A stretch of DNA of 64,000 bases from Spirosoma rigui (GTDB lineage: Bacteria > Bacteroidota > Bacteroidia > Cytophagales > Spirosomataceae), in the NCBI RefSeq assembly GCF_002067135.1, contig NZ_CP020105.1, positions 3,658,001 through 3,722,000 of the forward strand, in the 5' to 3' direction. The notes beneath the pieces are model-generated. The model was not told the origin of the DNA and ran no database searches. It saw only the letters and a list, made by a program, of their open reading frames with translations. This document shows, piece by piece, positions 1-64,000 of the stretch. Positions within the stretch are counted from its first letter, which is position 1. Every line of letters begins with the position of its first letter. The translations under genes were made by a program, and so were the position numbers.

Positions 1-1
1 C

Positions 2-283
2 GCCTTTCCGTTCGGGGCTTCGTCGGCGGCTATTCAGGAGATCATGCCCAACCAGGCACGGGCGCTGGCTTCGGCAGTGTACCTGCTCATCATAAACCTG
101 ATCGCCCTGGGTTTTGGCCCCACGCTCGTTGCTTTGCTGACCGATTACGTTTTCCGGGATGAACAGGCGGTGCATCTGTCGCTGGCCTGTGTCATGCTGG
201 GTAGCAGTCTGCTGGCGCTGGCCAGTTACGCCTGGGGACTGGGGGCCGTCCGGGCGACTGCTCCGGTTGAGGTGACGGTTTGA
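2..283 (+). CDS. MFS transporter, C-terminal end (cut by window edge)
   Basis: The frame is open from the left edge and ends at a TGA, so only the last 93 codons are present. The residues form two hydrophobic segments separated by a short acidic loop (LTDYVFRDE), followed by a polar tail. The line PNQARALASAVYLLIINLIALGFGPT is typical of the last two helices of major facilitator superfamily permeases of the spinster/hexuronate type (quoted here in pieces: PNQARALASA, then LIALGFGPT). The substrate cannot be told from this end. The gene continues upstream of the window; the first ATG inside the window (44) is not its start. Confidence 0.75.
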   Translation, partial: AFPFGASSAAIQEIMPNQARALASAVYLLIINLIALGFGPTLVALLTDYVFRDEQAVHLSLACVMLGSSLLALASYAWGLGAVRATAPVEVTV

Positions 284-339
284 GGGCAGCGCAGAACGAC
301 CTGCCACATCGTATTTCGCTATTTTCTGCGCAAAAAACC

Positions 340-370
340 TTGCCCTTCTGCAAGGCTGACTCTACCTTTG
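340..370 (+). promoter_or_regulatory. Promoter of the his leader/hisGD unit
   Basis: TTG at 340-342, a 20-nt spacer, then TACCTTTG at 363-370. This matches the Bacteroidota primary sigma factor consensus (TTG about -33, TAnnTTTG about -7). Transcription should begin about 5-8 nt after the final G, at or next to the ATG of the leader peptide (375). A 6-bp dyad, CCTTGC (338-343) / GCAAGG (350-355), overlaps the -33 element and could be an operator. Preceded by A6, it also reads as a hairpin with a T tract on the minus strand. Confidence 0.75.
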
Positions 371-374
371 CCCC

Positions 375-437
375 ATGATCTCCCAACGGGCTACCGCTTT
401 TCCCCTCCGACATCGTCGCCATCATCGTGGCTGCTAA
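375..437 (+). CDS. hisL: Histidine-operon leader peptide (20 codons)
   Basis: A 20-residue ORF (MISQRATAFPLRHRRHHRGC) starts 5 nt after the -7 element and ends at TAA 435-437, 164 nt before hisG. Codons 13, 16 and 17 are His (three within five codons), embedded in Arg codons, and the stop codon lies inside a hairpin. This is the usual layout of a ribosome-mediated attenuator: slow decoding of His codons when charged tRNA-His is scarce would decide which downstream hairpin forms. The peptide is inferred to be regulatory and to have no function of its own. Because the ATG sits at the predicted transcription start, translation may be leaderless. Confidence 0.7.
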   Translation: MISQRATAFPLRHRRHHRGC

Positions 438-468
438 GCCACTGCGCCCTGTTTGCAGTCCCGTTTTT
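427..468 (+). terminator. Attenuator hairpins after the his leader peptide
   Basis: Two stems share bases. GTGGCT (427-432) pairs with AGCCAC (437-442) around a 4-nt loop and spans the leader stop codon. ACTGC (441-445) pairs with GCAGT (455-459) around a 9-nt loop, followed by CCCG and five T (464-468), a weak intrinsic-terminator shape. The stems overlap at 441-442, so they cannot both form. A ribosome that reaches the stop codon would cover the first stem and free the second. The terminator stem is short, so folding energies should be calculated before relying on this. Confidence 0.5.
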
Positions 469-558
469 CCCGTACTTTTGCTCATCCTTACGTTGACTCG
501 CAAGCTGCCAGATTCGCAGTGTGTATGCATGTTCAGCCTAAATCAGTCGTCTACCTGG

Positions 559-579
559 GGCATGTAACCGTCTCATGCC
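559..579 (+). promoter_or_regulatory. Hairpin just upstream of hisG
   Basis: GGCATG (559-564) and CATGCC (574-579) form a perfect 6-bp stem with a 9-nt loop, 22 nt before the hisG ATG. There is no T tract, so it is not a terminator. It may shape the 5' leader or protect the hisG message. The function is unknown. Confidence 0.35.
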
Positions 580-601
580 ACCTACCTAATACACCTGTTT
601 A

Positions 602-1462
602 ATGTCATCTGTGATTCGTATTGCCCTTCAAAAATCCGGTCGCCTGAGCGAGGATTCCTACCAGCTTTTTAAAGAATGCGGCATCCGCTTCGACTACGGA
701 ACGGGTAAGCTCAGGTCCATCTCTTCCAATTTTCCCGCTGAATTTCTTTTTCTGCGCGACGACGATATTCCCGGGTATGTGGAAGACGGCGTGGCCGATC
801 TGGGTATAGTAGGCGAGAATGTAGCCGTTGAAACGGGCCGCCCTCTGAAAACAGTCCATAAGCTGGGCTTCTCCAAATGCCGGCTGTCCATTGCCATTCC
901 CCGCGGTGTCGACTGGACGGGCATTCAGGATCTGGACGGGAAAAATATCGCTACGTCCTACCCGAACCTGTTAGGGAAGTACCTCGCCGGCGAAGGTGTC
1001 CGGGCCGAGATCCATGAGATCAGCGGTTCGGTAGAGATAGCGCCGAGTATTGGGCTGGCCGAAGCCGTTTGTGACATTGTTAGCTCGGGCAGTACGCTGC
1101 TGAGCAATGGCCTGAAAGAGGTGGAAACAATTTTCCGGTCCGAAGCCATTCTCATTGCCCGTCCTGAACTCGATGCCGACAAGCAGGCGTTAGTCGATAA
1201 GCTGCTGTTCCGAATCAAATCGGTGCAGGCTGCCAAGAATAACAAGTACATTGTGCTGAACGCGCCAAACCACGCCCTCGACACGATCACGGCGCTGCTG
1301 CCGGGCATGAAAAGCCCAACCGTTACGCCCCTGGCAACGGAAGGGTGGAGCTCGGTGCATTCGGTACTGAACGAAAACGAGTTCTGGGAAAATATTGAAG
1401 CCATTCGGGCCGCCGGTGCTGAAGGTATTCTGGTGATCCCAATTGAGAAAATGATTTATTAA
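602..1462 (+). CDS. hisG: ATP phosphoribosyltransferase, long form
   Basis: Catalyses the first step of histidine synthesis, joining ATP and PRPP to give phosphoribosyl-ATP, in the cytoplasm. The 286 residues match the long (HisS/HisZ-independent) form: two periplasmic-binding-like lobes (ADLGIVGENV near 66-74; PRPP loop DIVSSGSTLLSNG at 158-170) and a C-terminal domain of about 75 residues that in this family binds histidine for feedback inhibition (starting about 210). The ATG at 602 is the only start giving the conserved IRIALQKSGRL beginning. It is the first structural gene after the his leader, with hisD 70 nt downstream. Confidence 0.97.
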   Translation: MSSVIRIALQKSGRLSEDSYQLFKECGIRFDYGTGKLRSISSNFPAEFLFLRDDDIPGYVEDGVADLGIVGENVAVETGRPLKTVHKLGFSKCRLSIAIPRGVDWTGIQDLDGKNIATSYPNLLGKYLAGEGVRAEIHEISGSVEIAPSIGLAEAVCDIVSSGSTLLSNGLKEVETIFRSEAILIARPELDADKQALVDKLLFRIKSVQAAKNNKYIVLNAPNHALDTITALLPGMKSPTVTPLATEGWSSVHSVLNENEFWENIEAIRAAGAEGILVIPIEKMIY

Positions 1463-1469
1463 CCGTAAC

Positions 1470-1523
1470 GCCGTCCCAGTGGGTCGGCCGAAAAAGCCCA
1501 TACAGCCGGCCTGCCGGGACGGC
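1470..1523 (+). repeat. Inverted repeat between hisG and hisD
   Basis: GCCGTCCC (1470-1477) and GGGACGGC (1516-1523) form an 8-bp perfect stem, extendable past one mismatch to AAC/ATT. The 38-nt interior holds a second GC-rich pairing (TCGGCCGA...GCCGGCC). It occupies nearly all of the hisG-hisD gap and has no T tract. It may be a processing or stability element, or a repeat-family copy. Confidence 0.5.
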
Positions 1524-1532
1524 ATTACGAAC

Positions 1533-2822
1533 ATGAACATCATCCCCTTTCCCGACCGGAGCGAGTGGCCCCGTTTACTGGCCCGCCCAGTTCAATCGAC
1601 GCAGCAGATCGAAGCGGCCGTCGCGCCTATTCTGGCCCAGGTCCGGGCCGGGGGCGATGCCGCGCTGATTGAGCTGGCGCAGAAGTTCGATCAGGTCGAT
1701 CTGTCGAAGGGTGGTCTGGAAGTTGATACGGCGACCCTCGACGCTGCTGAGGGCCAGCTGACCGACGAGCTGAAAGCCGCCATCCGGCAGGCTTACCAGA
1801 ATATCCGCACGTTCCACGAACGGCAGAAGCAGCCGATCGAAAAGGTGGAGACGATGCCGGGCGTGGTCTGCTGGCGTAAGAGCGTAGGTATCGAGAAAGT
1901 GGGTTTGTACATTCCCGGTGGTACGGCTCCGCTGTTCAGCACCGTTCTGATGCTGGGCATACCCGCGCAGCTGGCGGGCTGCCGCGAGGTCGTGCTCTGT
2001 ACGCCCAGTAACCACCCGGCCATTTATTTCGCGGCCCGTCTGGTTGGCATCACCAGGGTATTCCGGATTGGCGGGGCGCAGGCAATTGCGGCTATGGCCT
2101 ACGGAACGGAATCGGTACCGCAGGTCTACAAGATCTTCGGGCCGGGCAACCAGTATGTAACGGCGGCTAAGATGCTGGTGGCGAAAGAAGGTGTGGCAAT
2201 CGACATGCCCGCCGGTCCGAGTGAAGTAGCCATCTACGCCGACGATACGGCGGTGCCCTCGTTCGTTGCCGCCGATCTGCTCTCACAGGCCGAGCACGGA
2301 GCCGATAGCCAGGTACTGCTGGTGTCGACGAGCAAACAGCTGGTCAGCATCGTAAACCTGACGATTGGAACGCAGCTGGAAAAACTGCCCCGGCGCAACC
2401 TGGCAACGAAAGCACTGGAAAACAGCAAAGCGATATTGGTGGAGACGCAGGCTGATGCGGTTGACCTGCTGAATGCCTACGCGGCCGAACACCTGATTCT
2501 GAGCGTCGACAATGCCGAAGCCGTTGCTGATCAGATCATCAATGCGGGGTCTATTTTTCTGGGTAACTACACCCCTGAGTCGGCCGGTGACTACGCATCC
2601 GGGACGAACCACACCTTGCCCACCAATGGCTTTGCGCGCGCTTACAGCGGGGTTTCGCTGGACAGTTTCGTCAAGAAGATTACGATGCAGCACATCACCC
2701 CGGCGGGTTTGCAGGCCCTGGGCCCGGTAGTTGAAGCGATGGCCGAAGCCGAATCGCTCGACGCCCACAAACGGGCCGTGAGTCTCCGCCTGGCTAGTCT
2801 GGCCGAGACGGTTATGGGCTGA
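1533..2822 (+). CDS. hisD: Histidinol dehydrogenase
   Basis: Catalyses the last two steps of histidine synthesis, oxidising L-histidinol to L-histidine with two NAD+. The 429-residue product carries the family signature running from YIPGGTAPLFSTVLMLG through RIGGAQAIAAMAYGT, FGPGNQYVTAAK and IDMPAGPSEV to the C-terminal GTNHTLPT. It aligns end to end with the usual length of about 430. A GTG further upstream (1479) is in frame but would add 18 unconserved residues encoded by the inverted repeat. The ATG at 1533 gives the normal start (MNIIPFPDR). It is cotranscribed with hisG. Confidence 0.96.
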   Translation: MNIIPFPDRSEWPRLLARPVQSTQQIEAAVAPILAQVRAGGDAALIELAQKFDQVDLSKGGLEVDTATLDAAEGQLTDELKAAIRQAYQNIRTFHERQKQPIEKVETMPGVVCWRKSVGIEKVGLYIPGGTAPLFSTVLMLGIPAQLAGCREVVLCTPSNHPAIYFAARLVGITRVFRIGGAQAIAAMAYGTESVPQVYKIFGPGNQYVTAAKMLVAKEGVAIDMPAGPSEVAIYADDTAVPSFVAADLLSQAEHGADSQVLLVSTSKQLVSIVNLTIGTQLEKLPRRNLATKALENSKAILVETQADAVDLLNAYAAEHLILSVDNAEAVADQIINAGSIFLGNYTPESAGDYASGTNHTLPTNGFARAYSGVSLDSFVKKITMQHITPAGLQALGPVVEAMAEAESLDAHKRAVSLRLASLAETVMG

Positions 2823-2855
2823 TTTTTGTTATCTTGTGAAAAAACCGAACGGGCT

Positions 2856-3095
2856 ATGAGTCAATGGATCATTGAAATCGACACGCCGGAAGATGAAGCA
2901 TTGCTGATGCCGTAGCTTCCAAAACGGAACGCACGCATTGTCAGTCAACTAGCACCCAAAGCTAAAACAGGGGACTCGACTGTCGACATTCTAAAGCGCA
3001 TAGCGGCCAGAGGTGGTACAAATTCATTCGGTGATGCGTCTGAATGGCAGCGGGAAACCCGTCAGGATCGGCCATTAGCTAATCGGGAGGCATGA
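2856..3095 (+). pseudogene. Decayed VapB-type antitoxin
   Basis: An 80-codon frame begins ATG (2856) and ends TGA (3093-3095), but codon 20 is TAG (2913-2915). Read through, it gives an acidic start (IEIDTPEDEALLMP) and a C-terminal tail, FGDASEWQRETRQDRPL, of the kind that neutralises PIN toxins. Its TGA overlaps the ATG of the next frame (ATGA), the classic antitoxin-toxin arrangement. The family is assigned from context and pattern, as the antitoxin sequence is poorly conserved. Confidence 0.7.
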
Positions 3096-3465
3096 TACTG
3101 GATAGCAACGTACTTATCTACTCGAACCAGCCCGGTTACGAACGATTACTTGCTCACCTCGAAGCGAACCGCAATGAGTTAGTCGTCTCCCTCATTACTT
3201 AACTGGAAGTTCTTGGCTATCATAAAGTAGTGCCGGTTGATAAGGAAGATTTTACTGCGTTTTTTGGCTCGATTCCTGTCCTGCCAGTTGATGATGGTAT
3301 AGTCGCCAAGCCATTCGACTACGGTAGCAACGAAAACGGTCGCTGGGCGATCCCACCATTCCTGCTACAGCCTTACTCGACAACTAGCCTGTGCTAACCA
3401 ATAACGTTGTCAATTTTACGGACATACCCGGCCTGGCGATTATTTCGCTGGAGTCAGTGCTATAA
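3092..3465 (+). pseudogene. Decayed VapC-type PIN-domain toxin
   Basis: The first 36 codons read as a PIN ribonuclease start (MILDSNVLIYSNQPGYERLL, with the catalytic Asp at 4) up to TAA at 3200-3202. The frame then continues as LEVLGYHKVVPVDKEDFTAFF. A frameshift around 3290-3325 moves the rest to another frame, which holds the family's C-terminal RSLGD...LTNNVVNFTDIPGL pattern but has TAG at 3325 and 3385. With three nonsense codons and a frameshift, this is a dead toxin. It sits where the his operon would be expected to continue into hisC. Confidence 0.85.
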
Positions 3466-3482
3466 TTTACTTATCACCGTTC

Positions 3483-4667
3483 ATGGTTGACCTTCCCGCT
3501 CTCCGCGCCGATACCACCGGCGTTCAGCACGTCGTTCACTTCAATAATGCCGGGGCTGCGCTCATGCCTGCGCCTGTGGTTGATACAATCACCCGCTACA
3601 TTGCGCTGGAAGCCGAACTGGGCGGGTATGAAGCCGCTGAGTTACGGCGCGATGCCATCCGGGGTTTCTATACAGCAACGGCCGAACTCCTGGGTGCCAA
3701 ACCCGAAAATATTGCGGCTACATCCAGCGCAACCGATGCGTACGCCCGGGCTCTGTCGTCGATTCCGTTCGACCGGGGCGACGTGATTCTGACGACGATT
3801 AACGATTACGTATCGAATCAGATCGCGTTCCTGTCGCTGCAAAAGCGGTTTGGTATCACGATTGTCCGGGCCGAAGACGATGCAAAAGGGGGTGTCTCGG
3901 TGGAGGATATAGCGGCTAAAATTAAATCGCTGACTCCCCGGCTCGTGGCCGTAACCCACGTGCCGACCAATTCCGGTCTGGTCCAGCCTGTCGAGGCTAT
4001 CGGAGCGATTTGCCGCGAACACGATGTTCTCTATCTGGTCGATGCCTGCCAGTCGGTGGGGCAGCTCCCGGTGAATGTCAGGCAGATTCAGTGCGATTTT
4101 CTCACCGCTACGTGTCGTAAGTTTCTCCGTGGGCCACGGGGTATGGGCTTCCTTTACGTCTCCGACAAGGTGCTGGCAGAAGGCTACGCGCCCCTGTTTA
4201 TTGACCTGCACGGTGCGTCGTGGGAGTCGGCCGATACGTTCCTGCCGGTTCCAACGGCGCTGCGGTTCGAAGACTGGGAGTTTCCCTACGCGCTGGTGCT
4301 GGGAGCCGCCGAAGCCCACCGGTACGCGCTGAATGTAGGACTGGACACCATTGCCAGTCGGAACGCAACGTTGTGCGGTCAGCTACGCGGGCAACTCACG
4401 GCGTTACCCGGCGTTCGTCTGCTCGACGAGGGTGAACGGCTGTCAAGCATCATCACCCTGTTCAGCGACCGAAAATCCGCCGACGTCCTCAAAGCTGAAC
4501 TGCGGGCGGAGCGGATCAACACGTCGGTTAGTGTGTACGGGGGTGCTATCCTCGATTACGGCCGCAAAGGGATGACCACAGCCGCCCTGCGCATCTCGCC
4601 CCATTACTACAACACGGAAGACGAAATCAATACGGTAGTTGACGCTATTAAGCAGATTCTTGGATGA
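3483..4667 (+). CDS. Class V aminotransferase-fold PLP enzyme
   Basis: A 394-residue fold-type I PLP protein of the cysteine desulfurase / selenocysteine lyase / isopenicillin N epimerase group. Visible marks are the N-terminal HFNNAGAALMP, VDACQ at 187-191 (Asp188 for the pyridine nitrogen, Gln190) and the Schiff-base lysine in TATCRKFLRGPRG (Lys213). No mobile catalytic-Cys loop typical of SufS/IscS is obvious, so a desulfurase role is doubtful. The substrate is unknown. Its stop overlaps the next ATG by 4 nt (4664-4667), so the two are translationally coupled. Confidence 0.85.
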   Translation: MVDLPALRADTTGVQHVVHFNNAGAALMPAPVVDTITRYIALEAELGGYEAAELRRDAIRGFYTATAELLGAKPENIAATSSATDAYARALSSIPFDRGDVILTTINDYVSNQIAFLSLQKRFGITIVRAEDDAKGGVSVEDIAAKIKSLTPRLVAVTHVPTNSGLVQPVEAIGAICREHDVLYLVDACQSVGQLPVNVRQIQCDFLTATCRKFLRGPRGMGFLYVSDKVLAEGYAPLFIDLHGASWESADTFLPVPTALRFEDWEFPYALVLGAAEAHRYALNVGLDTIASRNATLCGQLRGQLTALPGVRLLDEGERLSSIITLFSDRKSADVLKAELRAERINTSVSVYGGAILDYGRKGMTTAALRISPHYYNTEDEINTVVDAIKQILG

Positions 4668-5527
4668 AAGGTGATCCCAACGTCAAGGCAGGGGGGAATC
4701 AAATTTCCCGGAGCCTGTTTGTTGTCCTGCTCGTAGGCATGGGTATCCCAACGCCGGGTCAGACGCTCTCCGGTAATCAGATTTTTAAGCGAATGATTCG
4801 CGTGTACGCGGAAGCAAAAACATATCAGGATCAGGGGAGCCTGCAAACCGGGTTTTACCAAGAAGGCCAGACTCATCCTGAACGAAACCAGGTAAAGAAA
4901 TTTGCAACGGCCTATTCTCGGGCTACGGGACAATTCAGTTTCTGGTACGAAAATAAAAACCGGTCCTTTTTTGATTTGCCCGATAAGTGGGTAATCTGGC
5001 GCCAGGATCATGTGGTTCATCAATGGTGGTCAATGCATGAATCACTCACTCAGAAACAACCATTAGCAGACGCACTTGGCGCGCTAACGGGGGTTTCTGG
5101 CACAGCCTCCCGTAAAATTCCAGGGTTACTACTTAAAGAACCAATTGGCGCTGGATGGGGCATCGACGACTTGAAGAATGTCAAGCTACTGGGTTTCGAA
5201 ACCCAGGGTGACCGGTCGTGCTATCGTCTTTCGGGGGTACTCCGGGGAAAAGACAGAGCTACCCTTTGGATTGACCAGCGCACCTTTTTACTGATCCGGG
5301 TCGATGAGGAACACGCCTTAGGTGAAGAGGGATTTAAAACAAGTATCAGCTACCAACCGAAGATCAACAGATGTATACCTGAAGAATTCTTCATCTTTGA
5401 GCCACCCCGCGCATACTGGTTGTGGTTCGGACCCATCCTCAAGTATGTATTGATCATACTTGCTGCCGTGCTTTGGTTCTGGTACATCCGAGTGTCAAAA
5501 CAGCGTTCGCTCCATTATAAGTCATGA
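4664..5527 (+). CDS. LolA/LolB-fold exported protein with C-terminal anchor
   Basis: 287 residues: an N-terminal hydrophobic export segment (about 17-33), a body resembling the LolA-like/DUF2092 beta half-barrel (DRATLWIDQRTFLLIRVDEE; repeated antiparallel strands), and one membrane helix near the C terminus (about 253-276) followed by a basic tail. It probably faces the periplasm, anchored by the last helix. It overlaps by 4 nt both the PLP enzyme upstream and the deformylase-like gene downstream, so the three form one tight unit. No specific ligand can be named. Confidence 0.65.
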   Translation: MKGDPNVKAGGNQISRSLFVVLLVGMGIPTPGQTLSGNQIFKRMIRVYAEAKTYQDQGSLQTGFYQEGQTHPERNQVKKFATAYSRATGQFSFWYENKNRSFFDLPDKWVIWRQDHVVHQWWSMHESLTQKQPLADALGALTGVSGTASRKIPGLLLKEPIGAGWGIDDLKNVKLLGFETQGDRSCYRLSGVLRGKDRATLWIDQRTFLLIRVDEEHALGEEGFKTSISYQPKINRCIPEEFFIFEPPRAYWLWFGPILKYVLIILAAVLWFWYIRVSKQRSLHYKS

Positions 5528-6042
5528 AACACCTTGCCGATTTATTACTGCTGGGCGACCCCCGACTGTACGAAACCTGCGACCCGGTTCTGGAGTCGGA
5601 ACTGCCGCTGGTGACCGGCTGGGTGGCCGATCTGCACAACGTCATGGAAGAAATCCGGGCCCGGTACCAGTTCGGGCGGGGTATCGCGGCCCCGCAGCTT
5701 GGCATTATGAAACGGCTCATCTACCTCAACGTCGACCGGCCGGTAGTCGTGATCAATCCCGAATTTACATCCGTCAGCGATGACACTGATGAACTGTGGG
5801 ACGACTGCATGAGTTTCCCGAATCTGCTGGTGCGGGTAAAGCGACACCGGAGCCTGACCATGACCTTCCGGGACGAACATTGGCAGCCGCACACCTGGCA
5901 GGTAACCGACTGGGCGCTGTCGGAATTAATCCAGCATGAATATGATCACCTGAACGGCGTTCTTTGCACCGTGCGGGCCGTCGATGCTCAGTCGTTCCGG
6001 TGGCGACCTACGCCCACATTGACCGACGGGCTGCCGGTGTAG
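5524..6042 (+). CDS. Peptide deformylase-like protein with variant motif 2
   Basis: 172 residues of the peptide deformylase fold. Motif 1 is GRGIAAPQ (51-58) and motif 3 is HEYDH (138-142), giving the two metal His and the catalytic Glu139. Motif 2 is DDCMS (93-97) rather than the usual EGCLS, keeping the metal ligand Cys95. All catalytic residues are therefore present. A second, canonical def gene for bulk protein deformylation probably lies elsewhere. Its grouping with the LolA-like and PLP genes (ATGA overlap) argues for a specialised or auxiliary role, which is an inference. Confidence 0.85.
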   Translation: MKHLADLLLLGDPRLYETCDPVLESELPLVTGWVADLHNVMEEIRARYQFGRGIAAPQLGIMKRLIYLNVDRPVVVINPEFTSVSDDTDELWDDCMSFPNLLVRVKRHRSLTMTFRDEHWQPHTWQVTDWALSELIQHEYDHLNGVLCTVRAVDAQSFRWRPTPTLTDGLPV

Positions 6043-6065
6043 TCATACTAGTATCAACCTGACGA

Positions 6066-6599
6066 ATGATTGCCAACCCTGTTCTCGATTTTCAGCTACT
6101 GTCTGCTTCGGATGCCGACCAACTGGCCGTGGTTGCGCTACGGGCTTACACTGACCATTACCTGCACCTCTGGCATGATGGGGGTGCCTGGTACATAAAC
6201 CGGTCGTTCACACCCGAGGTACTACGTCGGGAACTGGCCGATGTTAACGCTCGCTTCTACCTCGTTCAGCAGCAGAGCGAGCCCGTGGGGTTTCTTAAGC
6301 TGAATCTTCATCGGCCGTCACCCTGCCAGGAAGCGGCCGATGCACTGGAACTGGAACGGATCTATCTGGTAAAGTCCGTAACGGGTCAGGGTGTTGGCAA
6401 AGCCTGCATGCAGTTCGTGATTCACCAGGCCCGGCAGCTGGCTAAAGAGCTGATCTGGCTGAAGGCAATGGACAGCAGCCACGATGCGCTGGCCTTTTAC
6501 CGGGCGGTAGGTTTCGAACCCTGTGGTACCGACCGGTTGACGTTTGAGGTGATGAAAGAATCACTACGGGGTATGGTTATCCTGCAACGACCGCTGTAA
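6066..6599 (+). CDS. GNAT family N-acetyltransferase
   Basis: 177 residues with the GNAT acetyl-CoA site: LERIYLVKSVTGQGVGKACM (the Q/R-x-x-G-x-G/A loop is QGVGKA) followed by the helix ending AKELIWLKAMD and the terminal strand AFYRAVGFEPCGT. The N terminus is in the style of RimI or spermidine acetyltransferases, but the acceptor cannot be inferred. It lies 23 nt after the deformylase-like gene and probably belongs to the same transcript. Confidence 0.88.
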   Translation: MIANPVLDFQLLSASDADQLAVVALRAYTDHYLHLWHDGGAWYINRSFTPEVLRRELADVNARFYLVQQQSEPVGFLKLNLHRPSPCQEAADALELERIYLVKSVTGQGVGKACMQFVIHQARQLAKELIWLKAMDSSHDALAFYRAVGFEPCGTDRLTFEVMKESLRGMVILQRPL

Positions 6600-6638
6600 A
6601 GCTGGGATGCCAACGGCCGGCGCGAAAAAACCTGTCGC

Positions 6639-6646
6639 TATCTTTG
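6639..6646 (+). promoter_or_regulatory. Candidate -7 element for hisC
   Basis: TATCTTTG fits TAnnTTTG, 64 nt before the hisC ATG. No TTG is visible at the expected -33 position, so it would be a partial-consensus promoter. Its presence fits hisC having its own promoter after separation from hisGD. Confidence 0.45.
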
Positions 6647-6710
6647 ACCAAAATTTACTGTATTAACGTTGCCTCCCAATAAGGCACCTGTTTGCTGACC
6701 CATTACACGC

Positions 6711-7874
6711 ATGACTGCTTTCTCGTTAAAAGCCCTCCTTCGTCCGCACATCCTGACCCTGATGCCCTATTCGTCGGCCCGCGATGAGTATACCGGCAAA
6801 GAGGGGGTATTTCTGGACGCCAACGAAAACCCGTTAGGTCCATCCCTGAGTGAATCGACCGCGGGGGATAGTCAGTTCAACCGCTATCCTGATCCGCACC
6901 AGTGGGCCATTAAGCAAAAGCTGGCACCTATCAAGGGCGTACGGCCGGAGCAGATTTTCCTGGGCAACGGTTCTGACGAACCCATCGATCTGCTGGTACG
7001 GGCTACCTGCACCCCCGGCACTGCTTCCGGATCGGCAGACAGTATCCTGATCATGCCACCGACCTACGGTATGTACGAAGTATCGGCCACGATCAATGAC
7101 GTAGCCGTGACCAAAGTGCCCCTGACGGCCGATTTCCATGTCGACGTACCGGCGGTTCTGGCCGCTATCGACGACACGACCAAGCTCATCTGGCTCTGTT
7201 CACCCAACAACCCGTCGGGTAACCGGTTGCGATCCGACGACATTCGGGCTGTGCTGGAAGCGGCCCGGGAAAAACTGGTTATTGTCGACGAAGCTTACAT
7301 CGATTTCTCGGTCGACCAGTCCTGGACGAGTGAACTTGATACGTACCCTAATCTGGTGGTCCTGCAAACGTTCTCAAAAGCGTGGGGGCTGGCCGGCCTG
7401 CGGCTGGGGATGTGCTTTGCCTCCGAAGAGCTGATCAGGGTGTTGAACAAGATTAAGCCGCCCTATAATATTTCGGCTCCTACGCAGGCACTGGCACTGG
7501 AAGCCCTCGACCATGCCGCTGATAAGGACACGATGGTCCGGGAAATTCTGCTGGAGCGCCAATTCCTGGCCGATAACCTGCGGACGATCCCGTCTGTTCA
7601 GGTCATTCACCCGTCGGATGCAAACTTTTTGCTGGTTCAGTTTACCGATGCCAGCGGTACGTTTGCGCAGTTGATTGCCCATCAGGTTATCGTGCGGGAT
7701 CGATCCAAAGTCATCTTGTGCGACGGTTGTTTACGGATCAGCGTTGGCACACGGGCCGAAAATGAGCGGTTGCTGGATGTACTGCGTCATATCGACAGTA
7801 CGACTGCGCCGAAAGACCTGCCTCTGGGCACGGCTGAGGTCGCCACAAAACCGGAACTGGTATCAAACGCGTAA
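6711..7874 (+). CDS. hisC: Histidinol-phosphate aminotransferase
   Basis: A PLP enzyme that transfers the amino group from glutamate to imidazole-acetol phosphate in histidine synthesis. The 387 residues show the subfamily marks: LDANENPLGPS near the start, FLGNGSDEPIDLL (83-95), CSPNNPSGN (163-171), VDEAYIDF (192-199), the Schiff-base Lys223 in FSKAWGLAGLRLG, and an Arg in the C-terminal LRISVGT that binds substrate. It is separated from hisD by about 3.9 kb of unrelated genes and followed by an outer-membrane protein, not hisB. A C-terminal extension of about 20 residues is unconserved. Confidence 0.95.
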   Translation: MTAFSLKALLRPHILTLMPYSSARDEYTGKEGVFLDANENPLGPSLSESTAGDSQFNRYPDPHQWAIKQKLAPIKGVRPEQIFLGNGSDEPIDLLVRATCTPGTASGSADSILIMPPTYGMYEVSATINDVAVTKVPLTADFHVDVPAVLAAIDDTTKLIWLCSPNNPSGNRLRSDDIRAVLEAAREKLVIVDEAYIDFSVDQSWTSELDTYPNLVVLQTFSKAWGLAGLRLGMCFASEELIRVLNKIKPPYNISAPTQALALEALDHAADKDTMVREILLERQFLADNLRTIPSVQVIHPSDANFLLVQFTDASGTFAQLIAHQVIVRDRSKVILCDGCLRISVGTRAENERLLDVLRHIDSTTAPKDLPLGTAEVATKPELVSNA

Positions 7875-7923
7875 ATTAGTCTGTTGGCAGGCGCTTTAAC
7901 TAACTATGATGAGTAGCGTATCT

Positions 7924-8454
7924 ATGAAAAAATCGCTTTTGTTGCTTTCGTTTGTTTTTGTAAGCTGGATGGGTTTGCCCGGCAAAGCACAGGCACAGTA
8001 CAACAACTGGTCGGTGGGGTTCCGGGTTGGGGAACCGGCGGGTGTCAACATCCGCAAGTACTTCGGCAGCAACCACGCCTTCGACCTCAACGTGGGTACC
8101 TACGGCGGACTGTATGGGAACCGCCGTAAATACCGCGATGGGGACTACCGCAGCGTTGGTCTGAGCGTTCAGGGACATTACCTGTGGCATAAGGCGCTGA
8201 CCAGCAGCGAGAGCATCCGGGGCTACTACGGGTTTGGTGGGCAGATCAATACCCGTCGGTACTACGCTAACCGGCTCAATGGACAGTACGAAAGTGCCCT
8301 GTCCATTGGTGGTTCCGGTATTGGAGGGCTTGAGTTTTTCCCCACCAGTAAACCTTATTCGTTTTTTCTGGAGTCCGGCGTCTACGTCGAACTGCTCCAG
8401 GCGCCGTTTTTCCTGAACCTCAATACCGGTTTGGGAATACGGTATAATTTCTAA
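7924..8454 (+). CDS. Small outer-membrane beta-barrel protein
   Basis: 176 residues from ATG 7924 (MKKSLLLLSF...), which gives a clean signal peptide cut near AQAQ. Two earlier in-frame ATGs (7906, 7909) would only add a short polar lead. The mature part is rich in alternating aromatic and glycine strands (VGFRVGEPAGVNIRKYF, SVGLSVQGHYLWH, GLGIRYNF) and ends in Phe after an aromatic-rich strand, the outer-membrane insertion signal. It is probably an eight-stranded barrel of unknown function, similar to many small porin-like proteins of this phylum. Confidence 0.8.
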   Translation: MKKSLLLLSFVFVSWMGLPGKAQAQYNNWSVGFRVGEPAGVNIRKYFGSNHAFDLNVGTYGGLYGNRRKYRDGDYRSVGLSVQGHYLWHKALTSSESIRGYYGFGGQINTRRYYANRLNGQYESALSIGGSGIGGLEFFPTSKPYSFFLESGVYVELLQAPFFLNLNTGLGIRYNF

Positions 8455-8542
8455 AAAGGGGGAAGAAAGGAATCAAAAGGAATAATGCACTGCAGCCTTC
8501 CTCCATTCCTCGCGTTCCTTCCCGTCTTTCGCTCCCTCGTTC

Positions 8543-11500
8543 ATGTTCAAAGTCTACAGTTCCTCTGCCGGGTCAGGTAAGACGTACACGCTTACCAAAG
8601 AATACCTGAAACTGGCCTTGAAGCCAGGTGGGGAGGAAAGCTATTTCCGGCATATACTGGCGGTAACGTTTACCAACGCGGCTGCCAATGAAATGAAAAG
8701 CCGGATTCTGGAGCGGCTTCGCGAACTGGCCGATTCAACAAAAGATACACAGCTGCTGACGGAGCTGGCAACGGAGCTTTACCAGGTAACCGACGCCGAC
8801 GCGGTAGCGGTAGCAAAGGGTGAACTGCGCAAAAAAGCGGCTTCGGTTTTTAAGACCATCCTTCATAAATACGCTGACTTCTCGGTTACGACCATTGACT
8901 CGTTTACCCAGCGTATCGTCATGGCGTTTACCGATGAACTGGGGCTGCCTTATTCGTTTGAGGTGGAGCTAGAAACCGACGAAGTACTGGAGCTGGCCAT
9001 CGATAACCTGATCGAAAAAGCAGGTCTCGAAGAGATGGACGAAATCACGACCATCCTCAGCGATTACTACACCAATACGGCTACTGAAGGAAACAGCTGG
9101 AATCAGCTGCCCGAGTTGCTGAAGGAATTTGGTCGTAACCTGACATCCGATCAGTTCTATGAAGCCGTCAATGCCGCGCAGGAACTTTCGCCGGGGGCAT
9201 TACGGGTCATTCGTACCCAGCTGATGGATCACAACCGGCAGGTCGAAGCCGACATTGTGGCTCAGGGCCAGCGTGCCTGGAAACTGATTACCGATGCCGG
9301 GCTGGACGAAACCGATTTTACCTACGGTGCGGCTGGTGTTGGCGGCTTCTTCAAGGCCGTGGCCGGTGGTGCTGCGTCGAAAGAAACGGGTGCCCGTGTG
9401 CTCAATGCGCTCGAAAAAGGGGAGTGGTACGGCAAAAAGACACCCCTGCCCGTGCAGGGCATTATCGACGGTATTGCCGCTGACCTGAGCGACTGCATCA
9501 GTGCTATCGTCACAATCAGGGACGAGAACAGCCACCAGGTGACGCTATTCGACTGCCTGCTGCCTCACTTGCAAAAACTGGCACTGCTTAAGCAGATGCG
9601 TATTGAGTTCGATGAACTGCTGCGGAAAGACGGGCGGGTGCACATCTCGGAATTCAATAAAAAAATCCTGGGTATCGTAGCCTCCGAGCCGGTTCCGTTT
9701 CTGTACGAACGGCTCGGCAACAAGTATTACCATATCTTGATCGATGAGTTTCAGGATACGTCGAAGCTGCAGTTTGCCAACTTAATGCCGCTCATCGAAA
9801 ACGCCCTGGGTTCCGAGCATTTCAACCTTGCCGTGGGCGATGGCAAGCAGGCAATCTACCGCTTCCGGGGGGGCGACATGGACCAGATCGTTTCGCTGCA
9901 CCGGCAGGATCTCGACAGCCTGAAGCTGGCCCATAATCCCGGCTCATTCACCGCCGACCGGATCGACATGCTGGCTGGTCAGATCATACCCGATACGCTG
10001 GATACCAACTGGCGCAGCGCCGAGCCGATTGTGCGGTTTAACAATGAATTCTTTGATTTTGCCGCCCGCAAGTTTGAGCAGGAACACGCTAAAATCGCCG
10101 ATGTGTTCGACGTAGACCAGGTGTTCCGGCAGAAAACGCAGCCTAAAGCCCGGCTACAGGGCCACGTGCAGATCGACTTCGTGGCGAAAGATGCCGAAGA
10201 AGGAAAAGATCTCACGGCCGTCATGCTGGAGAAGACTATCGAGCACCTGGAACAGGCCCTGGCGGATGGGTATCAGTACAGCGACATCGCTATCCTGTGC
10301 CGCAAGAAGTCCCACGCCAAAGCACTGGCCAACGAACTAAACGGCCGCCGGATTCCGCTGGTCTCCGCTGATTCGCTGTCGCTGGAGTTTTCGGATCCCG
10401 TCAAGTGGCTCGTGACCCTCATGCGCCTGCTTCAGCAACCCGACCAGAAGCTGTTGCGGTATGAACTGCTGTACCTGTACCACCGCGTGGTGCGGGGTGT
10501 CTTCCCCGACGATACACTGACCGAGCAACTACGAACCATTGCCGAGGGCGACGTGTCGGGGGTGTATGCGTATCTCACGGCTGAGGGGTATCCACTCGAC
10601 CCGTATGCGTTGGGGCAACTCAATCCCTACGAACTGGCCGAACGGCTGACCGCGCAGTTTAATCTGTTCAGCCAGGCCGACCATAACCCGTTTTTGTTCC
10701 GGTTCCTCGACGAAGTGCTGACCTTCAATCACAAACGGAGTGGTCACCTGAGTGATTTTCTCCTGTACTGGGATGGCGTTCGCCAAAAGATTTCGGTGGA
10801 GGGAGAAGCCCGTAACGCGGTCAGCATCCAGACTATTCACAAGTCGAAAGGGCTGGAGTTTCCGGTGGTCATCATTCCCTTTGCCAACTGGACGGTGGAG
10901 CCCAATCGAAACAGTACTATCTGGCTCGACCTGGCTGAAATCCGTACCGACATGCTGGCCCACGAAGCCAGTACGGGCGAAATTACCCGCCTGCTGTCGG
11001 CACCGTCGGCCGTGACCCGTAACCTGAGCAAAGCACCCCAGGCCGTCGCCGTTCAGTACGCGGAGGAAATGACCCGGACCTTTCTGGAGAACATGAACCT
11101 GCTCTACGTAGCGTTTACGCGCCCCACCGACCGGCTGTACATCATTGGGAAGTCATCGGATTTTACCAAGCCCGGCAGCCAGAAAGATATCAGCTACTGG
11201 CTGCACGCATTCCTGCGCGACAGTGACGTAGCACGGCAATGCGGATGCAGCTGGCAGGAAGGGGTATCGAGTTACGTAATCAGCCTGTGCGCCGAAGCCT
11301 TCGTGCACGAACGAAAACCCGAATCGCTCGACGAAATTTACCTGGACGACGTAATCAGCGGCCACCGGAAGCAGGAACTGAACCTACGCCGGCAAGCCGA
11401 CCGCCTGTTCGACGTAGCAACCTTTGAACGTACCCGCGAGCGGGACCGGAAGTTGTGTGCCGCCCTGAGCCTGATCAAAGGGCCGGACTGCATCGACAAA

Positions 11501-11893
11501 ACGCTCCGTCAGCTGGTGAGTGAGGGAATGATCCGGTTGACGGAAGCGGATGAGCTGCGGCAAGCCCTGCGGCAGATCGTTTCACATCCGTCGCTGTCCG
11601 TTCTTTTTGATCCGTCGCTGAGGATCGATACCGACCGGAGTATTCTGAGCAACAAACGAATGCATGGTGCGCCCCATCGGGTCGTGCATTACCCGGACGG
11701 GAGCGTTATACTGGTGCAGTACGAATCGGTAGTGACAGGGGGTGGCGTAACGGACAATCAGGTCGATCCTGTTGCGGGTCTGCGCTACTTTACGGGCTTA
11801 TACCGGGAGATGGGTTTTGCCGAAGTGGAGGGGCGGCTCGTCTACCTGTCCAATACGGGAGACAGTGGACCGGACGTGATCCGGGTCGTATAA
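8543..11893 (+). CDS. UvrD/AddA-like helicase with degenerate nuclease domain
   Basis: 1,116 residues of superfamily 1A helicase: Walker A SAGSGKT (8-14), motif II IDEFQDTS, motif III GDGKQAIYRFRGG, motif V TIHKSKGLEFPVV and motif VI LLYVAFTRPTDRL. It is built like AddA/RecB, which process double-strand breaks for recombination. The C terminus has the outline of the RecB-type nuclease (strand, YFTGLYREMGF helix), but where active enzymes have D-Y-K it reads VILVQYESV, so the metal and lysine positions are Gln and Glu. The helicase is probably active and the nuclease probably dead. No addB partner is adjacent. Confidence 0.9.
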   Translation: MFKVYSSSAGSGKTYTLTKEYLKLALKPGGEESYFRHILAVTFTNAAANEMKSRILERLRELADSTKDTQLLTELATELYQVTDADAVAVAKGELRKKAASVFKTILHKYADFSVTTIDSFTQRIVMAFTDELGLPYSFEVELETDEVLELAIDNLIEKAGLEEMDEITTILSDYYTNTATEGNSWNQLPELLKEFGRNLTSDQFYEAVNAAQELSPGALRVIRTQLMDHNRQVEADIVAQGQRAWKLITDAGLDETDFTYGAAGVGGFFKAVAGGAASKETGARVLNALEKGEWYGKKTPLPVQGIIDGIAADLSDCISAIVTIRDENSHQVTLFDCLLPHLQKLALLKQMRIEFDELLRKDGRVHISEFNKKILGIVASEPVPFLYERLGNKYYHILIDEFQDTSKLQFANLMPLIENALGSEHFNLAVGDGKQAIYRFRGGDMDQIVSLHRQDLDSLKLAHNPGSFTADRIDMLAGQIIPDTLDTNWRSAEPIVRFNNEFFDFAARKFEQEHAKIADVFDVDQVFRQKTQPKARLQGHVQIDFVAKDAEEGKDLTAVMLEKTIEHLEQALADGYQYSDIAILCRKKSHAKALANELNGRRIPLVSADSLSLEFSDPVKWLVTLMRLLQQPDQKLLRYELLYLYHRVVRGVFPDDTLTEQLRTIAEGDVSGVYAYLTAEGYPLDPYALGQLNPYELAERLTAQFNLFSQADHNPFLFRFLDEVLTFNHKRSGHLSDFLLYWDGVRQKISVEGEARNAVSIQTIHKSKGLEFPVVIIPFANWTVEPNRNSTIWLDLAEIRTDMLAHEASTGEITRLLSAPSAVTRNLSKAPQAVAVQYAEEMTRTFLENMNLLYVAFTRPTDRLYIIGKSSDFTKPGSQKDISYWLHAFLRDSDVARQCGCSWQEGVSSYVISLCAEAFVHERKPESLDEIYLDDVISGHRKQELNLRRQADRLFDVATFERTRERDRKLCAALSLIKGPDCIDKTLRQLVSEGMIRLTEADELRQALRQIVSHPSLSVLFDPSLRIDTDRSILSNKRMHGAPHRVVHYPDGSVILVQYESVVTGGGVTDNQVDPVAGLRYFTGLYREMGFAEVEGRLVYLSNTGDSGPDVIRVV

Positions 11894-11923
11894 TGAATGA
11901 ATAACTAACTGAATCGAAAATCA

Positions 11924-12787
11924 ATGAAGAACCGGTGGCTACGTATCGTTTGGCAAAAAAAACTCATTGGCAACGCAGCCGCCCTTTTTCTGACGCAATG
12001 TATCTGGTTCACTCCGGCCTTTGCGCAGTCGCCCTATGCACTGCGAACGGGGCAGGAGGCCATCCTGTTGGGGGGGGGCGTAGTATCCCTGGGTACGTCG
12101 GTAGTGCTCCGGCAGGCGGTTGATCCGCTCAGTCCGGGCGAAATAGCATCGGCCAACCGGGCTGATATTAACGCCTTTGACCGGGGTGCTACCTACCACT
12201 GGTCACCCCGGTTCGACAAACTCAGCGATGTTACGCTGGCTGGTAACCTGGCCATACTGGGTTTGGCTACGTTGGGTACTAAACCCATGCGGCAGGACAT
12301 CAAAACCGTCGGTGTCATGTACCTCGAAACACTATTGCTGGCCAATGGGATCGAACGAACGGTCAAAGGAATTACGAAACGTAGCCGCCCGTTTGTGTAC
12401 AACGCCAGCGCCCCGCTGGACGAGAAGGAAACCCGCGATGCCCGGCAATCTTTTTTCTCCGGCCATGCCACCAATGCGTTTGCCACGGCGGTGTTCACAG
12501 GCGAGGTTTTCCGGCATTATTTCCCGAACTCCAGGCTGAAGCCCGTCGTCTGGATCGGGTCGCTGGGGCTGGCTACCGCTACGGCTGCGCTGCGTTATGA
12601 AGGGGGGCTGCATTATCCTACCGACCTTCTGGCGGGCGCGGCCTTCGGATCGTTGATCGGGTGGGGTATTCCTAAACTACACGAGGTCACCAGCCAGGGT
12701 GCGCTGGGGCGCCGTCTCGATATTCAACCCTGGAGTAATGGGCAGGCCAATGGAATTTACCTGCAACTGGCCGTGTTTTCCCGATAA
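11924..12787 (+). CDS. PAP2-family membrane phosphatase
   Basis: 287 residues with an N-terminal export segment (about 13-35) and all three acid-phosphatase motifs: K148-x6-R155-P156 (KGITKRSRP), SGH at 179-181 and R224-x5-H230-x3-D234 (RYEGGLHYPTD). His181 and His230 are the catalytic pair. Hydrophobic stretches around 102-120, 185-200 and 205-245 are compatible with membrane embedding facing the periplasm. Likely substrates are lipid phosphates such as undecaprenyl pyrophosphate or phosphatidic acid, by family. It follows the helicase gene by 30 nt. Confidence 0.9.
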   Translation: MKNRWLRIVWQKKLIGNAAALFLTQCIWFTPAFAQSPYALRTGQEAILLGGGVVSLGTSVVLRQAVDPLSPGEIASANRADINAFDRGATYHWSPRFDKLSDVTLAGNLAILGLATLGTKPMRQDIKTVGVMYLETLLLANGIERTVKGITKRSRPFVYNASAPLDEKETRDARQSFFSGHATNAFATAVFTGEVFRHYFPNSRLKPVVWIGSLGLATATAALRYEGGLHYPTDLLAGAAFGSLIGWGIPKLHEVTSQGALGRRLDIQPWSNGQANGIYLQLAVFSR

Positions 12788-12861
12788 GACTACTACCCAC
12801 TACCGATTGAGCCGGGGACGGCATTTTGCCCGTTCCGGTCGGCTATGAAGTACCTGAGCCA

Positions 12862-13821
12862 ATGACAAAAATTACCGAACACATCAAGGCCGCCAACGGC
12901 AAACCCATCTTTTCCATTGAAGTAATTCCGCCCATAAAAGGGGACAACCTCAAAAGCCTGCTCGATAATATTGAGCCGCTGATGGAGTTTAAACCACCCT
13001 TTGTGGATGTTACGTACCACCGGGAGGAATACATTGAACGGCCCATGCCCGACGGGACTATTCAAAAAATTGTAACCCGGAAGCGGCCCGGTACGGTAGG
13101 GATCTGTTCGGCGATTATGCACCGCTTTGGTGTCGACCCCGTACCGCACGTGTTGTGTGGCGGATTCAGCCGGGATGAAACGGAAGATTTTCTCATTGAC
13201 CTGCACTACCTCGGTATCGACAACGCGCTGGTGTTGCGGGGCGATCCGGCCAAGCCTTTCAATACGTTCAAAGCGAAGGAAAATGGGTACTCTTACGCCA
13301 GTGAACTGGTGGAGCAGGTAGCCAACATGAACCGGGGTGTTTACCTGCACGAGGAGGATACCGCTCTGGCCCCCAGTAATTTCTGCATCGGTGTGGCGGC
13401 TTACCCGGAAAAACACTTTGAAGCCGAAAATCACGACATCGACTTCGAATATCTAAAGCAGAAAGTCGATAAGGGGGCCGACTACATCGTGACCCAGATG
13501 TTTTTCGACAATGGAAAGTACTTCGATTTCGTGAAACGGTGCCACCAGCACGGCATCACCATTCCGATTATACCGGGCTTGAAACCCATCAGCACCCGCC
13601 GGCAACTACAGATTCTGCCGAAGTTGTTTCACCTTGACATGCCCGATGATCTGATAAAAGCCGTTGAAGCCTGCGAAAACGACCAGCAGGTCCGGCAGGT
13701 AGGCGTGGAATGGTGCGTGCAGCAGTGCCGTGAACTCATGGCGGCCCAGGCCCCTGTCCTGCACTTTTACACGATGGGTAAAGCCGATAACATTATGAAA
13801 ATCGCACGGGATATATTTTAG
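12862..13821 (+). CDS. metF: 5,10-methylenetetrahydrofolate reductase
   Basis: Reduces methylene-THF to methyl-THF for methionine synthesis, using FAD. 319 residues from ATG 12862; a TTG at 12826 is in frame but would add an unconserved tail. Features of the TIM-barrel family: FSIEVIPP near the start (catalytic Glu), FVDVTYH, ALVLRGDP with the conserved Arg-Gly-Asp-Pro, the TQMFFDN strand and the IPIIPGLKPI segment. It lies alone between the PAP2 gene and a convergent dehydrogenase. Confidence 0.95.
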   Translation: MTKITEHIKAANGKPIFSIEVIPPIKGDNLKSLLDNIEPLMEFKPPFVDVTYHREEYIERPMPDGTIQKIVTRKRPGTVGICSAIMHRFGVDPVPHVLCGGFSRDETEDFLIDLHYLGIDNALVLRGDPAKPFNTFKAKENGYSYASELVEQVANMNRGVYLHEEDTALAPSNFCIGVAAYPEKHFEAENHDIDFEYLKQKVDKGADYIVTQMFFDNGKYFDFVKRCHQHGITIPIIPGLKPISTRRQLQILPKLFHLDMPDDLIKAVEACENDQQVRQVGVEWCVQQCRELMAAQAPVLHFYTMGKADNIMKIARDIF

Positions 13822-13826
13822 CCTTG

Positions 13827-13860
13827 TATGTAGCGACGCTACGAGTCGCGTCGCTACATA
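13827..13860. repeat. 13-bp inverted repeat between convergent genes
   Basis: TATGTAGCGACGC (13827-13839) and GCGTCGCTACATA (13848-13860) form a perfect 13-bp stem with an 8-nt loop. It starts 6 nt after the metF stop and ends 6 nt before the fdhA stop. There is no T tract on either side. The TGTAG-nGACGC core resembles dispersed palindromic repeats seen in many Cytophagales and cyanobacteria, so it may be both a repeat-family copy and a two-way transcription stop. Confidence 0.7.
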
Positions 13861-13866
13861 GGTACA

Positions 13867-15060
13867 TTACGCCGGAATCAGATTGTGGGGGTTGATCACG
13901 AACTTCTTGGCAACGCCACTGTCAAACTCGGCATAGCCTTTCGGGGCATCGTCGAGAGAAATAACCTCCACGTTCACGGCCTTGGCAATCTGGATCTTAT
14001 CGTACAGGATAGACATCATCAGTTGCCGGTTGTACTTGATGACCGGTGTTTGACCCGTGAAGAAGGAGTGGCTCTTGGCCCAGCCCAGTCCGAATCGAAT
14101 GGACAGGTTGCCGGTTTGTGCCGACTTCTCTTCCGCACCCGGATCGGCCGTTACGTACAGTCCGGGAATACCAATGGCACCACCGGCCCGCGCAATCTCC
14201 ATGAGTGAGTTGAGCACCGCTGCCGGCACTTCTTTTTGCACATCGCCCCCATGTCCCCGCGCTTCGAAGCCGACACAATCGACGGCGCAATCCACTTCAG
14301 GAACGCCCAGGATCTGCGCGATCTGATCGGCCAGCGACGCGTCTTCGTTCAGGTCGACCGTTTCGCAGCCAATGGAACGGGCGTGCGCCAGCCGCGCTTT
14401 ATTCATGTCGCCAACGATCACGACGGCCGCACCCAGCAGTTGTGCTGAGGCCGCTGCCGCCATCCCGACCGGACCGGCACCGGCGATGTATACCGTTGTG
14501 CCGGGGCCAACACCCGCTTTAACGGCACCGTGGAAACCCGTTGGGAAAATGTCGCTGAGCATGGTCAGGTCGCGGATCTTCTCCATGGCCTGCGCTTTGT
14601 CGGGGAAACGGAGCAGGTTAAAATCGGCGTAGGGTACCATAACGTATTCGGCCTGGCCACCAATCCAGCCGCCCATGTCGACGTAGCCGTAGGCACCACC
14701 AGCCCGGGCATCGTTGACATTAAGACAAATGCCGGTCTGCTGTTCTTTGCAGGTACGGCACCGGCCGCAGGCTACGTTGAACGGCACTGACACCAGATCA
14801 CCCACGTTGAGAAACTCAACATCCGAACCTTTCTCGATGACTTCGCCCGTTATTTCGTGGCCAAGGACCAGCCCTGCTTCGGCCGTTGTCCGCCCCCGTA
14901 CCATATGCTGGTCGGAGCCGCAGATATTTGTTGACACGACTTTCAGTAATACGCCGTGATTGATCTTTTTGCCTTTGGGATTTACCAGCTCGGGAAAGTC
15001 GATGCTTTGCACCTCCACTTTTCCGGGACTGATGTAGACGACACCACGATTGCTAGCCAT
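13867..15060 (-). CDS. fdhA: Glutathione-independent formaldehyde dehydrogenase
   Basis: 397 residues of the zinc medium-chain dehydrogenase family, closest in pattern to Pseudomonas putida FdhA, which oxidises formaldehyde to formate with NAD+ and no added thiol. Seen: catalytic zinc ligands in STNICGSDQH and LGHEITGE, structural zinc cysteines in CGRCRTCKEQQTGIC, the nucleotide fold GAGPVGMAAAASAQLLGA, and the long insertion (ARAGGAYGYVDMGGWIGG) that marks this subfamily. It is cotranscribed with the HbpS-like gene 40 nt upstream. Likely role: detoxifying formaldehyde or related aldehydes. Confidence 0.93.
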   Translation of the reverse strand: MASNRGVVYISPGKVEVQSIDFPELVNPKGKKINHGVLLKVVSTNICGSDQHMVRGRTTAEAGLVLGHEITGEVIEKGSDVEFLNVGDLVSVPFNVACGRCRTCKEQQTGICLNVNDARAGGAYGYVDMGGWIGGQAEYVMVPYADFNLLRFPDKAQAMEKIRDLTMLSDIFPTGFHGAVKAGVGPGTTVYIAGAGPVGMAAAASAQLLGAAVVIVGDMNKARLAHARSIGCETVDLNEDASLADQIAQILGVPEVDCAVDCVGFEARGHGGDVQKEVPAAVLNSLMEIARAGGAIGIPGLYVTADPGAEEKSAQTGNLSIRFGLGWAKSHSFFTGQTPVIKYNRQLMMSILYDKIQIAKAVNVEVISLDDAPKGYAEFDSGVAKKFVINPHNLIPA

Positions 15061-15099
15061 ATAGATCTGTTGATTTGAGGGTTGAACGGTAAAAGTTGA

Positions 15100-15504
15100 T
15101 TACGCCAGCGCGTCGACACCGGCCTGCGCTACGATATGATCGTTTTCGACGGTGCTGCCCGACACACCGATGGCACCAATCACCTCGCCACCGCTCAGGA
15201 GGGGAAGACCCCCGGGAAAGGTGATGAGACCACCGTTGGAGTGCTCGATATTGAAGAGCGAGCCACCGGGCTGCGACAGTTTGCCCAGCTCGCCGGTGGG
15301 CATGTCAAAATAGCGGGCTGTTCTGGCCTTCCGCATCGAAATATCGACCGAACCCAGCCAGGCGCCGTCCATGCGCGCGAAAGCGGTCAGGTTAGCACCC
15401 GCATCAACAAGGGCAATGTTCATCTTCAGGCCCAGTTCCTGCGCCTTTTGCCTGGCTGCTTCCAGAGCGACCTGTGCCTGTTCTAACGTAATTCCCATTT
15501 TCAT
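15100..15504 (-). CDS. GlcG/HbpS family heme-binding-like protein
   Basis: 134 residues of the GlcG/HbpS (DUF336) fold: [21 protein letters not shown] at the N terminus, the [19 protein letters not shown] strand-turn, and the C-terminal [24 protein letters not shown]. Members include heme-binding HbpS and small proteins found beside alcohol and aldehyde dehydrogenases. There is no signal peptide, so it is cytoplasmic. It is the first gene of a two-gene minus-strand unit with fdhA, which suggests a supporting role in that dehydrogenation, not yet defined. Confidence 0.88.
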
Positions 15505-15645
15505 AACGTCGGTGGTTTAAAAGCCGACGCACAAAGGTTGGGTAATTAACCCGCAGACTTTAGTGGAATAGTCTCATTAACTTACGCAGAAGTCTTATTT
15601 CAGGGGTGAGCAACACCCGCAACTTTTTACTTAAGCAGTCTTTGT

Positions 15646-15882
15646 TTGAAAACAAATGCACTAGTATTGATGCCTGAGGGCTACCAGAATGGTGCCGGAG
15701 CGAACAGCCATCGTCCTAAGGAGTATGCAGAAGGCAGGCTCGTATACATTACGGTGGTACCCCTGGTACAAGGGCGAGTAACTGTCCGCTGGTCTGACCG
15801 ATCCACTCACCGCATAGAACCCAGTAAGTTGATGGAAAATGGCCGTGGACTAATTCAATTATTCCATAGGTTTGTTCAATAA
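15646..15882 (+). CDS. Doubtful small ORF before ribokinase
   Basis: A 78-codon frame opening with TTG and stopping 14 nt before rbsK. The middle (RLVYITVVPLVQGRVTVRW) could be a two-stranded hairpin, but no family is recognised and no promoter precedes it. It may be chance or the remnant of a gene. It fills most of the 392-nt divergent gap between the HbpS-like gene and rbsK. Confidence 0.2.
   Translation: MKTNALVLMPEGYQNGAGANSHRPKEYAEGRLVYITVVPLVQGRVTVRWSDRSTHRIEPSKLMENGRGLIQLFHRFVQ
15867..15874 (+). promoter_or_regulatory. Candidate -7 element for rbsK
   Basis: TAGGTTTG matches TAnnTTTG and lies 22 nt before the rbsK ATG, a normal distance. No TTG stands at -33. Confidence 0.4.
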
Positions 15883-15896
15883 ATCCATTTGTTGTT

Positions 15897-16850
15897 ATGA
15901 CCTCCCTTGTTTGCGTAATTGGCTCCTCGAACACCGATATGGTGATTAAAGGCGATAAACTGCCGGCGCCCGGCGAAACCGTACTGGGTGGTACGTTCCT
16001 GATGAATCCCGGCGGCAAAGGAGCCAATCAGGCAGTGGCCGCAGCCCGCCTGGCAGCGGACTCCCGGCAGTCCGCAACGGTTCTCTTCGTGGCAAATGTG
16101 GGGAACGATCTGTTTGGCCGGCAGGCAATCGAGCAGTTTGAGCGGGAAGGCATCCAAACCACTTTTGTGACGACCGATGCTGACGAACCTTCGGGTGTAG
16201 CGCTGATCGGGGTCGACAGCAGCGGAGAAAACAGCATCATGGTCGCTTCCGGTGCCAATGCCCGGCTCAGTCCGGCGCAGGTTGAGCCGGCGCTAACCAG
16301 CGTTACTGATGCAGACCATACGGTGGTGCTGCTGCAGCTCGAAATTCCAATCCCCACGGTAGCGTATGCCATTCGGCAGAGTTACGAACGGGGTATTCGG
16401 GTGGTACTCAATCCGGCTCCCGCCCAGAAGCTCGATCCGGTGTTGCTGGCCTGCCTGCACGTCATAACTCCCAACGAAACGGAAGCGGAGCTGCTGACCG
16501 GCGTTCGGGTGACCGACGAGACCACCGCCCGGCAGGCGGCTGACTGGCTGCACGAAGCAGGGGTGCCTAACGTGGTGATTACCCTTGGGTCGCGGGGAGC
16601 GTACCTCTCAACAGGCTCGGGTGCATGGCTCGTTGGCGCTCCGTCCGTAACGGCGGTCGATACGACGGCAGCCGGTGACTGCTTCAACGGAGCTCTGGCT
16701 GTCGCCCTGGCCGAAGGACTCGACCTGCGCGATTCGGTAGCTTTTGCCAGCAAAGCGGCTTCAATTTCGGTAACCCGTATGGGTGCACAGTCATCCATGC
16801 CCCATCGGGCCGAGGTAGATCCACTTTCACATTCCTTTAACCCATCGTAA
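15897..16850 (+). CDS. rbsK: Ribokinase
   Basis: Phosphorylates D-ribose at O5 using ATP. 317 residues of the PfkB fold: N-terminal VIGSSNTDMVIKGDKLPAPG, the first signature GGKGANQAVAAARL, and the second, DTTAAGDCFNGALA, with the catalytic Asp in GDCFNG. GSNTD and the NPGGKGANQ pattern favour ribokinase over fructo- or adenosine kinases. The next gene, 21 nt on, is an exported ADP-ribosylglycohydrolase homologue, so ribose released from ADP-ribose-like or nucleoside compounds may be the physiological source (inference). Confidence 0.93.
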   Translation: MTSLVCVIGSSNTDMVIKGDKLPAPGETVLGGTFLMNPGGKGANQAVAAARLAADSRQSATVLFVANVGNDLFGRQAIEQFEREGIQTTFVTTDADEPSGVALIGVDSSGENSIMVASGANARLSPAQVEPALTSVTDADHTVVLLQLEIPIPTVAYAIRQSYERGIRVVLNPAPAQKLDPVLLACLHVITPNETEAELLTGVRVTDETTARQAADWLHEAGVPNVVITLGSRGAYLSTGSGAWLVGAPSVTAVDTTAAGDCFNGALAVALAEGLDLRDSVAFASKAASISVTRMGAQSSMPHRAEVDPLSHSFNPS

Positions 16851-16871
16851 CCCCTTAACTTCATTATTGCT

Positions 16872-18449
16872 ATGCGTTTGCAGACAAGCTACCTAGTCAT
16901 TCCGATTCTGGCACTGACGGCTTTCAATCCGGCACCGATTGACGGAACGAAGCCGCATAAAGCCGGCGGCATACCCGCTGTTGTGACCCTGTCGAAAGCG
17001 ACCTTGCAGGATAAGATCAAAGGAGGGTGGGCTGGTCAGGTCATTGGCTGCACTTTTGGTGGCCCTACCGAATTCAAGTTCAACGGCACGATGATCAATG
17101 AATACCAGCCTATTCCCTGGTACGACGGCTATATCAAGAAAACCATGATCGAGAACTTCGGGCTGTACGATGACTTGTACATGGACCTGACGTTTGTGGA
17201 TGTGTTCGAGAAAAAAGGACTCGACGTACCCGTTAGCGAACATGCCAATGCCTTTGCCCATGCCGGCTATATGCTCTGGCATGCCAACCAGGTAGGCCGT
17301 TATAACATCCTCAGTGGCATGACAGCACCTGAGTCGGGCCATTGGCTCAACAACCCCCATGCCGACGATATCGATTTTCAGATCGAAGCCGATTTCTCAG
17401 GCCTGATGGCACCCGGTATGCCCAACACCGCCGTACAGATCGGCGACCCCATCGGCCACATCATGAACTACGGCGATGGCTGGTATGGCGGGGTATACGT
17501 GGGGGCTATGTACTCATTGGCGTTTGTCAGTAAGGACATCAATTACGTAGTGCGGGAGGGGTTGAAAGCTATTCCGGCGCAGAGCACCTTTCACCAGTGC
17601 ATTGCCGACGTAATCCGGTGGCACGACCAGTACCCCAACGACTGGAAACGGACCTGGTTCGAAATCCAGCGCAAATGGTCGGACGAAGTGGGGTGCCCGG
17701 ATGGCGTGTTTTCGACGTTCAACATCGACGCAAAGGTCAACGCAGCCTACATTGTGCTCGGGTTACTCTATGGCCAGGGTGATTATACCAAAACCATGCA
17801 GATCAGCACCCGTGCTGGGCAGGATTCTGATTGTAATCCATCCTCAGCGGGGGGTATTCTGGGAACCCTGTTGGGCTACGACAAGATTCCGGCTTACTGG
17901 AAGCAGGGCCTGAAGGAAGCAGAAGATATCGATTTTAAATACACGACTATGTCGCTTAATGATGTGTATGGCATCGGCATGAAACACGCGCTACAGGTCA
18001 TTGAGCGGAATGGCGGGAAGGTGACCGGTGATGCGGTGACGATTGCCGTCCAGACACCAAAGGCCGTGCGCCTGGAGCAGGGATTTAAAGGCCATTTTCC
18101 GACGGAAAAGCGAGCTATAAACGTTGACATGGCCGACGAGTATAGTACAACGTTCGACGGCATTGGCTTCATCATCGAAGGGCAGCCTGTACCGGTTAAT
18201 CCAGCCGGTGGGCGATACGACGGCGATTTTGCTTACCAGCTGGACGTATTCCTCGACGGTAAAAAGATGGAAACGGTTCAGATTCCGGCTGGCTTCACCC
18301 GCCGTCGGTATGACCTGACCTGGAAATATCAATTGTCGCCCGGTACCCACACGGTGAAGCTCAAGCTGCTCAACCCGGACAAGGCATTCACGATGCGCCT
18401 TCGCAATCTGACCGTTTTTGGTGATAAACCAATCCTGGCCCGCTATTGA
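16872..18449 (+). CDS. Exported ADP-ribosylglycohydrolase-family protein with C-terminal beta domain
   Basis: 525 residues: a signal peptide (about 1-24), an all-helical ADP-ribosylglycohydrolase (DraG/ARH-like) domain to about 375, and a C-terminal beta-sandwich of about 145 residues resembling a carbohydrate-binding module. Metal-binding marks are GGWAGQVIGCTFGG, DDLYMDLTFVDVFE, HADDIDFQ and the GQDSDCNPSSAGGILG motif, whose paired Asp bind Mg2+. Secretion is unusual for enzymes acting on ADP-ribosylated proteins, so the substrate is more likely an extracellular or periplasmic ribosyl or sugar compound. It forms an operon with rbsK. Confidence 0.85.
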   Translation: MRLQTSYLVIPILALTAFNPAPIDGTKPHKAGGIPAVVTLSKATLQDKIKGGWAGQVIGCTFGGPTEFKFNGTMINEYQPIPWYDGYIKKTMIENFGLYDDLYMDLTFVDVFEKKGLDVPVSEHANAFAHAGYMLWHANQVGRYNILSGMTAPESGHWLNNPHADDIDFQIEADFSGLMAPGMPNTAVQIGDPIGHIMNYGDGWYGGVYVGAMYSLAFVSKDINYVVREGLKAIPAQSTFHQCIADVIRWHDQYPNDWKRTWFEIQRKWSDEVGCPDGVFSTFNIDAKVNAAYIVLGLLYGQGDYTKTMQISTRAGQDSDCNPSSAGGILGTLLGYDKIPAYWKQGLKEAEDIDFKYTTMSLNDVYGIGMKHALQVIERNGGKVTGDAVTIAVQTPKAVRLEQGFKGHFPTEKRAINVDMADEYSTTFDGIGFIIEGQPVPVNPAGGRYDGDFAYQLDVFLDGKKMETVQIPAGFTRRRYDLTWKYQLSPGTHTVKLKLLNPDKAFTMRLRNLTVFGDKPILARY

Positions 18450-18755
18450 TCTGCCCGCAGGGCCTTTCATCCCGTGGGAACCACCGCAATAAAGCGGTCA
18501 CTAAAAAACGTACCCGGGCCTCTGCTGATAAAAATAGCTTACGAATAAGAACAAACAACCCAACACCGGGTTCCGCCCGCTTCGACCCCGGTCTTGTCCA
18601 GGCGAAAACGACTGCTGGCGGAGAGCCCGCCGGGTATCCGTTAACAAACCTGCAGGTAGCGGGAACCACTGACCTGAACCACCCGGATTCGCACCTTTTG
18701 ATCGGTCAGACAGTGAGAATCCGGGCGGGAGTTGATAAGTTTGTTAAGCCGTAAA
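18450..18755. other. Intergenic region with strong inverted repeat, no clear gene
   Basis: 306 nt without a convincing gene. It contains CCCGGATTC (18682-18690) and GAATCCGGG (18717-18725), a 9-bp perfect stem around 26 nt, plus smaller stems ACCGC-6-GCGGT near 18495 and GGCGG-5-CCGCC near 18620. On the minus strand, GGTGCGAATCCGG looks like one segment of a cobalamin riboswitch, but the remaining conserved boxes and a downstream gene are missing. A plus-strand frame of 102 codons (18446-18754) crosses it with no recognisable family. Confidence 0.4.
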
Positions 18756-19124
18756 ATGAATTACGGCCCTTATCGTTGTAGGATGTACCGTTTTCTCTGC
18801 ATTGGACTAGTGATGGCTCAACTCACCCGCTCGTCTGCAGCATTGCCGCAGGTGATGGATCGGGTTGAGGAAAAGACAGTCAAAGTAGTTAACAAAACCG
18901 ACCAGGTCATCGAAACCATCAGCCTGTCGGGGGTGGGGGAGGAACAATGGAGTGATAGTATCCTCGGTGAGGAAGATGCATTGAAACCCGGCGAAGAGAT
19001 CGATATTGAGATTGACTGCGGTACCTGGGATGTTCGGCTGGTGTCACCCGACGAGTCGACCTGTGTCCTTGAAGCGGTCGATGTTTGCGAATCCGACACC
19101 TGGACCATCACATCCGATTGCTAG
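18756..19124 (+). CDS. Small secreted beta-sandwich protein of unknown function
   Basis: 122 residues from ATG 18756 (ATG 18783 is also possible), with a signal peptide ending near SSAALPQ. The mature part follows a pattern common to uncharacterised periplasmic proteins of Bacteroidota, Proteobacteria and Cyanobacteria: N-K-T, then QWSDSILGEEDALKPGEEI, DCGTWDVRLVSPD and a C-terminal CESDTWTI. Three Cys in the mature chain (DCGTW, STCVLE, DVCES) plus a terminal Cys could pair as disulfides. No function is known; it may be structural or ligand-binding. Confidence 0.65.
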   Translation: MNYGPYRCRMYRFLCIGLVMAQLTRSSAALPQVMDRVEEKTVKVVNKTDQVIETISLSGVGEEQWSDSILGEEDALKPGEEIDIEIDCGTWDVRLVSPDESTCVLEAVDVCESDTWTITSDC

Positions 19125-19147
19125 TTGCTGTACGTTAACCTGAAAAG

Positions 19148-19369
19148 ATGAATACCGAACAACCCAACAACCCCCTGCATGGCAAAACACTGGAGTCCAT
19201 CCTTGTCTATTTGGTAGAAAACTACGGATGGGAAGAAATGGGTAACCGGATACCAATCAACTGCTTTCGTAACGATCCGTCGATCAAGTCGAGTCTGGCG
19301 TTTTTGCGTAAAACGCCCTGGGCCCGGCAAAAAGTAGAGGATCTATACGTCAGGGCATCGCGGATGTAA
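19148..19369 (+). CDS. VF530-family DNA-binding protein (DUF2132)
   Basis: 73 residues that match the VF530/DUF2132 family almost throughout: [53 protein letters not shown]. The family is a small helical fold with reported double-stranded DNA binding in Vibrio. Its cellular role is not known. It is a complete, single-domain gene 23 nt after the secreted protein. Confidence 0.93.
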
Positions 19370-19435
19370 AAAGATTTGCCAATTTTACCCTCTCTTTACC
19401 GGTCAGCCCATTGGCTGATCCAATCGTCTAAATCC

Positions 19436-19939
19436 ATGAAGCGCACGTTCTTGAGTTTTGTTTTTTGTTTGCTGGTGAGCTACGTCAGCTACGGCCAGTA
19501 TGGTGGTCAGTACGGTGGCATGGGCCGTCAGGGTATGGGCGGCATGGGTGGTGGCCAGTTTGGTCAGCAGGGTGGCGGCAGTCGTCCCTCGGCCTTTAGC
19601 AACATGCCCGGTATACTGGCCGAACGCGAAACCAAATGGCTGAAAGATAGTTTGTCGCTTACCAAAGAGCAGGTGAAAGCCGTCAAGAAATTAAACAACG
19701 AATACGCCAAGCAGCAGCAAACCGCCATTAAGGATATCGTTGGTACGGCCACTGGTCGCCCATCGCCGGAAACGATGGATCAGATTCGGGAAACGATGGT
19801 GATGATCAACGAAGAGAAAGAGGATGGACTCAAGCCAATCCTCACCCCCGAACAGTGGACGCTGTATAAAAGCAAGAAAGAAAGTATGGTCAAGAGCACG
19901 GGTGGTTTCAAGCCTAAAGTGGCGACCGTGCCCCAGTAA
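19436..19939 (+). CDS. Spy/CpxP-like periplasmic protein with Gly-rich segment
   Basis: 167 residues from ATG 19436. An upstream in-frame start at 19376 would bury the signal peptide. Signal peptide to about SYG, then a Gly/Gln/Met-rich low-complexity stretch (GQYGGQYGGMGRQGMGGMGG) and a helical region with the LTKEQVKAVKKLNNEY and LTPEQWTLYKSKKE repeats that resemble the LTxxQ motifs of Spy/CpxP chaperones. Likely periplasmic and stress-related by family. The Met/Gly-rich part might bind metal, but this is untested. Confidence 0.72.
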   Translation: MKRTFLSFVFCLLVSYVSYGQYGGQYGGMGRQGMGGMGGGQFGQQGGGSRPSAFSNMPGILAERETKWLKDSLSLTKEQVKAVKKLNNEYAKQQQTAIKDIVGTATGRPSPETMDQIRETMVMINEEKEDGLKPILTPEQWTLYKSKKESMVKSTGGFKPKVATVPQ

Positions 19940-19953
19940 AACAGCGTCTCATC

Positions 19954-20598
19954 CTACGGGGCCAGCCACGCCAGTTTACGGTCGGGTTCGTACTGGAACC
20001 GAGCCCGCGTCTGTCCGTCCCGCCCAAGTTGAAGGTATTCGAGCGACAGTATCCGGCATTCCATAACGGCGAAATTCCGGCGCCCGGCTTCACTATCGGC
20101 TTCAGAAGGTAATTCACTCCCCAATTCCGGCGGAAAGCCCGGATAGGGAGCCGGTTGCTCGCTGCCCGGGGCAGGTGCCGACAGGTACATTTTCCGGCTG
20201 CCGACCCACAGCGTTTTCCACTGTTCATCGGCCACATAATCGTCGGTATGAAGCCGGGTTTCGGCCGTCAGGCGCAGTTGTATCTGGCTTTTGTCGTCCC
20301 AGAAAAGGAGCGTCGCATTAGGAAACGCTTCGAGCTGCATAACCTTCCTGGCCCGGGCGTCGGTATGAAACCACAGGTACCGGCGCACGGCATCCACCTG
20401 GCGCAGCACTACCGTACGGGCATCGGCTCCGTCGGGGGTGTTGGTTGCTACGGTCATGGTTCTGAACCCAGAGCGGTCCTCGTGGTTTTTGGTCTGTTGC
20501 GTTGCCAAAACGAGTTGATGCCAGCTATCGCGTTCGAGATCGGCTAACGAGTAAGGGGTACTACGGGGGGAAGGGGCAGATTCTGTAGGCTGGCTCAT
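19954..20598 (-). CDS. Pyridoxamine 5'-phosphate oxidase-fold flavoprotein (Alr4036 type)
   Basis: 214 residues of the FMN-binding split barrel: FRTMTVATNTPDGADARTVVLR, YLWFHTDARARKVMQLEAFP and LLFWDDKSQIQLRLTAETRL are the FMN-contact strands. The C-terminal RWxPDRLxx tail of true PdxH is not seen (it ends YEPDRKLAWLAP), so this is the Alr4036-like family whose substrate is unknown. It is convergent with the Spy-like gene and divergent from the SRAP gene. Confidence 0.85.
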   Translation of the reverse strand: MSQPTESAPSPRSTPYSLADLERDSWHQLVLATQQTKNHEDRSGFRTMTVATNTPDGADARTVVLRQVDAVRRYLWFHTDARARKVMQLEAFPNATLLFWDDKSQIQLRLTAETRLHTDDYVADEQWKTLWVGSRKMYLSAPAPGSEQPAPYPGFPPELGSELPSEADSEAGRRNFAVMECRILSLEYLQLGRDGQTRARFQYEPDRKLAWLAP

Positions 20599-20663
20599 GA
20601 AAGATCAACGGAAAAAAAATGTCTGTTAGAAGACGTTTGGCATAACCGGATGACCCCTTCATT

Positions 20664-20683
20664 TGTTCAGTTATATACGAACA
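20664..20683. promoter_or_regulatory. Dyad TGTTC-N10-GAACA upstream of the SRAP gene
   Basis: TGTTC (20664-20668) and GAACA (20679-20683) are separated by the AT-rich 10-mer agttatatac, 33 nt before the SRAP start and in the divergent intergenic region. The 20-bp length and half-site spacing resemble LexA boxes, and SRAP genes are often SOS-controlled. It is a single occurrence, so support is limited. Confidence 0.35.
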
Positions 20684-20715
20684 GCCTGGTGGCTGCCGCC
20701 CGACATTCTGTTGCC

Positions 20716-21459
20716 ATGTGCTATCATAAATCGCTCGATATTCCCGTTGCCGAACTCGAAGCCCGTTACCAGGCGAGTCTGCCGCCGGAAGCCGACATTC
20801 TGCCTGTGTATCATGCCAATGCATACAATTTTCCGCATTGGCCCATTGTTACCCGGCAGGAGCCGGGAAAGCTGCAGCTCCTTCGCTGGGGGCTGATTCC
20901 GCGCTGGGTAAAAACGCAGGAACAGGCCACCGACATCCGGACAAAAACCATCAACGCCCGCTCGGAGACGATCTATGAAAAACCATCGTATCGAACAGCG
21001 GCCCAGAAAGGGCAACGTTGCCTGATTCCGGTGACGGGTTTTTTTGAATGGCATACCGAAGGCAGCAAAAAATACCCGTTTTACATCAATACGGCCGATC
21101 AGAAAGTAGCTTCCATTGCGGGGTTGTGGGACGAGTGGCCTGACCCCGAAACGGGTGAACTTATCCCGACGTATACGCTACTGACGACGGACGCTAACCC
21201 GTTACTGGCCGCTATTCATAATACGAAAAAGCGGATGCCCTGTGTACTGACACCCGACGCTGAACAAAGCTGGCTACACGATGAGTTAACCGAAGCTGAC
21301 GCACTGGCTCTGCTGGCCCGGGCCTATCCCGCCAGCCACCTGCACAGCCGTAGCATCAGCAAACGCATCACCTCCCGTACTGAACCAAGCGACGTACCGG
21401 AAGTGATGGAACCCGCTACCTATCCTGAATTGAGTAAATCCGCTCAATTATTCGCCTGA
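20716..21459 (+). CDS. SOS response-associated peptidase (SRAP/HMCES/YedK)
   Basis: Covalently shields abasic sites in single-stranded DNA through its N-terminal cysteine. The start matters: ATG 20716 makes Cys residue 2 (MCYHKSLDIP), which the chemistry requires once Met is removed. A start at 20650 in the same frame would hide it. 247 residues, with Asn80 in TINARSE, Glu111 in TGFFEWH and His168 in AAIHNTKKRMP matching the catalytic Asn, Glu and His of the family. It lies alone, divergent from the PNPOx-fold gene. Confidence 0.93.
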   Translation: MCYHKSLDIPVAELEARYQASLPPEADILPVYHANAYNFPHWPIVTRQEPGKLQLLRWGLIPRWVKTQEQATDIRTKTINARSETIYEKPSYRTAAQKGQRCLIPVTGFFEWHTEGSKKYPFYINTADQKVASIAGLWDEWPDPETGELIPTYTLLTTDANPLLAAIHNTKKRMPCVLTPDAEQSWLHDELTEADALALLARAYPASHLHSRSISKRITSRTEPSDVPEVMEPATYPELSKSAQLFA

Positions 21460-21623
21460 GTAGCCACGCCCGCTTGTCATTTTGGCAAGCCGTTTGTGTA
21501 GTAATCAAAGGTTAAACGCATTTTAAGTGGGAATTTGGTGCGGCAAATTGTCTTTTTCCGCGAACAGGCCCGATGTGGCCTTTTTCGTTTTTTTAAATGC
21601 TGTAGTTGTTTTACAACCTGTTT

Positions 21624-24290
21624 ATGAAAAACTCATTACCTTATTTTGTAGCCGGAACGCTGTTATTGACCACCTATGGTGTGGCCCAGGCACAGGTACC
21701 AACGCTACCCGGCGGGGGCAGTCAGCGTCCGCCCGTTGCCATTCCCGGTACGGCCAGCGATGATGCTCCGCGCGGCAATGCCAAACTAACCGGTACCGTC
21801 GTCGATTCGACCACGGGCAAACCCGTAGAATTTGCCAGCATTGCCCTCATCAACACCCAGACAAACAAGCCTATCGATGGTACCGTTGCCGACGAGAAAG
21901 GGCAGTTTACGCTCAACAAACTGCCGCAGGGTGAATTCCAACTGCTGATTTCGTTTGTCGGATACCGCAACAAAACCGTATCGAGCGTTAGACTTGACCG
22001 TCGGGGCGACGTCGCACTAGGATCGGTCAAGCTGGCTCCGGACGTGCGGACACTCAGCGAAGTTCAGGTTGTGGGGCAGCAGGCGCTGGTTGAAGAACGG
22101 GTTGATCGGATCGTTTACAACGCCGACAAGGACCTGACGGCCAAAGGGGGCGACGCCACCGATGTGATGCGGAAAGTGCCGCTGTTGTCGGTCGATCTGG
22201 ACGGCAACGTGAGCCTGCGCGGTAGCAGCAACGTACGGGTCCTGATCAACAACAAGCCCAGCACCATCGTTGCCAGCAGCGTTGCGGACGCGCTGAAACA
22301 AATCCCGGCCGATATGATCAAGACCGTGGAGGTCATCACGTCGCCATCGGCCAAATACGATGCCGAAGGATCAGCGGGCATTATCAACATCATCACCAAG
22401 AAAACGACCTTGCAGGGATTCACCCTGAACGTCGATTCGGGCGTGGGGAACCGGGGTAGTAATCTGGGTCTTAACGGTAACCTTCGGACGGGTAAGATGG
22501 GCTTCTCCCTGAGTGGTTTTGGCCGGGCCAACTACAACGTCAGAGGTCGTTTTGCCAATACACAACAGGTGTTCGGCGAAAACGGCCGGGTGTCGAGCAC
22601 CGAGCAGTCGGCGGACACGCGGAGTAACGGGGTGTTTGGTCAGTACACACTGGGTTGGGATTATGACATCAGCAAGACCAGCGCCCTGACGGCCAGTCTG
22701 CGCTACGGTGCCCGGAATCAGAACCAGTTTCAGGATAACTTCCTGACCAAAACGAACACGGCTTTTTTTCCAACCTACAACCTGCGTAACGTAGACACCA
22801 AGGATCTGTCGGGAACGGTGGATGCCAACATCGACTATACCAAAACGTTTGCCAAGCCTCAACAGGAATTTAGCATATCAGGTCAGTATAGCCGCAACAA
22901 CCGCAACAATGATTTTACGGCCGATATTCTGAGCGGAGCGGACTACAGTACCATTGCCTCCCGCCAGCGAAACCTGAACGATAGCTATAACCAGGAATCA
23001 ACAATCCGGGCTGACTACCAGACGCCCATCGGCAAAAACCAGCTGCTTGAATTTGGCGGGAAAGGAATTTTCCGGCAGGTGTCGAGTTCGTTCCGGTACG
23101 ATCTGTCGCAGGGAACCGGTGGGTTCGTTACGGACCCGAACCGGCCGGCCAATACGCTGAACTACGATCAGAACATTGGCGCAGGCTACGTTTCCTACAC
23201 GCTGACGACAAAGAGCAAGTTTACCCTCAAAACCGGGGTACGCTACGAGCACACGACTATCACGGCTAACTACACCCGCAATCAGGCGGGTGAGCAGGGC
23301 GGGCTGGCCGGTCAGGATCTGGGAATTCCCAGCTACAGCAACATTGTGCCAAGTATTAACCTGTCGAAAGCGTTAAAGGGCGGCAAGACCATCAAACTGG
23401 CGTATAACCGCCGACTCCAGCGGCCGGGTATCCAGTTCCTGAACCCGAACGTAAACGCGTCAAACCCGGCAAATATTTCCAAGGGTAACCCACTGCTCTC
23501 GCCTGAACTGACCGACAATTTCGAGTTGAGCAACAGTGCTTACATCAAGACCGTATACGTTAACGCGACGTTGTTCTACCGCCGTACGAACAACTCGATC
23601 ACCAGCGTTCGCACGACCGATACCAGCGGTCTGGGCCAGATTCTGAATCCGGTCTTGCCATTACCCATTATCACGTCCTTTGCCAACATTGGGCGCGAAG
23701 AAGCCTACGGTGTGAACGCGTTCGGGAACGCAACTCTGTTTTCGAAATGGCAGATTGGCGGAGGCTTCGATGCGTTCTATGCGTATTTGACGAACAACAG
23801 CAATCTGCCATCCTTGCAGGCTACCAACTCAGGCTGGGTGGTATCCGGTCGGATCTTCACGAACCTGACCATCAAAAACGGCTGGGGGCTGCAAGGGTTC
23901 GGCTTTGTACGGGGACGCCAGGTTCAGCTTCAGGGCTACCAGGGTGGATTTGCGTTCTACAGCCTCGGTGTTAAGAAAGACCTGAAAGACAAACGCGGTA
24001 GCTTTGGTATTGCTGCCGAGAACTTCTTTAACAATCCATTCATCGTGCGCTCGCAGTCTTCGTCGCCCATTTTCGCGCAAAGCAGCGTGACCAGCCTGTA
24101 CAATGCGGGTATCCGTGCTAATTTCAGCTATAAAATCGGTAAGCTGAGCTTCGACCAGCCGCAGCGCAAGCAGGGTAAAGGGGGCAACGACGATATCAAG
24201 GACGAAGGGGGTGATGGTGGTGGCCAGCAGCCAGCAGCCCAGCCCGCACAGGGTGGTGGCGGTGGTGGCGCCCGTCGCCCACGCTCGTAA
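21624..24290 (+). CDS. TonB-dependent outer-membrane receptor (CarboxypepD-reg + barrel)
   Basis: 888 residues from ATG 21624: a signal peptide cut near AQAQ, an N-terminal carboxypeptidase-regulatory-like beta domain (about 55-140; LTGTVVDSTTGKPVEFASI ... FVGYRNK), a TonB plug (VDRIVYNADKDL, MRKVPLLSVDLDGNVSLRG, MIKTVEVITSPSAKYDAEG) and a 22-strand-type barrel. The plug pattern is that of the outer-membrane beta-barrel family (OMP_b-brl_3) without a SusD partner. It ends in a Gly/Gln/Pro-rich, basic tail instead of the usual aromatic residue. The ligand is unknown. It is monocistronic, closed by a long hairpin. Confidence 0.9.
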   Translation: MKNSLPYFVAGTLLLTTYGVAQAQVPTLPGGGSQRPPVAIPGTASDDAPRGNAKLTGTVVDSTTGKPVEFASIALINTQTNKPIDGTVADEKGQFTLNKLPQGEFQLLISFVGYRNKTVSSVRLDRRGDVALGSVKLAPDVRTLSEVQVVGQQALVEERVDRIVYNADKDLTAKGGDATDVMRKVPLLSVDLDGNVSLRGSSNVRVLINNKPSTIVASSVADALKQIPADMIKTVEVITSPSAKYDAEGSAGIINIITKKTTLQGFTLNVDSGVGNRGSNLGLNGNLRTGKMGFSLSGFGRANYNVRGRFANTQQVFGENGRVSSTEQSADTRSNGVFGQYTLGWDYDISKTSALTASLRYGARNQNQFQDNFLTKTNTAFFPTYNLRNVDTKDLSGTVDANIDYTKTFAKPQQEFSISGQYSRNNRNNDFTADILSGADYSTIASRQRNLNDSYNQESTIRADYQTPIGKNQLLEFGGKGIFRQVSSSFRYDLSQGTGGFVTDPNRPANTLNYDQNIGAGYVSYTLTTKSKFTLKTGVRYEHTTITANYTRNQAGEQGGLAGQDLGIPSYSNIVPSINLSKALKGGKTIKLAYNRRLQRPGIQFLNPNVNASNPANISKGNPLLSPELTDNFELSNSAYIKTVYVNATLFYRRTNNSITSVRTTDTSGLGQILNPVLPLPIITSFANIGREEAYGVNAFGNATLFSKWQIGGGFDAFYAYLTNNSNLPSLQATNSGWVVSGRIFTNLTIKNGWGLQGFGFVRGRQVQLQGYQGGFAFYSLGVKKDLKDKRGSFGIAAENFFNNPFIVRSQSSSPIFAQSSVTSLYNAGIRANFSYKIGKLSFDQPQRKQGKGGNDDIKDEGGDGGGQQPAAQPAQGGGGGGARRPRS

Positions 24291-24301
24291 CCTGACGTAG
24301 T

Positions 24302-24364
24302 GATTAAAAGAGAAGAGGCCTGATTGACTCCTACCGAGTCAATCAGGCCTCTTCTCTTTTAATC
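24302..24364. terminator. 29-bp perfect hairpin, two-way terminator
   Basis: Arms 24302-24330 and 24336-24364 are exact reverse complements around a 5-nt loop (CTACC). The outer end is AT-rich, so each strand reads a GC stem followed by a T-rich run. It lies between the convergent TonB receptor and ROK kinase genes. Confidence 0.92.
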
Positions 24365-24372
24365 TTTTCCTA

Positions 24373-25311
24373 CTAGAGCATGGCAGCGCCGAACACTCCG
24401 GCGCTATCGCCCAGTTTGGGTTTCAGGAAGCGGGTTTTGACCTCGCCACTGTTGAACACGTATTTTTTGACCCGCTCAACGCCTTCCGTGTAGAGCAGAT
24501 CGATGTTGCCTACGCCACCCCCCAGTACGATGGCGTCCGGGTCCAGTACGTTGATGATTGTTGAGATGGCCCGCCCGAAATACTCGAGCATCCGGTCGAC
24601 GGTCTGGTTCGCAAATGAGTCGGTGCCGGTCGCGTACCGCTGCATGATTTCCTTCATGGTCCGTTCTTCCCCGCTGATCTGGTGGTAGAATCGTTGCAGG
24701 GCCGGGCCGGAGATGACCTGCTCCACGCAGCCTTTTTTACCGCAGTAGCAGGGGTATCCATTTTCTTCCAGGATGTTATGGCCCCATTCGCCCCCGATGC
24801 CCTGCAACCCGTTTAACACAAACGCCTGGCTTCCGGGCTTAGGACGAATGACTACGCCCCCCCCAACCCCCGTTCCCATAATGACGCCAAATACGGTCTG
24901 GTAACTGGGTACCTCGGAGGGAACGCTGCCCAGTGTGGCTTCGGCCAGCGCGAAACAGTTGGCGTCATTGGCAACCTCGATGGGGACACCAAGTAACCGG
25001 GCCAGATCGGCTTTCATGGGCTTACCGTTGAGTACGGTTGTGTTGCAGTTCTTCATGGTCTGCGTAGCCGGATTGTTGGTACCTGGCGTACCAAAACCAA
25101 TCCGGTCGGGTACCAGGCCGGTTTCCGCTTTAAGCAGGTCGATGAGTTTGACAATCTGGCCCAGAATATGGTCATATCCCTGGCTGGCTTCGGTATCGAT
25201 TCGTTTACGAATCAGGACATTGTCGGGTGAGAGGGTTGCTCCGTGTTCGGCCGACAGGACTACGCCTTCAATTTTGGTGCCGCCTAAGTCGACGCCCCAG
25301 TACGTTTGCAT
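24373..25311 (-). CDS. ROK-family sugar kinase
   Basis: 312 residues with the ATP-binding DLGGTKIEGVV at the N terminus, the ROK signature around GVIMGTGVGGGVVI, the catalytic Asp in VANDANCFALAE and the zinc motif CYCGKKGCVEQ preceded by GGEWGHNI. It probably phosphorylates glucose, fructose or an N-acetylhexosamine at O6. Because no DNA-binding domain precedes the kinase, it is an enzyme and not a ROK repressor. It stands alone with no sugar-pathway neighbours to refine the substrate. Confidence 0.9.
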   Translation of the reverse strand: MQTYWGVDLGGTKIEGVVLSAEHGATLSPDNVLIRKRIDTEASQGYDHILGQIVKLIDLLKAETGLVPDRIGFGTPGTNNPATQTMKNCNTTVLNGKPMKADLARLLGVPIEVANDANCFALAEATLGSVPSEVPSYQTVFGVIMGTGVGGGVVIRPKPGSQAFVLNGLQGIGGEWGHNILEENGYPCYCGKKGCVEQVISGPALQRFYHQISGEERTMKEIMQRYATGTDSFANQTVDRMLEYFGRAISTIINVLDPDAIVLGGGVGNIDLLYTEGVERVKKYVFNSGEVKTRFLKPKLGDSAGVFGAAML

Positions 25312-25444
25312 ACGCGATTCAGACCCACCTGGAGTCTATTTAAAAGTTATAGCTTGGATTGACTGGGCTTTTTCGGAATTTCGCTGCACCAATTCAAATT
25401 AACTTTCAAATCAACACGCATTAATCCAAAATCAAAAATTTGTT

Positions 25445-25912
25445 ATGCTACAAGCTGGACAAAAGGCCCCTGAATTTACGCTGTTCAACAGCGACAAGAA
25501 AGAAGTAGCGTTAACAGATTTCAGCGGGAAAAACCTGGTTGTATTATTTTTTCCAATGGCTTTCACCAGCGTCTGCACGGCTGAACTGTGCGAAATGCGC
25601 GACAACATCAATACCTATGCCTCGCTGAATGCGGCCATTGTGGGTATCTCTGTCGACTCGCCGTTTACGCTGGCCAAGTTCAAGGAACAGGAAAATTTGC
25701 CTTTCGACCTGCTCTCTGATTTCAACAAGGAGACGTCCATTGCCTACGACACGCTTTATGAAACGTTTGTGATGAACATGCGGGGCGTCAGTAAGCGGTC
25801 GGCCTTTGTGATCGACGGGCAAGGTGTTATCCAATACGCCGAAGTGCTGGACAATGCGGGCGAGGTGCCCAGCTTCACGGCTATCCAGCAAACCCTCGCG
25901 TCCCTTAATTGA
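25445..25912 (+). CDS. Peroxiredoxin (AhpE/BCP-like)
   Basis: 155 residues of the thioredoxin-fold peroxidase: peroxidatic Cys44 in the P37-M-A-F-T41-S-V-C44 motif, a second Cys49 five residues later (TSVCTAELCEMRD), and the conserved Arg around RGVSKRSAFVID. The C44/C49 spacing matches atypical 2-Cys peroxiredoxins of the BCP group, though AhpE-like one-Cys enzymes are also close. It reduces hydroperoxides in the cytoplasm. Single gene, ended by a strong hairpin. Confidence 0.88.
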   Translation: MLQAGQKAPEFTLFNSDKKEVALTDFSGKNLVVLFFPMAFTSVCTAELCEMRDNINTYASLNAAIVGISVDSPFTLAKFKEQENLPFDLLSDFNKETSIAYDTLYETFVMNMRGVSKRSAFVIDGQGVIQYAEVLDNAGEVPSFTAIQQTLASLN

Positions 25913-25930
25913 TCAATAACCTAGTTCCAG

Positions 25931-25979
25931 GCGTGAGCGGGGCGATTCATTTTCGAACGAATCGTCCCGCTCACGCTTT
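25931..25979 (+). terminator. 18-bp hairpin terminator after the peroxiredoxin gene
   Basis: Arms 25931-25948 and 25959-25976 pair over 18 positions with one G-U pair; the 10-nt loop is followed by TTTC. It separates the peroxiredoxin from the methyltransferase, whose ATG is 12 nt after the arm. Confidence 0.85.
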
Positions 25980-25988
25980 CGTTTCCCT

Positions 25989-26750
25989 ATGGCCTGGTAT
26001 CATACCTTTTTTAACGGACTACAGCAGGACGCCTGGAAGGCAGCCCAAACCGATGAGCGCACCCAGCTCGACCTCGAACTGCTGGTCGAAACCCTGGAGT
26101 TTGGCCCCGGCGATCGACTGCTGGATATTTTTTGCGGATATGGTCGCCATGCGCTGCCCCTCGCCCGGATGGGGGCCCGCGTTACCGGCGTCGACATCTC
26201 GGCGGAGTACGTGTCCAGCTTGCGCACCGAAGCGGGCAAGCTGCCCCTGACAGTCGTTCAGGGCGACTTTCTGCAACTCACGGATGAGGAACTGGGCGGG
26301 GAGCAGGCATTTGATGCGGCTTACTGCCTGGGTAATAGCTTCAGCTTTTTTCCCCGGCCCGATATGGTCGCTTTTCTGACCCGGATTGCCTCGTGCCTGA
26401 AACCCGGTGGCCGGTTTCTGGCCCATACCGAAATGATTGCTGAGTCGGTGCTGCCCGATTACCAGGAGCGCAACTGGCAACCCGTAGGCGGGGCGGGGGA
26501 GGAGCCAATTTTGTTTTTGGTGGAGAATGAATATGACCCACTCGAAAGCCGGATCGACGCCCACCTGACCTACGTACGGGCGGGAGTCACGCAAACCCGG
26601 CTGGCGCGGCATTATGTGTTTACGCTAGCTGAACTAGGACGGATGTTCAACGAAGCCGGATTCGAGATTCTGGCCTGTTACGGAACAATGGAAGGTGATA
26701 CGTACGCCCTCGGTGACGAAGCCGTTTGGATAATTGCGGCAAAGATGTAG
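25989..26750 (+). CDS. Class I SAM-dependent methyltransferase
   Basis: 253 residues with the SAM site LLDIFCGYGRHALPLARMGARVTGVD split as motif I (LDIFCGYGRHAL) and motif II (VTGVDIS), then FDAAYCLGNSFSFF and LKPGGRFLAHTE. The layout matches the methyltransferase-25/UbiE-like group. The substrate is not known and neighbouring genes give no hint. Confidence 0.88.
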   Translation: MAWYHTFFNGLQQDAWKAAQTDERTQLDLELLVETLEFGPGDRLLDIFCGYGRHALPLARMGARVTGVDISAEYVSSLRTEAGKLPLTVVQGDFLQLTDEELGGEQAFDAAYCLGNSFSFFPRPDMVAFLTRIASCLKPGGRFLAHTEMIAESVLPDYQERNWQPVGGAGEEPILFLVENEYDPLESRIDAHLTYVRAGVTQTRLARHYVFTLAELGRMFNEAGFEILACYGTMEGDTYALGDEAVWIIAAKM

Positions 26751-26961
26751 AATCTGCTAATCAGTAACTTAGGCTAAAGGTTCTGCCGTTTAATATATAA
26801 ATTAGCGTGATGAGTAGCGTCTGAGTGACGAAATTGGAATCAATGAACGAAAGTATTTTAATTTTCTTACAAAATTTTACGAACGCTTAGACAATTACAT
26901 GACAAATACGTAGTTTTCAGTCGATTTAACACCGTTAACTGAACACTTGACACCTAAGTAC

Positions 26962-27555
26962 ATGGAAATTATCGAGCGTAAGCCGCGTTCGCGCGAGCAC
27001 ACACGCAATGGAATAATGGTGACGGCAAAGGACATTGCCCGCCGGGAAGGTTGGCAGGCGGTGTCGATTCGAAAGATCGCCGATGCCATCGAATACAGTG
27101 CTCCGATCGTTTACGAGTATTTTGATAGTAAAGACATACTGCTCAACGAGATACGCGAGGAAGGCTTTCGGCATCTGCATCTGGAATACGACCGCATCCT
27201 GAAGCTGTACCGTGATCCGGAGAAGCGCCTGTATGAGATATCGCTCATTCAGTGGGAGTTCTCGCGTCATCATCCGGAGATCTACCAGGTCATGTATAAT
27301 CTGGACGGCGCCAACTGCACCATGCCCGTTTACCAGTCCGACGAAATGCAGGCGGTAACGGATGTGGTGTGTGAAACCATTTTCTCGTTCATCCCCAAAT
27401 CGAAGGATAGTATCCAGCGCCTGTACTTCGAGTGGTGGTCCGTTTCTCACGGGATGATCATGCTGGCCATGATGCTGAAAGACCAGCAGCCGATGGACAA
27501 GTCGGCACAAATCTACTGCGAAACCATGCGCCGATTCGTGCGTGGACTGCGGTAG
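26962..27555 (+). CDS. TetR/AcrR family transcriptional regulator
   Basis: 197 residues from ATG 26962; a TTG at 26947 is in frame but less likely. N-terminal TetR helix-turn-helix: MVTAKDIARREGWQAVSIRK, then IADAIEYSAPIVYEYFDSKD, the recognition helix being SAPIVYEYF. The C-terminal domain is of the WHG type (LYFEWWSVSHGMIMLAMM), which binds small ligands. The NmrA-type gene follows 16 nt later in the same direction and may be its target. The 210 nt upstream are AT-rich with no exact promoter match. Confidence 0.9.
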   Translation: MEIIERKPRSREHTRNGIMVTAKDIARREGWQAVSIRKIADAIEYSAPIVYEYFDSKDILLNEIREEGFRHLHLEYDRILKLYRDPEKRLYEISLIQWEFSRHHPEIYQVMYNLDGANCTMPVYQSDEMQAVTDVVCETIFSFIPKSKDSIQRLYFEWWSVSHGMIMLAMMLKDQQPMDKSAQIYCETMRRFVRGLR

Positions 27556-27571
27556 TCCTGACCGATTTACC

Positions 27572-28483
27572 ATGCGGATTGCCATTGTAGGTGCTACCGG
27601 TATGCTGGGAGCCCCGGTTGCACGGGCGCTCATCCGGGCAGGTAACCCGGTGAGGCTGATTGCGCGCGATGTAAGCCGAACGAAGCTCCGCTTTCCTGAA
27701 GTGCCGATTGTATCGGGTGACCTGCAAGACCGGCGCAGTCTGGTCGCGGCTCTTGCTGGGATCGACGTTCTGTACCTCAACCTGTCCATTAAACAGGCGG
27801 AGACTGAACCGGATTTTCACCCGGAAGCGCAGGGATTAATTCATCTGATTGAGGCCGCGCGCCAGACCGGCGTCCGGCGAATCGCCTATCTGTCGTCCAT
27901 TGTTATGCGCTACCAGGGCATGAACGGATTTGACTGGTGGGTGTTCCGGGTGAAGCAAAACGCAGTACGGCTGATCAAAGAATCCGGCCTCTCGTACAGT
28001 ATCTTTCACCCGTCGACTTTCATGGATTCGCTGGTGGGCACCCAGCGCATGGGTCGCTACATTCTGCTCGTCGGTCGGTCGCCCGTGCGGCTGTGGTACA
28101 TCGCAGCTCAGGATTATGGGGAACAGGTTGTGCGGGCGCTGAGGTAGGCCGGAACCGATAATCAGGAATACGTGATTCAGGGACCGGAAGCCGTGACCCA
28201 GCACGATGCCGCCCGGCGGTTTGTAGCTGCCAGCACGCGCGAAAAATTTGCTGTGCTAACAGTACCCCCGCTTTTACTGCAATTGGGCCGTCCGTTTTCC
28301 ACTCAGGCCGATTACGGCTGGCACATCACCCACGCTCTTAATCATTACCCAGAAGCATTCGAAGCCGGGAAGACATGGGCAGAGCTGGGTATGCCCACGA
28401 CGACGCTGGAGGCATTTGCCAGGGGGCACAAATGGGGGTTGGATAACACCGCCGATATTGATCCAACCGACCGTAGATCTTAA
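27572..28483 (+). pseudogene. NmrA/SDR-type NAD(P)-binding protein interrupted by an amber codon
   Basis: Start ATG 27572 gives the dinucleotide fold MRIAIVGATGMLGAPVARAL. After 191 codons an in-frame TAG (28145-28147) stops translation. The same frame then runs a further 111 codons (EYVIQGPEAVTQHDAARRF ... ALNHYPEAFEAGKTWAELG) to TAA at 28481-28483. That part is the normal C-terminal half of this family, with no other lesion. So a single nonsense change splits an otherwise complete gene. Either it is a very young pseudogene, or the amber is read through, or it is a sequencing error. Confidence 0.82.
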
Positions 28484-29388
28484 AATAAGCCTTCGATTGA
28501 CAGATAGCGCTCGCCCGTATCGTAGCAGAACGTCAGGATTCGGCTGCCCTGGGGTAAATCGGGTAGTTTTTTGGCAATGGCGGCCAGCGACGCGCCCGAC
28601 GATACCCCAATAAATGTCCCTTCTTCCCGGGCCGACCGCCGGGCCATGTCATAGGCTTCCTCTTTGGAAACCTGAATAGTACCGTCCAGCACATCGGTAT
28701 GCAGGTTCTTTGGGATGAATCCCGCTCCAATTCCCTGGATGGGGTGCGGGCCCGGCGCACCGCCACTGATAACCGGGGACAGTTCTGGTTCGACGGCAAA
28801 GACTTTCAGATTGGGGAAGTGACGTTTCAGTACCTCACCCACGGCCGTAATGTGCCCCCCCGTACCAACACCGGTAATGAGCACATCGAACCCGTCCGGA
28901 AAATCAGCCAGGATCTCCTCGGCAGTCGTGCGAACGTGAACGTCAATGTTAGCCGCGTTCTCGAACTGCTGGGGCATCCAGGCACCGGGGGTCTGGGCTA
29001 CCAGCTCGTGTGCCCGCTCAATGGCACCTTTCATGCCTTTTTCGCGGGGTGTCAGGTCGAACCCAGCCCCGTAGGCCGCCATAATCTTGCGCCGTTCGAT
29101 GCTCATGGATTCGGGCATAACCAGAATAATCTTGTACCCCTTCACAGCAGCTACCATCGCCAGACCAATGCCGGTGTTGCCGGATGTGGGCTCGATAATG
29201 GTACTCCCCGACTGGAGAGAGCCGTCGGCCTCAGCTGCTTCGATCATAGCCAGGGCAATCCGGTCTTTGATGCTCGCTCCCGGATTGGCTTTTTCCAGTT
29301 TACTCCAGACTTCATAGCCCGGAAAAAGTCGATTGATGCGTACCAGGGGTGTGTGACCAATGGTGTCGAGAATGGTATTTGCTTTCAT
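28480..29388 (-). CDS. cysK: Cysteine synthase A (O-acetylserine sulfhydrylase)
   Basis: Forms cysteine from O-acetylserine and sulfide with PLP. 302 residues from ATG 29388 ([18 protein letters not shown]); a longer in-frame start adds 10 unconserved residues. Seen: Lys in [11 protein letters not shown] (Schiff base), the substrate loop PTSGNTGIG, the phosphate cup [12 protein letters not shown] and the Ser in VSSGAS. It lies downstream of cysE on the minus strand. Its stop codon overlaps that of the convergent NmrA-type gene, leaving no room for a terminator. Confidence 0.95.
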
Positions 29389-29423
29389 TAGGTTTAGGGA
29401 AAAGAGTTCGTGAATCAATTAGT

Positions 29424-29459
29424 GTCAGTAAGGCCGAAGGTTATCGAACCCTCACTGAC
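29424..29459 (-). other. Hairpin between cysE and cysK
   Basis: On the minus strand GTCAGTGAGG and CCTTACTGAC (plus 29450-29459 and 29424-29433) form a 10-bp stem with one G-U pair; the loop holds a further GGTT/AACC pairing. No T tract follows, so this is more likely an RNA processing or stability element of the cysE-cysK message than a terminator. Confidence 0.5.
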
Positions 29460-29483
29460 TCACCCACGAAAAAACGTGTTCAA

Positions 29484-30329
29484 TTAGATGACAAAATTGA
29501 TTGGCTCGTCGTCTTCGAGCGACTTGATGCGGACGTCGGTTTTGTGCTGGTTAAATACGATGGAGTGCGCGTCAACACTATTCGTAAGCCAGACATTACC
29601 CCCAATTACCGAGTCGTGGCCAACTACGGTGTGGCCGCCCAGAATGGTCGCATTGGCGTAAATGACGACATTATTTTCAATGGTCGGGTGGCGTTTCTTC
29701 TGCGCCATCGATTTGGCAACGTAGGTAGCGCCGAGGGTTACGCCCTGGTAGATCTTTACGTTATCACCGATAACAGTTGTTTCGCCGATGACAACACCGG
29801 TACCGTGGTCAATGAAAAACGAACTGCCAATCTGTGCGCCCGGGTGAATATCAATACCCGTTTGCCCGTGGGCGTATTCGGTCAGCATCCGGGGCAGCAA
29901 GGGGACATTCAACTGCAGCAACTCCCGGGCGATCCGGTATACAGCAATGGCGTAAAAGCCGGGGTAAACCGCAATGACCTCTTCGACGCCAACGGCCGCC
30001 GGATCGTTATCGGCAATGGCGTGCGCATCGAGAAGCAATACGTCGTAAATAGCGGGCAACTGCTCGAAAAAGCGATCGGCTACTACCTCAGGTGACTCGG
30101 CCATGTTGTTGGCCAATGGCCGAAACAGGCAGACGAGCTGTTCGTTCAGTTTCTGGTACGTTTCTTCAACATGCTGGGAGGCCGACTGGCAGTCCTGGGT
30201 AACCGGAAAGAGCAGCCGCATCAGTTGATCGATGAACCGGCCCGCGTCGGGCCGGGAGGGCAGTTTGTAACGGTATTGCGCCCGTTGCGCCAGCAGGTGG
30301 TCGAGGAAGGTAGTGTTGGTCGTGGTCAT
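29484..30329 (-). CDS. cysE: Serine O-acetyltransferase
   Basis: Acetylates serine for cysteine synthesis; by family it binds CysK through its C-terminal Ile, and this protein ends NFVI. 281 residues: a helical N-terminal domain (1-140) then the left-handed beta-helix of hexapeptide repeats ([42 protein letters not shown]) with the catalytic His in DHGTG and the following Asp/His pair. It is in the EpsC-like length class. It leads the cysE-cysK unit. Confidence 0.94.
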
Positions 30330-30536
30330 AGACGAACCTTAGCAACTGAAAGATTTGGAAAGGCGGGAGTAGAATGCACACCCCGTTGTGGGGAAACAAG
30401 ACACCAGCCTTGATTTTTATCCTGGAAAGAGGAGAAAGTATATCCTCCTCATATCGTTGATTTTGAAACAAAATGCGGGCCACAAAGTTCGGCCCCCGGT
30501 TCTGGAACCTTATTTGCAACGTAAATTACCATACTA

Positions 30537-31766
30537 ATGAAAAAACTTATCATGTTTGGTAAAGCACTTGTAACGTTTGCTATATCGCTGGCAGCTACAT
30601 CGGGGGTGGCGTTGTTGCTGTCGGTCGCCTGTCAGCGTAGTGACCAGTCTGCGTCAATGGCACCTGATTCAGCAGCGACGGGTACTTCCGCTATCGCGCT
30701 GAAAGCAGTCAATGCCTATCCTAAATTGACTTTTGAATCACCCGTCGAATATACCTACGCTGAAGACGGTACCAACCGGGTGTTTGTTGTTGAGCAGGCT
30801 GGCCGCATTCGTGTCTTCGACAACAATGAGAACGCTTCCTCGGCTGGTACCTATTTGGATATACGTAATAAAGTTGCCCACGGTGGTGAGATGGGCTTAC
30901 TGGGCCTGGCTTTCCATCCCAAGTTCAGTGAAAACGGTTTCTTTTACGTCAACTACACCAAAGATAATCCGCGCCAAACGGTTGTAAGCCGTTTTAAAGC
31001 CCCATCGGCTGGTGCGTCTACCATTGATCCGGCTTCGGAAGTTGTGCTGTTCACGTTCAGCCAGCCTTATTCAAACCACAATGGTGGCAAAGTCCTCTTC
31101 GGCTCCGATGGGTACCTGTACGTCTCGACCGGCGACGGTGGGAGTGGGGGCGATCCCCAGAACAACGGTCAGAACCGCTCCAGCTGGCTGGGCAAGATTC
31201 TCCGTGTGGATGTCAACAGCACCGAAAAGGGGAATTACGGAATCCCGGCTGACAACCCATTCAAAGGAAATAAAGAAGGGGCCCGCGAAGAAATATACGC
31301 CTACGGCCTGCGAAATCCCTGGCGGATGAGTTTCGATGAGAAGGGCCAGTTGTGGGTCGGCGATGTTGGTCAGAATAAAATCGAGGAGATTGACATCGTT
31401 GCCAAGGGAGGCAATTACGGCTGGCGGGTTAAGGAAGCCAATCAGCCATTCAATGCTGCAAACAGCACCAGCACCGATAAACTGATTGACCCTATCTGGC
31501 AGTACACCCACGATAATGGCGACGTATCGGTGACGGGCGGAGTGGTATACCGGGGGCAGAATAACCCTGCATTACGGGGCAAGTATGTGTTTGCTGATTT
31601 TGCCAGCGGACGCGTTTGGGCCCTGACGCAAAACGGCAGCAAAGCCGACAACCAGGAGATTGTATCGAAAGCAGGCTCTATATCAGCCTTTGGCGAAGAC
31701 CAGAAAAAGGAAATGTACCTATGCGATCTAAGTTCCGGTCACATCCTGAAACTAGCAGCCAGGTAG
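30537..31766 (+). CDS. PQQ-dependent sugar dehydrogenase-like lipoprotein
   Basis: 409 residues; the lipobox LLSVAC puts the lipid-bearing Cys near residue 32, so it should sit on a membrane facing the periplasm. The rest is the six-bladed glucose/sorbosone dehydrogenase propeller: GLLGLAFHPKFSENGFFYV, the PQQ/metal loop SNHNGGKVLFGSDGYLYV, DGGSGGDPQNNGQ, and YAYGLRNPWRMSFD (Arg and Asn at the cofactor) with VGDVGQNKIEEID. By family it oxidises aldoses or binds PQQ and Ca2+. The exact sugar is unknown. It is followed by a clear terminator. Confidence 0.9.
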   Translation: MKKLIMFGKALVTFAISLAATSGVALLLSVACQRSDQSASMAPDSAATGTSAIALKAVNAYPKLTFESPVEYTYAEDGTNRVFVVEQAGRIRVFDNNENASSAGTYLDIRNKVAHGGEMGLLGLAFHPKFSENGFFYVNYTKDNPRQTVVSRFKAPSAGASTIDPASEVVLFTFSQPYSNHNGGKVLFGSDGYLYVSTGDGGSGGDPQNNGQNRSSWLGKILRVDVNSTEKGNYGIPADNPFKGNKEGAREEIYAYGLRNPWRMSFDEKGQLWVGDVGQNKIEEIDIVAKGGNYGWRVKEANQPFNAANSTSTDKLIDPIWQYTHDNGDVSVTGGVVYRGQNNPALRGKYVFADFASGRVWALTQNGSKADNQEIVSKAGSISAFGEDQKKEMYLCDLSSGHILKLAAR

Positions 31767-31792
31767 CAAAAAAACGATTACCGATAAAGAGG

Positions 31793-31823
31793 AGCCCGTT
31801 GCTGAAAAGTAACGGGCTTTTTT
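31793..31823 (+). terminator. Rho-independent terminator after the sugar dehydrogenase
   Basis: AGCCCGTT (31793-31800), a 10-nt loop, AACGGGCT (31811-31818), then a run of T to 31823. A standard intrinsic terminator. The about 185 nt between it and the next promoter show no gene. Confidence 0.92.
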
Positions 31824-32007
31824 ACGTCTGTACGGGGTACTAGCCTGAACATCAGTCGCTGGACATGAATGCTGTAAGCCCCATTTCTGACTACCAGGTG
31901 AGTAGGGGATAGTTTTTTTAGATGGGCCGGTCAGTGGGTGCCGAAAGCGGATCTGTTTCATGGCGCTCCCGTGAAAGAGTTTTCGAATAATTCACTAGTT
32001 TTCTGCT

Positions 32008-32015
32008 TATTTTTG
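32008..32015 (+). promoter_or_regulatory. Candidate -7 element for the sensor kinase operon
   Basis: TATTTTTG matches TAnnTTTG, 55 nt before the kinase ATG (32071). No TTG is at the -33 spot. The preceding 60 nt hold a weak dyad GTGAA-15-TTCAC (31971-31995) that could be a binding site. Confidence 0.45.
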
Positions 32016-32070
32016 ACCAACCCTTACAGCCCTATGCCTCCAGCGGGAGGTGCCCGATTTCACCAGCTAT

Positions 32071-33234
32071 ATGAATCAACTTTTAGATTTTTTACGGCGG
32101 CTGACCGACACCAGCGACTGGCCTCCCCGTTGGTATTGTGGTAACTGGACCGATTTTCACGGGTGGCTTTATATCGTCTCTGACCTGACCATCTGGCTGG
32201 CCTACATGGCTATTCCCCTTATACTGATCCGGTTCGTTATTTTGAAGAAAGGGGTTCCTCTACCGAGTGTTTTCATTCTGTTTGGGGCATTTATCCTCCT
32301 TTGCGGAGCAACGCACCTTGTCGATGCGCTCATGTTCTGGTGGCCAGCCTACCGATTCAATGCCCTCATCCGGTTCCTGACCGGTGTGGTGTCGGTGGCT
32401 ACGGTTGTCGCACTGATCCGGTATTTTAAAGAAGCAGTGGGGCTGCGTACGTCCCGAGAGTTTGAGCGGGAACTCCTGTTCCGGCAACAGGCAGTTCAGG
32501 AACTGAGCCGATCTAACCAGGAACTTCAGCAGTTTGCCTACGTAGCATCCCACGACCTGCAGTCGCCCCTCAAAACCATCGTTAATTACCTGACGCTGCT
32601 GGAAAGTAGATACGGGCATCAGCTGGACCCCGATGGTCATAAGCTGATCGACACGTCGACGGCTGCGGCCGGCCGTATGCGTACACTCATTAACGACCTG
32701 CTCGATTTCTCCCGGGTAGGCTCCGTGGCGGAGTTTGAGCCGGTCGATCTGAACAGCCTGATTGCTGAGATCATCGAAGAGCACCAGGACGATATTCGGT
32801 CGGCCAATGCGACTTTGGATATAGGCCCGCTGCCTACCCTGACGGCGCATCGAACGGATCTGAAGCAGGTGTTTCAAAACCTGATAACCAACGGCCTCAA
32901 ATACCGTCGTCCCGACGTTGATACCCGGCTGCGAATCTCCGCAACCGACCTGGGAGCGCAGTACCAGTTTAGCGTGGCCGACAATGGCATTGGTATCGAA
33001 CCTCAGTACTACGAGCGGGTTTTCCAGATCTTCCAGCGCCTGCATGGCCGCGGCCATTATCCCGGTACGGGTATAGGGCTTGCCACCTGCAAAAAAGTTA
33101 TTGACATCTACGGAGGCAAAATCTGGGTCGCTAGTGAGCCTAATGTTGGTTCAACCTTTTACCTAACCATACCTAAAAAAATTAAAACGGTTCAACATTA
33201 TGCCGAAACCGATCAGTTGCATCCTGTTAATTGA
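32071..33234 (+). CDS. Sensor histidine kinase with ETR1-like ethylene-binding domain
   Basis: 387 residues: three membrane helices (about 33-57, 66-89, 96-116), then HisKA with phospho-acceptor His161 (VASHDLQSPL) and an HATPase with N box (FQNLITNGLKYR), DNGIGIEP and GTGIGLATCKKV. The membrane part matches the ethylene-binding domain of plant ETR1. Asp38, Tyr45, Ile48, Pro49, Phe71, Ile75, Cys78 and His82 correspond to ETR1 D25, Y32, I35, P36, F58, I62, C65 and H69 with identical spacing. Cys78/His82 would hold Cu(I). No GAF or PAS domain intervenes. The start is ATG 32071; a GTG at 32050 is in frame. Ethylene as the signal is an inference. Confidence 0.9.
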   Translation: MNQLLDFLRRLTDTSDWPPRWYCGNWTDFHGWLYIVSDLTIWLAYMAIPLILIRFVILKKGVPLPSVFILFGAFILLCGATHLVDALMFWWPAYRFNALIRFLTGVVSVATVVALIRYFKEAVGLRTSREFERELLFRQQAVQELSRSNQELQQFAYVASHDLQSPLKTIVNYLTLLESRYGHQLDPDGHKLIDTSTAAAGRMRTLINDLLDFSRVGSVAEFEPVDLNSLIAEIIEEHQDDIRSANATLDIGPLPTLTAHRTDLKQVFQNLITNGLKYRRPDVDTRLRISATDLGAQYQFSVADNGIGIEPQYYERVFQIFQRLHGRGHYPGTGIGLATCKKVIDIYGGKIWVASEPNVGSTFYLTIPKKIKTVQHYAETDQLHPVN

Positions 33235-33607
33235 CGACGATCCCGACGATAATTTCTTTCACCGGATTGTTATAGAGGAATCAGGTTTGTGTAGTACGGT
33301 ACGGGTGGCCGAAAATGGCCGCGATGCGCTGGCGTACCTCACGGGGACTGATCAGGCGGAGTATGTACGACCCGATGTCATCTTTCTGGACATCAACATG
33401 CCGGGAATGAATGGGTTCGAGTTTCTAGTCCAGTACCAGAAGCTGACCGAAGATCAGAAAAGCCGTTTGGTATTACTTATGTTGACAACCTCACTGAGTA
33501 TAACCGACCAGCAACAGGCCGCTCTGTCGGGCGAAGTGGCTGGATACTATACCAAACCGCTGACAACGGCGATCATTGCGGAAATTGTTGAAAAGCACTT
33601 TGGGTAA
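33200..33607 (+). CDS. Single-domain response regulator (Rcp1-like)
   Basis: 135 residues, receiver domain only: acidic pocket Asp12-Asp14 (IDDDPDDN), phospho-acceptor Asp64 in FLDINMPGMNGFEF, Thr96 and Lys119 (YYTKPL). It resembles the receiver proteins paired with phytochrome-type kinases. It overlaps the kinase gene by 35 nt, so it is translationally coupled and is the obvious partner. With no output domain it must act by protein contact or pass phosphate to a further protein. Confidence 0.92.
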   Translation: MPKPISCILLIDDDPDDNFFHRIVIEESGLCSTVRVAENGRDALAYLTGTDQAEYVRPDVIFLDINMPGMNGFEFLVQYQKLTEDQKSRLVLLMLTTSLSITDQQQAALSGEVAGYYTKPLTTAIIAEIVEKHFG

Positions 33608-33613
33608 ACCAGT

Positions 33614-34108
33614 ATGACCATCTGCCTGCCATCGCCGGTCGGGCTCGTCCGCATTACCGGTACTGAAACCGGCGTGACGGCCATTACGTGTCTGAACGAA
33701 CCCGACCCGGCGGTTGCGCATGCCGGGCCGGTAGCCGATCCTGTACAGCGGGCGTTTGACCAGCTGGCCGACTACTTTGCCGGCACACGCCAGGTCTTCG
33801 ATTTTCCCCTGGCTCCCGTGGGTACTACCTTCCAGCAGTCGGTCTGGAAGGCTTTACTGACTATCCCGTTCGGAACGACTCTGTCTTATCGGACATTAGC
33901 CCGGCAACTGGGCGATGAGAAAGCCATCCGGGCGGTAGCCGCTGCCAACGGGCGAAATCCGCTGGCCATAGTCATTCCCTGCCACCGGGTTATCGGGTCC
34001 GATGGTTCACTGACGGGCTACGCGGGTGGCCTGTGGCGCAAGCAGTGGCTGCTTGAACATGAAGACGCCCTGCCGGGGTACAAAACCGGTCAGATGCGCC
34101 TATTCTGA
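33614..34108 (+). CDS. ogt: Methylated-DNA--protein-cysteine methyltransferase
   Basis: Repairs O6-methylguanine by irreversible transfer of the methyl group to its own cysteine. 164 residues, with the active site IPCHRVIG (Cys123), the helix-turn-helix segment FGTTLSYRTLARQLG and Arg/Asn in ANGRNPLAIV. It lacks an AdaA domain. It follows the response regulator by 6 nt, so it may share its transcript, though a functional link is unclear. Confidence 0.93.
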   Translation: MTICLPSPVGLVRITGTETGVTAITCLNEPDPAVAHAGPVADPVQRAFDQLADYFAGTRQVFDFPLAPVGTTFQQSVWKALLTIPFGTTLSYRTLARQLGDEKAIRAVAAANGRNPLAIVIPCHRVIGSDGSLTGYAGGLWRKQWLLEHEDALPGYKTGQMRLF

Positions 34109-34161
34109 GTCTATTGATTTTGGTCGTCCGAACCGTCTGGGTGCGGGCAATCCTATACGCT

Positions 34162-35202
34162 ATGTCTTTTTCGCTACGTCTGTTGCTTTTTGCTGGAAGT
34201 GTCTTGCTGGTCAATGCCTGCGCACCTCGCTATCACGGGCCGGTCACGAACCATTTCACCGGCAAAAAATTTATTAACCCCGGTAGTACCGAACGGACAT
34301 CGGGCAGCGTACTGGAATGGCTGCTGCACCGCGATAAGGGACCCTGGCCCGAACAACCCGATGCGTACGTTGGAGCCAAACCGGCGAAGCGGGTGGAGGG
34401 CGATAGTCTGGTCGTTACGTTTGTGAACCACTCAACTTTTTTGATTCAGACCAATGGGCTCAACATCCTGACCGATCCGGTCTGGTCGGACCGGGTAGGG
34501 CCTACGTCGTGGCTGGGTGTCAAACGCCGTCGTCCCCCAGGACTGCGGTTTGCCGACCTTCCCCCCATTGATGTCGTCCTGTTAAGCCACTGCCATTACG
34601 ATCACCTCGATTTACCAACGCTTCGCCAGCTCGTGAAAGCAACTGACCCGCTATTTGTGACGCCACTGGGTGTTTCCTATCTGGTAAAACGGGCGGGCGG
34701 CCGCGTAACGCGCGAACTGGACTGGAACGACACGTTGCGGATAAATGACAAGTTGCGTTTAACCTGTACGGAAGCCCGGCATTTCAGTAACCGCGGGCTA
34801 GGCGACCGTGACAAAACGCTTTGGGCCGGGTATCTGCTTCACATGAGCTACGGCACCCTGTATTTCTGTGGAGATAGCGGCTACGGAGCCCATTTTAGCC
34901 GAATCGGTGAGCAGGCTCGACAGTCATCGTCCGGTCCCATAAAGCTGGCTTTGCTGCCCATTGGGTCGTACCGACCGGAGTGGTTCATGGCCCCCGTTCA
35001 CGTTTCCCCCGCGAGTGCCGTACGGGTGCTGGTCGACCTGAAAGCCAGCCAGGCGCTGGGTATCCATTTCGGTACGTTTCAGCAGGGCGACGACGGATTA
35101 CTGGAACCCGCCCAGGACCTACAGAAGGCCCTGGAAGTACTGCACGTGCGGCCCGACCGGTTCCTGGTGCCCACGGAAGGAAAGCCAATGGTTTTCAAAT
35201 AA
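34162..35202 (+). CDS. Metallo-beta-lactamase-fold lipoprotein (NAPE-PLD/UlaG-like)
   Basis: 346 residues from ATG 34162; a TTG 48 nt earlier is in frame. A short signal with lipobox LVNAC makes residue 20 the lipidated Cys. The core follows the NAPE-PLD/RomA type: the metal motif is H-C-H-Y-D-H (143-148), not the common HxHxDH with Ser/Gly, and later ligands lie in TEARHFSNRG, YFCGDSGYG and the final GIHFGTF. By family it would hydrolyse a phosphodiester, possibly of a lipid, in the cell envelope. Confidence 0.87.
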   Translation: MSFSLRLLLFAGSVLLVNACAPRYHGPVTNHFTGKKFINPGSTERTSGSVLEWLLHRDKGPWPEQPDAYVGAKPAKRVEGDSLVVTFVNHSTFLIQTNGLNILTDPVWSDRVGPTSWLGVKRRRPPGLRFADLPPIDVVLLSHCHYDHLDLPTLRQLVKATDPLFVTPLGVSYLVKRAGGRVTRELDWNDTLRINDKLRLTCTEARHFSNRGLGDRDKTLWAGYLLHMSYGTLYFCGDSGYGAHFSRIGEQARQSSSGPIKLALLPIGSYRPEWFMAPVHVSPASAVRVLVDLKASQALGIHFGTFQQGDDGLLEPAQDLQKALEVLHVRPDRFLVPTEGKPMVFK

Positions 35203-35299
35203 CGATAACCGGCTCAACGTCTCTGTATTCCAACCGCTGGCGTACCCCGCTTCTCACACAACTTCTTCGTTCAATTATCCACAATCCCAGCTGGTTGCT

Positions 35300-35307
35300 T
35301 ACTTTTG
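35300..35307 (+). promoter_or_regulatory. -7 element directly ahead of the aminotransferase ATG
   Basis: TACTTTTG matches TAnnTTTG and ends 4 nt before ATG 35312, so transcription would begin at or just past that ATG. Either the message is leaderless or translation starts at the in-frame ATG 35327. Confidence 0.5.
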
Positions 35308-35311
35308 CGGT

Positions 35312-36568
35312 ATGGAAAAACCCGGTATGGAAATACTGAAAAGTGATCGGCTTACACATCTGAAATACGATATCCGGGGGCCGGTCTACGAAAAAGCCCT
35401 CGAACTCGAGAGCCAGGGCTATAAAATTATAAGTCTGAACATCGGCAATCCGGCCACCTTCGGCTTCGACGCGCCCGATGAAATTGTCCACGATATTATC
35501 CTGAACATCCGCAATGCGCAGGGCTATGCCGACTCGCGGGGGCTGTTTGCCGCCCGTAAGGCGGTTATGCACCACACGCAGAATATTGGTCTGCCGGGTG
35601 TGACCATCAATGATATATACATTGGCAACGGGGTGAGTGAACTCATCATGCTGTCCATGCAGGCGCTGCTGAACGAGGGGGACGAAGTGCTCATCCCGTC
35701 GCCCGATTATCCGCTCTGGACGGCGTCAGTGGCCTTTTGCGGGGGCAAACCCGTTCACTACGTATGCGACGAGGCCGACAACTGGAACCCCGATCTGGCC
35801 GACATGGAGCGCAAGATCACCCCCCGTACGCGGGCCATTGTGGTTATCAACCCAAACAACCCGACGGGTGCCGTCTACAAAAAATCGGTTTTAGAGGGGA
35901 TTGCCCAGCTGGCTGAGCGCCACAAGCTTATCGTGTTCTCCGACGAGATATACGACCGGATTTTATACGATGGTGCCGTGCATTACCCCATTGCGAAGAT
36001 GGTCCACGATACGCTTTGCATTACCATGGGAGGCTTATCGAAAAACTACCGGGCGGCTGGTTTCCGGGGTGGCTGGCTGATTCTGAGTGGCGCGCGGCAC
36101 CGCGCCAAATCCTACATCGAAGGGCTTACCCTGCTGGCCTCTATGCGGCTTTGCGCCAACGTACCCACTCAGTATGCCATTCAAACGGCACTTGGCGGTT
36201 ACCAGAGTATCAACGATCTGGTCATTCCAGCAGGACGGCTGTATAAGCAGATTATGCTGGCCTACGAGCGCATGATTGCCATCCCCGGCATTACCTGTAA
36301 CAAGCCTAGTGGAGCGCTGTACATTTTCCCGAAAATCGACCTGACGCAGTTTCGCCTGGCCGATGACGATGAGTTTGTGCTCAATCTGCTCATTGAACAG
36401 AAAGTACTGGTCGTGGCCGGCAGTGGGTTTAACTACACCACCAACGACCACTTCCGTATCGTCTGCCTGCCCACCGTCGATGAACTGACGGTGGCCCTGG
36501 ACCGCATTGAAGCCTTTCTGGAAAGTCGCCGGATTCAGCAACCCGAACTGGCAGAACTGGTGCCGTAG
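35312..36568 (+). CDS. Alanine-type PLP aminotransferase (AlaA-like)
   Basis: 418 residues of fold-type I, subgroup I-gamma: SLNIGNPATFGFDAP, NAQGYADSRGLFAARKA, IGNGVSELIMLSMQALLNEG, INPNNPTGAVYKK, SDEIYDRILYDG, the Schiff-base Lys in GGLSKNYRAAGFRGGW, and a C-terminal Arg in FRIVCLP. The pattern matches E. coli AlaA (glutamate-pyruvate aminotransferase) and related enzymes. ATG 35312 or ATG 35327 may be the start (see the promoter). It is convergent with rpiB. Confidence 0.9.
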   Translation: MEKPGMEILKSDRLTHLKYDIRGPVYEKALELESQGYKIISLNIGNPATFGFDAPDEIVHDIILNIRNAQGYADSRGLFAARKAVMHHTQNIGLPGVTINDIYIGNGVSELIMLSMQALLNEGDEVLIPSPDYPLWTASVAFCGGKPVHYVCDEADNWNPDLADMERKITPRTRAIVVINPNNPTGAVYKKSVLEGIAQLAERHKLIVFSDEIYDRILYDGAVHYPIAKMVHDTLCITMGGLSKNYRAAGFRGGWLILSGARHRAKSYIEGLTLLASMRLCANVPTQYAIQTALGGYQSINDLVIPAGRLYKQIMLAYERMIAIPGITCNKPSGALYIFPKIDLTQFRLADDDEFVLNLLIEQKVLVVAGSGFNYTTNDHFRIVCLPTVDELTVALDRIEAFLESRRIQQPELAELVP

Positions 36569-36577
36569 CCTGAGCGA

Positions 36578-37012
36578 TCAGCACATCATCTTATCGACCC
36601 GACGCTGGTGTCGTCCACCCTCAAAGGCTGTTGTCAGAAACAGGTGGACGGATCGCAGCGCATCATCGAGCGAAATAAACCGCTCGGGCAGGCACAGTAC
36701 GTTCGCGTCGTTGTGCTGGCGGGTAAGCTCCGCTACGGCGGGCTGCCAGACGAGGGCCGCCCGGATGCCCTGGTGTTTATTCGCCGTCATGGATACACCC
36801 TCGCCACTGCCACAAACCAGCACACCCCGGTCGGCCTGTCCGCTTTCAACCGCCAGCGCGACGGGGTGAGCAAAATCAGCATAGTCGGCTGAATCTGCCG
36901 AGTGGGTACCGTAATCAGTAATGGTATAGCCGTTTGCTTCCAGCCAGGTCTTAATGTGTTCTTTGTAGGCAAAACCGGCGTGGTCCGCGCCGATGGCGAT
37001 GTGATGGGGCAT
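36578..37012 (-). CDS. rpiB: Ribose-5-phosphate isomerase B
   Basis: Interconverts ribose 5-phosphate and ribulose 5-phosphate. 144 residues from ATG 37012 (MPHHIAIGADHAGFAYKEH), with the conserved GADHAG, the active-site Cys in VLVCGSGEGVSMTANK, and NDANVLCLPERF with its catalytic-loop residues. Length and motifs fit RpiB/LacAB well. It ends 9 nt from the stop of the convergent aminotransferase. Confidence 0.94.
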   Translation of the reverse strand: MPHHIAIGADHAGFAYKEHIKTWLEANGYTITDYGTHSADSADYADFAHPVALAVESGQADRGVLVCGSGEGVSMTANKHQGIRAALVWQPAVAELTRQHNDANVLCLPERFISLDDALRSVHLFLTTAFEGGRHQRRVDKMMC

Positions 37013-37190
37013 AATAGACTGCAAAAAAATCAGAAACGTTTTCGCAAAATTATTCGTTAATTGATTCCGCCCCGAGAAAAGTTCTGAATAGTATGGCTGA
37101 TTTTCGGAATAATAACCCCGGTTTGGCGGTCCCAGTTGTCATAAACCAAGTGAGTACCTAGCGCGCCCACTTCCTTTTTCACCCAGTAGC

Positions 37191-37991
37191 ATGGAATCAA
37201 CAAAAGAGAATTTGCAACGCTCTGAAACGCAGAGCACAGAACGTATTGCCCAGGATTTACCCAAGCGCGACGAATTACTCCTAACCCCCGACGAACAACG
37301 TATCAAAGACGCTTTTCAGGACCATAACTGGAATGAAATCAAGACGGCCGATTCATGGGTAATTTTTAAAGTGATGGCCGAGTTTGTCGAAGGCTTCGAC
37401 AAACTGGCTAAAATAGGCCCCTGCGTGTCGGTATTCGGATCGGCCCGCACCAAGCCTGACAACCCGTATTATAAAATGACCGAAGAGATTGCTGCCAAAC
37501 TCGTGCGGCACGGCTACGGCGTCATTACGGGGGGCGGCCCAGGTATTATGGAAGCGGGCAACAAAGGTGCCTTTGAACAAGGCGGTAAATCGGTTGGGTT
37601 GAACATTGTGCTGCCGTTTGAACAGCACAGTAACATTTACATCGACCCCGACAAGAGCATCAACTTCGACTTCTTCTTTGTCCGGAAGGTAATGTTCGTC
37701 AAATACGCGCAGGGCTTTGTGGTTATGCCCGGCGGTATGGGTACGCTCGATGAGCTATTCGAAGCTATTACGTTGATCCAGACCCGGAAGATTGCCCGTT
37801 TCCCGATCGTGCTGGTCGGGCGTTCGTACTGGCAGGGACTGATCGACTGGATTACCGACGTCATGCTGGGTCAGGAGCACAACATCAACCCTGAGGATAT
37901 GAAGCTGATCAGTATCGTTGACACCCCAACCGAAGCGGTTAAGGTGATTGATGATTTCTACAGCAAATACCTCTTGAAGCCTAACTTCTAA
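37191..37991 (+). CDS. LOG-family Rossmann-fold protein (TIGR00730)
   Basis: 266 residues: a polar N-terminal extension (about 1-75) then the lysine-decarboxylase-like/LOG core with VSVFGSARTKPDNPYY, YGVITGGGPGIMEAGNKGA and the signature MPGGMGTLDELFE. LOG enzymes cleave nucleoside 5'-monophosphates to the base and ribose phosphate, cytokinin precursors in plants. In bacteria the usual substrate is AMP or related nucleotides. The long N-terminal extension is typical of the Bacteroidota clade. Single gene with its own terminator. Confidence 0.9.
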   Translation: MESTKENLQRSETQSTERIAQDLPKRDELLLTPDEQRIKDAFQDHNWNEIKTADSWVIFKVMAEFVEGFDKLAKIGPCVSVFGSARTKPDNPYYKMTEEIAAKLVRHGYGVITGGGPGIMEAGNKGAFEQGGKSVGLNIVLPFEQHSNIYIDPDKSINFDFFFVRKVMFVKYAQGFVVMPGGMGTLDELFEAITLIQTRKIARFPIVLVGRSYWQGLIDWITDVMLGQEHNINPEDMKLISIVDTPTEAVKVIDDFYSKYLLKPNF

Positions 37992-38084
37992 ACGGGTCCG
38001 GTCTTTTGGTCTGGTTAAAGCGCGAGACCTTACCACATAAGCATACGCTTACACCGTTACGTGATAGTCACTCGAACAGTATTC

Positions 38085-38105
38085 AGCCGGGCCGGAAGCC
38101 CGGCT
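38085..38105. terminator. Two-way hairpin terminator between LOG gene and dnaB
   Basis: AGCCGGGC (38085-38092), loop CGGAA, GCCCGGCT (38098-38105), followed by TTTACG on the plus strand. It ends 6 nt from the dnaB stop. Confidence 0.85.
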
Positions 38106-38111
38106 TTACGT

Positions 38112-39719
38112 TTAGAAAGGGGTTTCCTGACTCGGATCGGCATTGCCGAAGTTGGAAAGGTTGTTGGCTTTGCTCTTGAAGACACTGCCCGCTGAGGGAG
38201 GAGCCCCCGCATCACCAGCCCGGTCAAAGCTGCTGAGACCGTTAACGTCGGGAGCAAAGCCCTGCGTGGGTACGGGTTCGAAATAAGAGTCCAGGTCGCA
38301 GAACTTGGTGAACTTGTTGATGAACCGAAGCTGGATCGTGTCCAGCGCACCACTACGGTTTTTAGCAATGATTACTTCGCCGACGCCCAGCGTCGAGTTT
38401 CCGTTTTCATCCTGCGTAATGTTGTAGTATTCAGGGCGGTAGAGGAAGCAGACCATGTCAGCATCCTGCTCAATCGATCCCGATTCCCGCAAGTCGGATA
38501 GCTGTGGTTTTTTGTCGCCACCCCGGGTTTCAACGGCCCGGCTCAACTGCGACAGGGCAATGACCGGTACGTTCAGTTCTTTGGCCAGGTTTTTCAGGGC
38601 CCGTGAAATCGACGCAATTTCCTGCTCGCGGTTACCCCCCGCGCGGCCACCCGAGGTGTCGCCCGACATGAGCTGGAGGTAGTCAATAACCACCATCTGG
38701 ATGTCGTGTTGCGCCTTCAGACGGCGGCATTTGGCCCGCAGTTCCAAGATGGAAAGAGCGGGCGTGTCGTCGATAAAAATGGGAGCCTCGGTGAGCCGCT
38801 GTATCTTGTGGTGCAACTGGGTCCACTCGTGGGGGGCCAGCGTACCTTTCCGGATTTTCTCGGAGTCGATCTCGGCTTCGGCCGAGATAAGCCGGTTTAC
38901 CAGCTGTACCGACGACATCTCCAGCGAGAAGATAGCGACGGGTTTCCCATGGTCGACGGCTGCGTTGCGGAGCGCACTGACCACAAACGCGGTTTTACCC
39001 ATGGCCGGCCGGGCCGCCAGGATGATCAATTCGGTAGGCTGCCAGCCCGAGGTGACCCGGTCGAGGTTGGTAAAGCCGGAGGGTACTCCCGTTAATCCTT
39101 CCTGATTTTTCTTGGTCTCCAGCTCATTCAGCGCCATCCGCACGATGGTACTCATGTCGGCGTAGTTCTTCTTGATGTTCGATTCCGAAATCTTGAAGAG
39201 CGACTGTTCCGTGCGGTCGAGGAGTTCGAAAACGTCGGTGGTGTCTTCGTAGGCATCGCGCAGGATCGTGGACGACATGGCGATGAGCGCCCGTTTGAGT
39301 GCCTGCTCGGATACAATCCGGGCGTGGTACTCGATGTTGGCGGCCGAGTTAACCCGGAACGTAAGCTCCGAGACGAAGCCACCGCCACCTACCAATTCAA
39401 TTTCACCCGTTTTGCGGAGCTGCTGCGTAACGGTCAGCAGGTCGATGGGGTCCGAGTTGCCGAACAGCGTCAGGATCGCATTGTAGATCCGCTGGTGGGC
39501 TTCCTTGTAGAACGTTTCAGGCTTCAGAATGTCGACAACCGACGAGAGGGCATCTTTTTCGATCATCAGCGCGCCCAATACCGCTTCTTCGAGATCGAGC
39601 GCCTGGGGGGGAAGCTTGCCAAGGCCCGTGTCGAGCCAGTGATTACCTGCCTGCTGGCGCCCACCGGCAAATGCTGACGGTTTGCGAAGATGTTGATTGG
39701 GTCGTGCGTTGTTCTCCAT
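38112..39719 (-). CDS. dnaB: Replicative DNA helicase
   Basis: Hexameric 5'-3' helicase of the replication fork. 535 residues: an N-terminal helical domain (PPQALDLEEAVLGALMIEKDA), linker, and RecA-like motor with Walker A ARPAMGKTAF, Walker B-type MVVIDYLQLMSG, H3 ALSQLSRAVE and the arginine finger region DLRESGSIEQDADMV. About 50 residues of low-complexity C-terminal tail follow (PDVNGLSSFDRAGD...), which is common in the phylum. No intein is present. Single gene, transcribed toward the LOG gene. Confidence 0.97.
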   Translation of the reverse strand: MENNARPNQHLRKPSAFAGGRQQAGNHWLDTGLGKLPPQALDLEEAVLGALMIEKDALSSVVDILKPETFYKEAHQRIYNAILTLFGNSDPIDLLTVTQQLRKTGEIELVGGGGFVSELTFRVNSAANIEYHARIVSEQALKRALIAMSSTILRDAYEDTTDVFELLDRTEQSLFKISESNIKKNYADMSTIVRMALNELETKKNQEGLTGVPSGFTNLDRVTSGWQPTELIILAARPAMGKTAFVVSALRNAAVDHGKPVAIFSLEMSSVQLVNRLISAEAEIDSEKIRKGTLAPHEWTQLHHKIQRLTEAPIFIDDTPALSILELRAKCRRLKAQHDIQMVVIDYLQLMSGDTSGGRAGGNREQEIASISRALKNLAKELNVPVIALSQLSRAVETRGGDKKPQLSDLRESGSIEQDADMVCFLYRPEYYNITQDENGNSTLGVGEVIIAKNRSGALDTIQLRFINKFTKFCDLDSYFEPVPTQGFAPDVNGLSSFDRAGDAGAPPSAGSVFKSKANNLSNFGNADPSQETPF

Positions 39720-39733
39720 GTCTTAACGTACTG

Positions 39734-39765
39734 CAAGTTTACGCATTCCCTGCCCCATAAGGCAA
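39734..39765 (-). promoter_or_regulatory. Likely dnaB promoter
   Basis: Read on the minus strand: TTG (plus 39763-39765), 21 nt, TAAACTTG (plus 39734-39741), one mismatch from TAnnTTTG, 14 nt before the dnaB ATG. Confidence 0.5.
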
Positions 39766-40024
39766 GCCGTAACCGGACGACGTATAGCGATTAACTAGTT
39801 TACCAGGTCGTAACATTCTGGTAATGTTGAGCCTAGGACTCCGAAAATAAATTGCTTTTTTTGAGCAACGGTCGGGCACTGGTAAGGCGTACATAGTCTG
39901 GAGAGGTATAGAAGTCTGTACGTCAGCAAGATACTGAATTGTCAATATAAAACGATGGTTTTATGCTAAAGTTTTGCCTCAAATAAGAATTCATGGAAAG
40001 CGAATAAATTTTCCAAAGGTTGTG
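39766..40024. other. Rest of the divergent dnaB-phoH intergenic region
   Basis: About 260 nt with no gene seen. It is more AT-rich than its surroundings. The only structure noticed is a small stem TTGCT-6-AGCAA near 39851. Together with the flanking promoters it makes the dnaB-phoH gap about 360 nt. Confidence 0.5.
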
Positions 40025-40054
40025 TTGTAGAAGAAAAGAAATCGCTTACTTTTC
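40025..40054 (+). promoter_or_regulatory. Likely phoH promoter
   Basis: TTG (40025-40027), 19 nt, TACTTTTC (40047-40054), one mismatch from TAnnTTTG. It places the transcription start near 40060, which rules out the upstream TTG at 40020 as the phoH start and supports the TTG at 40083. Confidence 0.5.
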
Positions 40055-40082
40055 GGAATCACACTTTAACGCTATTCATCGT

Positions 40083-41042
40083 TTGGTCGAAAAAGTCATA
40101 ACCCTCGATAATGTCTCGCTCATCGATTTTCTGGGCGTAGAAAACAACAATATTAAAGAAGTGGCAGCCGCATTTCCCATGAGTAAAATCATCTCGCGGG
40201 GCAATGAAATCCGAATCAAAGGCACCACGCCCGAAATCAGTCGGATCAGCGATATTCTGGATTCGCTGATGGAACATTACCAGCGGTACGGGAAGGTGAC
40301 CCACGAAAATGTGCAGACGTACCTCACCAACGGTGGCTTCCCAACCAGTGGCCCTACACCACCCGTTCCGCCCGACGATGACGAAGTACTCGTGTATGGT
40401 ACCCGCGGTGTTGTGGTGCGGGCCAAGACCGACAACCAGAAACGGCTGGTCGAAGCCGCCGAGAAGTACGACCTGGTATTTGCCATTGGTCCCGCCGGTA
40501 CGGGTAAAACCTACACCGCTGTAGCCATTGCCGTTCGGGCGCTGAAGAATAAAGAGGTCAAGAAAATAATCATTACGCGGCCCGCCGTGGAGGCAGGGGA
40601 GAACCTGGGTTTTCTGCCCGGCGACTTAAAGGAGAAAATTGATCCATACCTGCGGCCCATTTACGACGCGCTCGATGACATGATTCCGGCCGAAAAGCTG
40701 AAATTCTACACCGAGAACCGGATCATCGAAATTGCCCCGCTGGCCTACATGCGGGGACGAACGCTGAACAACGCTTTCATTCTGCTCGACGAAGCGCAAA
40801 ACACGACGCCCATGCAGATGAAGATGTTCCTGACCCGGATGGGTCCAACGTCGAAGGCAATTATTACCGGCGACCGGTCGCAGATCGACTTGCCGAACAA
40901 ACAAAAGTCGGGTCTGATCGAGTCGGTCGATATTTTGAAGAACATAAAAGGCATTTCGTTCGTCGAACTCGATGGTCGCGATGTCGTGCGGCACCGGCTC
41001 GTGCGGGAGATCATTACGGCGTATGAAAATGCAGGGCAGTAA
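40083..41042 (+). CDS. phoH: PhoH-family ATPase/RNA helicase-like protein
   Basis: 319 residues from TTG 40083 (VEKVITLDNVSLIDFLG, the usual N terminus in this phylum). No ATG is available near the start. A KH-like N-terminal region (NEIRIKGTTPEISRI) is followed by the PhoH domain: Walker A AIGPAGTGKTYTA, TRPAVEAGENLGFLPGDLKEK, Walker B AFILLDEAQN and the sensor TGDRSQIDLP. PhoH/YbeZ proteins work with YbeY in RNA handling; phosphate regulation is not implied. The downstream protease gene overlaps its last 20 nt. Confidence 0.93.
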   Translation: MVEKVITLDNVSLIDFLGVENNNIKEVAAAFPMSKIISRGNEIRIKGTTPEISRISDILDSLMEHYQRYGKVTHENVQTYLTNGGFPTSGPTPPVPPDDDEVLVYGTRGVVVRAKTDNQKRLVEAAEKYDLVFAIGPAGTGKTYTAVAIAVRALKNKEVKKIIITRPAVEAGENLGFLPGDLKEKIDPYLRPIYDALDDMIPAEKLKFYTENRIIEIAPLAYMRGRTLNNAFILLDEAQNTTPMQMKMFLTRMGPTSKAIITGDRSQIDLPNKQKSGLIESVDILKNIKGISFVELDGRDVVRHRLVREIITAYENAGQ

Positions 41043-42369
41043 CCACCAGAGTAGCATTCTCCGAACCGGCTGGCGTTGGCTGGCCGGTTCTTTTTTGAGT
41101 TTTTACGCCGTAACAGCCGTAGCCCAATCCACGGCCGAGCCGCCCCTGCAACGCTGTGGTACGGTGGAATACGAAAAAGTACTGCAACAGCGTAACCCCA
41201 ACCGGTTGCGGCAGTTGAACGAGTTGAACCGCCAGCTTCAGCTTGCTGAATCGAACAGCGTTTTCCTGCGGCAGGCCGCTGACGATGTCGTGTACCGTAT
41301 CCCGGTGGTCGTACACGTCGTACACAGCACAGCATCGGGCCAGATTGGCGGGACGAACAATGTCAATATTTCCGACGAACAGATTGCCTCACAAATTGCG
41401 GTGCTGAATGAAGATTACCGGCGGCAACCCGGTACCAACGGATTCAACACGAACCCCGTTGGGGCCGACGCCCAGATCGAATTTTTTCTGGCAACAACTG
41501 ATCCCAGCGGTCAGCCAACGACCGGCATCACCCGGCATTATTACGCGCAGAAATCGTCTTTCGATGTTTTCAGCGACGATGTACTGCTGTCGCAGATTGC
41601 CTACTGGCCCAGCGACCGGTACCTGAACATCTGGGTGACCAAGGTGGATGGCTATCTGGGTTTCACGCAGTTCCCGACCATGGCGGATACGCTGAGCGGC
41701 TTACCGGCCAACACGAATGAATTTGTGGACGGGTCTATTATCGACTACCGGTATTTTGGACGCCAAATCGGTACGGTACAAAGTCCAACCTATTGCTGTG
41801 GCCGGACGGCTACTCACGAAATCGGACACTGGCTCGGGTTGATTCATACCTGGGGCGATGCCGTTTGTGGTAACGATTATGTTGCCGACACACCACCGGC
41901 CGAAGGGGCGAACCAAACCGTTAACTGCCGGGAGTTGTTTTCTACCTGCTCCGGTCAGCGTACGCGGAACATGATCGAAAATTACATGGATTACTCCCCC
42001 GATCTGTGCATGAACGTATTTACCCAGGGGCAGGTCGATCGGATGCGGGCGGTACTCCGCCTGAGTCCCCGGCGATTCCGGCTCATCCAGTCGACTATGA
42101 CGCCCCTGGCCGAAACGGACAACCTGACGATTAACGCTTATCCGAACCCGGCTGTCAACGACCTTACTGTCGATGTTCAGTTGAAAGGGTTTCAGTCCTT
42201 CACGGTTGAGCTGACAGATTTGTCAGGTAGGTTGTTAAGGATTTCTTCATTTGTTGATTCGCCCAGTACGCGCGTTACGCTGGCAACCAGCCAACTAGCC
42301 ACGGGGCTGTACATGGTACGGGTGAAAACGGCCACCGAGTCGGTAAGCACGCGGTTACTGGTCAAGTAA
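41023..42369 (+). CDS. Secreted M43 zinc metalloprotease with T9SS sorting domain
   Basis: 448 residues from ATG 41023 (ATG 41029 is equally possible), inside the 3' end of phoH. Signal peptide through about TAVAQS; pro-region; then the pappalysin-family (M43, cytophagalysin) catalytic domain with HEIGHWLGLIH (about 265-275; two His, Glu and third His) and the Met-turn ENYMDYSPD. Six or more Cys suggest disulfides. The last 75 residues (NAYPNPAVNDLTVDVQL ... YMVRVKT) are a type A type IX secretion sorting domain. It is therefore expected to be secreted or surface-attached. Confidence 0.93.
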   Translation: MKMQGSNHQSSILRTGWRWLAGSFLSFYAVTAVAQSTAEPPLQRCGTVEYEKVLQQRNPNRLRQLNELNRQLQLAESNSVFLRQAADDVVYRIPVVVHVVHSTASGQIGGTNNVNISDEQIASQIAVLNEDYRRQPGTNGFNTNPVGADAQIEFFLATTDPSGQPTTGITRHYYAQKSSFDVFSDDVLLSQIAYWPSDRYLNIWVTKVDGYLGFTQFPTMADTLSGLPANTNEFVDGSIIDYRYFGRQIGTVQSPTYCCGRTATHEIGHWLGLIHTWGDAVCGNDYVADTPPAEGANQTVNCRELFSTCSGQRTRNMIENYMDYSPDLCMNVFTQGQVDRMRAVLRLSPRRFRLIQSTMTPLAETDNLTINAYPNPAVNDLTVDVQLKGFQSFTVELTDLSGRLLRISSFVDSPSTRVTLATSQLATGLYMVRVKTATESVSTRLLVK

Positions 42370-42402
42370 TTCCGTGGGCTGCCCGTTATAAACGATCACG
42401 GT

Positions 42403-42855
42403 ATGATTGAAATATTACAAATTTCCGGCCCCGCCGATCTCGACGTGGCGTTCAGCATTCGGAGAAAGGTTTTTGTTGAGGAACAGAACGTATCGGCCGA
42501 AGAAGAGTATGATGAATTTGAAACAACTAGTACGCATTTTCTGGCGCGGGTAGACTCGGTACCCTGCGGTACGGCCCGTTGGCGCCGGACCTCCAATGGT
42601 GTGAAACTGGAGCGCTTTGCCGTTCTGAAAGAGTACCGGGGCCAGGGCGTTGCCAAAGCGCTGGTACGGGCCGTTCTGAACGATGTGTTCAGCCAGCAGC
42701 CCGAACCCATCGAGCGGATTTACCTCCATGCGCAGGTATCAGCTATGCCTCTCTACGCCGGATTTGGCTTTGTTCCGGTAGGGCCCGTTTTTGACGAAGC
42801 GGGTATCCAGCACCAGAAAATGGTTTTACCCGGTTCATCCTACTCCATTCAATGA
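42403..42855 (+). CDS. GNAT family N-acetyltransferase (ElaA/YjcF-like)
   Basis: 150 residues. FSIRRKVFVEEQNVSAEEEYDEFE near the start and FAVLKEYRGQGVAKALVRAV for acetyl-CoA binding, then LHAQVSAMPLYAGFGFVPVG, are the marks of the YjcF/ElaA-like subgroup. The acceptor is unknown. Its stop overlaps the comEC start (ATGA at 42852-42855), so the pair is coupled, an arrangement without an obvious functional reason. Confidence 0.9.
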   Translation: MIEILQISGPADLDVAFSIRRKVFVEEQNVSAEEEYDEFETTSTHFLARVDSVPCGTARWRRTSNGVKLERFAVLKEYRGQGVAKALVRAVLNDVFSQQPEPIERIYLHAQVSAMPLYAGFGFVPVGPVFDEAGIQHQKMVLPGSSYSIQ

Positions 42856-44990
42856 CGCGACACCCCTTTGTGCGCTACACATTGGGGTTTGTGCTGGGTA
42901 TTCTCTTCTATGTCTACTTACCCGACTGGTATGCCTTGCCCTGGGTAGCCGCAGGAGTAGGTGGAACGTTACTTGTTCGGGGGTATCTCCGGTACCGAAA
43001 GCAACACGTAAAACCCATTCAGGCTTTACAGGGCATTGGCGGGTTGCTGGTACTGGGCGCGCTGGGCTGGGTCACTACGTACCAGCATACAGCCAGCAAT
43101 CGCCCCGATAACCTGCTCAACCGGACGGACACACTATATGCCTACGTGGGTATCGTGGCTGCGCAGCCCGAAGAGCGGGCCAAAACCTACCGGGTCGAAT
43201 TGGATCTGCAACGGGGTCGGTTCGGGCCGGGTAAGGGGTTGCCTGAGCAGGTCAGTTCCCACTGGCAACGGGTGAGCGGCCGGGTCATTGTGTACCTCGA
43301 TAAGCAGGGGACTACACAGCCGCGCTACGGTGAGATGTGGCTGGTGTCGGGCTCACCCCGGCCTATTGACCCACCGCTGAACCCCGGCGAATTTGATTAC
43401 CGGCGGTATCTTCGCTACCGGTCTATTTACCACCAGCAGTACCTCCGGCCGTTCCAGCGCCGTATTCTTGCCAGCCGTCCACCCAACCCCATTACACAGG
43501 TAGCGACCTCCGTCAACCGCTGGGCCGATAGTGTTTTCACGCAGCAGGTCGGGAGCCGGGCCGAATACGGCATTGTCAATGCCATGATTCTGGGCGTTCG
43601 CGACGATCTGGACACCGAGATGTACCGTGTCTATTCGGTGGCCGGAGCCGTACATATCCTGTCGGTTTCCGGCATGCACGTCGGCATTCTGTTCTCGGTG
43701 CTCACGCTGCTGCTTGGATTTCTCCTGAAACGACCCCGGGGGAAATGGCTGATGGCTGTGCTGCAGTTACTCATCCTGTGGTTCTATACCCTCGCTACGG
43801 GATTTTCGCCCCCTGTACTCCGGTCGGCCGCGATGTTCACGATTCTAATCCTGGCGAACGCGTCGGGACGCCAGCAGCAACTGGCCAATACCCTCGGCGT
43901 ATCGGCTTTTTTTATTCTCTGCTACGATCCCTATGCACTGTTCTCGGCCGGGTTTCAGTTGTCTTACCTCGCGGTAGCGGGTATCGGCGCCTGGCAGTCA
44001 CCCCTGTTCCTGTCCCTGACTTTTCGGTACAAGCTCGTGAACCGGCTGTGGGAGATAACAGCCGTGGCAATCGTTGCGCAACTGATTACCTTTCCGTTGG
44101 GGGTCTTCTACTTCCACCAGTTTCCAACTTACTTTTTGCTGGCTAACCCCGCCGTTATGGTATTATCGTTTCTACTGTTGCCGCTGGCGATGGTCGTGCT
44201 GGCGGTAAGCGGGGTCCCCTACGTAAATGAATGGCTGGGCTGGTGCCTGCAGAAACTGGCCTGGCTTCTCAACGCTACCGTGACCCAGACGAGCCTGCTG
44301 CCGGGAGCGGCCTGGGAGGGCCTCTGGCTATCGCCGGGCGCGTTACTACTGCTGTACGCAATGATTCTGTGCAGTGTAGCTGCGTTAGTATACCGTAACC
44401 AGCAGTACATCTGGGCTACCTACGGAGCCGCCCTGCTCCTGGCGGGGCTACTGGTATGGGACGATTACGGGCAACGCCATCAGCAAAAGATAGCCGTTCA
44501 TTTCCTGCCTCACCGAACCGCCGTCAGTCTGACCGGGGGGCGGGCCAGTATTCTGCTTACCGACCTCGATACGGCTGACCGGCGTTCCTACGATTTTTAC
44601 CTGAAAAATACCTTTGGCCAGTGGGGCGTTACGGCATTGACCGTGGCACCGGTCAGGCAGTCGCCCGGCTTATCCGCCCGCAGCCCGGCGGGTGGGCAAA
44701 CGCCGGACTATGGCCTGTGGGTCTGGCGGGGGAAAACCCTGCTGCTCGTCAATAACCTGTCGGGGCGGAACCGCTGGAAACTACCGGCCATTGTCGACTA
44801 CCTGATTATCCGCCGGAATGCACTGCGGGATTGGGATCAGCTAACCGGGCGGGTGGTTGCGCGGCATATCATCTTCGACGATTCGAACAAAACCCCATTG
44901 ACCGATAGACTGCTGCGGGAAGCTGATGCCCGGGGGATTGCCTGCTTTTCGGTGCGGCAGATGGGGGCTTATGTTGCGGATCTCGACTGA
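42852..44990 (+). CDS. comEC: ComEC/Rec2-type DNA uptake channel
   Basis: 712 residues: an N-terminal DUF4131 OB-like region with two membrane helices (about 1-170), the Competence membrane domain (about 220-520; the signature VHILSVSGMHVGILFSVLT, and ATGFSPPVLRSAAMFT), then a short C-terminal part. The usual metallo-beta-lactamase domain is reduced to about 140 residues without HxHxDH, as in other Bacteroidota. It would carry single-stranded DNA through the inner membrane. Whether this organism is naturally competent cannot be told from this gene alone. Confidence 0.93.
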   Translation: MTRHPFVRYTLGFVLGILFYVYLPDWYALPWVAAGVGGTLLVRGYLRYRKQHVKPIQALQGIGGLLVLGALGWVTTYQHTASNRPDNLLNRTDTLYAYVGIVAAQPEERAKTYRVELDLQRGRFGPGKGLPEQVSSHWQRVSGRVIVYLDKQGTTQPRYGEMWLVSGSPRPIDPPLNPGEFDYRRYLRYRSIYHQQYLRPFQRRILASRPPNPITQVATSVNRWADSVFTQQVGSRAEYGIVNAMILGVRDDLDTEMYRVYSVAGAVHILSVSGMHVGILFSVLTLLLGFLLKRPRGKWLMAVLQLLILWFYTLATGFSPPVLRSAAMFTILILANASGRQQQLANTLGVSAFFILCYDPYALFSAGFQLSYLAVAGIGAWQSPLFLSLTFRYKLVNRLWEITAVAIVAQLITFPLGVFYFHQFPTYFLLANPAVMVLSFLLLPLAMVVLAVSGVPYVNEWLGWCLQKLAWLLNATVTQTSLLPGAAWEGLWLSPGALLLLYAMILCSVAALVYRNQQYIWATYGAALLLAGLLVWDDYGQRHQQKIAVHFLPHRTAVSLTGGRASILLTDLDTADRRSYDFYLKNTFGQWGVTALTVAPVRQSPGLSARSPAGGQTPDYGLWVWRGKTLLLVNNLSGRNRWKLPAIVDYLIIRRNALRDWDQLTGRVVARHIIFDDSNKTPLTDRLLREADARGIACFSVRQMGAYVADLD

Positions 44991-45080
44991 TACGAACCCG
45001 TTCTGGAATGACATGACGATGGGATGAATTGCTTCCCCAATCCCCAAACTTTTCCCACAAACAGTCCGTTAGCTACCTAT

Positions 45081-45764
45081 ATGGAAACGCTCGAAAAAAT
45101 CCGTAAGACGTACACCGAATACGTTCTTGAACACGGACACCAACCCACCTCCGTCTTCCAGTTTGCAAAGAAACTGAAACTGGCCGAAGCCGACTTTTAC
45201 ACGCACTATGCATCGTTCGACGCGATTGAAGCCGATATCTGGCTGGCGTTTTTTTCGGAAGCGAAGGCGACCGTCGAAGGCGATGATACGTACCAGGGGT
45301 ATTCTGTTCGGGAGAAACTGCTGGCTTTCTACTACACCTGGATCGAGTTGCTGAAAGGGCAGCGCAGCTTTGTGGTATACAGCTACGGACGGCTGAAAGA
45401 AGGGGCAATGGTTAGTCCAACGTCGCGAGCCGGTTTGCAGGCACGCCGGGCGGGTATGGAAGCCCAGAGCCGGGTGTTGCACCCGTTCAAAGACGCGTTC
45501 TTCGACTACGCCCGTGATCTGCTGGCTGAGGGTCGGGAGAGTAAGGAAGTGGAGCCCCGACCGTTTGTTACCGATCGGTATCCTAACGCGTTGTGGCGCC
45601 AGACCCTCTTCCTGCTCGATTTCTGGGTGAAAGACGTGAGTAAAAATTTCGAGAAAACCGACACCGCTATCGAGAAAGCCGTCAATACCTCGTTCGACCT
45701 GATTGGTCGTTCGCCCCTTGACACCCTGTTCGATTTTGCCAAATTCATTTACCAAAACAAATAG
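45081..45764 (+). CDS. TetR-like regulator paired with ABC1 kinase gene
   Basis: 227 residues from ATG 45081. N-terminal helix-turn-helix in the TetR position (PTSVFQFAKKLKLAEADFYT, recognition helix EADFYTHYASF), but with a shortened, divergent first helix. The C-terminal part is helical, with no ligand motif recognised. In this phylum such genes sit directly before AarF/UbiB-like kinases, as here (71 nt gap), so it may control or function with the kinase. Role inferred from neighbourhood. Confidence 0.8.
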   Translation: METLEKIRKTYTEYVLEHGHQPTSVFQFAKKLKLAEADFYTHYASFDAIEADIWLAFFSEAKATVEGDDTYQGYSVREKLLAFYYTWIELLKGQRSFVVYSYGRLKEGAMVSPTSRAGLQARRAGMEAQSRVLHPFKDAFFDYARDLLAEGRESKEVEPRPFVTDRYPNALWRQTLFLLDFWVKDVSKNFEKTDTAIEKAVNTSFDLIGRSPLDTLFDFAKFIYQNK

Positions 45765-45835
45765 CAGTCATTCCGTTGATGAGGCTGTAGTCGAAACCGT
45801 ACTTACCGACTCACCAACGGACTGCCCAGTAATGT

Positions 45836-47161
45836 ATGAAAACCCAAAACTCCGTCCCGACGACCAAAGTTGCCCGTGCCAGCCAGTTCATGAAGGCCGG
45901 AGTAAAGGTTGGCGGCAATTACATTAAGCATTACAGTAAAAAACTGCTCGATCCCAGCCGTTCCAAGGAGGAACTGCACCAGGATAATGCAGCCGATATT
46001 TACGAGGCATTGAGCGAGTTGAAAGGATCTGCCCTAAAAATGGCGCAGATGCTGAGCATGGACCGGGGCCTGTTGCCTGTAGCCTATTCCGACAAATTCA
46101 CGATGGCGCAGTACTCGGCTCCACCGCTGTCGGGGCCGCTGGTTGTGAAAACGTTCAAAACCTATTTTGGTAAATCGCCGTCGCAGCTGTTCGATAAGTT
46201 CGAAATCGAAGCCGTCAATGCGGCCAGTATCGGGCAGGTCCACCAGGCGTGGAAAGATGGCAAAAAGCTGGCGGTGAAAGTGCAGTATCCCGGCGTTGCT
46301 GACGCGGTAACCTCCGATCTGCGGATTGCCAAGCCGCTGGCCGTTACGCTGCTCAACCTCAACGAACGCGACATTGACCGGTATATGGGTGAAGTAGAAG
46401 CTAAGCTGCTTGAAGAAACGGATTACGATCTGGAGCTGAAACGGTCCATCGAAATATCGGAAGCCTGCGCCCACATCAAGGATCTGGTGTTCCCCAGGTA
46501 TTACCCCGAACTGTCGTCCAAGCGTATCCTGACAATGGACTGGCTCGACGGAATGCACCTGAAAGAATTTTTGAAAACGAATCCTTCCCAACAAGTTCGC
46601 AACCAGATTGGCCAGGCACTCTGGGATTTCTACGATTATCAGATCCACACCCTCCGGCAGGTTCACGCCGACCCGCACCCCGGCAATTTCCTGATGCGGC
46701 CTGATGGCACCATGGGCGTTATCGACTTCGGCTGCGTGAAGGTGATCCCCGACTTTTATTACGATAATTATTTCCGGCTGGTCAACCCCGACACGATCGA
46801 AGACGATAGGCTGACGGAGCAGATATTTGAAAATCTAGAATTTTTGACCCCGGCCGATTCGGCCAAAGACCGGGCGTTCTTCTCCGATCTGTTCAAGCAG
46901 ATGATCCGGATGCTGGGCGAGCCGTTTGCCGTGGACGAGTTTGATTTTGGTGACGACCGGTACTTCAGCGAAGTGTACGCGTTTGCCGAAGGACTGACAA
47001 AAGTAGAGGAGCTGAAGAACTCGAAAGTGGCCCGGGGCTCGCAGGATGGGCTGTACGTAAACCGCACGTATTACGGTCTTTACGCCATGCTGAACGAACT
47101 GAAGGCGACCGTTGTGACGACCAAACCTGAGTGGCTCCGGTCGAAGAAAGTACTGGCGTAA
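45836..47161 (+). CDS. AarF/UbiB/ABC1-family atypical kinase
   Basis: 441 residues of the ABC1 family: the KxGQ-like motif LKGSALKMAQMLSMD, the A-rich nucleotide loop AASIGQVHQA, the invariant Lys in LAVKVQYPG, the Glu in LLEETDYDLE, the catalytic VHADPHPGNFLM and the metal-binding VIDFGCVK. Members support ubiquinone or menaquinone-linked lipid biology. The substrate here is unknown. Ends at a long hairpin shared with the convergent oxidoreductase. Confidence 0.92.
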   Translation: MKTQNSVPTTKVARASQFMKAGVKVGGNYIKHYSKKLLDPSRSKEELHQDNAADIYEALSELKGSALKMAQMLSMDRGLLPVAYSDKFTMAQYSAPPLSGPLVVKTFKTYFGKSPSQLFDKFEIEAVNAASIGQVHQAWKDGKKLAVKVQYPGVADAVTSDLRIAKPLAVTLLNLNERDIDRYMGEVEAKLLEETDYDLELKRSIEISEACAHIKDLVFPRYYPELSSKRILTMDWLDGMHLKEFLKTNPSQQVRNQIGQALWDFYDYQIHTLRQVHADPHPGNFLMRPDGTMGVIDFGCVKVIPDFYYDNYFRLVNPDTIEDDRLTEQIFENLEFLTPADSAKDRAFFSDLFKQMIRMLGEPFAVDEFDFGDDRYFSEVYAFAEGLTKVEELKNSKVARGSQDGLYVNRTYYGLYAMLNELKATVVTTKPEWLRSKKVLA

Positions 47162-47176
47162 CGTTAGGTCAAGTTA

Positions 47177-47236
47177 AAAAAGGTTGATCGCGCGGGATCA
47201 GGTATACGTACCTGATCCCGCGCGACCAACCTTTTT
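47177..47236. terminator. 28-bp near-perfect hairpin, two-way terminator
   Basis: Arms 47177-47204 and 47209-47236 pair with one A-C mismatch around TACG. The outer ends are A5 and T5, so both strands read as intrinsic terminators. The right arm overlaps the stop codon of the Gfo/Idh/MocA gene. Confidence 0.92.
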
Positions 47237-48257
47237 ACTGCTCGGCGGATTGATAAATTCGTTCGACCACTTCCTGTAAGATTGCTCCTTGCTCGCCGGT
47301 ACACACGTTGGACGGCTTGCCGGCGCAGGCATCCAGAAACGCTTCCGTATTCTTTAGCTGAATATCAACTTCGTCGAGGTAAGGAAATTGGATGTCGGCC
47401 AGTTCACCCGCCACTTCCGTATGCAGCGTGAATGGAAAAAGCCTGACCCCGCCTTTGGTGCCAAATAGCTCGAGATTCCGGTCTTTGTCGATCTGGGTAT
47501 TCAGCGCAAACGACGCCGATAGCATGATGGATGCTTTGTTGGGAAAGCTCAGATACGCCATGGCTGCATCGTCGACACCAAACGTATCGGGGTTCCAGTT
47601 ACCCATCAGCCCTTTACCCCCGGCTTTACCAATGTAGTCATACGTGTTGCCCACCACCTGATCGGGGTTGGGATAACCCAGTGCGCACAGGGCCAGATCG
47701 AGGACGTGAACCCCCAGATCAATCAGCGCACCACCACCTTGTACCGTCTTATCGGTGAACGAACCCCAGCCCGGAATACCCCTTCGGCGCAGAAAATGCG
47801 CTTTGATATGATAGATATCACCCATCAACCCGTCGGTCTGGCAACGCGTCAGCAAACGCCATTCGCTGGTTTGCCGCAGCTGGAAGTTGTAGGCCAGCGT
47901 ACGACCTTTTTGCCGGGCCAGCGTAGCCATGTCCCGGGCATTCTGGGCTGTTGTGGCGGGTGGCTTTTCGCAGAAGACGTGGCAGTTGTGCTCCAGCGCT
48001 TCCATCGTCTGCGGGTAGTGCAGGGTATTGGGTGTGCAGATCACGACCAGATCGGGCGTGCATTGTTTGTACATCTCCGCTGTACTGTCGAATGCGTGAG
48101 CAATACCGTGGGTGTCGGCCATAGCGCGTGCTTTGGCCAGATCCCGTCCGCAAACGGCCACGATTTCTACCCGCTCCGATAGTTGTTTCAGAGCGGGTAT
48201 ATGGTTGCTATCGGCAATGTGTCCACCACCTATAATGGCCGCTTTCAGTAAAGTCAT
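47235..48257 (-). CDS. Gfo/Idh/MocA-family NAD(P)-dependent oxidoreductase
   Basis: 340 residues from ATG 48257 (MTLLKAAIIGGGHIADSNHI); a longer in-frame opening adds 59 residues that overlap the upstream gene and look non-coding. GGGHIA for NAD(P), the family signature HVFCEKPPATTAQNA (Lys-Pro in EKPP) and the catalytic-region DLGVHVLDLALCALG are present. Members oxidise or epimerise sugars and sugar nucleotides. It is the third gene of a unit with a kinase-uridylyltransferase fusion (11 nt away), which suggests a sugar-nucleotide or sugar substrate. Confidence 0.9.
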   Translation of the reverse strand: MTLLKAAIIGGGHIADSNHIPALKQLSERVEIVAVCGRDLAKARAMADTHGIAHAFDSTAEMYKQCTPDLVVICTPNTLHYPQTMEALEHNCHVFCEKPPATTAQNARDMATLARQKGRTLAYNFQLRQTSEWRLLTRCQTDGLMGDIYHIKAHFLRRRGIPGWGSFTDKTVQGGGALIDLGVHVLDLALCALGYPNPDQVVGNTYDYIGKAGGKGLMGNWNPDTFGVDDAAMAYLSFPNKASIMLSASFALNTQIDKDRNLELFGTKGGVRLFPFTLHTEVAGELADIQFPYLDEVDIQLKNTEAFLDACAGKPSNVCTGEQGAILQEVVERIYQSAEQ

Positions 48258-48268
48258 AGTCTCCTGTG

Positions 48269-51200
48269 TTACACACCGGTTGGGGTAAACGTACATAACG
48301 ACGCAACGTGGTCCTTGCTGCCGTCGGTAACCCAGGCATCCAGTTGGGCGGGATCTTTCATTTGCTGCCCGCGGAACCGGGGTACCACTACGTATCCGCA
48401 CTGAATGTCGGGTAGGGCTGACATGTCGCTCCACAGCTTTTCGATCTGCGCCACCGGGTAAATGTCTTCCTGCCCGTGGCCCCAGCGGTATTTTACGTCT
48501 TTGATGGTCACGTAGGTCGGGATCCGGTGGGCAACGCTTCGCACGGCTTTCGCCAGTTGGGCGTCATCGCCGGTTTGCAGATCGGCCCGCGTCAGGCCAA
48601 ACAGTTGCAGCAGCGGGTCAATCTGAATCCAGGTTGTGTTCGTGTTATAATAGCTTAAGTTCAGTTCATCCTCTTCGCGGGGCTGCGCGAGCCCTTCCAG
48701 CAACCGTATCTGGCCGTTGACCCGGGCCAGTCCACCCCCCCGGTCTTCAATCCGACGGGGGACGACTTCAAAGGTGAGCACATTACCCGATTCGATGTGA
48801 TGACCCAGCAAGGCCGGATCGACATCGGCACCGAGCGTATCGATGTTATGCAGCATAATCGTTTCGACCGATGGATGCTGAGCCAGTAGCGAAGCCAGCG
48901 TACCATTTCGCAGCAGGTTCGATACCTCATACCAGTGGCCGAGCGGGGAGAAGCGCTGCGCCGAGATGTTATCGACGTAGTCGGTGCCTTCGCCTTTCGA
49001 TTTGGCCCAGGCAATCATAGTCTGGCGAACGGCGTCCCGGACTTTCTGTTTGTTTTCGTCGAGGGTTTCCTGCGGCATCTCTTCCCACATGAACCGCAGA
49101 TCCCGCTCCATCGGTACAAACCGCTGCCCAATCGAACGACCCGGCGAAAGTAGTGCGGGGCCGGAATACCCGAAGTTTCCGGTCTGCGCCAGTTTCTGGC
49201 GGATCGGCTCGTGGGTGAGGTAGCTGGTCGCGACCAGGTGTGGGATGGTAGCTTCGTACTGCTCGGCTACTTTCCGGGTTTTGGCTAAGTGAATCTCCAG
49301 AAAGCTCCGGTGTTCACCGTCCAGCTCGACAAAGGGGTTGATCGCTTTAATTACGCCCGCGCCCTTGGTCCAGCGGCTGCCAACACCCGCGGCCAGGCTC
49401 ATGATGGCGACCTTACCCGCCCGGATGGCTTCCTGCCCCGTCCGGGTAGCGGCCGATAACGACTCCAGCTGGACAATATCGGCCGGCAGAACGTCGTCAA
49501 TGGTTGTTTCGGCGGGCAGGCGGTTGCGTACCAATCCGATACGGCCCTTCTGCAGTTCTTCGCGAATTTCGCTGTGCTGGATGTAGTCGAACCCGTTCTC
49601 TTTCTTGATCTGGTCGGCTTTATCGTTTTCGACGCTTCGGTTTCCCTGCGACGTTGGGTCCGACACCTTGAAGAGGTTGCTGACGATCGTGCGGAGCAGG
49701 GGGTAGGCCTGGTTGTTCTGCTCGCAGTGGGTAGTGAAGTAATCAATCTCCGCCCGGCGGTTGTACGGGATCGTGGATGCATCTTTCCGCACCAGTTCCG
49801 ACACGTGGATACCGTAGTAAGGTTCCGGCATCAGCGCGTCGTTGCCTTCCTGCAGATTGGCCCATGTGCCTTTGGGATTAATGCTCCAGTTGTAAACCAC
49901 CGGCTCCATGGCAAACGGCAACGATGCCGACAACTCCTGCTTGGTTTCCCGCAGTAGTTCCAGCACCCGCATCTTGTAGTGCTCATACCGGTCGGGGTTA
50001 ATAAACATTCCCATACCACCGCCCGACATACCACCCAGCATGAGGAAGCCGTAGTAATCGTCGCCAAACTGTTTTTTTGCTTTGGCAATAATTTGTTCGG
50101 TGAAGTAGGTAGACGCCCAGGGAATGATCGTTTTGATGGGGCCCTCCCAGTTTCGGGCCGTGTTAGCGCCCAGTTTCCGGATGTCGCCTTCTTTAATCGC
50201 CCCCAGAATATTGTCGAAGATCTGGTTCGTCTGCTGCCGGGCTAACCACTCATTGTCGCCCCGGAGCAGGTACTTTTCGGTAACCATTTCCAGGATCGGC
50301 CCCACATTGGAGGCCATCCCGCCGTGCATGAGCACCAGCGAGTTCATGATCTTTTCCTGAATATCGGGATGAACATCCTCGCCCTGCAACACGCGGTGGC
50401 GGGGCAGCAACGTACCGCGGCTGATCCCGTATTCCGGGTCGCCTTCCTGCGCAAACGTGCCCTGAATGGCTTTGATACCCGGCCAGACGCCACCAGAGTC
50501 CTGCCAGCCACCGCCCGATCCGCCAATCCACTCGCCCAGAATAGCGCGCGAAGCAACCAGCCGCCGTTCACTTTCTTCCAGGCCGCCCTCCAGGTTCCGG
50601 GTTTGGCCCGTAGCCCGCATCAGGGCGCTGATCATACAGCCCAGCAGGTTAGTCGATACGGCAAAGCGCGATCCCTTGGGAATATCATTTACTTTGGTGA
50701 CCAGCTCGATGCCCATGCCGGGTCCGACGATGCGCGACAGAATCTCCGCCAGCGACTGGTTTGTTCCCTCGAACGACGGGGGAATCAGGCCGGATGCAAT
50801 GACACCCGCTTTGACCAGGCTCAGGTAATCGTTGCCAAAGTTAAAGAGGTCGGCCAGGTCGTGAATATCTTTGGTGGTGTTCAGGTCCACGCTGGTCAGG
50901 CGCAGCACCGGCTCGGCAATGACCCGTACGTAGGCGTGGAGCGGGGGACGGATATCTTTATCCCGCCCGAAAACGCCGAGGTCGATGGAAATATTGACCA
51001 CCCGCGCTCCTTCCGGGTAGTCCATACCCAGGAAGAAAATGTCCGACCAGCCGCTGTGGGTCAGGTCCATCCGCACGGACGTTTGCTCGTGAAGGATCGG
51101 GTAGAACAAAGAGCTATCCGGCCGTTGCAGCAGTTTGGGGTGGATACGTATCGGGTGTTCTGACTGGTGCCCTACCCGAAACATCCACTGGTTACCCTTG

Positions 51201-51616
51201 CTGGACCGAACACTCTTACGCACCTGATCGGCCAGAATCTGAAACGACAGTTGGTGGTAGCTATCGGCCAGGGCGCTGAACAACGTAGCGTTTGCCCCGT
51301 TGCGGTCCAGATCGTGCAAAAAGGTGGTGATGGCCTGCTCGAACCGACGCGCCAGCAGATCTTCAAAACCCGCGTAGGGGATTTTGCCAATCGGCGGCAC
51401 CTCACTGGATTCCATCAGAAAAAAACGAAAACCCGCCGACAGAAAGAGAATGGCTCGTACTTTATCGTACAGGTTCGGGGCCGATTTTCTGAATTCGTCC
51501 AATTCCCGCAGGGCTTGTAGTAGATTCTTGGTGGATAGATTTCGGCTTAAATCAAAAAAGGATCGATTACGTACCGAAGGGTCAGTAGACGTAATTGTAT
51601 CTATAAAAATATTCAT
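48269..51616 (-). CDS. Fused GHMP-type sugar kinase and UDPGP-family uridylyltransferase
   Basis: 1,115 residues from ATG 51616 (a GTG 36 nt upstream is in frame). N-terminal helical region (1-200). GHMP kinase: substrate loop SRFAVSTNLLGCMISALM, GGSGGGWQDSGG (like the TGGGWQD of Fkp and L-fucokinase) and the C-terminal GHMP motif LMLGGMSGGGMGMF near 526-538. Then a UDPGP-family pyrophosphorylase from about 680 on: LAAGVGSRWTKGAGVIKAINPF with the loop G-x-G-S-R, and EDRGGGLARVNGQIRLLEG and YNTNTTWIQID near the end. It would phosphorylate a sugar at C1 and charge it with UTP. Domain order is reversed relative to Bacteroides Fkp. The sugar is unknown. Confidence 0.85.
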   Translation of the reverse strand: MNIFIDTITSTDPSVRNRSFFDLSRNLSTKNLLQALRELDEFRKSAPNLYDKVRAILFLSAGFRFFLMESSEVPPIGKIPYAGFEDLLARRFEQAITTFLHDLDRNGANATLFSALADSYHQLSFQILADQVRKSVRSSKGNQWMFRVGHQSEHPIRIHPKLLQRPDSSLFYPILHEQTSVRMDLTHSGWSDIFFLGMDYPEGARVVNISIDLGVFGRDKDIRPPLHAYVRVIAEPVLRLTSVDLNTTKDIHDLADLFNFGNDYLSLVKAGVIASGLIPPSFEGTNQSLAEILSRIVGPGMGIELVTKVNDIPKGSRFAVSTNLLGCMISALMRATGQTRNLEGGLEESERRLVASRAILGEWIGGSGGGWQDSGGVWPGIKAIQGTFAQEGDPEYGISRGTLLPRHRVLQGEDVHPDIQEKIMNSLVLMHGGMASNVGPILEMVTEKYLLRGDNEWLARQQTNQIFDNILGAIKEGDIRKLGANTARNWEGPIKTIIPWASTYFTEQIIAKAKKQFGDDYYGFLMLGGMSGGGMGMFINPDRYEHYKMRVLELLRETKQELSASLPFAMEPVVYNWSINPKGTWANLQEGNDALMPEPYYGIHVSELVRKDASTIPYNRRAEIDYFTTHCEQNNQAYPLLRTIVSNLFKVSDPTSQGNRSVENDKADQIKKENGFDYIQHSEIREELQKGRIGLVRNRLPAETTIDDVLPADIVQLESLSAATRTGQEAIRAGKVAIMSLAAGVGSRWTKGAGVIKAINPFVELDGEHRSFLEIHLAKTRKVAEQYEATIPHLVATSYLTHEPIRQKLAQTGNFGYSGPALLSPGRSIGQRFVPMERDLRFMWEEMPQETLDENKQKVRDAVRQTMIAWAKSKGEGTDYVDNISAQRFSPLGHWYEVSNLLRNGTLASLLAQHPSVETIMLHNIDTLGADVDPALLGHHIESGNVLTFEVVPRRIEDRGGGLARVNGQIRLLEGLAQPREEDELNLSYYNTNTTWIQIDPLLQLFGLTRADLQTGDDAQLAKAVRSVAHRIPTYVTIKDVKYRWGHGQEDIYPVAQIEKLWSDMSALPDIQCGYVVVPRFRGQQMKDPAQLDAWVTDGSKDHVASLCTFTPTGV

Positions 51617-51687
51617 GTTGCCTTTTTCTAAGTATTCTATTGGGGAGGCCACAGGGTGTGGTAAGAAGTGGGAGCAGGCACCAGGGC

Positions 51688-52647
51688 TTACTGAACCACC
51701 TGCGCCTTCCGGGTATTGGCCTCAGCCAGCAGTTCGACCATAGACGTCAGGGTTTCGTCATGGGCCACACCCGCCAGACCAAGAGCCATCTGAGCCCGTA
51801 GCAGTCCCTGCCGTCCGCTCAAATCGTACCGGTTACCTTTCACTTCCAGCGCCAGGTATTTCTCGGTGTCGGCAAGTTCCTGCAGGGTAGGCGTCAGTAG
51901 AATATTGGTATTCTCCTGCGCGATCTGTTTCGCCAGAATGTCGAAAACGGTGGGGGTAAAGACGTGCATACCGAAGAAGCAGAGGTAATAGCCCACGCGC
52001 AGACCCGACGTTTGCAGTTCGAGTTCGGCCAGGCTTAGGGATGGCTTTTCGATGATCTTTTCGATCTGGTACACGCCCGTCATGGCAGGGACGTGTTTGC
52101 CCGTCAGTGTACCGTAGCGGCCAATCTGGTGCTCGATGGTGGGATTCACGGCCGATACCGAACAGTTCTCCCGCGTGGCCAACTCAATGAGCTGGGCCGC
52201 GCAGCGTTTCGATACCAGGTTCGATACGTAGAGGTAGTCGCCCAGCAGGAGCAGAAAAGGCTCGTTGTTGATGAAATCTTTTGCGCAATACACTGCATGA
52301 CCGTAGCCCAGCGGCTCGGGTTGCTCGATGAACTGAACGCGGCTGATGAGGTGATCGATCTTTTCGGCTTCCTGGCGCGCCCAGTCGACTCCTTTATAGG
52401 ACCGGACCAGGTTGTCGCGCAGGGACGTGAACGCGTTGGTATACCGTTCGCCATCGCCGGGTGCGCAAATGACGCAGATCTCTTCGATACCACTCAGGAA
52501 AGCCTCTTCGGCAATGGCCTGAATGACGGGTTTGTGTAAACCATCGATATCAATAACCGGAAGCATGGCCTTCTGAATCGTATCGGCAACCGGGTATAAC
52601 CGCTCTCCGCGAGCGGCTGCGGTAATTACTGCTTTTCTGACTTTCAT
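51688..52647 (-). CDS. NDP-sugar pyrophosphorylase-like protein (GalU/RmlA-type, variant signature)
   Basis: 319 residues of the nucleotidyltransferase fold. The signature reads TAAARGERLYPVADTIQKAM then LPVID, instead of the family's G-x-G-T-R-x-x-P...P-K-x-M/L. The Arg, Pro and Lys remain, but GxGT is ARGE. Later blocks are intact: EQPEPLGYGHAVYCAKDFI, LLLLGDYLYV (metal Asp) and IIEKPS. It could be an active uridylyltransferase with changed base contacts, or a regulator. It leads the minus-strand unit with the fusion and the oxidoreductase. Confidence 0.85.
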   Translation of the reverse strand: MKVRKAVITAAARGERLYPVADTIQKAMLPVIDIDGLHKPVIQAIAEEAFLSGIEEICVICAPGDGERYTNAFTSLRDNLVRSYKGVDWARQEAEKIDHLISRVQFIEQPEPLGYGHAVYCAKDFINNEPFLLLLGDYLYVSNLVSKRCAAQLIELATRENCSVSAVNPTIEHQIGRYGTLTGKHVPAMTGVYQIEKIIEKPSLSLAELELQTSGLRVGYYLCFFGMHVFTPTVFDILAKQIAQENTNILLTPTLQELADTEKYLALEVKGNRYDLSGRQGLLRAQMALGLAGVAHDETLTSMVELLAEANTRKAQVVQ

Positions 52648-52911
52648 TTTTTAGCGACTGTTCGACTGCCGAAGATAGGGAGAGGGGGCTGGTTTAACCA
52701 AACTGCTTCACCATATTGGTAGGGCTTGTTCGGTAGTAGATGCCACTAAATCAGGGATATGCACTTGTCAGAGAGCTAGTTTGCCCGGCGAACCACATAA
52801 TAGAATTGATGTAACCGTTCAGTATTGAGTACTCGGAAAAGCCCGTCCGTCAGCCAGGACCAATTCATTGTTACGCTGTACTTTGCTCAATTCGTACCGT
52901 ATCTTTACTGT

Positions 52912-53472
52912 ATGCTACTCACTACGGATAACCCGGTAAGCCATACGCGCCCCCGCTTCGACGACATTTTCATGGAACTGGCCGTGAATTTGGCCAAGCG
53001 GTCGCATTGTATAAAGGCGCAGGTAGGGGCGGTGCTTACCCGCGATACCCGCATCATTTCCATCGGTTACAATGGACCGCCCGCCGGCACGCACAACTGC
53101 GACGAGGAATTTCCGGGGGTAGGCTGCCCCCGCGACTCTAAAGGGTCCTGTTCGCTGGCGTTACACGCCGAAGAAAACGCCATTCTGTATGCCACCAAAA
53201 ATGGTTCGGAGGTGGAAGGAGCTACCATTTACGTGACCCTGTCGCCCTGCATTGCCTGCGCCCGGATCATCTACAGCATGAAAATTGCGCGGGTTATATT
53301 CCTGCACTCCTATGCTGAATACAAAGGAATCGGGTCGGATGAGGGGGTCGATTTTCTGCGCCGGTTTGGGGTAACGGTTGAACGATACGTGCCCGCCGAG
53401 GGCGTAACACTACTGTCGGAGCCACCCATGTCAAAGAAACTGGATGCCGTCGCGGATGGGGTGAGCCGATGA
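52912..53472 (+). CDS. Deoxycytidylate (dCMP) deaminase
   Basis: 186 residues from ATG 52912 (the ORF is open further upstream but unconserved). Zinc cytidine-deaminase fold: LHAEENAILYA (His ligand, catalytic Glu) and the C-x-x-C ligands in LSPCIACARIIY, plus IGYNGPPAGTHNCDEE and RDSKGSC that mark the dCMP-deaminase type. It makes dUMP for thymidylate synthesis. The stop overlaps the next start by 4 nt. Confidence 0.9.
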   Translation: MLLTTDNPVSHTRPRFDDIFMELAVNLAKRSHCIKAQVGAVLTRDTRIISIGYNGPPAGTHNCDEEFPGVGCPRDSKGSCSLALHAEENAILYATKNGSEVEGATIYVTLSPCIACARIIYSMKIARVIFLHSYAEYKGIGSDEGVDFLRRFGVTVERYVPAEGVTLLSEPPMSKKLDAVADGVSR

Positions 53473-54068
53473 ACATACTGGCGCATGGCTGGCTTTCGGG
53501 TCGTTCCGATAGCGTATTAGCGGGTAACTTTCTGGGCGACTTCATTAAAGGCGATCCCGAACATCCCCGGCATGGGCTGACACCCGGCGAGGTGTCCGGC
53601 GTCCGGCTGCACCGGGCTATCGACAGTTTCACTGACGATCATGCGGAGGTGGCGGCCGTGCGCGACTTGTTGCGCCCCCGTTGCCACAAATATGCCGGCC
53701 CCGCGGTCGATATTTTCTTCGATCATTTTCTGGCCGCCAATTTCACCGTGCTTACGGGCGAGTCGCTGGCGCAGTTTACCCGCTATTTCTACGATACGCT
53801 CCAGCAAAATACCCGTCACTTTCCGGACCCTGCCGTCCGGATGGTAACGGCGCTGGTGCAGTACGACTGGATCCGGCATTACCCAACCATTGAAGGCATC
53901 GACCGCTCGCTGAAAGGGGTATCGCGCCGAACAGCTTTCCCCTCCGGTCTGGACACGGCCGTTGACGATCTGGAACGGTACTACCCGGAAATAGGGGAAC
54001 GGTTCAGTCGATTCTGGCCCGAGTTGGTGAACGAAGTTAGTCGGGTGCGCCGGGAACTGGCCATTTAA
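53469..54068 (+). CDS. acpH: Acyl carrier protein phosphodiesterase
   Basis: 199 residues of the AcpH family: NILAHGWLSGRSDSVLAGNF at the N terminus, LGDFIKGDP with the metal Asp, VRLHRAIDSFTDDH, VDIFFDHFLA and the helical C terminus. By family it removes the 4'-phosphopantetheine arm from acyl carrier protein. It is coupled by ATGA overlap to the dCMP deaminase. The assignment relies on motif pattern; some family members have other HD-type hydrolase roles. Confidence 0.87.
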   Translation: MNILAHGWLSGRSDSVLAGNFLGDFIKGDPEHPRHGLTPGEVSGVRLHRAIDSFTDDHAEVAAVRDLLRPRCHKYAGPAVDIFFDHFLAANFTVLTGESLAQFTRYFYDTLQQNTRHFPDPAVRMVTALVQYDWIRHYPTIEGIDRSLKGVSRRTAFPSGLDTAVDDLERYYPEIGERFSRFWPELVNEVSRVRRELAI

Positions 54069-54168
54069 CCGGCCAGACAGTGGGCTGATTGGTGCCTGAA
54101 CGCTTCAGCCGGCTTGTTCAAAACGGCAGGAAAGGGTGAAGTACCACAACCCACTGCTGGAAAAATCG

Positions 54169-54176
54169 TAATTTTG
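54169..54176 (+). promoter_or_regulatory. Candidate -7 element for holA
   Basis: TAATTTTG matches TAnnTTTG, 76 nt before the holA start. No TTG appears at -33. Confidence 0.4.
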
Positions 54177-54252
54177 ACGTTCCGGCGTTGGCAGATTCCG
54201 TTGTCTTGATACCTGCCTGCCGGTTCAGTCTGTATAAACCATTGATGCTGCC

Positions 54253-55287
54253 TTGATTCCCGCTGTCGACGCTTTACTGAAAGATATCCGCAACAAGCGG
54301 ATTGCTCCCGTTTACCTTATTCATGGCGACGAGCCTTTTTACCTCGACCGAATTGCGGAGGAACTTGAAAAAGTAGCGGTTCCCGTTGCCGAACGGGGTT
54401 TTAATCAGTTTGTCCTGTTTGGAAAGGACACCGACATTGGCGCGGTGATGAACTACGCCCGGCGCTACCCGTTCATGGCCGAACGGCAACTGGTGCTGGT
54501 GAAGGAAGCCCAACAGCTGACGGGGATCAACGACAAATCGGCGCAGACGCTGCTGGAAGACTACGCTCTGAATCCACTCGTCAGCACGATCCTGATGCTA
54601 TGCTACACCAAAGAGGACGGGAAACCCGGTCTGGACGAGCGGAAATCCTGGGTCAAGGCCTTTGGCGCGAAAGGCAAGCTGCTGGGCGTTAAGAAGTTGT
54701 ACGATAACAAGTTGCCCGACTGGGTCGGGGAATATTGCCGCGAACAGGGAGCGAAAATCAGCCCGAAGGCTTGCCAGCTATTAGCAGACCACATTGGCAA
54801 CGATCTGAAACGGCTGGCCAGTGAGATCGATAAAATCCTGATTAACCTACATGTGGGCGAAGAAATATCGGCGGCTACGGTCGAACGGCTGGTGGGCATC
54901 AGTAAAGAATATAATGTCTTTGAGTTGCAAAAAGCGCTGGTCCAGCGCGACGTGCTGAAAGCCAACCGTATCGTCGATTATTTTGCCCGCAACCCCAAGG
55001 ACAACCCACTAGTGGTTATTCTGTCGCAGTTATTCGGTTATTTCAGCAAGGTGCTGCAGGTACAGGCCAGCAAAGACCAAACCGACAAAGGACTGGCACC
55101 ACTGCTGGGCGTTAACCCCTTTTTCGTGAAAGATTACCTGTCGGCGGCCCGCACGTTTCCCCTGCCTAAAGTAGCCGCCATTCTTCACGCCATTCGTGTG
55201 GCCGATGCGCGAAGCAAAGGAATTGATGCCCCGACCATGACCGAAGGAGATATTCTCCGCGAACTGGTCTTCGAAGTATTACACTGA
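54253..55287 (+). CDS. holA: DNA polymerase III subunit delta
   Basis: Clamp-loader subunit that opens the beta sliding clamp. 344 residues beginning with TTG 54253; no in-frame ATG fits the conserved IAPVYLIHGDEPFYLDRI start, so the TTG is preferred. Other marks: ARRYPFMAERQLVLVKEAQ, GKLLGVKKLYDNKLPDWV, LADHIGNDLKRLASEIDKIL and the C-terminal collar ADARSKGIDAPTMTEGDIL. Length is normal for the family. It is a single gene. Confidence 0.93.
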   Translation: MIPAVDALLKDIRNKRIAPVYLIHGDEPFYLDRIAEELEKVAVPVAERGFNQFVLFGKDTDIGAVMNYARRYPFMAERQLVLVKEAQQLTGINDKSAQTLLEDYALNPLVSTILMLCYTKEDGKPGLDERKSWVKAFGAKGKLLGVKKLYDNKLPDWVGEYCREQGAKISPKACQLLADHIGNDLKRLASEIDKILINLHVGEEISAATVERLVGISKEYNVFELQKALVQRDVLKANRIVDYFARNPKDNPLVVILSQLFGYFSKVLQVQASKDQTDKGLAPLLGVNPFFVKDYLSAARTFPLPKVAAILHAIRVADARSKGIDAPTMTEGDILRELVFEVLH

Positions 55288-55407
55288 TGCCCCCCAAGTA
55301 CAGGCTATAAGCAGTTCAACAACACCGCGTCGGTAGCAGGCGGCAGACGGGCCCAGGCAAGTATAATTGAACTGGCCTGAGGGCGAATGGAAAGTTTTCG
55401 CTATTAT

Positions 55408-55422
55408 TGCAACTTAGTTGCA
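55408..55422. promoter_or_regulatory. Palindromic operator TGCAAC-TTA-GTTGCA (Zur-like candidate)
   Basis: A perfect 15-bp dyad with 6-bp arms, ending 3 nt before the ATG of the TonB receptor. It overlaps TATTATTG (55402-55409), one mismatch from the -7 consensus, so a bound repressor would block transcription. Together with the metal-type receptor and lipoprotein downstream, a Fur-family regulator such as Zur is the simplest candidate. Family assignment is inference. Confidence 0.5.
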
Positions 55423-55425
55423 TAA

Positions 55426-57879
55426 ATGGAGTTAACAAGTACGATACGGGTTGTTTTACCGACAGGGCGATTGATGCGGGGTAGCAGGAAAATAGGATTG
55501 ATAGTGGGGTTACTGCTTGGCACGATTCCCGTAAGCCAGGCCCAAACGGCTTGTCCGGCTACGGTAACGGGCCGGATTGTGGCAGTGGATAACCGTGAGC
55601 CACTCCCCGGGGCTACCGCGGTGATTCGAGAACTGGTCACCGGCGCCGTTGCCGATACGGCCGGGAATTTCCGCCTGCCAGCCATCTGTCCCGGCCAATA
55701 CACCATCGATTACCAGTTTGTTGGCTACGTTTCGGTTTCCCACGTAGTTACCGTCGGCACCGACTCGGTCGTTACGCTGCCCGTTGCCCAGCTACAAACC
55801 GACAATAAAACGTTGCAGGAAGTTGTCGTGACCGAACGGCGTTCCGAAGCCCAGCAACTCCTCCAGGTGCAAACGGCCCTGACGGGCCCGGCCCTGGACG
55901 CTACCCGGGGGCAAACCCTGGGCGAAAGCCTGAAAGGATTGCCCGGACTCTATTCGATTCAGACAGGACCGTCCGTGTCGAAGCCGGTCATTCATGGGCT
56001 TTACAGCAACCGGATCATTACCCTCAACAATGGAGTTCGGCAAGAGGACCAGCAATGGGGAAGCGAGCACGCACCTCAGATTGACCCGTTCCTGGCGACC
56101 CGCGTCACGGTTATTAAAGGGGCGGCCAGCATCCGGTATGGCTCCGATGCCATTGGTGGGGTTATTCTGGTCGAACCCAAAGCCATGCCCGTGGCTCCCG
56201 GTCTGACCGGTGAACTGAACGTAGTAGGCGGTACCAACGGGGGACAGGGCGTAGTATCCGGTTATCTCGAACAGGCCATCAAGGCCGTTCCGGGCCTGAG
56301 TTGGCGGTTGCAGGGTACTGCCAAACGCGTAGGCTACGCCAAAACGCCCAACTACTACCTCGAAAACAGCAGTTACCACGAAAACAACGCATCGGGTACG
56401 GTCAGCTACACACGGTCATCATTTGGCGCAGAACTGTTTTATTCGCAGTTCAACACCAAAGTGGGACTCTTTACGGGTGCCCAGGTAGGTAGCCTCGCCG
56501 ACTTTTACGCGGCCATTGCCCGGCCCGAGCCCCTCCGCCAGCCTGGCTTTTCCTATGACCTTGGTCGCCCCTACCAGCGGGTGCAGCATGAACTCCTGAA
56601 ATTGAGAACCTACGTTCACTCAAACCGCTGGGGTACGCTGACAGCAACCCTGGCGCGTCAGCAGAACGTCCGGCGGGAATATGATATTCAGGCGTTCAGC
56701 CGCTCAACTGACCCCGAGCTGTACTTGAAATTGGTAACGCAGACGGCTGATCTGGTGTGGGAGCAGCCAACTATCAAACGGGCGGGGGGCGGTCGATTGT
56801 CGGGTACGGTAGGTCTGAGCGGTATTACCCAAGGGAACGTCCGGCGCTACCTGTTCCTGATTCCGAACTACCGGAACTACGGGGCCGGGCTATTTGCCAT
56901 CGAGCGGTATGCCACTGATCGATGGACGTTCGAAGCAGGTATCCGGTATGATTATCGCTGGCTGCGCGCTTTTTTCCTCGACGACGTGACCAAAACCGTA
57001 ACCACCCGCACCCGCGACTGGAAGAATGTAACAGGATCGCTGGGCGCTACTGTTCAGCTGAATTCGCGGCTAACCGTATCAGGCAACCTGAGTACGGCCT
57101 GGCGGGCCCCCAATGTTAGCGATCTGTACTCCGACGGGCTCCACCAAAGTGCAGTTGCTTACGAACGGGGCAACCCAAACCTGCAGCCTGAGCAGGCCTA
57201 CAACGCTGGTTTATCGCTTGAATATACAGGTCAGAAGGTCTACGCGGATATTAGTCTGTACAATAACCTGATCAATAACTACATCTACCTCAAACCTGAT
57301 TCAGTACCGATTGTGCGGCAGCGGGGTGCATTTCCGGCTTATTCCTACAGTCAGGTGCAGGCCAGCTTTCGGGGACTCGACGCCACACTACGGTATAAGC
57401 TGAGCGATCGGCTGATAGTGCATTCCAAAACGTCGATCCTGTTCGCCTTCGACCGTACCAACCGCGGTTACTTAGTTTATATTCCACCTAACCGGACCGA
57501 TAACGGCCTTCGATACGAACTGGGCTCACGTGAGCCATCGCCCACAAAACGGGTCTCCGGTGTTTATCTCAGCCTGAACAGCCTGTATGTGGCACGTCAG
57601 GGCAGGGCACCCCGCGTAACCCAGCGGCAGGAGAACGGGCAGGTTATTTTTACCGGCGACTTTGCGCCCCCTCCGCCTGCTTATACGCTCCTAGGAGCTG
57701 AGGTGGGCTTTGCCTGGCGGGTCGTCCGTCAGCCCATCAGCTTCATCCTGACGGGGACCAACCTGCTTAACCGCGCTTATCGTGACTACCTGGATCGGTT
57801 TCGGTATTTCGCCGATGAACCCGGCCGCAACATCGTCCTGCGCGTGAAAGTACCGCTCGCTTTTGGCGGAAATCGCTAA
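55426..57879 (+). CDS. TonB-dependent receptor, probable metal (zinc-type) uptake
   Basis: 817 residues from ATG 55426, with ATG 55474 as an alternative: signal peptide cut near SQAQ, a CarboxypepD-regulatory-like domain (about 47-130; TVTGRIVAVDNREPLPGATA ... FVGYVSVSH), a plug (LKGLPGLYSIQTGPSVSKPVIH, ATRVTVIKGAASIRYGSDAIGG) and a 22-strand barrel ending in LRVKVPLAFGGNR. The plug resembles ZnuD-type receptors. A single-gene operator lies at the promoter and a small lipoprotein follows 45 nt on. Zinc or another metal is inferred from that arrangement. Confidence 0.88.
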   Translation: MELTSTIRVVLPTGRLMRGSRKIGLIVGLLLGTIPVSQAQTACPATVTGRIVAVDNREPLPGATAVIRELVTGAVADTAGNFRLPAICPGQYTIDYQFVGYVSVSHVVTVGTDSVVTLPVAQLQTDNKTLQEVVVTERRSEAQQLLQVQTALTGPALDATRGQTLGESLKGLPGLYSIQTGPSVSKPVIHGLYSNRIITLNNGVRQEDQQWGSEHAPQIDPFLATRVTVIKGAASIRYGSDAIGGVILVEPKAMPVAPGLTGELNVVGGTNGGQGVVSGYLEQAIKAVPGLSWRLQGTAKRVGYAKTPNYYLENSSYHENNASGTVSYTRSSFGAELFYSQFNTKVGLFTGAQVGSLADFYAAIARPEPLRQPGFSYDLGRPYQRVQHELLKLRTYVHSNRWGTLTATLARQQNVRREYDIQAFSRSTDPELYLKLVTQTADLVWEQPTIKRAGGGRLSGTVGLSGITQGNVRRYLFLIPNYRNYGAGLFAIERYATDRWTFEAGIRYDYRWLRAFFLDDVTKTVTTRTRDWKNVTGSLGATVQLNSRLTVSGNLSTAWRAPNVSDLYSDGLHQSAVAYERGNPNLQPEQAYNAGLSLEYTGQKVYADISLYNNLINNYIYLKPDSVPIVRQRGAFPAYSYSQVQASFRGLDATLRYKLSDRLIVHSKTSILFAFDRTNRGYLVYIPPNRTDNGLRYELGSREPSPTKRVSGVYLSLNSLYVARQGRAPRVTQRQENGQVIFTGDFAPPPPAYTLLGAEVGFAWRVVRQPISFILTGTNLLNRAYRDYLDRFRYFADEPGRNIVLRVKVPLAFGGNR

Positions 57880-57924
57880 AGCCCCGAATGCTCATTCAAT
57901 TCACCTCTAATACCTAATAACGCT

Positions 57925-58494
57925 ATGAACCTGATTAAAAAGTCGCTGTTATTGTTCATACCCGTAGCCCTGCTGGCGGGTGCCTGTTCCAAGGACGAGG
58001 AAAACGTAACGCCAACCGATGACAACGAAGCCATAACGACGGCTACGCTTACGCTCACCAGCCAGACCACACCCGTCCAGACTGTAACGGCAACGGTCGA
58101 CAACCTGAACACCAGTGCCGATATGAGCAAGGCTACGCTTAACCTGCGCGCCAATACAACGTATACGGGCACGGTTACCCTGCTGGATAAAACAAAAACG
58201 CCCGTTAGCGATGTATCGGCCGAGGTGAAAGAAAAAGCTAATGAACACCTGTTTGTGTATACGTTTACACCGGCTGCATCGTCGCCAACGTCCATGACGG
58301 TTACCTCAACCGACCGGGATACCAATCCGTCACCCGGTCCCTATCCCATTGGCTTAACAACTGAAGTTAGGACCGGAGCCGCGGGCGGTGGAACCCTGAA
58401 GGTAGTATTACGGCACCAGCCCAATGCGAAAAATGGTACGGCTACTCCCGGTACGACCGACCTCGACACCAACTTTCCGGTGGCTGTCAATTAG
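57925..58494 (+). CDS. Small surface/periplasmic lipoprotein paired with TonB receptor
   Basis: 189 residues, with lipobox LLAGAC making Cys21 lipidated. The mature part is beta-rich and polar (TTATLTLTSQTTPVQTVTAT; ANTTYTGTVTLLDK; EHLFVYTFTP; LKVVLRHQPNAKNG). This type of protein recurs directly after receptors of the zinc-type group in Bacteroidota and may bind or deliver the metal. There are no His or Cys clusters, so direct metal binding is not obvious. It is cotranscribed with the receptor. Confidence 0.72.
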   Translation: MNLIKKSLLLFIPVALLAGACSKDEENVTPTDDNEAITTATLTLTSQTTPVQTVTATVDNLNTSADMSKATLNLRANTTYTGTVTLLDKTKTPVSDVSAEVKEKANEHLFVYTFTPAASSPTSMTVTSTDRDTNPSPGPYPIGLTTEVRTGAAGGGTLKVVLRHQPNAKNGTATPGTTDLDTNFPVAVN

Positions 58495-58510
58495 ACAGAA
58501 GGTAATGATG

Positions 58511-58567
58511 GTAACGATTATGGCCCGACAAGCGGATACTTTCCGCTTGTCGGGCCATAATCGTTAC
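58511..58567 (+). terminator. 26-bp perfect hairpin after the receptor-lipoprotein operon
   Basis: Arms 58511-58536 and 58542-58567 are exact reverse complements around a 5-nt loop. No T tract follows, so termination may depend on the stem alone, or the element may protect the 3' end. Confidence 0.85.
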
Positions 58568-58677
58568 GTAGGAACGAATACGCCGATAGGCGCAGCTACA
58601 GATAGCCTAGGTTTGGTGACTAATTGGCCGGTCAGAAGTCCTAATCTGTGTATTCACACTAGTTTAAATTAGGCATC

Positions 58678-58902
58678 ATGGATTTGCTCAGTATTGTCTT
58701 CTGGTTGTATTTGCTCCCCATGGGCATTGTTTTTTTACCGGGCGTGCTGGCTTTCGATAAGTTGGGTGATATGGAAGGGGTCACCAAGCGGGACATTCAG
58801 ATTATTGCTATTCTACCCCTGTTCAACCTTTATACCGCGTGCTGTCTGGTCGACGTTGTCATCACCTCATCGGTTGACTATATCCGTAACGGCCGGCGCT
58901 AG
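58678..58902 (+). CDS. Small membrane protein of unknown function
   Basis: 74 residues with two hydrophobic segments (about 3-25 and 41-62: IVFWLYLLPMGIVFLPGVLAF and AILPLFNLYTACCLVDVVIT, each compatible with a membrane helix) and a basic C terminus. No family is recognised. The ATG follows a TTAAATTAGG stretch; there is no consensus promoter. It stands alone. Confidence 0.5.
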   Translation: MDLLSIVFWLYLLPMGIVFLPGVLAFDKLGDMEGVTKRDIQIIAILPLFNLYTACCLVDVVITSSVDYIRNGRR

Positions 58903-58935
58903 GTAGCACACGCTAACAGATATACGTATTGATAC

Positions 58936-59205
58936 CTAAATACGCTGTGTCAGTACATGCTCCCATTGTTTCTGTAACCGGCTTACAGGGGTTTGCATGG
59001 GCTGACCATCGAACGCTTCTACCGGCAAGTCGCTCCAGCGGGCATGCCGATCTTCCAGATCCCGGTAACGCACCCGTACCAGTTTCCATCCTTTTCGCAC
59101 AACGCCCGCTGGGGCGTCCAGGCAGATTTCGAAGGTTGAAGCACAGCAGCTGCACTCATGGGTGTACAGCTCCGGGCTGATGCAGGAGAAAATGACGAGC
59201 CACAT
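58936..59205 (-). CDS. Small Cys-rich ORF, unrecognised
   Basis: 89 residues from ATG 59205. Cys are clustered (HECSCCASTFEIC) near the start, and the rest is basic and aromatic (KGWKLVRVRYRDLEDRHARW). The coding frame is plausible and the nearest alternative frames on both strands look random. No family is recognised. Cysteine pairs could bind a metal. Confidence is limited. Confidence 0.4.
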   Translation of the reverse strand: MWLVIFSCISPELYTHECSCCASTFEICLDAPAGVVRKGWKLVRVRYRDLEDRHARWSDLPVEAFDGQPMQTPVSRLQKQWEHVLTQRI

Positions 59206-59592
59206 AAACAGTATACCAGTTACAGGTGGGCAATGAGGTGATCAATAATAAGTATCTATAATAGATATTTACTAATAATATGTTTATTGTTTTAACAATA
59301 AGTAAATATATGCACTTTACGCATGTTGCCTGCTTCCGACGAATGATATTTTTTATTCGGTAGACATGCGTGAGGCATAAAACAATACATCCTATGAAAT
59401 ATATTGCCTGCGAATCAGTCAGGGAGCTACCATAGATGTTCACCCTGAACAAGTGTCGGGGTGAAAAGACAGGCTTCGCAACAACAAGGGAATAGGAGCC
59501 ACATGCCCGACTACTACTTGCTTTACCGGGTAAACCCATAAAAACAAAGCATAGTGCAACCGACAAAACCGCCGGAAAAGGGTTATACATGC
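59206..59592. other. AT-rich intergenic region
   Basis: About 390 nt. The part from 59230 to 59400 is clearly AT-rich with runs such as taataagtatctataataga, unlike the GC-rich surroundings. A 149-codon minus-strand frame crosses it but has an odd composition (many Ile/Tyr/Cys) and no recognisable family. No promoter, repeat or RNA was identified. Confidence 0.45.
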
Positions 59593-59616
59593 AAAAAGCC
59601 CGCATGGATGCGGGCT
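59593..59616 (-). terminator. Terminator of the tRNA-Met gene
   Basis: On the minus strand AGCCCGCAT, a 2-nt loop, ATGCGGGCT (9-bp stem), then T5 (plus 59593-59597). Lies 18 nt after the tRNA 3' end. Confidence 0.9.
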
Positions 59617-59634
59617 CTTAGGGATTAACCAGTG

Positions 59635-59708
59635 TAGCGGGGAGCAGGATCGAACTGCCGACCTTAGGGTTATGAATCCTACGCTCTAACCATCTGAGCT
59701 ACCCCGCC
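59635..59708 (-). tRNA. tRNA-Met (CAU anticodon, elongator type)
   Basis: 74 nt on the minus strand, folding into a cloverleaf: acceptor GGCGGGG with CCCCGCT (first pair G-U), D arm GCTC...GAGC, anticodon loop TTCATAA with CAT, variable loop AGGTC, and T arm around TTCGATC. The 3' CCA is not encoded. The acceptor start GGCGGGG differs from the initiator's unpaired C1, so this is the elongator. tRNA-Ile with lysidine-modified CAU is a less likely alternative. There is one A-C mismatch at the bottom of the anticodon stem. Confidence 0.93.
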
Positions 59709-59720
59709 GTCTTGATGCCA

Positions 59721-59750
59721 CAAAAGTACGAAAAATTAGACTAGAAGCAA
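59721..59750 (-). promoter_or_regulatory. tRNA-Met promoter
   Basis: On the minus strand: TTG (plus 59748-59750), 19 nt, TACTTTTG (plus 59721-59728), 12 nt before the tRNA 5' end. Exact match to the Bacteroidota consensus. Confidence 0.75.
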
Positions 59751-59759
59751 AAAAGTGCG

Positions 59760-59791
59760 TTGACATTCGCAAATTTTTTCGTTTACCTTTG
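59760..59791 (+). promoter_or_regulatory. Promoter of the START-like gene
   Basis: TTG (59760-59762), 21 nt, TACCTTTG (59784-59791), 28 nt before the ATG. It faces away from the tRNA promoter; their -33 elements are 9 nt apart. Confidence 0.75.
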
Positions 59792-59819
59792 CCAACGTCC
59801 CTATACCATCCTAATCACT

Positions 59820-60212
59820 ATGGAGAAATTGAAATTTGTTGCTGAGTACGAACTTCGGGCCTCTCCCAAAATGCTCTTTCCGTACATTAGTACGGCATCC
59901 GGCCTGTCGCAGTGGTTTGCCAGCAAGGTAAATACCATGCCCGAGCAACGGTTCGACTTTCAGTGGGACAATGAAAGTCATATTGCCCGGCAGGTGTCGA
60001 TGCGTATCAACAAGGGCGTTCGGTTTGAGTTTCTGGATACGGCCGAGAATGGCTCCGACAACAACTACGTTGAGTTTCGGGTCGACCAGTCTGAGCTTAC
60101 CCAGTCCACCTACCTGCGGGTTACCGACTACTCCTCAACCAACGATGAAGACGAACTCAAAGACTTGTGGGACGGTTTAATGGATAAGTTGAAGGAGATC
60201 GTTGGTAGTTAA
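59820..60212 (+). CDS. START-like domain protein (SRPBCC superfamily)
   Basis: 130 residues from ATG 59820 (MEKLKFVAEYELRASPKMLF), which lies after the promoter; a longer in-frame start upstream would precede it. The helix-grip fold pattern of the Aha1/START type is visible: PKMLFPYISTASGLSQWFA, RFDFQWDNES, and a C-terminal helix DLWDGLMDKLKEIVGS. It would bind a hydrophobic ligand or assist a partner. The family is common before LptF/LptG genes in Cytophagales, as here. Confidence 0.85.
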   Translation: MEKLKFVAEYELRASPKMLFPYISTASGLSQWFASKVNTMPEQRFDFQWDNESHIARQVSMRINKGVRFEFLDTAENGSDNNYVEFRVDQSELTQSTYLRVTDYSSTNDEDELKDLWDGLMDKLKEIVGS

Positions 60213-60302
60213 AAATGTATAATGAGTAATGGATAAGGGCTAGTGTTTCGTTACTAGATAGACCCATTATACATTCGGGAACGCCCGGTCCATTATTCAC
60301 CC

Positions 60303-61817
60303 ATGAAAAAAATTGACAAATTAGTACTAGGTTCATTCTGGGGTCCCTTTTTTCTTACGCTCGGCGTCGTCATCTTCATCTTCCTGATGCGGCTGCTGAT
60401 GTTCTACATCGATGAGTTCGTTTCGAAAGACCTCGATATTGCCACGTTTGGTCGTCTCCTCTTTTATTTTGCGCTCCTGACTATCCCGACGGCCCTGCCG
60501 CTGGCCGTCCTCTTATCGTCGCTGATGACGTTCGGGAATCTGGGTGAGTTTTTTGAACTCACCGCCCTGAAGAGTGCGGGTATTTCGCTCACGCGCGCCA
60601 TGCGTCCGTTGCTGATCGTTGCCGTATTTATCAGCGCTTTTTCCTTTTGGTTTAATAACAGTGTATCGCCCTGGGCAAACCTGAAAGGGTACAGCCTGCT
60701 GTATGACATTAAAACGGCGAAGGCTACCCTTAACTTAAAGGAAGGTATCTTTTACAACGACCTGCCCGGCTACAGCATTAAGGTAGATAGTAAAGTGAAA
60801 GCCGCCGAAGGGAGCACCACCGGCGATCTGCTGAAAGGACTGGTAATTTATAAACACCCGCAGTCTGGTGTAGAAACGGGAAACCGCGAAATTATTCTGG
60901 CCGACTCGGGACGGATGTACACGAGTAAGGACCGTAGTTATCTGGTGTTCGAACTCTTCAATGGCAACGACTACCAGGAGTATTCTGATAACAACAGTGT
61001 GAGCTATGCCAGCACGGGGGCGCAGCAGCGGGGGGCTCAATTCATGCGGAATGGATTCAAGGACTACCGGCTGGTGATTAGCCTGGAATCGTTCGGTATC
61101 AAACGTACCGACGAAAACCAGTTTGAATACCACGAGTACATGAAAAACCTGAACGAACTGTCGGCCCTGACCGATTCGTTACGGAAGGATTACAAATCAA
61201 CCAGTCTTAACGTAGCCAGCACCTCGCGGCAATATTACAGCTACCAATTCAAGGCTGATAAGCCTACGGTACAGCAACAAAAGATAAAAGAAGGAAAGTG
61301 GGTCGACAGCCTGTTGCGTAAACAGGATCTCAGCCGTCCTGATCTGACCCAGGCAGCCCTGAGCCAGGCGCAGAGTATCCTGTCCTACGCCAGTTCGAAC
61401 GTATCGTATCTGAACGAAAAAGAAAAGAACGTCTGGAAATACCAACTGGAAACGCACCATAAGTTTACGCAGTCGATTTCGATCTTTGTTATGTTTCTGA
61501 TCGGGGCATCAATGGGAGCCATCATCAAAAAAGGTGGATTCGGGTTGCCGGTGCTAATTGCGATCGTGTTCTTCATCTTCCTGTATATCCTGACCATTGC
61601 GGGCGATAAATACGCCAAAGACGGCCTGCTGTGGGTACCCCTGGGAGCCTGGATGGCTAACCTGGTGCTGTTTCCCATTGGACTTTTTCTCATGCAGCGG
61701 GCCCGGCATGATTCGCGGCTGTTCGACAAGGACGTATATACCATTGCTTTCGACCGGTTGAAGCGCCGATGGAAGGCCTGGCGGGCCAGCGGATCGTCGG
61801 CGGGGAGCCTGTCGTAA
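60303..61817 (+). CDS. LptF/LptG-family lipopolysaccharide export permease
   Basis: 504 residues: an N-terminal membrane helix (about 15-35), helices at about 55-75 and 97-118, a large periplasmic beta-jellyroll-type domain (about 120-380), then C-terminal helices (about 395-475) ending in a basic tail. [21 protein letters not shown] and the block [19 protein letters not shown] fit the family. In the LptB2FG transporter it moves LPS to the periplasmic bridge. Whether it is LptF or LptG cannot be fixed from this window. Confidence 0.92.
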
Positions 61818-61877
61818 TGCGCTGGATAGAGATGGGGTTTATGTGGGTATGCAGCACGGTTGTACCGATTAATTTAC

Positions 61878-61885
61878 TATCTTTG
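61878..61885 (+). promoter_or_regulatory. Candidate -7 element for rpsO
   Basis: TATCTTTG matches TAnnTTTG, 42 nt before the rpsO ATG. A TTG upstream (61860-61862) is too close to fit normal spacing. Confidence 0.5.
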
Positions 61886-61927
61886 CACCCAAATTCAATT
61901 TTTCAATTATACTTAAGCTGTCTGAAG

Positions 61928-62203
61928 ATGTATCTAACGACCGAAAAAAAGCAGGAGATATTCTCCACCTCGGGTTTTGCCAAAAGTGCAACTGACACCG
62001 GGTCGGCCGAATCCCAGATCGCGCTGTTTACTTACCGGATCAGTCACCTGACGAGCCACCTGAAAGTTCACAAGCACGATTACGGCACCCAACTGGGATT
62101 GTTGAAATTAGTTGGTAAGCGTCGTCGCCTGCTGAACTACCTCTACAAGACCGACATCATGCGGTACCGCGCCATTCTAGCCGCGCTTGGTCTACGTAAA
62201 TAA
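61928..62203 (+). CDS. rpsO: 30S ribosomal protein S15
   Basis: 91 residues from ATG 61928. Helical S15 with [35 protein letters not shown] and the RNA-binding KRRRLLNYL block. It binds 16S rRNA near helix 22. Length and order are normal. It heads the conserved rpsO-pnp pair, with a hairpin before pnp. Confidence 0.97.
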
Positions 62204-62218
62204 TCGAGTTGATGCAAA

Positions 62219-62253
62219 AGGGAATCTGCCAATCAGTAGATTCCCTCATTTTT
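62219..62253 (+). terminator. Hairpin with T tract between rpsO and pnp
   Basis: AGGGAATCT (62219-62227), a 10-nt loop, AGATTCCCT (62238-62246), then CATTTTTG. It is an intrinsic terminator shape. In many bacteria this position carries an RNase processing site that controls pnp, so attenuation or processing is possible. Confidence 0.8.
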
Positions 62254-62354
62254 GTTGTTTCCTTACTGAAACGGTAATTGCTGCGGTGAAAGCGGTGGAA
62301 GAGAGGACAAATGCTGTTTTAAAGCTGTACGAGGGCGTATCTAAAAATTGACGT

Positions 62355-64000
62355 ATGTTTGAAATCACCACGCAATCCGTTGCGCTGCCCGACGGGCGGG
62401 AAATTACCATCGAAACCGGAAAACTGGCTCGCCAGGCCGACGGAGCGGTGGTTGTACGGTTGGGCGACGCCATGTTGCTGGCAACCGTAGTATCGAGTAA
62501 AGACGCAAAGGAAGGCGTTGACTTCCTGCCTCTTTCTGTTGATTACCAGGAGAAATTTGCTTCGGCAGGTCGGATTCCCGGGAGCTTCCAACGGCGCGAA
62601 GGCCGGCTGGGCGATCACGAAATCCTCATCAGCCGGTTGGTCGATCGCGCGTTGCGGCCGATCTTCCCTGACGATTATCACGCGGATACCCAGGTGATGA
62701 TCACCCTGATCTCGGCCGATCCCGAGGTGCAGCCTGATGCACTCGCTGCCCTGGCGGCTTCGTCGGCCCTGGCCGTTTCGAATATCCCCTTTAACGGACC
62801 TATTTCAGAAGTGCGCGTGGCTAAGATCGACGGGCAGTTCAAGATCAACCCCATCACATCCGAGCTTGAGCGGGCTACGATCGACCTGATCGTTGCCGCT
62901 ACCGAGAAAGACATCTGTATGGTAGAAGGCGAAATGAACGAGTGTTCAGAAGCCGAAGTTGTGGAAGCGCTTAAAGTAGCCCACGAAGCCATTAAAGTAC
63001 AGTGTCAGGCTCAGAAAGAACTCGAAGCCAAAGTAGGAAAGACTGAAAAACGGCAGTACAGCCACGAAACGCACGATGAAGAACTTCGGGCGGCTGTTCG
63101 GGCGTATTGCTACGATAAAATATACGAAGTGGCCCGTCGGCAGAACCCCAGCAAAAAAGGTCGTGCGGAAGGCTTCAAGGCCGTTCGTGACGAGTATTTA
63201 GCGACGTTCCCCGAAGGAGCTGAGGTAAATGTTGGTCTGATCAAAACGTACTTCCACGATCTGGAATGGGAAGCGTCGCGTCGGCTGGTGCTCGATGAGC
63301 GTGCCCGTCTGGATGGGCGCGCTCTGGATCAGATCCGTCCGATCTCAGCCGAAGCCGGTTACCTGCCCGGTCCCCACGGATCGGCCCTGTTCACTCGCGG
63401 AGAAACCCAGTCGCTGACGACCGTTACGCTCGGTACCAAGACCGATGAGCAGATTGTGGATCAGACGATGTACCAGGGGTACAGCAAATTCCTGCTGCAC
63501 TACAACTTCCCCGGTTTTTCGACGGGTGAGGTGAAGCCTAACCGCGGTGTTGGCCGGCGGGAAGTTGGTCACGGAAACCTGGCCCACCGTTCGCTGAAAA
63601 AAGTACTGCCTTCGGGCGAGGACAATCCGTACACGATCCGGATCGTGTCGGACATTCTGGAGTCGAATGGCTCCTCGTCGATGGCAACCGTTTGCGCGGG
63701 AACGATGGCGCTGATGGATGCCGGTATCAAGATCAAGGCACCCGTAGCCGGTATTGCGATGGGGCTGATTTCGGACGGTGAGAAATACGCGGTCTTATCG
63801 GACATCCTGGGTGATGAAGATCACCTGGGCGACATGGACTTTAAAATAACGGGCACCGAGAAAGGCATTGTAGCCTGCCAGATGGACCTGAAAGTAGAAG
63901 GTCTGTCGTATGAAGTACTGACCCAGGCGCTCGAACAGGCGCGGGCAGGTCGATTGCATATCCTCGGTGAGATGAAGAAAGGTATCAGCGAAGTTCGTTC
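62355..64000 (+). CDS. pnp: Polyribonucleotide nucleotidyltransferase, N-terminal part (cut by window edge)
   Basis: Phosphorolytic 3'-5' exoribonuclease of the RNA degradosome. Open from ATG 62355 to the right edge: about 548 codons, including the first RNase PH domain ([39 protein letters not shown]), the helical linker (about 220-300) and most of the second RNase PH domain ([41 protein letters not shown] and [31 protein letters not shown] with catalytic Asp, quoted in parts). The C-terminal KH and S1 domains lie beyond the window. Confidence 0.96.

Follow-up and report, generated by a model that had tools for sequence, protein, structure and literature searches.

The closest described counterpart of the locus reported here is AzoEtr1 of Azospirillum brasilense. 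A published account describes AzoEtr1 as a 525-aa protein with an ethylene-binding domain (EBD), a PAS domain, and a kinase, followed by an overlapping 135-aa receiver (PMC11819568). According to the same account, the first 130 residues of AzoEtr1, expressed in Pichia, bind [14C]ethylene, AzoEtr1 affects root colonization in Azospirillum, and seven residues are required for ethylene binding (PMC11819568). In the plasmid region of A. brasilense Sp7, we found the 525-aa AzoEtr1 with an ETR1_N domain (132 bits) and PAS, HisKA, and HATPase_c domains.

The plant receptors additionally contain a GAF domain, and CTR1 relays their signal. SynEtr1 of Synechocystis, compared here by description, is likewise a bacterial ethylene receptor of the same family and differs in being reported as bifunctional. 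Its second signal is light. The literature also reports saturable ethylene binding by cyanobacterial proteins with an ETR1-type domain and responses of cyanobacteria to ethylene. For ETR1 itself, published modelling assigns a single Cu(I) to C65/H69 of each monomer and buries it where the two subunits of the dimer meet (PMC6586836), and a structure of the domain is credited to Azhar et al. (PMC10452086). The plant Cu(I)-ATPase RAN1 binds ETR1 directly, with a KD of 33 nM, and is proposed to be its main copper source (PMC6656775). Among the literature matches listed, the titles and opening parts of abstracts described no ethylene receptor from Bacteroidota, and the one openly licensed paper found to mention both ethylene receptors and Cytophaga-type names dealt with a slime mould. 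Putative receptors in other phyla are credited to Lacey and Binder 2016 and Papon and Binder 2019 (PMC11819568), so the presence of such receptors in Bacteroidota may already be in print.

We analyzed a 64,000-nt stretch of the Spirosoma rigui genome (contig NZ_CP020105.1), hereafter referred to as the window. It encodes a sensor kinase and a receiver that, by sequence, follow the AzoEtr1 plan minus the PAS domain (Table 1).

Table 1. Positions of the kinase-receiver pair, its domains and flanking features in the window, and of one ATPase-fused relative
Feature	Position	Strand	Basis
Likely intrinsic terminator of upstream gene	31793..31823	+	read by eye; 10-base loop
Sensor histidine kinase, 387 aa, ETR1_N - HisKA - HATPase_c	32071..33234	+	ORF and Pfam
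ETR1_N ethylene-binding domain (EBD), residues 30-123	32158..32439	+	Pfam, 105.7 bits; AlphaFold2 model, moderate confidence here
Cys78, counterpart of ETR1 Cys65 (copper ligand)	32302..32304	+	alignment; kept in 55/55 rows, window included
His82, counterpart of ETR1 His69	32314..32316	+	alignment; kept in 55/55 rows, window included
HisKA, residues 152-217	32524..32721	+	Pfam, E = 2.1e-13
HATPase_c, residues 261-370	32851..33180	+	Pfam, E = 4e-25; Foldseek matches include solved sensor kinases
35-nt overlap of kinase 3' end and receiver 5' end	33200..33234	+	ORF coordinates
Single-domain receiver, 135 aa, phospho-acceptor Asp64, Lys119	33200..33607	+	Pfam Response_reg, 58 bits, sole domain
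6-O-methylguanine DNA methyltransferase (Ogt/MGMT type)	33614..34108	+	scan; 6 nt past receiver
HMA (GMTCTNC) - P-type ATPase (CPC) - ETR1_N - PAS - kinase, 1532-aa ORF	L140:4440-9038 (genome G383)		Pfam

Architecture of the kinase-receiver pair

An earlier note on the window had described an ETR1-type ethylene/Cu(I) domain in a two-component pair, fused directly to a kinase without a GAF domain and overlapping a receiver gene by 35 nt. Its coordinates and its length for the overlap were exact, and the Pfam scan of the kinase, which detected neither PAS nor GAF, bore out the direct fusion. The kinase frame opens with the ATG at 32071, a position that holds the first ATG in 28 of the 34 loci L032-L065 in a start-site comparison; a longer frame from a GTG at 32050 is possible. 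With 105.7 bits against a Pfam cut-off of 27 (E = 1.5e-30), the N-terminal domain belongs to PF25487, and chance resemblance to ETR1_N was rejected on that E value. The single-contig genome of 5.83 Mb holds one copy of the domain; a second copy was looked for and rejected.

The kinase carries HisKA and HATPase_c domains, with His161 in the motif ASHDLQSP assigned by reading as the phospho-acceptor, and the linked receiver retains the conserved Asp and Lys, so that the two genes make up a two-component pair. Asp13, Asp64, and Lys119 were kept in all 43 aligned receivers, the window's among them. Solved structures of Rcp1, RcpA, and RcpB matched the receiver at E values of 1.2e-6 to 2e-8, whereas other receivers reached 7e-16; the label "Rcp1-like" given to it earlier is thus right as to kinship but loose.

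The pair shares with AzoEtr1 an N-terminal EBD bearing all seven binding residues, the HisKA/HATPase_c kinase, and an overlapping 135-aa single-domain receiver. AzoEtr1 differs in its PAS domain, its length of 525 aa, an overlap of 8 nt (by reading), and its location on a plasmid. The EBD of the window kinase is identical to that of AzoEtr1 at 38 of 115 positions, and ETR1 is about as close to AzoEtr1 (35/104). With the plant ETR1 family, the window protein has in common the ethylene-binding domain, the residue spacing, and a kinase-type output; its EBD differs from the Arabidopsis sequence in all but 36 of 104 positions. Other members of the family also have a kinase that lacks both PAS and GAF. 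On plasmid pBSY18_2 of Blastomonas sp. RAC04, a 381-aa protein likewise joins ETR1_N straight onto a kinase with receivers nearby, although the kinase is of the HWE type and the receivers lie on the opposite strand.

To place the pair among its relatives, we drew on a scan of 84,980 species' genomes, which gave 377 pattern matches, 364 of them confirmed, and 80 loci kept and named. The length class of kinases without PAS or GAF (370-450 aa) accounted for 46 of these 80 relatives and was checked by Pfam in L035 and L068. At 36 of the 80 loci, the start of a receiver gene lay no more than 60 nt from where the domain gene ends. Among the 32 direct-fusion loci within L032-L065, an adjacent receiver was found in 21, of which 15 had the same 35-nt overlap as the window, and was not detected in the other 11. 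Loci where no receiver was detected beside the kinase include five from Larkinella. Members of 500-560 aa had an adjacent receiver in 12 of 19 cases, with overlaps of 1 to 17 nt.

The flanks of the pair gave few leads to its output. An automatic scan for promoters and terminators returned nothing, its limits being exceeded by the 10-base loop of the terminator that we read by eye upstream (31793-31823); with that terminator in place, the pair probably begins its own transcript. Apart from the kinase and the receiver, no gene is widespread across the 80 named loci; the largest of the remaining neighbor clusters is present at nine, and the neighborhood was rejected as a clue to the output. The three neighbors scanned in the window encode sugar dehydrogenase-type, DNA-alkylation repair, and beta-lactamase-fold proteins, and none of the three is a copper protein or has a link to plants. 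The Ogt/MGMT-type gene may be co-transcribed with the pair. It also directly follows the receiver in L032, L033, and L041, an adjacency that probably reflects local synteny. DNA is alkylated by ethylene oxide.

The ethylene site, its conservation, and the likely signal

We take the seven residues required for ethylene binding to be D25, Y32, I35, P36, I62, C65, and H69 of ETR1. In the alignment with ETR1, all seven are present in the window protein at an offset of +13: D25, Y32, I35, and P36 correspond to D38, Y45, I48, and P49, and I62, C65, and H69 to I75, C78, and H82. F58, which the earlier note had counted as an eighth residue, corresponds to F71, and all eight stand at the spacing it had claimed. 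AlphaFold2, run with 43 sequences, predicted helices at residues 29-58, 65-88, and 94-124, followed by a long helix at 128-184. The mean pLDDT was 82, and block means of 63-84 for residues 31-120 give the membrane part moderate confidence. Judged by sequence position in this predicted monomer, a single turn of helix 2 separates Cys78 from His82, and the model thus has the three helices that bring the two together, as the earlier note had asked, at that moderate confidence. A sequence search for a solved homologue of the membrane domain gave no match at E 1, and the 50 Foldseek rows listed for the model were all sensor kinases or related two-component proteins.

Since the patterns used to find the 80 named loci contain part of the motif, conservation was taken from 55 other rows, namely the window and 54 relatives chosen by HMM or tblastn and not by DNA motif. 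I35, P36, I62, C65, and H69 were invariant in these rows, as was F58, while Y32 was kept in 54 and D25 in 51 of the 55. As a group, the seven sites exceeded the remaining 97 aligned positions in conservation (rank test, p = 2.9e-5), with positions 58, 61, 66, 77, 98, and 101 also invariant. Dropped before the counts were L131, which is without Cys65 and Pro36, L123 (a copy of the window), and L019 and L056 (interrupted, with no domain cut out); L142-L144 and L152-L154 were not included. The domains were excised with a loose motif, which may bias the counts toward intact sites; with L131 included, Cys65 is kept in 55 of 56 rows. In a larger set of 122 rows there were six departures: one row has Y32F, and five have N, E, or S in place of D25.

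L131 and L144 are divergent ETR1_N members, at about 52 bits. Because L131 passes the Pfam cut-off and yet has lost Cys65 and Pro36, a Pfam match alone does not imply a copper site. In Fibrella rubiginis (L019 / L056), the gene for the ethylene-binding kinase is broken by an in-frame TGA.

Losses of this kind bear on the idea that the membrane domain of the window kinase is a worn-out anchor and that the kinase senses something else. L131 and the broken Fibrella copy lend it some color, but the window copy is intact with every site residue present, and few parts of the domain are as well conserved as the site, which makes this idea highly improbable.

The family membership, the ligand residues, and the precedent of AzoEtr1 give good support to an ETR1-type ethylene/Cu(I) domain in a two-component pair, as the earlier note had proposed. 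The identities of the domains, the residues, the gene pairing, and their conservation are established here. By analogy with ETR1 and AzoEtr1, from which the parts played by copper, ethylene, a dimer, and phosphotransfer are carried over, we consider it quite likely that the kinase binds ethylene in a Cu(I)-dependent manner and passes phosphate to the receiver encoded beside it. The receptor would be a dimer in the inner membrane, in which Cu(I) would sit among three N-terminal helices, bound by Cys78 and His82 of helix 2, and Asp38, Tyr45, Ile48, and Pro49 of helix 1 would shape the site. Ethylene binding to the copper would shift the helix bundle, and the long helix 128-184 would relay this shift and alter the kinase/phosphatase balance at His161. 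From there, the phosphoryl group would pass to Asp64 of the overlapping receiver. Because the receiver has no output domain, it would act by binding a protein partner encoded elsewhere. The Cu(I)-ATPase of the genome and the ATPase fusions of relatives speak for this reading. Against it count the 11 close direct-fusion relatives in which no adjacent receiver was detected, the lost site residues of L131, the scarcity of copper genes around the named relatives, and the moderate model confidence in the membrane part.

The copper ligands of the EBD, taken alone, are residues that a protein sensing copper, or some different ligand of Cu(I), would likewise retain. The domain might bind Cu(I) while responding naturally to the copper supply or to a small molecule other than ethylene that binds Cu(I), such as a different olefin, acetylene, CO, or a volatile isocyanide. 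Retention of the copper ligands in 55 of 55 rows is consistent with this, as are the Cu(I)-ATPase fusions of relatives, which have Asn at D25 and fit copper sensing as well as copper loading. However, all seven ethylene residues, beyond the copper ligands, are kept in the window and in most rows, AzoEtr1 binds ethylene and cyanobacterial proteins with the domain are reported to do so saturably, and no copper protein was among the three neighbors scanned. A copper or other non-ethylene signal is on this evidence unlikely. Should ethylene be bound, as we prefer, the gas sensing of the plant-hormone receptor family would reach well into Bacteroidota, and the small receptor (387 aa, no PAS or GAF) may suit structural work. 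ETR1 is reported to have resisted crystallization (PMC12643061).

Distribution and the question of a plant source

The sensor of the window is no oddity, as many members of the Spirosoma group have the domain family, which is present across Bacteroidota. With the window's genome counted in both surveys, PF25487 was found in 67 of the 200 genomes surveyed from the family of S. rigui, representing 15 of 36 genera, and in 21 of 395 genomes spread over Bacteroidota; none of 14 control genomes had ETR1_N. By the taxon recorded, the 80 named loci comprise 78 from Bacteroidota, one from Verrucomicrobiota, and one from Planctomycetota. Eighteen plasmid records carried a relative, seven of them from Azospirillum and the others from cyanobacteria and other Proteobacteria. 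The earlier description of a Cytophagales version as little studied agrees with the literature matches listed, but the family itself is common.

In a tree of 93 domains, the nearest to the window's came from a Spirosoma metagenome bin. The tree has few columns and long branches that meet, and we draw no inference of origin or transfer from it. The ethylene-binding kinases of L045 (Flavobacterium sp. SUN052) and L047 (a Rudanella bin) are almost identical and are followed by the same gene, which suggests that the locus was transferred or that a contig was mis-assigned.

One version of the favored explanation is narrower and holds that the purpose of the receptor is to detect ethylene made by plants, as the earlier note had suggested. 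The reported effect of AzoEtr1 on root colonization in Azospirillum (PMC11819568) speaks for such a role, and the names of some relatives suggest soil or plants. For S. rigui itself we found the suggestion unsupported, since a search of the genome for ACC deaminase had a best score of 29 bits against a curated cut-off of 392, so that this enzyme was rejected, and the three neighbors scanned offered no plant link. At least one relative (LacPavin, L038) has a name that points to a lake-like source. Ethylene is also produced by microbes and from sunlit organic matter, which counts against plants as the sole origin, and cyanobacteria are reported to respond to it. A dedicated plant-ethylene sensor is thus rather doubtful.

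Split receptors and copper-ATPase fusions in relatives

The larger novelty lies in relatives that have the receptor split or fused to a copper pump; these forms are more surprising than the window pair, which is of a known kind. Neither form was described among the literature matches listed, which are openly licensed papers.

The fused form was found in 3 of 80 genomes of one family, all from a single Bacteroidota genus. In genome G383, one ORF joins HMA, P-type ATPase, ETR1_N, PAS, and kinase (Table 1), and a receiver gene lies directly 3' of it. G569 (L141), another member of that genus, carries an ORF that is likewise 1532 aa long and in which the HMA, CPC, DKTGT, and EBD motifs recur, and in G655 (L143), also of that genus, the ATPase-EBD junction is present in a frame seen in part. 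A fourth genome of the genus had no ETR1_N match, and the other ETR1_N matches in the genome surveys had no open frame above 721 aa. From its CPC motif, we take the fused P-type ATPase to be of the copper (CopA) type. All three fusions have Asn at D25, which makes their ethylene affinity uncertain and a copper-sensing role possible. The arrangement echoes the plant pairing of RAN1 with ETR1 and, if the Cu(I)-dependent ethylene reading is true, would be a bacterial counterpart of RAN1 plus ETR1 in one chain. Such fusions would allow the delivery of copper to the receptor to be studied in a single protein.

The other relatives do not usually have copper genes nearby. Up to 6 kb on each side of the 80 named loci, no P-type ATPase or GMxCxxC protein was detected by motif, and a copper-gene neighborhood was rejected, one heavy-metal RND-type pump beside L098 (by reading) aside. 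The S. rigui genome encodes a Cu(I)-ATPase that scores 590 bits against a cut-off of 397 and is unlinked to the pair.

The split form was seen at nine of the 80 named loci (L072, L086, L089, L096, L099, L102, L106, L107, and L109), hosted by Cyclobacteriaceae, a Gramella, and uncultured Bacteroidota. Each encodes an EBD protein that lacks a kinase, is 159-207 aa long, and ends in a charged tail, by reading a probable coiled coil. The next gene on the same strand starts at -4 to +10 nt, and its product begins with hydrophobic stretches (by reading). A kinase motif was present in that gene at eight of the nine loci, the contig of L072 ending first, and a receiver came next at seven; Pfam confirmed the arrangement in L106 and L107. 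In the domain tree, the nine loci form one fork (support 98/92). We judge it about as likely as not that non-photosynthetic Bacteroidota in general can sense ethylene by way of copper and do so in a modular fashion, through direct, split, and ATPase-built-in forms.

At L084:5914-6486, a 190-aa ethylene-binding protein with a coiled-coil-like tail has no kinase gene directly after it, and a two-gene regulator pair (by reading) lies upstream.
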